Below, piece after piece: positions 1 through 14,289 of a DNA stretch of 14,289 nt (within the stretch, counting starts at the first letter, position 1; each line of letters begins with the position of its first letter). Under the pieces are notes generated by a model. It did not search any database. It had not been told where the DNA came from and saw nothing but the letters and a program-made list of their open reading frames with translations. The position numbers and the translations under genes are program-made. The DNA is from Flavobacteriales bacterium. GTDB taxonomy: Bacteria; Bacteroidota; Bacteroidia; Flavobacteriales; BACL11. The stretch is taken from NCBI GenBank assembly GCA_002710495.1, contig PAKE01000052.1:1-14289 (forward strand), in the 5' to 3' direction.

Positions 1-1845
<1,845 letters not shown>

Positions 1846-1871
1846 AAACAGCTCGTGCTTGCTCTGGAGTC

Positions 1872-1890
1872 CTTAAGGATCAACCTTAAG
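1872..1890 (+). other. Hairpin in the 23S-5S spacer
   Basis: CTTAAGG (1872-1878) and CCTTAAG (1884-1890) form a perfect 7-bp stem with a 5-nt loop, in the roughly 56-nt spacer between 23S and 5S rRNA. There is no tRNA in the spacer. The hairpin lies inside the rRNA transcript, so a role in precursor folding or processing is likely. This is an inference from position only. Confidence 0.5.
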
Positions 1891-1901
1891 TTGACAATTG
1901 A

Positions 1902-2019
<118 letters not shown>

Positions 2020-2026
2020 TACTAAC

Positions 2027-2067
2027 AAAAAACGCACCATCCGGGTATTGCCGGTGGTGCGTTTTTT
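2027..2067 (+). terminator. Intrinsic terminator of the rRNA operon, probably bidirectional
   Basis: CGCACCA plus CCGG on the left (2033-2044, with one bulged T) pair with CCGG plus TGGTGCG on the right (2051-2061) around a 6-nt loop. The stem is flanked by six A before it and six T after it, which can also pair. It sits just past the 5S gene and ends the rRNA transcript. Because of the A run on the left, it also works as a terminator on the minus strand, where the convergent dehydrogenase gene ends at 2106. Confidence 0.92.
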
Positions 2068-2105
2068 CGTTTTCGCCAAAGATCGGTGGGGTGAGCCGAC
2101 TGAAC

Positions 2106-2819
2106 TTAGAAATGGGGTTCAAGACGACATGCAACGTTCAGTTGTGCAACCGACGCCGTGTTTGGCAGCGAAATAGTCGTTGAGATCAGTTCAGCAAGAT
2201 CAGACGCATCGATCATCGTTGCTGGGTCCTCGCCGAAGTCACTGGTCATGTCGGTAGCGATGAATCCAGGGCAGACCGACGTGACGCGAACGCCGTCATC
2301 CCAACCCGCCTGTTTCGTTGCCTCGGACAGGGCAAGAACTGCGTGCTTGGACATAGCGTATCCTGGAGCGAACTTCCCCATAACTCGTACGCCGGACAAC
2401 GAGGCGATGCTGACAACGCGCCCGCTGCCGTCGGCACGCAGGAGCGGTAGCGCAAGCTGGATCATCCGAAATGGTGCTTTGACATTGACCGACCACAACG
2501 CGTCGAGCCCGTCTTCGGTGAGGGCTTCGAGGCCGGCGGTATCAATGATCCCCGCATTGTTGACGAGACCAGACAGGGATCCGAACCGCTCGACCGTGGC
2601 ATTAAGCCACGTGGCATCGGTCCCTGGTTCGGCAGCGTCGTAGCGATGGCAGAGTACCCTGCTGTCTTCGCAGCCCTCCATAGAACGGCGTAATGCCTCG
2701 ACGTCGCGACCGCCGACGCTGACGTTGTACCCGTCGCTGTATAGCCGACGAGCTATAGCGTTACCGAGGCCTCGATTCGCTCCGCTAATCATGATTGTTC
2801 TATCGGTCGGATTAAGCAT
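2106..2819 (-). CDS. Short-chain dehydrogenase/reductase (SDR), classical type
   Basis: A 237-residue single-domain Rossmann oxidoreductase, the usual length for a classical SDR, likely cytosolic. The dinucleotide-binding glycine motif is SGANRGLG (residues 12-19). The NNAG motif is at 87-90 and the catalytic Tyr-Lys pair is YAMSK (Y154, K158). S140 in SIAS is the likely catalytic serine. PGFIATDM (184-191) is the loop after the active site. Arg38 at the end of the second strand, plus the N-R pair in the glycine loop, favour NADPH over NADH; this is inference. Its substrate cannot be told from the sequence. The gene converges on the rRNA operon and shares its terminator. The start codon has no clear Shine-Dalgarno but has a TAnnnT box 7 nt upstream, suggesting a leaderless mRNA. 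Confidence 0.93.
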   Translation of the reverse strand: MLNPTDRTIMISGANRGLGNAIARRLYSDGYNVSVGGRDVEALRRSMEGCEDSRVLCHRYDAAEPGTDATWLNATVERFGSLSGLVNNAGIIDTAGLEALTEDGLDALWSVNVKAPFRMIQLALPLLRADGSGRVVSIASLSGVRVMGKFAPGYAMSKHAVLALSEATKQAGWDDGVRVTSVCPGFIATDMTSDFGEDPATMIDASDLAELISTTISLPNTASVAQLNVACRLEPHF

Positions 2820-3180
2820 GACGCGACCGTACCCGACCCGCTTGATCGTTAAACTGGCGGCGCCCAGTTCCGCCAGGCGTAGCAGGCTAAGCCCTTAGGT
2901 GACACGTCGTCGTAGCGCTCTGACGTGTGAAGCTCCTTTGTGAGCTGAGCCAGATACCAACTGGCACCCTGACTGACAGGAAAAACGCGTATAGCTGCCA
3001 ACTGCGACACCGGATTTGCTGCGGACCTGGATGGCAGTTACCGCGTCGAAGCTAATGTCAGGGTGATCAATAAGGGTTCTGCGGGCACTCGCGAACGGAT
3101 TCTGCATCCAGGAGATTGCTCTTGTTGAGCAACTCGAACGAGATCCCACGGTGAGCTTCGCTTTCTAAGCCTGAGTACGC
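2820..3180. other. Intergenic region between divergent SDR and methyltransferase genes
   Basis: About 360 bp with no recognisable gene. It holds the candidate SDR promoter and an inverted repeat, CTGGCGG (2854-2860) and CCGCCAG (2870-2876), with a 9-nt spacer and no T run on either side, so it is not a typical terminator. Short minus-strand ORFs here (2895-3149, 3067-3330) lack a family signature and one overlaps the methyltransferase start. The region between two divergent genes should carry both promoters. Confidence 0.6.
2826..2831 (-). promoter_or_regulatory. Candidate -10 box of a leaderless SDR transcript
   Basis: On the minus strand TACGGT matches the TAnnnT -10 consensus and ends 6 nt before the ATG. 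Transcription would therefore start at or very near the start codon. A weak -35-like TTTAAC lies about 16 nt further upstream (2848-2853). No Shine-Dalgarno is visible. Confidence 0.35.
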
Positions 3181-4026
3181 ATGCGCAAGAAACAGACGAC
3201 ATCGGTAAGACTCCCTGATGTGGTAGAGCGATCGCTCATCGAGACAGAACGTTTTGCGCAGCGCTACGCGATGTCCAGCGAAGCAAACCTCCGGGTGGTG
3301 GAGTTGGAAGCACTCGGCAGCGACTACCAAGCGACTGGGTATACGACACGCAAGCAGGCGGACGGCATCGGTCGGCTCCTTGCACTCGAGCCAGGCAAGG
3401 TGCTCGTTGACATCGGCGCAGGATCCGGGTGGCCAGGCCTCTATCTAGCAACCACGTTCGGCTGTTCGGTGATCAGCGTCGATCCGATCATGGAGGGTTG
3501 CAGTGCTGCATTTGACCGCATTGACAGCGATGGCCTCGTACCCAGAGCGCTAGCGTTGCTCGGAACCGGTGAAAAGCTCCCGATCCGGTCGGGCTCGATC
3601 GACGCGATCGTGCACGCCGATGTGATGTGTTGACTACGCAGAAAGCTCTCCGTGCTGAGAGCCTCGCATCGCGTGCTTCGTTCATATGGTCGTGCGGCTT
3701 TTTACACGATCGAAGTGCAGCGGGGGCTCAGCGCAGCGCAACGCCGACGCGCGAGCTTGATTGGACCGCCCGGCGTGGCGGTCCGAACAACGTATCCGGG
3801 CCTGCTCCGCTCAGCGGGTTTTACCGAGATTGACGTGGTTGATGTGACCTCTGCGTACCTTGCTACCCAGCGCCGCTGGCTAGCTGCCACACTCCAGCAC
3901 GAAGAGGATTTACGCTCGGCTCTGGGCGACGACGCTGTCTACGAAGGAATCAAGCGTCGACGTCGCACCGTCGACGCAATTGAGGAAGGCTTGCTGTTGC
4001 GGACCCTGTATTCGGCCACTCGCTGA
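3181..4026 (+). CDS. Class I SAM-dependent methyltransferase interrupted by an in-frame TGA (nonsense or candidate selenocysteine)
   Basis: One reading frame of 281 codons, broken only by a TGA at codon 151 (3631-3633). Before it, residues 74-84 (VLVDIGAGSGW) are SAM-binding motif I, Asp101 follows strand 2, and EKLPIRSGSIDAIVHADV (131-148) is the motif II region. After the TGA the same frame continues with LRRKLSVLRASHRVL, then a GGR-like turn (SYGR), GFTEID, and EEGLLLRTLYSA near the C-terminus, as expected for one intact protein. The first half alone (150 aa) would lack the later strands. The start ATG is the first codon after an in-frame stop; no strong Shine-Dalgarno is seen. In relatives I recall a Cys-Cys pair at C150-TGA151, so TGA replaces a Cys. 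The methyl acceptor is unknown. This could be a pseudogene, a sequencing error or a selenoprotein. Confidence 0.8.
3645..3662 (+). promoter_or_regulatory. Hairpin just after the in-frame TGA, bSECIS-like
   Basis: GCTCTC (3645-3650) and GAGAGC (3657-3662) form a perfect 6-bp stem around the loop CGTGCT. The loop begins 17 nt after the TGA (3631-3633) and its second base is G. These features match, as I recall them, the loose rules for bacterial SECIS elements (small apical loop with an early G, roughly 16-37 nt after UGA). A chance hairpin inside coding sequence is also possible. Confidence 0.3.
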
Positions 4027-4075
4027 AGCCATTTATGTTCTCAACACGTCACCTGAGTCAATTCGGAGTGTTAAG

Positions 4076-4618
4076 TCAAGATGGGTCGCGAAATTTCTCT
4101 GCGGCCAGATCACTCGCCGCTAGTTTCGTGTCGATTTGATCAAGGCGCTCAGCAAGCGTCAACTCAATCTGATCAAGACGCTCGGCGAGCGTCGAGAGTG
4201 TTGAAACGAGTTGAGCGAGGGGGTCAGCTTCTGAAGACATCGCTGCGGCGTTGGAGCGTTCGATCCGAATGCGTTCCGCTTGAATGAACCTCGTGGTCAC
4301 TCTGGCGGTCACGATGGTGAGGAACCCGGTAGCGGTGAGCATGACGACCGACGCCACTACTTTACCCGCAGCGCTAGTGGGCGTCGTATCGCCGTATCCG
4401 ACCGTAGTGACGGTCTGGAGGGTAAACCAAAGTGCTTCACCGAAGGTGTTGTACTCGTTGCGGTCAAACAACCGCATTACGAGCGCCCCAAGCAGAACGA
4501 CTGGGATCGTCAAAATGACGATCATCCGAGTCGCGTACCTTAACGGTCGGTCAGTTTGGAATAGTTGATAGCCGCCTCTGAATTGTTTATAGCGGTGCCG
4601 AATAGAGCTCATTGCCAC
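4076..4618 (-). CDS. Two-TM potassium channel with a C-terminal coiled coil
   Basis: A 180-residue membrane protein of the ion-channel (Ion_trans_2) type. TM1 spans about 32-50, the pore helix about 60-71, the K+ selectivity filter is TVGYGD (72-77), and TM2 spans about 83-105. Four subunits would form one pore. There is no voltage sensor and no RCK/TrkA domain. Instead the cytoplasmic tail (about 133-170) is a predicted coiled coil holding an 11-residue repeat, LAERLDQI(E/D)xT, in two near-identical copies, which may hold the tetramer together. The start is GTG at 4618, with an ATG two codons later as an alternative; the Shine-Dalgarno is weak. It converges on the methyltransferase with a 49-bp gap. 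Gating and physiological role are not evident. Confidence 0.92.
   Translation of the reverse strand: MAMSSIRHRYKQFRGGYQLFQTDRPLRYATRMIVILTIPVVLLGALVMRLFDRNEYNTFGEALWFTLQTVTTVGYGDTTPTSAAGKVVASVVMLTATGFLTIVTARVTTRFIQAERIRIERSNAAAMSSEADPLAQLVSTLSTLAERLDQIELTLAERLDQIDTKLAASDLAAEKFRDPS
4138..4195 (-). repeat. 33-bp-period tandem duplication inside the channel gene
   Basis: The 25-mers at 4138-4162 and 4171-4195 match at 21 of 25 positions with a 33-bp period. They encode the two 11-residue LAERLDQI coiled-coil units of the potassium channel tail. A period of 11 residues keeps the coiled-coil phase, so the copy number could vary without breaking the helix. Confidence 0.75.
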
Positions 4619-5013
4619 ATAATCTCAGAGCTAGCGTCGCCGTCGCAGGATGGTGGGCGCCCAACTTTGCCGTCTGGGCAGGCATGCCGCTGAGTTCTTA
4701 CTCGAACTACGCCTCACCAAAGAGAAAATACTGACTCCTGTGGTCGCTCGATTGTTTTACTTGACCCAGCCGGCGGCGCTGCCGTGCATATCGTCCATAG
4801 GCCTGGCAGGCTTCGATCCCATGGTTAGGCCTAAGGCCGGTAACCATCCCGGTAACCCTCAGAGGCTCTAACGCGTGAGCTGCAAGGGAGCCCTGATTTA
4901 CAAATTTTCTACAGCGACACCGACGAATCGATTGGAACCAATATTTCGACGTCAAATCGCACTCCGCCTGAGATTTTGCAAGTGAAGCATCACGCTCGCC
5001 GAGGCGGTCTAGC
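4619..5013. other. Intergenic region between divergent channel and SGNH hydrolase genes
   Basis: About 395 bp with no supportable gene. The ORFs at 4650-4871 (+) and 4707-5123 (-) show no family features, and the second runs into the hydrolase signal peptide. The notable element is a long hairpin at 4821-4847. The tandem CGGTAACC repeats near 4838-4856 include one arm of that hairpin. The promoters of both flanking genes are expected here, but I could not place them with confidence. Confidence 0.55.
4821..4847. other. Strong intergenic hairpin (11-bp stem)
   Basis: ATGGTTAGGCC (4821-4831) pairs with GGCC (4835-4838) and TAACCAT (4841-4847), leaving a TAA loop and a 2-nt GG bulge. It lies about 170-190 bp upstream of the SGNH hydrolase start. 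No T run follows on either strand, so it is not a standard intrinsic terminator. It could be an operator, a leader RNA structure or a remnant of a repeat. Confidence 0.5.
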
Positions 5014-6018
5014 GTGACGGTCATGTTTCGAGCTGCGGTAGCTGTTTCCTGCACATTGGCTGCAATCTGCGCGCTCTCAGCCACTGCGCAGGCAAGTCCA
5101 AAAGATTCGATGCCACTGGTCATTCAGCGCGTCGTCACGCTCGGCGATTCCTACAGCTCAGGTAGTGGTATTCATCGCAATGCGTCGAGTTACGACGACC
5201 ACGGGCCTGCTGCTCATTCCTTTGGCCGGTCGACCCGACTCGGTTCTAGCGCCTGCCAACGCGAACTCGATGAAACCCCTGGCCCCCGAGTCGCTGAACA
5301 ACTTGATGCCGAGTCGGTATTTGTCGCCTGTGCTGGCGCTGTGATCCGCGAAATCCCTGCTCAGGTGCGCGCTGCAGGCATAAGCGGCGACGGTGATGGG
5401 ACGTTGATCACGATGACGATTGGTGGCAACGATCTTCGAACTGAACGAAATGAAAGCTGGCCGGATGCGCTGTTGCGCTGCATCACGACAGCTAACTGCG
5501 ACAGACCGGAACAAAACCGGATGGCCAACTTCCATGAGATCCGTCGCGATCTAACCCGAATATACGTGGAGATCGGCGACCAGTACCCCGGCGTCATTGT
5601 TCGAGCGCTGGCGTACCCACGACTGATGCAGAGTGATCGCTGGTGCGAGGGTGTTCTGGGGATCAGCCGGAACGAAGCAGACTTCATAGATGAGCAGGTA
5701 GATCTGTTGAATCGCGAGATTGAGATTGCGACCAGCATTGCTCGGGTTCGCACCGGTGCCGATATTCGCTACGTGTCGGTCATTGACGAGTTCGACAACC
5801 ATGGGGCCTGCCGGTTCTGGCAACGCGACCGGTATGTCAACGATGCGGTGTTTGGCGATTCGCTGCGCCGCGGCAAACTCGAAGATGGCACGATCCGCGA
5901 GTATTGGACCAATGGTCCTATCAACGTTTCAACGGCCTCCTTCCACCCCAGCTCGCGTGGCTATGACGCTTACCTTGACGCCTTGCGGGGCAGCTTGGCC
6001 ATCAACGTGACCGGCTGA
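5014..6018 (+). CDS. Secreted SGNH/GDSL hydrolase (SEST-like lipase or esterase)
   Basis: A 334-residue exported hydrolase. Residues 1-27 are a signal peptide ending in TAQA, with cleavage likely before Ser28. Block I is LGDSYSSG with nucleophile Ser46. Gly108 in ACAGA is the block II oxyanion glycine. Block III is GGND (137-140). The C-terminal block is FHPSSRGY with catalytic His311; no Asp sits three residues before it, as in Ser-His dyad members such as the Streptomyces SEST enzymes. Several cysteines (81, 106, 156, 162, 211, 266) fit disulfides in an extracytoplasmic protein. The acyl substrate is unknown. The start is GTG at 5014, supported by GAGG at 5001-5004; an ATG three codons later is less well spaced. 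It is followed by 329 bp before the next gene, so it is likely monocistronic. Confidence 0.92.
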   Translation: MTVMFRAAVAVSCTLAAICALSATAQASPKDSMPLVIQRVVTLGDSYSSGSGIHRNASSYDDHGPAAHSFGRSTRLGSSACQRELDETPGPRVAEQLDAESVFVACAGAVIREIPAQVRAAGISGDGDGTLITMTIGGNDLRTERNESWPDALLRCITTANCDRPEQNRMANFHEIRRDLTRIYVEIGDQYPGVIVRALAYPRLMQSDRWCEGVLGISRNEADFIDEQVDLLNREIEIATSIARVRTGADIRYVSVIDEFDNHGACRFWQRDRYVNDAVFGDSLRRGKLEDGTIREYWTNGPINVSTASFHPSSRGYDAYLDALRGSLAINVTG

Positions 6019-6347
6019 ACTTGTAGGTTCTGGGAACTATCATCCAATCTGGAATCGTTTCGTCAACGCCAAGTTCGCCGGATGTTGGCAAGTTTGGAAC
6101 TTTGTCCCCGAACGTTATGGCTGTGGAACGGTCAAACGTGGGACGCTTCTGAATTCGAGCTGTGGATGAAATGCTGCAGCATCGGCGACAATGGCGTTAT
6201 GAATAACCTGCGGGATCGGACTGATAACGGCCGTACCTCGCCGATCTGTGCTCTATCCGGAGCGCGTGCGCTATCACCTAAGGTGCCCGGTCAGCTGGCC
6301 ATGAACCAGCACCACAGATGCTTAGGATTTGGTGAGCTGATGACACG
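6019..6347. other. Intergenic region before the RNA methyltransferase gene
   Basis: 329 bp with no convincing gene. An 89-codon ORF (6082-6351) overlaps the next start codon as ATGA, which looks like translational coupling. However, it lacks a ribosome binding site at its own start and resembles no family, so I do not call it. A short inverted repeat, GTTC-TGG-GAAC, lies near 6028-6038, shortly after the hydrolase stop. Confidence 0.45.
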
Positions 6348-7211
6348 ATGAGTGTGAGTCAAGGCGTTTCAGCAGCGAGCGAAGATGTTGAAGGCGTCAC
6401 GTACATAGTGGACCCCGCCGACCCGCGTGTCGACGACTATCGAGAACTAAACAGCATCGCAGTACGTGCTGAAATGGAAGCCGATGAATACTTCATGGGC
6501 GAGGGATACGTTCCGATCGACCGAATGATCGACTCGGGGCATCGCATGCGCTCGGTGCTGCTTCACCCAAAACGTCTCAAGCGTTTTATCCCCACGATGT
6601 CTCGCCCAGAGATGGCCGGCGTGCCGGTTTATGTCGCGGACCAAGCGGTCCTTGCCGAGATCGTTGGTTTCAACATGGACCGTTGTTGCCTTGCGTCCGC
6701 CTTCCGCTTCCCGATGCCGACTGTTGCCGAGTTGTCGAGCACGTCGCGGCGGCTGGTCGTGCTCGAAGCCCTCAACGACGATCAGAACGTGGGGGCAATC
6801 GCTCGGGCATCGCGTGCGTTTGGTATCGACGGCATAGTCATTAGTCCAACCTGCAACGATCCGTACCAGCGGCGCACTGTGAGAGTGAGCATGGGCGAAA
6901 TCCTGCATGTCCCGGTTGCCCGAGCAGATGCCAAGGATTGGCCGGACGCTTTGTACTCACTTAGCGACCTCGGCTTTGAGACATGGGCTCTCACCCCTGA
7001 TGCTGCAGCGGTAGACCTTTGGGACATGGATGTGCCCGACCGGCTTGCGATTGTGCTTGGCGCAGAAGGCCATGGCTTAGAGCCTGAGACGATGGGTGCT
7101 TCGACACATCGCGTTCGGATTCCTATCTCGACCGGCGTCGACTCACTCAACGTCGGTCATGCTGCGGCGATCACGTTCGCAGTGATTGGTCGCCCGATGC
7201 GGGCGCGATAA
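6348..7211 (+). CDS. SpoU/TrmH-family RNA 2'-O-methyltransferase
   Basis: A 287-residue SPOUT-fold enzyme that transfers a methyl group from SAM to a ribose 2'-OH in rRNA or tRNA. The N-terminal part (about 38-125) looks like a SpoU substrate-binding domain, and the catalytic knot domain follows. Motif 1 is NVGAIARASRAFG (147-159) with conserved Asn147 and Arg153. Motif 2 is IVLGAEGHGL (235-244) with Glu240. Motif 3 is IPISTGVDSLNVGHAAAI (258-275) with the SLNV core at 266-269. SMGEILHVPV (181-190) is the usual stretch before the knot. The start ATG has GGTGAG at 6331-6336, 11 nt upstream. The exact target nucleotide cannot be assigned. The gene stands alone and converges on the response regulator. 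Confidence 0.94.
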   Translation: MSVSQGVSAASEDVEGVTYIVDPADPRVDDYRELNSIAVRAEMEADEYFMGEGYVPIDRMIDSGHRMRSVLLHPKRLKRFIPTMSRPEMAGVPVYVADQAVLAEIVGFNMDRCCLASAFRFPMPTVAELSSTSRRLVVLEALNDDQNVGAIARASRAFGIDGIVISPTCNDPYQRRTVRVSMGEILHVPVARADAKDWPDALYSLSDLGFETWALTPDAAAVDLWDMDVPDRLAIVLGAEGHGLEPETMGASTHRVRIPISTGVDSLNVGHAAAITFAVIGRPMRAR

Positions 7212-7483
7212 GTGAGATAGCTCCGGTTTAGGTGGCGTCGAAGATGTCGGGGTTCATCCCACCTGGTCGATGTGGCCGAGGAACTGCTCTGTAAGAAGAG
7301 AGTTTTACGTTCTCCGAGAGGCAACACCAGCGGTATATCTGTGGTGGTTCGCGCAGTTGAGTTTCACTGGGGTGAGTCTGTGCAGCTGAGGGCATGGCTT
7401 GACGTGGCAGCGGCAAGTTCTTCGACAATCGACCTGACCCTCGGTGGACTGAGTTACTCAGCGGCAGCTAATTCTCCGGGGAT
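7212..7483. other. Gap between convergent RNA methyltransferase and regulator genes
   Basis: 272 bp without a supportable gene; small ORFs on both strands have no family signature. A perfect 5-bp hairpin, CTGAG-TTA-CTCAG (7449-7461), lies 23 bp past the regulator stop in its direction but has no T run. No clear intrinsic terminator was found for either gene. Confidence 0.45.
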
Positions 7484-8110
7484 TTAAATCAAACCAACGC
7501 GTACGGCGACAGCGGCGACGTGACTGCGGCTTCCGTTCGAGACGTCAAGCTTCATGCAGGCGCTATGCAGATGGCTTGCCACTGTCGAGCTAGAGATGAA
7601 CATCGCTTCAGCGATCTGGTTGTTGTTGAGACCCTTTGCGACGTGGGCGACTACTTCTGTTTCACGGTCGGTCAGTGTTACCTGGGGGGTTTTCTTAGAC
7701 ACAAACATTGATGACGCAGTGCGACCATCGATCGCGATCTCACCGTCCATCGCTCTGGTGATGATGTCCAGAAGCTCGGCGAGGGTGCAGTGCTTTGTGG
7801 ACGCGTACCCGACCGCTCCGGCTTCAATGAACTCTGAGACACGAGAAAAACCATAGAAGGAAAGCAGAACTAACGGTATTCCTCGTGCGGCTCCTGAGAT
7901 GGCGGTGAGGTCGGAGACGATTGTTGTACGGGCGTTGTCGACATTACACAGAAGAATGACGTCGGGTTTGTACGTTTTCAACGTCGCCACGATCGCGGTC
8001 GAATCATTGAAGACCTCAAGGTCGTAGTCGGCCTCGAACACCGCTTGTGCGCCGATCCGTATGAGTTCGTGATGGCATATGACGGCGACTCTTGTCTTTC
8101 GACCACTCAT
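7484..8110 (-). CDS. NarL/FixJ-type response regulator with a degenerate receiver domain
   Basis: A 208-residue DNA-binding regulator. The N-terminal receiver (about 5-125) keeps its overall fold pattern: RVAVI at strand 1, PDVILL at strand 3, Ser84 at the switch Ser/Thr position, and Lys106 as the conserved lysine. The acidic pocket is lost: the usual Asp-Asp pair after strand 1 is Cys12-His13, and the phospho-accepting Asp after strand 3 is Cys55. It cannot be phosphorylated in the normal way. The C-terminal LuxR-type helix-turn-helix (about 145-192, LTDRETEVVAHVAKG then NNNQIAEAMFISSSTVASHL) is intact. The start has a good Shine-Dalgarno, GGGAG, 5 nt upstream (8116-8120 on the plus strand as CTCCC). 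No histidine kinase is adjacent. It may sense something other than phosphate transfer, or work constitutively. Confidence 0.9.
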   Translation of the reverse strand: MSGRKTRVAVICHHELIRIGAQAVFEADYDLEVFNDSTAIVATLKTYKPDVILLCNVDNARTTIVSDLTAISGAARGIPLVLLSFYGFSRVSEFIEAGAVGYASTKHCTLAELLDIITRAMDGEIAIDGRTASSMFVSKKTPQVTLTDRETEVVAHVAKGLNNNQIAEAMFISSSTVASHLHSACMKLDVSNGSRSHVAAVAVRVGLI

Positions 8111-8459
8111 GTCAACTCCCGTCTCGGACTCGATTGAAAGTGTACTTTACATCCGTAAATATTAGTTCGCTCGGTAGTGAGAAGCGCTATGAGAAATCAC
8201 TCAGGACTTCTTTCGTTTCTTTTGAGTTGCGTGGCGCAGTACGCCGCCATGCCTGGTTGCAGGCGGGGCAGATCCCCACCTTGACTCTTGCCACTAGAAC
8301 GCGCGAGCCGCCTGTTCTGAGGCCGCTACTGAAGACACCTGCGATGTGATGATGCGGCGTTTAGTTTCGTCCGCACGTTGGGTGGGTTGGGATTGTTTGC
8401 TTGGCGTTTGGACTGCGGCCGCCGACTCCCTGCTCGAATCGTCTCTACAGTGAGCGAGA
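8111..8459. other. Intergenic region between divergent regulator and flavoprotein genes
   Basis: About 349 bp with no supportable gene; ORFs at 8092-8349 (+) and 8294-8476 (-) look random. An AT-rich patch at about 8135-8165 lies just upstream of the regulator and likely carries its promoter. On the other side TACAGT (8446-8451) is a TAnnnT -10 box 8 nt before the flavoprotein ATG. Confidence 0.5.
8446..8451 (+). promoter_or_regulatory. Candidate -10 box of the flavoprotein gene
   Basis: TACAGT fits TAnnnT and ends 8 nt before the ATG at 8460, a spacing expected for a leaderless transcript. The intervening GAGCGAGA could instead act as a weak ribosome binding site. No clear -35 was found. 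Confidence 0.3.
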
Positions 8460-9674
8460 ATGTTTGTGGACCTCATCGTTGTCGGCGGAGGCGCCGCAGG
8501 GTTCTTTGCTGCAATTACCTGCGCAGAAAGCTCTGGAAAGTCTGTGCTGATACTTGAAAAGACGTCGCACCCTCTTCAAAAAGTGAAGATTTCTGGTGGC
8601 GGTCGCTGCAACGTCACCCACGATTGTGTTGATCCGCGTGAGCTAAGTCGGGGTTATCCGCGTGGTGAGAAATCTCTGATTGGTCCGTTCCATCGATTTG
8701 GCGCCACCGAAACTGTTGAGTGGTTTGCCGGCCGTGGCGTGGCCCTAAAAACTGAGGCCGATGGTCGAATGTTCCCAGAGACCGACAGCTCACAGACGAT
8801 TGTTGACGTCCTGCTCAGTGCCGCTGAAGCGGCTGGAGTCAGCATCCGCAAGTCGGAAGGAGTGAACTCGGTGGTCAAAAACGCAGACAACTTTGACGTA
8901 ACCACAGATGCTGGGAACTCCTACACGGCTGCAAATGTGCTCATTGCAACGGGCGGAACTCGGTTGGCGGCCGGGGCCAAACTTGCGGCAAGCCTGGGAC
9001 ACGAACTCAAGCCGCCGACGCCCTCGCTCTTCACCTTTAAAATCAAAGATCCACGCATTGATGGACTGGCCGGCCTTGACGTGAATGCAGTCGAAATCAA
9101 CATCCAGCACAGCAAACTCTCGAGTCGCGGGCCTGTTCTCATTACCCATTGGGGTTTGAGTGGGCCAGGAATTTTGAGGATCTCAGCTTGGGGCGCTTGC
9201 GAGTTGGCTGAGCGTGAGTACTGCTTCGGCATTTCCGTGAACTGGCTACCAGACCTCGACCCAACAGCAGTCATCACCGAGAAGCGGCTCAGCGAGGCGA
9301 AGCGCCAACTGTCTAGCCGAAGTCCGTTTGTTGCCCTCCCGAAGCGGCTGTGGTTGCGTTTGCTCGCAGCCGCTGAGGTCTCTGAGTCAGCGACGTGGTC
9401 GCAGCTCAGCAAGACCCAAGCAACGAGGCTCGTCAGTCAGCTCACGGCCTCGACGTTTACGGTTAGCGGTAAGAGCATGAACAAAGATGAATTCGTCACG
9501 TGTGGCGGAGTTGCTCTCAACGAGATCGACTTCCGCACGATGGGAAGCAAGATTGTGCATGGTTTGTACTTCGCTGGCGAAGTCATCGACGTGGATGGCA
9601 TCACAGGCGGATTCAACTTTCAGAACGCGTGGACGACCGGCTTCCAGGCCGGGGCAGACATCGCGACGAGGTGA
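8460..9674 (+). CDS. BaiN/HI0933-family FAD-dependent oxidoreductase
   Basis: A 404-residue flavoprotein of the YhiN/HI0933 (BaiN-like) family, near the usual length of about 400. The FAD-binding Rossmann motif is VVGGGAAGFFAA (7-18). The family-specific KISGGGRCNVTH is at 43-54. ATGG (163-166) is the second nucleotide-binding motif. THWGLSGPGIL (229-239) and FVTCGGVALNEID (345-357) are further hallmark blocks. The C-terminal GLYFAGEVIDVDG (368-380) plus GGFNFQNAWTTG (383-394) closes the FAD site. Members are soluble; most have no proven substrate, although BaiN reduces bile-acid intermediates in gut clostridia, which need not apply here. The ferredoxin-P450 operon begins 132 bp downstream on the same strand, but this gene probably has its own transcript. 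Confidence 0.94.
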   Translation: MFVDLIVVGGGAAGFFAAITCAESSGKSVLILEKTSHPLQKVKISGGGRCNVTHDCVDPRELSRGYPRGEKSLIGPFHRFGATETVEWFAGRGVALKTEADGRMFPETDSSQTIVDVLLSAAEAAGVSIRKSEGVNSVVKNADNFDVTTDAGNSYTAANVLIATGGTRLAAGAKLAASLGHELKPPTPSLFTFKIKDPRIDGLAGLDVNAVEINIQHSKLSSRGPVLITHWGLSGPGILRISAWGACELAEREYCFGISVNWLPDLDPTAVITEKRLSEAKRQLSSRSPFVALPKRLWLRLLAAAEVSESATWSQLSKTQATRLVSQLTASTFTVSGKSMNKDEFVTCGGVALNEIDFRTMGSKIVHGLYFAGEVIDVDGITGGFNFQNAWTTGFQAGADIATR

Positions 9675-9739
9675 GCTGACAAGCGGACCTTCGATGTCGG
9701 TGGAGCTTAGAGCGGGCCACGGAGGTAAGACCAGAATTA

Positions 9740-9750
9740 GAACACTGTTC
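9740..9750. promoter_or_regulatory. Perfect palindrome upstream of the ferredoxin-P450 operon
   Basis: GAACA-C-TGTTC is a perfect inverted repeat 56 bp before the ferredoxin start. The size and position suit an operator for a dimeric repressor. It resembles an actinobacterial LexA box, but the spacing between GAAC and GTTC is three rather than four, so I do not call it an SOS box. Confidence 0.35.
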
Positions 9751-9793
9751 GAAAAAGTTGCGACGGCGCTGGCCCCAGTCACCCTCTTGGCTC

Positions 9794-9799
9794 TATTGT
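9794..9799 (+). promoter_or_regulatory. Candidate -10 box for leaderless ferredoxin mRNA
   Basis: TATTGT fits TAnnnT and ends 7 nt before the GTG at 9807. The AGGCGG that touches the GTG is too close to act as a Shine-Dalgarno. No good -35 was found at 16-18 bp. Confidence 0.35.
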
Positions 9800-9806
9800 C
9801 AGGCGG

Positions 9807-10013
9807 GTGCAAGTACATCTCGACGCCGAGAAATGTCAGGGTCACAACCGTTGTTACGCGTTGGCGCCGGAATTGTTCGACGTTGACGACTACGGCCAGG
9901 CCATGTTGACCGTCGAGGACGTCGTCCCCACGGAGTTGCACCACAAAGCTCGTCTGGCCGCGTCTAACTGCCCCGAGTACGCAATCACCATCACCGATGA
10001 ACGGATGACATGA
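9807..10013 (+). CDS. [3Fe-4S] ferredoxin, electron donor to the adjacent P450
   Basis: A 68-residue soluble ferredoxin. Three cluster cysteines are visible: Cys10 and Cys16 in CQGHNRC, and Cys55 in NCPEYAI. His13 stands where a 4Fe ferredoxin would have a fourth ligand; this pattern is typical of the [3Fe-4S] or [3Fe-4S]/[4Fe-4S] ferredoxins that serve actinobacterial P450s. APELFDVDDYG (20-30) is also a family hallmark. The start is GTG at 9807; the frame is open upstream to 9741 but has no ATG, GTG or TTG there. The stop overlaps the P450 start by 4 bp (ATGA), so the two are co-transcribed and probably translationally coupled. The reductase that loads this ferredoxin is not in the window. 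Confidence 0.95.
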   Translation: MQVHLDAEKCQGHNRCYALAPELFDVDDYGQAMLTVEDVVPTELHHKARLAASNCPEYAITITDERMT

Positions 10014-11380
10014 CTGACACCACGAAATATTCCACGCGAATAGACGAGCCCACGGGCAACAAGGTCATCACCATCGATCGAGGTGGCGAAACTGTGGATT
10101 TCGTTATTGGCAGCGGCCCAGAAGGTACTGATATCTGGCAGCGGGTGCCGTACGACGCCGACGATTACGGCCCAGTTGCTGACCCGCGTACCGACTTTGA
10201 CCACGCAGACCCGACCTACAATCCGAACGCACCCGAGGTGTGGAAAGAGTTACGCGAGGGCGGCTGCCCCGTTGCTCATTCTGACCGTTATGGCGGTATG
10301 TGGGTGCCAATCACTGACGACACCGTCACCGAGGTCGCGTACGACACGGAGAACTTTACGAGCCGCTCCGTAGTGGTCAACGTTGCGCGGCCCGGCGACC
10401 TGGCACTTCCAGCCCCGATCGGTGGAGCGCCGCCAATCACCAGCGATCCACCGTTCCATAACATGGCCCGCCGACTTCTTCTGCCAGCTTTTGCGCCGAA
10501 GAAGATTGAACCGTGGGAGCCTGAGATCCAGCGGTTGTGTCAGCAGCTCCTTGATGAGATGGGTGAGATCACGCCCGGCGAGAGCATCATTGACGCCGCG
10601 GCTCAATACGCCCAGAACATTCCAGTCAACGTGATTGGACGGATGCTCGGATTTCCGGAAGAGGACGAGGAGTTGTTCCGCGAGTTCGTTCACGACGTCC
10701 TAGAACGCATCAACGAAGAACCAGGAACCCGAGAGGGTGGCGACGATCTCGGTCTATACATCCAGCAGCAGATCGACGACCATCGAGCGAACCCACGTGA
10801 AGATCTCACGAGCTATTTGATGAATGTTGAGCTCGATGGCAACAAGCTTGACGACGATGTTGTCGGGGGCATGGTTATCTTGCTGCTCGTCGCAGGAATC
10901 GACACGACATGGTCAGCAATCGGTTCGTCGCTGTGGCACCTTGCGCAGCACCCTCAGGATCATCAGCGCCTTCTCGATGATCCTGAGGTAATGACGTTCG
11001 CCTTAGAGGAGTTCCTCCGCGCATATGCACCGGTGACGATGGCCCGACTGGTCGCGAAGGACAATGACTTCCACGGTTGCCCAATGAAGAAGGACGATTG
11101 GGTGCTCCTGCCATTCCCGGCCGCCAACCGTGATCCGAGGAAGTTTGAGGATCCCGACGCGTTCATTGTCGATCGCGAGGAGAATCGCCACGCTGCGTTT
11201 GGTCTGGGCATCCACCGGTGCCTGGGCTCAAACCTGGCTCGCCTAGAACTAAAGGTCGCTATTGAGGAGTTCATCAAGCGTTTCCCGCGTTTCGAACTCG
11301 CTGGCGACACACGCTGGAGTGTTGGCCAGATCCGCGGTCCCCGCGAACTCCCCGTACGCATTCTTGATGTCGCTGACTGA
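10010..11380 (+). CDS. Cytochrome P450 monooxygenase
   Basis: A 456-residue soluble bacterial P450, slightly long because of an N-terminal extension of about 45 residues before the first conserved block. The I-helix oxygen-binding motif is AGIDTT (295-300). The K-helix ExxR is Glu334-Arg337 in EEFLR. The heme-binding loop is FGLGIHRCLG (397-406) with heme ligand Cys404. The PERF-like region is reduced to DPDAFIVDREEN. It inserts one oxygen atom into an organic substrate using two electrons, received from the 3-Cys ferredoxin encoded directly upstream. Neighbours give no hint of the substrate; steroids, terpenoids and fatty acids are all possible for actinobacterial P450s. There is no membrane anchor. 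The start is set by the ATGA overlap. Confidence 0.97.
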   Translation: MTDTTKYSTRIDEPTGNKVITIDRGGETVDFVIGSGPEGTDIWQRVPYDADDYGPVADPRTDFDHADPTYNPNAPEVWKELREGGCPVAHSDRYGGMWVPITDDTVTEVAYDTENFTSRSVVVNVARPGDLALPAPIGGAPPITSDPPFHNMARRLLLPAFAPKKIEPWEPEIQRLCQQLLDEMGEITPGESIIDAAAQYAQNIPVNVIGRMLGFPEEDEELFREFVHDVLERINEEPGTREGGDDLGLYIQQQIDDHRANPREDLTSYLMNVELDGNKLDDDVVGGMVILLLVAGIDTTWSAIGSSLWHLAQHPQDHQRLLDDPEVMTFALEEFLRAYAPVTMARLVAKDNDFHGCPMKKDDWVLLPFPAANRDPRKFEDPDAFIVDREENRHAAFGLGIHRCLGSNLARLELKVAIEEFIKRFPRFELAGDTRWSVGQIRGPRELPVRILDVAD

Positions 11381-11433
11381 ACTGGTACTGCGCGCCGATA
11401 TCCGTCGTTTACACATGGGCTCGCTCGCTGCCG

Positions 11434-12102
11434 TTATCGGTCGGTCGCCGAGTCAATGACGAGGAATGCGCGTCGGTAGTTGAAGACGCCGCCGACTAGA
11501 AACAAGAAGCTGCCGACTACGAACTGGGCCGCAAGGAAAGTGTCGACTGTTTGTTCGTCGGTCGAACTTTGGAACTTGAAGAGGTAGGGGACCGAGGCGA
11601 CGACAAAAAGTGCTGATCCCACAACAAAGGCCAGCGCCGTCAGGTTCAAGAGTTGCAGCACACGGATATTGGGGGCGCGGACGATCTGTAACACGTCAAT
11701 GGTCGCGCCGGTTACGAACAGCAAGCTGCCGAGAATGAAGCACCAAGCGCCGGCGGAATAATCGCCAATAAAGGACAAAAAGAAGATGCTGCCGGCGGCG
11801 AAAAGTAACGTCCCGAGTAGGTAGCTTCCTGCGGCCCATAGTTCAAGACGGTCAGAAGTAGTTGGGGAGCTGTTGAGTTGACGCCGGTAACTCACGACTT
11901 CGTAGGTGTCGTGAGCGGTGACGACGAGATACAACAATGATCCGGCGAAGAAGATCCATGCACCGCGGTTCTCTGCTTGTGATTCAAGCGATGGGAAGAA
12001 TCGGACGCTGCCCCAAATGAAGAGCGCTCCGCCAACTAGGTAAATGATCGCACTGACAGATTCCCACCTGATTTGGTTGTGACGGAACGACTCCTTTTTC
12101 AT
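11434..12102 (-). CDS. YrhK-like membrane protein with three repeats
   Basis: A hydrophobic protein of 222 residues from the start chosen here. It contains three copies of a two-helix unit resembling the YrhK domain: hydrophobic helix rich in G, S and F, an aromatic loop (for example FFP, FFLSF, VPYLF), then a second helix starting near GAW(I/C)F followed by (L/I)GSLL. This predicts six membrane segments. The family has no known function. The frame is open to an ATG at 12195, but the extra 31 residues (including ATGs at 12144 and 12195) are hydrophilic and overlap the longest form of the divergent SOUL gene, so I prefer the ATG at 12102 (KKESFRHNQIRWE). No Shine-Dalgarno is clear for any choice. 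Upstream start choice is uncertain; the family call is fairly secure. Confidence 0.82.
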   Translation of the reverse strand: MKKESFRHNQIRWESVSAIIYLVGGALFIWGSVRFFPSLESQAENRGAWIFFAGSLLYLVVTAHDTYEVVSYRRQLNSSPTTSDRLELWAAGSYLLGTLLFAAGSIFFLSFIGDYSAGAWCFILGSLLFVTGATIDVLQIVRAPNIRVLQLLNLTALAFVVGSALFVVASVPYLFKFQSSTDEQTVDTFLAAQFVVGSFLFLVGGVFNYRRAFLVIDSATDR

Positions 12103-12298
12103 GTGAGGATGAGATCGGAGCCTGTTGACGAAATGATGGGGCATACAGAGTGATCTTTCAAGGGGGCAGCCAGCAGCCTTGGGTATGTCGAACATCCTGG
12201 CTTATTTGCGATGGATCTCTGAAGGTGTAGTGCCACGCGCTTTGCCATTAACGATGACGCGACCGGCAGTCGACCTTCAACGAGACCAGACTGGTGAC

Positions 12299-12822
12299 AT
12301 GGTTTTCGAGAGTCCGGCCTATCGGGTCAAGGAACGGATAAATGAAATCGAACTCCGCCGCTACGAGCCCTACGTTGTGGCTGAAACGCTCGTGGAGGGA
12401 CCGCTTGAGCGGGCGGGCAACGGCGGGTTCCGCTTGCTTGCGGGTTACATCTTCGGCGGGAACAAGACCACTTATGGTGATAGTAAAAAAATTGCGATGA
12501 CCACGCCGGTCGCTCAAGACCGGGTCGGTGACCAATACCGAGTGCGTTTCATGATGCCGACGCAGTACACCGTCGATTCCCTTCTGATACCGAACGACTC
12601 ACGAGTCACGATCAAGGAGATCGGACCCAGTGTTTGGCCGCGATCCGCTATCGCGGGCGTTGGACACGCAATGGATACGAGCGGCATTGCCGTACGCTGA
12701 TGAACGCCACTAGCCAAGCTGGTCGTACTGTGCTTGGGGAGCCAGTCTGGGCTCGCTATGACCCGCCTTGGACACCTTGGTTCCTGCGGCGCAAGGAGAT
12801 CCTAGTTGGGCTTGACGATTAG
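12299..12822 (+). pseudogene. SOUL family heme-binding protein, split by a one-base frameshift
   Basis: The SOUL domain begins at VFESPAYRVKER and continues with ELRRYEPYVVAET, EGPLERAGNGGFRLLAGYI and KKIAMTTPVAQ, all typical of the family. In this frame the protein then ends with an unrelated tail at 12700. The expected continuation, AAIRYRGRW, GEPVWARYDPPWTPWFLRRKEI, is in the next frame from about 12634 to the TAG at 12820-12822. Restoring one T in the TTT run at 12633-12635 would join the two, giving PSV-LAAIRYRG. Intact relatives are about 170-210 residues and may bind heme. The 5' end is uncertain: the frame is open to TTG at 12179, but the sequence before 12299 looks non-coding and no ribosome binding site is clear. 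A base-call error and a true mutation cannot be told apart here. Confidence 0.85.
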
Positions 12823-13058
12823 GCTCTCGACTGACCACTTGCCTAGCGGCATCGGTACTCCTCGCATACCAGTAGCGCAGGATGGGCGCTGCTGCGTTCC
12901 GGTTAGCTGTGTTTCCTGAGTTGGCCTAGGCGTTTTGGGTATCACCTCAGGCTTCAAGCGCGTTTGAGATGCAACTCCCAAAAAAGTCTCCGAGACATAC
13001 GGGATTTGCTGCAGGATCTGAACGAGTCGGTCAAAACCCTGCTCGGTGGTTACTCGCT
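12823..13058. other. Gap between convergent SOUL and DUF333 genes
   Basis: 236 bp with no gene I can support. A 97-codon minus-strand ORF (12802-13095) overlaps both neighbours and has no family features. No intrinsic terminator with a T run is evident; a short GCCTAGGC palindrome occurs near 12924-12931. Confidence 0.4.
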
Positions 13059-13304
13059 TTATGGCGAGCTGTGATTGCTTTGGAACAGCTCCCACTCTTC
13101 GATGCGAGAGCCATCTGGCAAGTTGCAGTAGCCGACTTCGCCATCTGCTTCTTCAACAATGTCGATCTCGCCGCCTTGTTCCACGCAGTAGACCGACGCT
13201 GGGTTAGCCAGCCCGGGTGGGTTGCTGGCGCTCCCGCTGCTACACCCAGCCAGACCAGCAGCAATCATGCTGGCAGCAACTATCACTCCACGATGAAACC
13301 CCAT
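13059..13304 (-). CDS. Small DUF333 lipoprotein
   Basis: An 81-residue exported lipoprotein. The signal sequence carries lipobox LAGC with lipidation at Cys21, so the mature protein is only about 60 residues, anchored to the outer face of the membrane. The mature part is a DUF333 domain: ANPASVYC (33-40), GGEI (44-47), GYC (58-60), LPDGS (62-66) and EEW (69-71). Cys40 and Cys60 are conserved in the family and may form a disulfide. DUF333 proteins are often labelled hemolysin-like, without functional proof. The start is the ATG at 13304; the ribosome binding site is weak. It is divergent from the metal-binding lipoprotein gene and shares a 354-bp intergenic region with it. Confidence 0.9.
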   Translation of the reverse strand: MGFHRGVIVAASMIAAGLAGCSSGSASNPPGLANPASVYCVEQGGEIDIVEEADGEVGYCNLPDGSRIEEWELFQSNHSSP

Positions 13305-13588
13305 ATCCGAAATCTAATCGTCGAAGCTTGGGTTCGGGTACCGGTTTACTCACCAAGTTGACACGTAACTTTTGGCATCGGACCTATCGCGTCGAAGCCA
13401 ACCGCAAGCGCACCAGCAATTTCGCACCGCGCAGGTGAACGCCGCAGTGTTGGACAACGTCGATGTGGAGACCTCCCACAGCTCGGTGCCGACGGCGGAC
13501 CGCGATAACTCTGATCACTGGCTTCCTCCTGGATGGCTCGGATGGGGCTGCCTGCTGGCATCCATCAGATACGAAAGTCCGACTCTGG

Positions 13589-13618
13589 TTGTGGGAGCCA
13601 TTCCCGGTCCGCTATCTT
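13589..13618 (+). promoter_or_regulatory. Candidate promoter of the metal-binding lipoprotein gene
   Basis: TTGTGG (13589-13594) and TATCTT (13613-13618) are separated by 18 bp, giving a plausible -35/-10 pair. The next 18 bp, TATCAGTAATCGTTCTCA (13621-13638), lie at the expected start of transcription and partly resemble an actinobacterial Zur box when read on the minus strand (TGAGAACGATTA). Confidence 0.3.
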
Positions 13619-13641
13619 GGTATCAGTAATCGTTCTCAGTT

Positions 13642-13650
13642 AGAAGGAAA
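13642..13650 (+). promoter_or_regulatory. Ribosome binding site of the metal-binding lipoprotein gene
   Basis: AGAAGGAAA sits 8 nt before the ATG at 13659. It is the best Shine-Dalgarno in the window and fixes the start of this gene. Confidence 0.8.
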
Positions 13651-13658
13651 TCCCCCGC

Positions 13659-14289
13659 ATGACAACCCTCCGTGCTCGTACTTTGCTCCCTGTTCTTGCG
13701 GGGCTGACGCTGATTGCTACAGCTTGTGGCTCTGATAGTGCCGCATCGACTACCGACTCAGAATCTAATGCTGCTCCGGCAACTGGTGCTCCGGCAACTG
13801 ATAATTCACAATCCGTAGGCGAAATTGCGACCGTTGTCGTGACGACGAACATCCTGGGTGATGTGGTCAGCGAGCTCCTCGATGGCCAAGCTGAGGTCAT
13901 CACGATCATGCCCGTGGGCGCTGATCCGCACGAGTTCCAGGCTTCGGCACAAGAAATCAACCAGATGCTCAATGCAGATGCTTTGATTGTCAACGGGGCA
14001 AACTTCGAAGAAGGCCTCATCGACGTGATCGAGTCCGCCGAGGAAGACGGGGTGCCCATTTACGAGGCCATTTCGACTGTTAAGACGTTGGAATTTGGCG
14101 AAGGTGATGGGGGCCACGCCGACCATGGCGATGAGGATCATGACGATCATGGCGATGAGGATCATGGCGATGAGGACCATGGCGATGAGGATCATGGCGA
14201 TGAGGATCATGACGATCATGGCGATGAGGATCATGACGATCATGGCGATGAGGACCACGACGACCATGGCGATGAGGACCACGACGACC
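13659..14289 (+). CDS. Zinc/manganese-type ABC transporter substrate-binding lipoprotein (ZnuA-like), 3' end outside the window
   Basis: 210 codons are visible. Residues 1-22 are a signal peptide and Cys23 (ATAC) the lipidation site, so the protein sits on the outer face of the membrane. A Ser/Ala/Thr-rich linker runs to about 55. The cluster A-1 binding fold follows: VVTTNILGDVVSEL (60-73), then MPVGADPHEFQASAQEI (84-100), in which His91 is the first metal ligand, and ALIVNGANFEEGL (108-120). From 153 the chain is a His/Asp/Glu/Gly repeat, the loop found in zinc-type members and thought to collect metal. The rest of the fold, including later ligands, lies past the edge. Permease and ATPase genes would be expected downstream. 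Zinc is likelier than manganese because of the His loop. Confidence 0.93.
   Translation, partial: MTTLRARTLLPVLAGLTLIATACGSDSAASTTDSESNAAPATGAPATDNSQSVGEIATVVVTTNILGDVVSELLDGQAEVITIMPVGADPHEFQASAQEINQMLNADALIVNGANFEEGLIDVIESAEEDGVPIYEAISTVKTLEFGEGDGGHADHGDEDHDDHGDEDHGDEDHGDEDHGDEDHDDHGDEDHDDHGDEDHDDHGDEDHDD
14113..14289 (+). repeat. Tandem repeats encoding a His/Asp-rich metal loop
   Basis: Two codon blocks alternate: a 15-bp unit encoding HGDED and a 24-bp unit encoding HDDHGDED. The visible order is HADHGDED, HDDHGDED, HGDED three times, HDDHGDED three times, then HDD at the window edge. There are 14 His in 58 residues. Near identity at the DNA level (CATGGCGATGAGGA core) suggests recent expansion by slippage or recombination. 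The array may extend beyond the window. Confidence 0.9.

Follow-up and report, generated by a model that had tools for sequence, protein, structure and literature searches.

An acidimicrobial methyltransferase gene with an in-frame TGA very likely encodes a Cys-Sec selenoprotein

Organization of the locus

The window (i.e., the whole stretch of 14,289 nucleotides that was analysed) contains a methyltransferase gene interrupted by a single TGA. The features considered here are the following:

2106 to 2819, minus strand: divergent short-chain dehydrogenase, syntenic with Ilumatobacter MAG G781 (locus L253) and outside the proposed mechanism
3181 to 4026, plus strand: gene of a class I SAM-dependent methyltransferase, very probably a selenoprotein, with terminal stop TGA at 4024-4026
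3631 to 3633, plus strand: in-frame TGA, putative Sec codon (TGA in 16 and Cys in 3 of 19 orthologues at this column)
3645 to 3662, plus strand: bacterial SECIS-like hairpin with a 6-bp stem and a 6-nt loop (CGUGCU), for which pairing among the TGA genes (97.9%), a peak of synonymous conservation and a covariance model match speak

As the initial annotation had stated, the frame 3181-4026 is open save for one TGA, situated at 3631-3633 and directly preceded by a Cys codon (TGT); no other stop occurs before the terminal one. The frame is open on both sides of this TGA and the downstream sequence is conserved among orthologues, which bears out the conserved flanks described earlier. The read-through protein scores 43.2 bits with Pfam Methyltransf_11 (PF08241; cut-off 21.2) in an alignment that spans the TGA, and its best NCBIfam match has E 3.5e-11 for the whole protein, an improvement on the E 5.5e-6 of the first piece alone; the second piece alone, following the TGA, has no NCBIfam match at E 0.001. 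Under automatic annotation such genes appear as two broken pieces. Counting from the ATG at 3181, the putative Sec is residue 151, and from the GTG at 3220 it is residue 138. The GTG may be the true start instead of the ATG; a start codon is situated exactly 137 codons 5' of the Sec column in 9 of the 19 orthologues, the window counted.

Origin of the contig

The window constitutes an entire contig (G000:C56) of a 1.57-Mb MAG with a rated completeness of 81.6%. Its GC content amounts to 56.3%, versus 30-34% in 12 other loci of the MAG and 30-32% in 7 further stretches, and because of this difference it is almost certainly a misbinned, rRNA-bearing contig. A partial 23S and a 5S gene are located on it; the best plasmid matches of the 23S region come from actinobacteria and Bacillus (around 75-78%), which by itself is indecisive on origin. 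Concerning the P450 gene of the window, genome_contigs (84,980 species) was scanned with a two-row alignment of the window P450 and a Nonomuraea P450, and of 248 relatives the best 80 were kept, the first two of which belong to Ilumatobacter MAGs (92% in G781, 91% in G782). In G781 (L253), the divergent dehydrogenase and the methyltransferase gene adjoin each other as in the window, with nucleotide identities of 79.9% and 76.0%, respectively. We conclude that the contig stems from Ilumatobacteraceae or close kin (Acidimicrobiia).

Searches among the taxa to which the MAG belongs yielded no orthologue of the methyltransferase in its genus (a match in 1 of 6 genomes, namely the window itself) or in its family (matches in 2 of 52 genomes, namely the window and one at 29% identity), and distant methyltransferases only in its class (395 genomes) and phylum (395 genomes). 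Two distant matches from the phylum sample (L058 in G655, L069 in G609) contain one TGA and two TAA in frame and, as far as seen, lie outside the family described here. When the window protein alone served as query, genome_contigs, viral_contigs and phages yielded no relative, and from plasmids came 8 records with 27-31% identity. The 11 viral stretches that matched the motif pattern proved to include no homologue, and a further candidate (L034) was discarded, its TGA being situated elsewhere.

Two further observations concern the remainder of the contig. The initial annotation had regarded another gene of the window as broken, and the SOUL haem-binding gene (12179-12703) does look so: it matches profile positions 2-110 of 173 only, it ends with TGATGA, and similar-looking sequence seems to continue in another frame, such that it is probably frameshifted. 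The stretch 13659-14288 is an open frame with a secreted-lipoprotein-like start, within whose HDDHGDED-like repeats the contig ends; the repeat may be the reason why the assembly stopped there.

Orthologues and the TGA column

Among the 49 genomes behind the 50 loci with P450 relatives (L104 left out), four contain an orthologue of the methyltransferase, at 74, 55, 51 and 44% identity (next match at E 3.2e-10), and all four possess TGA at exactly the codon of the window. None was found in G782, the second-closest genome by P450. A profile of these four proteins and that of the window, run against 395 genomes from the class of G781, added 14 orthologues with E values up to 6.5e-41; a fifteenth row repeated the gene of G781, and two loci were left out of the count, i.e., L238 (G850, E 2.1e-24, in two frames) and L223, which is the gene of L169. 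The lowest identity among the orthologues is 36%.

Aligning homologues at this codon had been proposed as a check, and the 18 other orthologues exhibit TGA in 15 cases and a Cys codon (TGC or TGT; L232, L235 and L236) in three, i.e., 16 TGA and 3 Cys with the window included, which is the alternation of Sec and Cys expected among homologues of a selenoprotein. Across the 19 aligned rows 10 columns are invariant, those of the Cys and the Sec among them. The motif VLCCL, which the initial annotation had given for homologues, is recovered in the three Cys forms as DLLCCL, DVLCCL and DVLCCL. These three cluster in the tree (100/99); its root is not fixed, so that the order of Sec and Cys is not readable from it.

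The SECIS-like hairpin

The previously noted hairpin with 6 bp and a 6-nt loop is exact: the stem strands GCTCTC (3645-3650) and GAGAGC (3657-3662) enclose the loop CGTGCT (3651-3656), starting 11 nt past the TGA. Taken alone, the respective 66-nt stretch of the window is within chance expectation (fold z 0.37; 122 of 200 shuffles equally or more stable), and therefore only the comparison with relatives can decide. A hairpin of 5-6 bp can be formed 11 nt downstream in all 16 TGA genes and is absent from all three Cys genes. Of the pair cells in the 16 TGA genes, 97.9% are pairing: in L225 one U-A pair is replaced by G-C with both sides changed, L231 and L233 possess U-G at this same pair, and L230 and L237 have lost the bottom pair alone. 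The covariation signal is weak (reached by 32 of 500 shuffles) because variation is very low, and in 4 of the 16 TGA genes (L225, L230, L233, L237) the minimum-energy fold of 50 nt is another structure.

Synonymous codon usage was compared among 15 TGA orthologues, the partial gene of L237 and the three Cys forms being left out. Codons +4 to +7 after the TGA are identical in all pairs with identical amino acids, whereas the 136 columns average 0.44, and the highest of 243 seven-codon windows starts with the codon that follows the TGA (0.91 versus a median of 0.41). A covariance model built from 14 relatives, with the window and L169 excluded from building, matches the window at 3631-3675 with E 4.1e-9 and leaves the three Cys loci unmatched even at E 10; such a model also perceives coding constraint, and therefore it is taken as supporting evidence only. 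Despite the weak covariation and the four differing folds, a SECIS-like hairpin is found close to the UGA and is absent from the Cys forms. As to a loss of TGA and hairpin in close relatives, named beforehand as evidence against selenocysteine, the TGA is kept in 15 of 18 other orthologues and the hairpin is formable in all 15.

Selenocysteine machinery and the reading of the TGA

Genes for selB and tRNA-Sec were searched in 46 of the 49 genomes with P450 relatives, a set consisting mainly of Acidimicrobiia and located outside the window's own host. A selB above cut-off was found in 31 and a tRNA-Sec in 33 of the 46, both including all four genomes with an orthologue, in which tRNA-Sec lies above the gathering score; the machinery is common in the set examined. 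In G781, the one genome in which selA was considered, selA (411.7 bits, cut-off 267.9) adjoins selB, and ARAGORN calls a tRNA-SeC with anticodon tca, whereas in G782 the selB match stays under the cut-off and a tRNA-Sec is missing at E 1e-8.

The MAG into which the contig was binned contains neither selA nor a selB above cut-off, none of its six weak tRNA-Sec matches exceeds the gathering score (they coincide with tRNA genes for Ser, Leu, Gly and Tyr), and tRNA-Sec is above cut-off in none of the 6 genomes of its genus. An absence of selB and selC, which had been set as counting against selenocysteine, is formally what the MAG exhibits; by GC content and by its kin, however, the contig does not belong to this MAG, and the missing genes say nothing because the MAG is not the host. 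This argument against Sec was accordingly dropped, the GC mismatch showing the contig to be foreign to the MAG.

The initial annotation had left the choice among nonsense, error and selenocysteine. From the comparison of sequences, the gene 3181-4026 very likely encodes a selenoprotein, namely a class I SAM-dependent methyltransferase with Sec at UGA 3631-3633, because actinobacterial relatives keep the same TGA together with the recoding hairpin. The UGA would be read as Sec by SelB and tRNA-Sec, with insertion directed by the hairpin at 3645-3662. A sequencing error or a decaying pseudogene, in which the TGA would be accidental nonsense, might be suspected from the equally broken look of the SOUL gene and from the lack of sel genes in the MAG holding the contig; yet the latter is not the contig's host, and the frame stays open and conserved past the TGA. 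Such an accident is highly improbable, because 15 of the 18 other orthologues have the TGA at one and the same codon, with the hairpin in each of them and in none of the Cys forms, and the shared TGA and hairpin in substance refute it. A genetic code in which this lineage assigns UGA to a standard amino acid would equally let the UGA be read within the frame, but it has next to no probability: TGA is the terminal stop in 14 of 19 orthologue genes, and therefore not reassigned throughout, it also ends 5 of the 9 window genes looked at (in accordance with the earlier statement on stops in the window), and all four orthologue genomes tested contain selB and tRNA-Sec.

Comparison with known selenoproteins

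Table 1 of a review from 2026, as far as its excerpted text goes, covers 119 selenoprotein families and subfamilies (PMC13188914). Its methyltransferases comprise ArsM (UxxG), MduS (CxxU, with two Sec) and other methyltransferase fusions, and an adjacent Cys-Sec pair (CU) is given there for HgcA, SaoL, SaoC, MbdU, KCU-star and others; a methyltransferase with the CU motif does not occur in these excerpts (PMC13188914). The window protein itself reaches no NCBIfam cut-off.

Among the known families, ArsM (NF008823) resembles the window protein in being a class I SAM methyltransferase with a single Sec, and ArsM-type TGA genes exist in the same lineage. Its Sec site, however, is UxxG, whereas in the window CU lies past the strand 127-133 and is followed by LRR; with 43 bits, the window protein stays under the cut-off of 263. 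MduS (NF045649) and the methyltransferase/UXPK-star family (NF047649) likewise bear Sec in a methyltransferase domain, but the excerpted table gives them two Sec and, as motif, CxxU or UxxG, in contrast to the one Sec and the CU of the window (PMC13188914). The latter reaches 26.1 against a cut-off of 460 for NF047649 and is unmatched by the MduS profile at E 1e-6, a profile that matches 5 of the 19 family members (best E 1.9e-8). The CU selenoproteins HgcA, SaoL, SaoC, MbdU and KCU-star share the adjacent pair; unlike the window protein, none of them is given as a SAM-dependent methyltransferase in the excerpts (PMC13188914).

In the open-access literature, to which the search was confined, no description of the family was found among the matches listed. 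A eukaryotic SAM-dependent methyltransferase selenoprotein is mentioned in excerpts of two papers (PMC2375036, PMC7435645). We rate the Cys-Sec methyltransferase as a new selenoprotein family with unusual Sec placement, with the eukaryotic protein outside this comparison.

Fold, active site and possible function

The AlphaFold2 model (19-row input, Sec modelled as Cys) exhibits a class I methyltransferase with a pLDDT of 91.4, in which Cys137-Sec138 is situated directly past strand 127-133. The PF08241 score, the predicted model and the Foldseek results agree that the protein belongs to the class I SAM-dependent methyltransferases; Foldseek ranks AtPMT2, AtPMT1, AtmM, TleD and RebM highest, and small-molecule methyltransferases of the PMT/RebM/MitM/AtmM kind constitute the nearest solved folds and profile matches. 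In the profile alignment, the pair stands opposite Ile-His in MitM, Leu-His in AtPMT1 and AtPMT2, and His140-His141 in RebM (numbers counted by hand on the alignment); the single-sequence alignment places the same His of MitM, AtPMT1 and AtPMT2 there, and Gln in 7v6h. The column occupied by Sec or Cys in the window family is thus a His column in MitM, RebM and AtPMT, with 7v6h as the difference.

Because Sec falls in this column, it probably lies at the reaction centre, as judged from alignments and the predicted model, and would follow the invariant Cys past the strand. The RebM His pair is presumably catalytic, a point on which nothing was found in the open-access literature, and the AtPMT His is what we take to be the counterpart of His132 in PfPMT. 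There, His132 and Tyr19 form the catalytic dyad, according to the excerpted text of PMC6705855. A Cys-Sec pair at the His column of a methyltransferase would offer a direct test of what selenium contributes to methyl transfer.

An undescribed family of Acidimicrobiia, in which Sec replaces the active-site His and acts as selenolate in methyl transfer or holds a metalloid, is a plausible reading that falls a little short of being probable. Tentatively, the most likely function would be methylation of a soft substrate, be it a metalloid, metal, thiol or selenol, that the Cys-Sec pair holds or activates. The role in arsenic, selenium or tellurium handling that the initial annotation had suggested stays hypothetical.

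Provided that the protein is a selenoprotein, the pair might instead be a redox switch controlling the methyltransferase, which we regard as rather unlikely. In favour of the switch, a selenenylsulfide can arise between neighbouring Cys and Sec residues. In the same direction, many selenoproteins are homologues of thiol oxidoreductases or bear redox motifs, and most are thought to be redox enzymes, according to the excerpted review; of the CU proteins given there, however, SaoL, HgcA, SaoC and MbdU are linked to mercury or metals by name or text (PMC13188914). Against the switch also stand the position of the pair in the active-site His column and the four neighbours at one locus, among which Pfam recognised no redox partner.

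Gene neighbourhood

No shared operon was detected beyond the dehydrogenase in the window and in G781, gene calls being rough in this GC-rich DNA. In one of the 19 loci (L256, genome G793), an ArsM-type TGA gene (L256:4414-5196) is located directly upstream of the CU gene and is itself preceded by the gene of an ArsR-rhodanese regulator; its best NCBIfam matches are ArsM, all under cut-off. Returning to a soft substrate for the Cys-Sec pair, a metalloid or thiol is merely the leading guess, because the ArsM-type neighbour occurs in 1 of 19 loci and no other neighbourhood is shared. Two genes lie on the opposite strand of L256, one for a rhodanese protein and one for an MFS transporter, and a PpoB2 gene is found farther along.

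A second TGA-bearing methyltransferase of the lineage (L256, L184, L186, L187) contains WTG-TGA-IAGG (UxxG) and is probably the known arsenite methyltransferase selenoprotein; L184, L186 and L187 were excluded from the CU family as being of this ArsM type. The sequence downstream of the TGA in these ArsM-type genes is different and unmatched by the covariance model. Further TGA-bearing side matches are found in L185 and G792.
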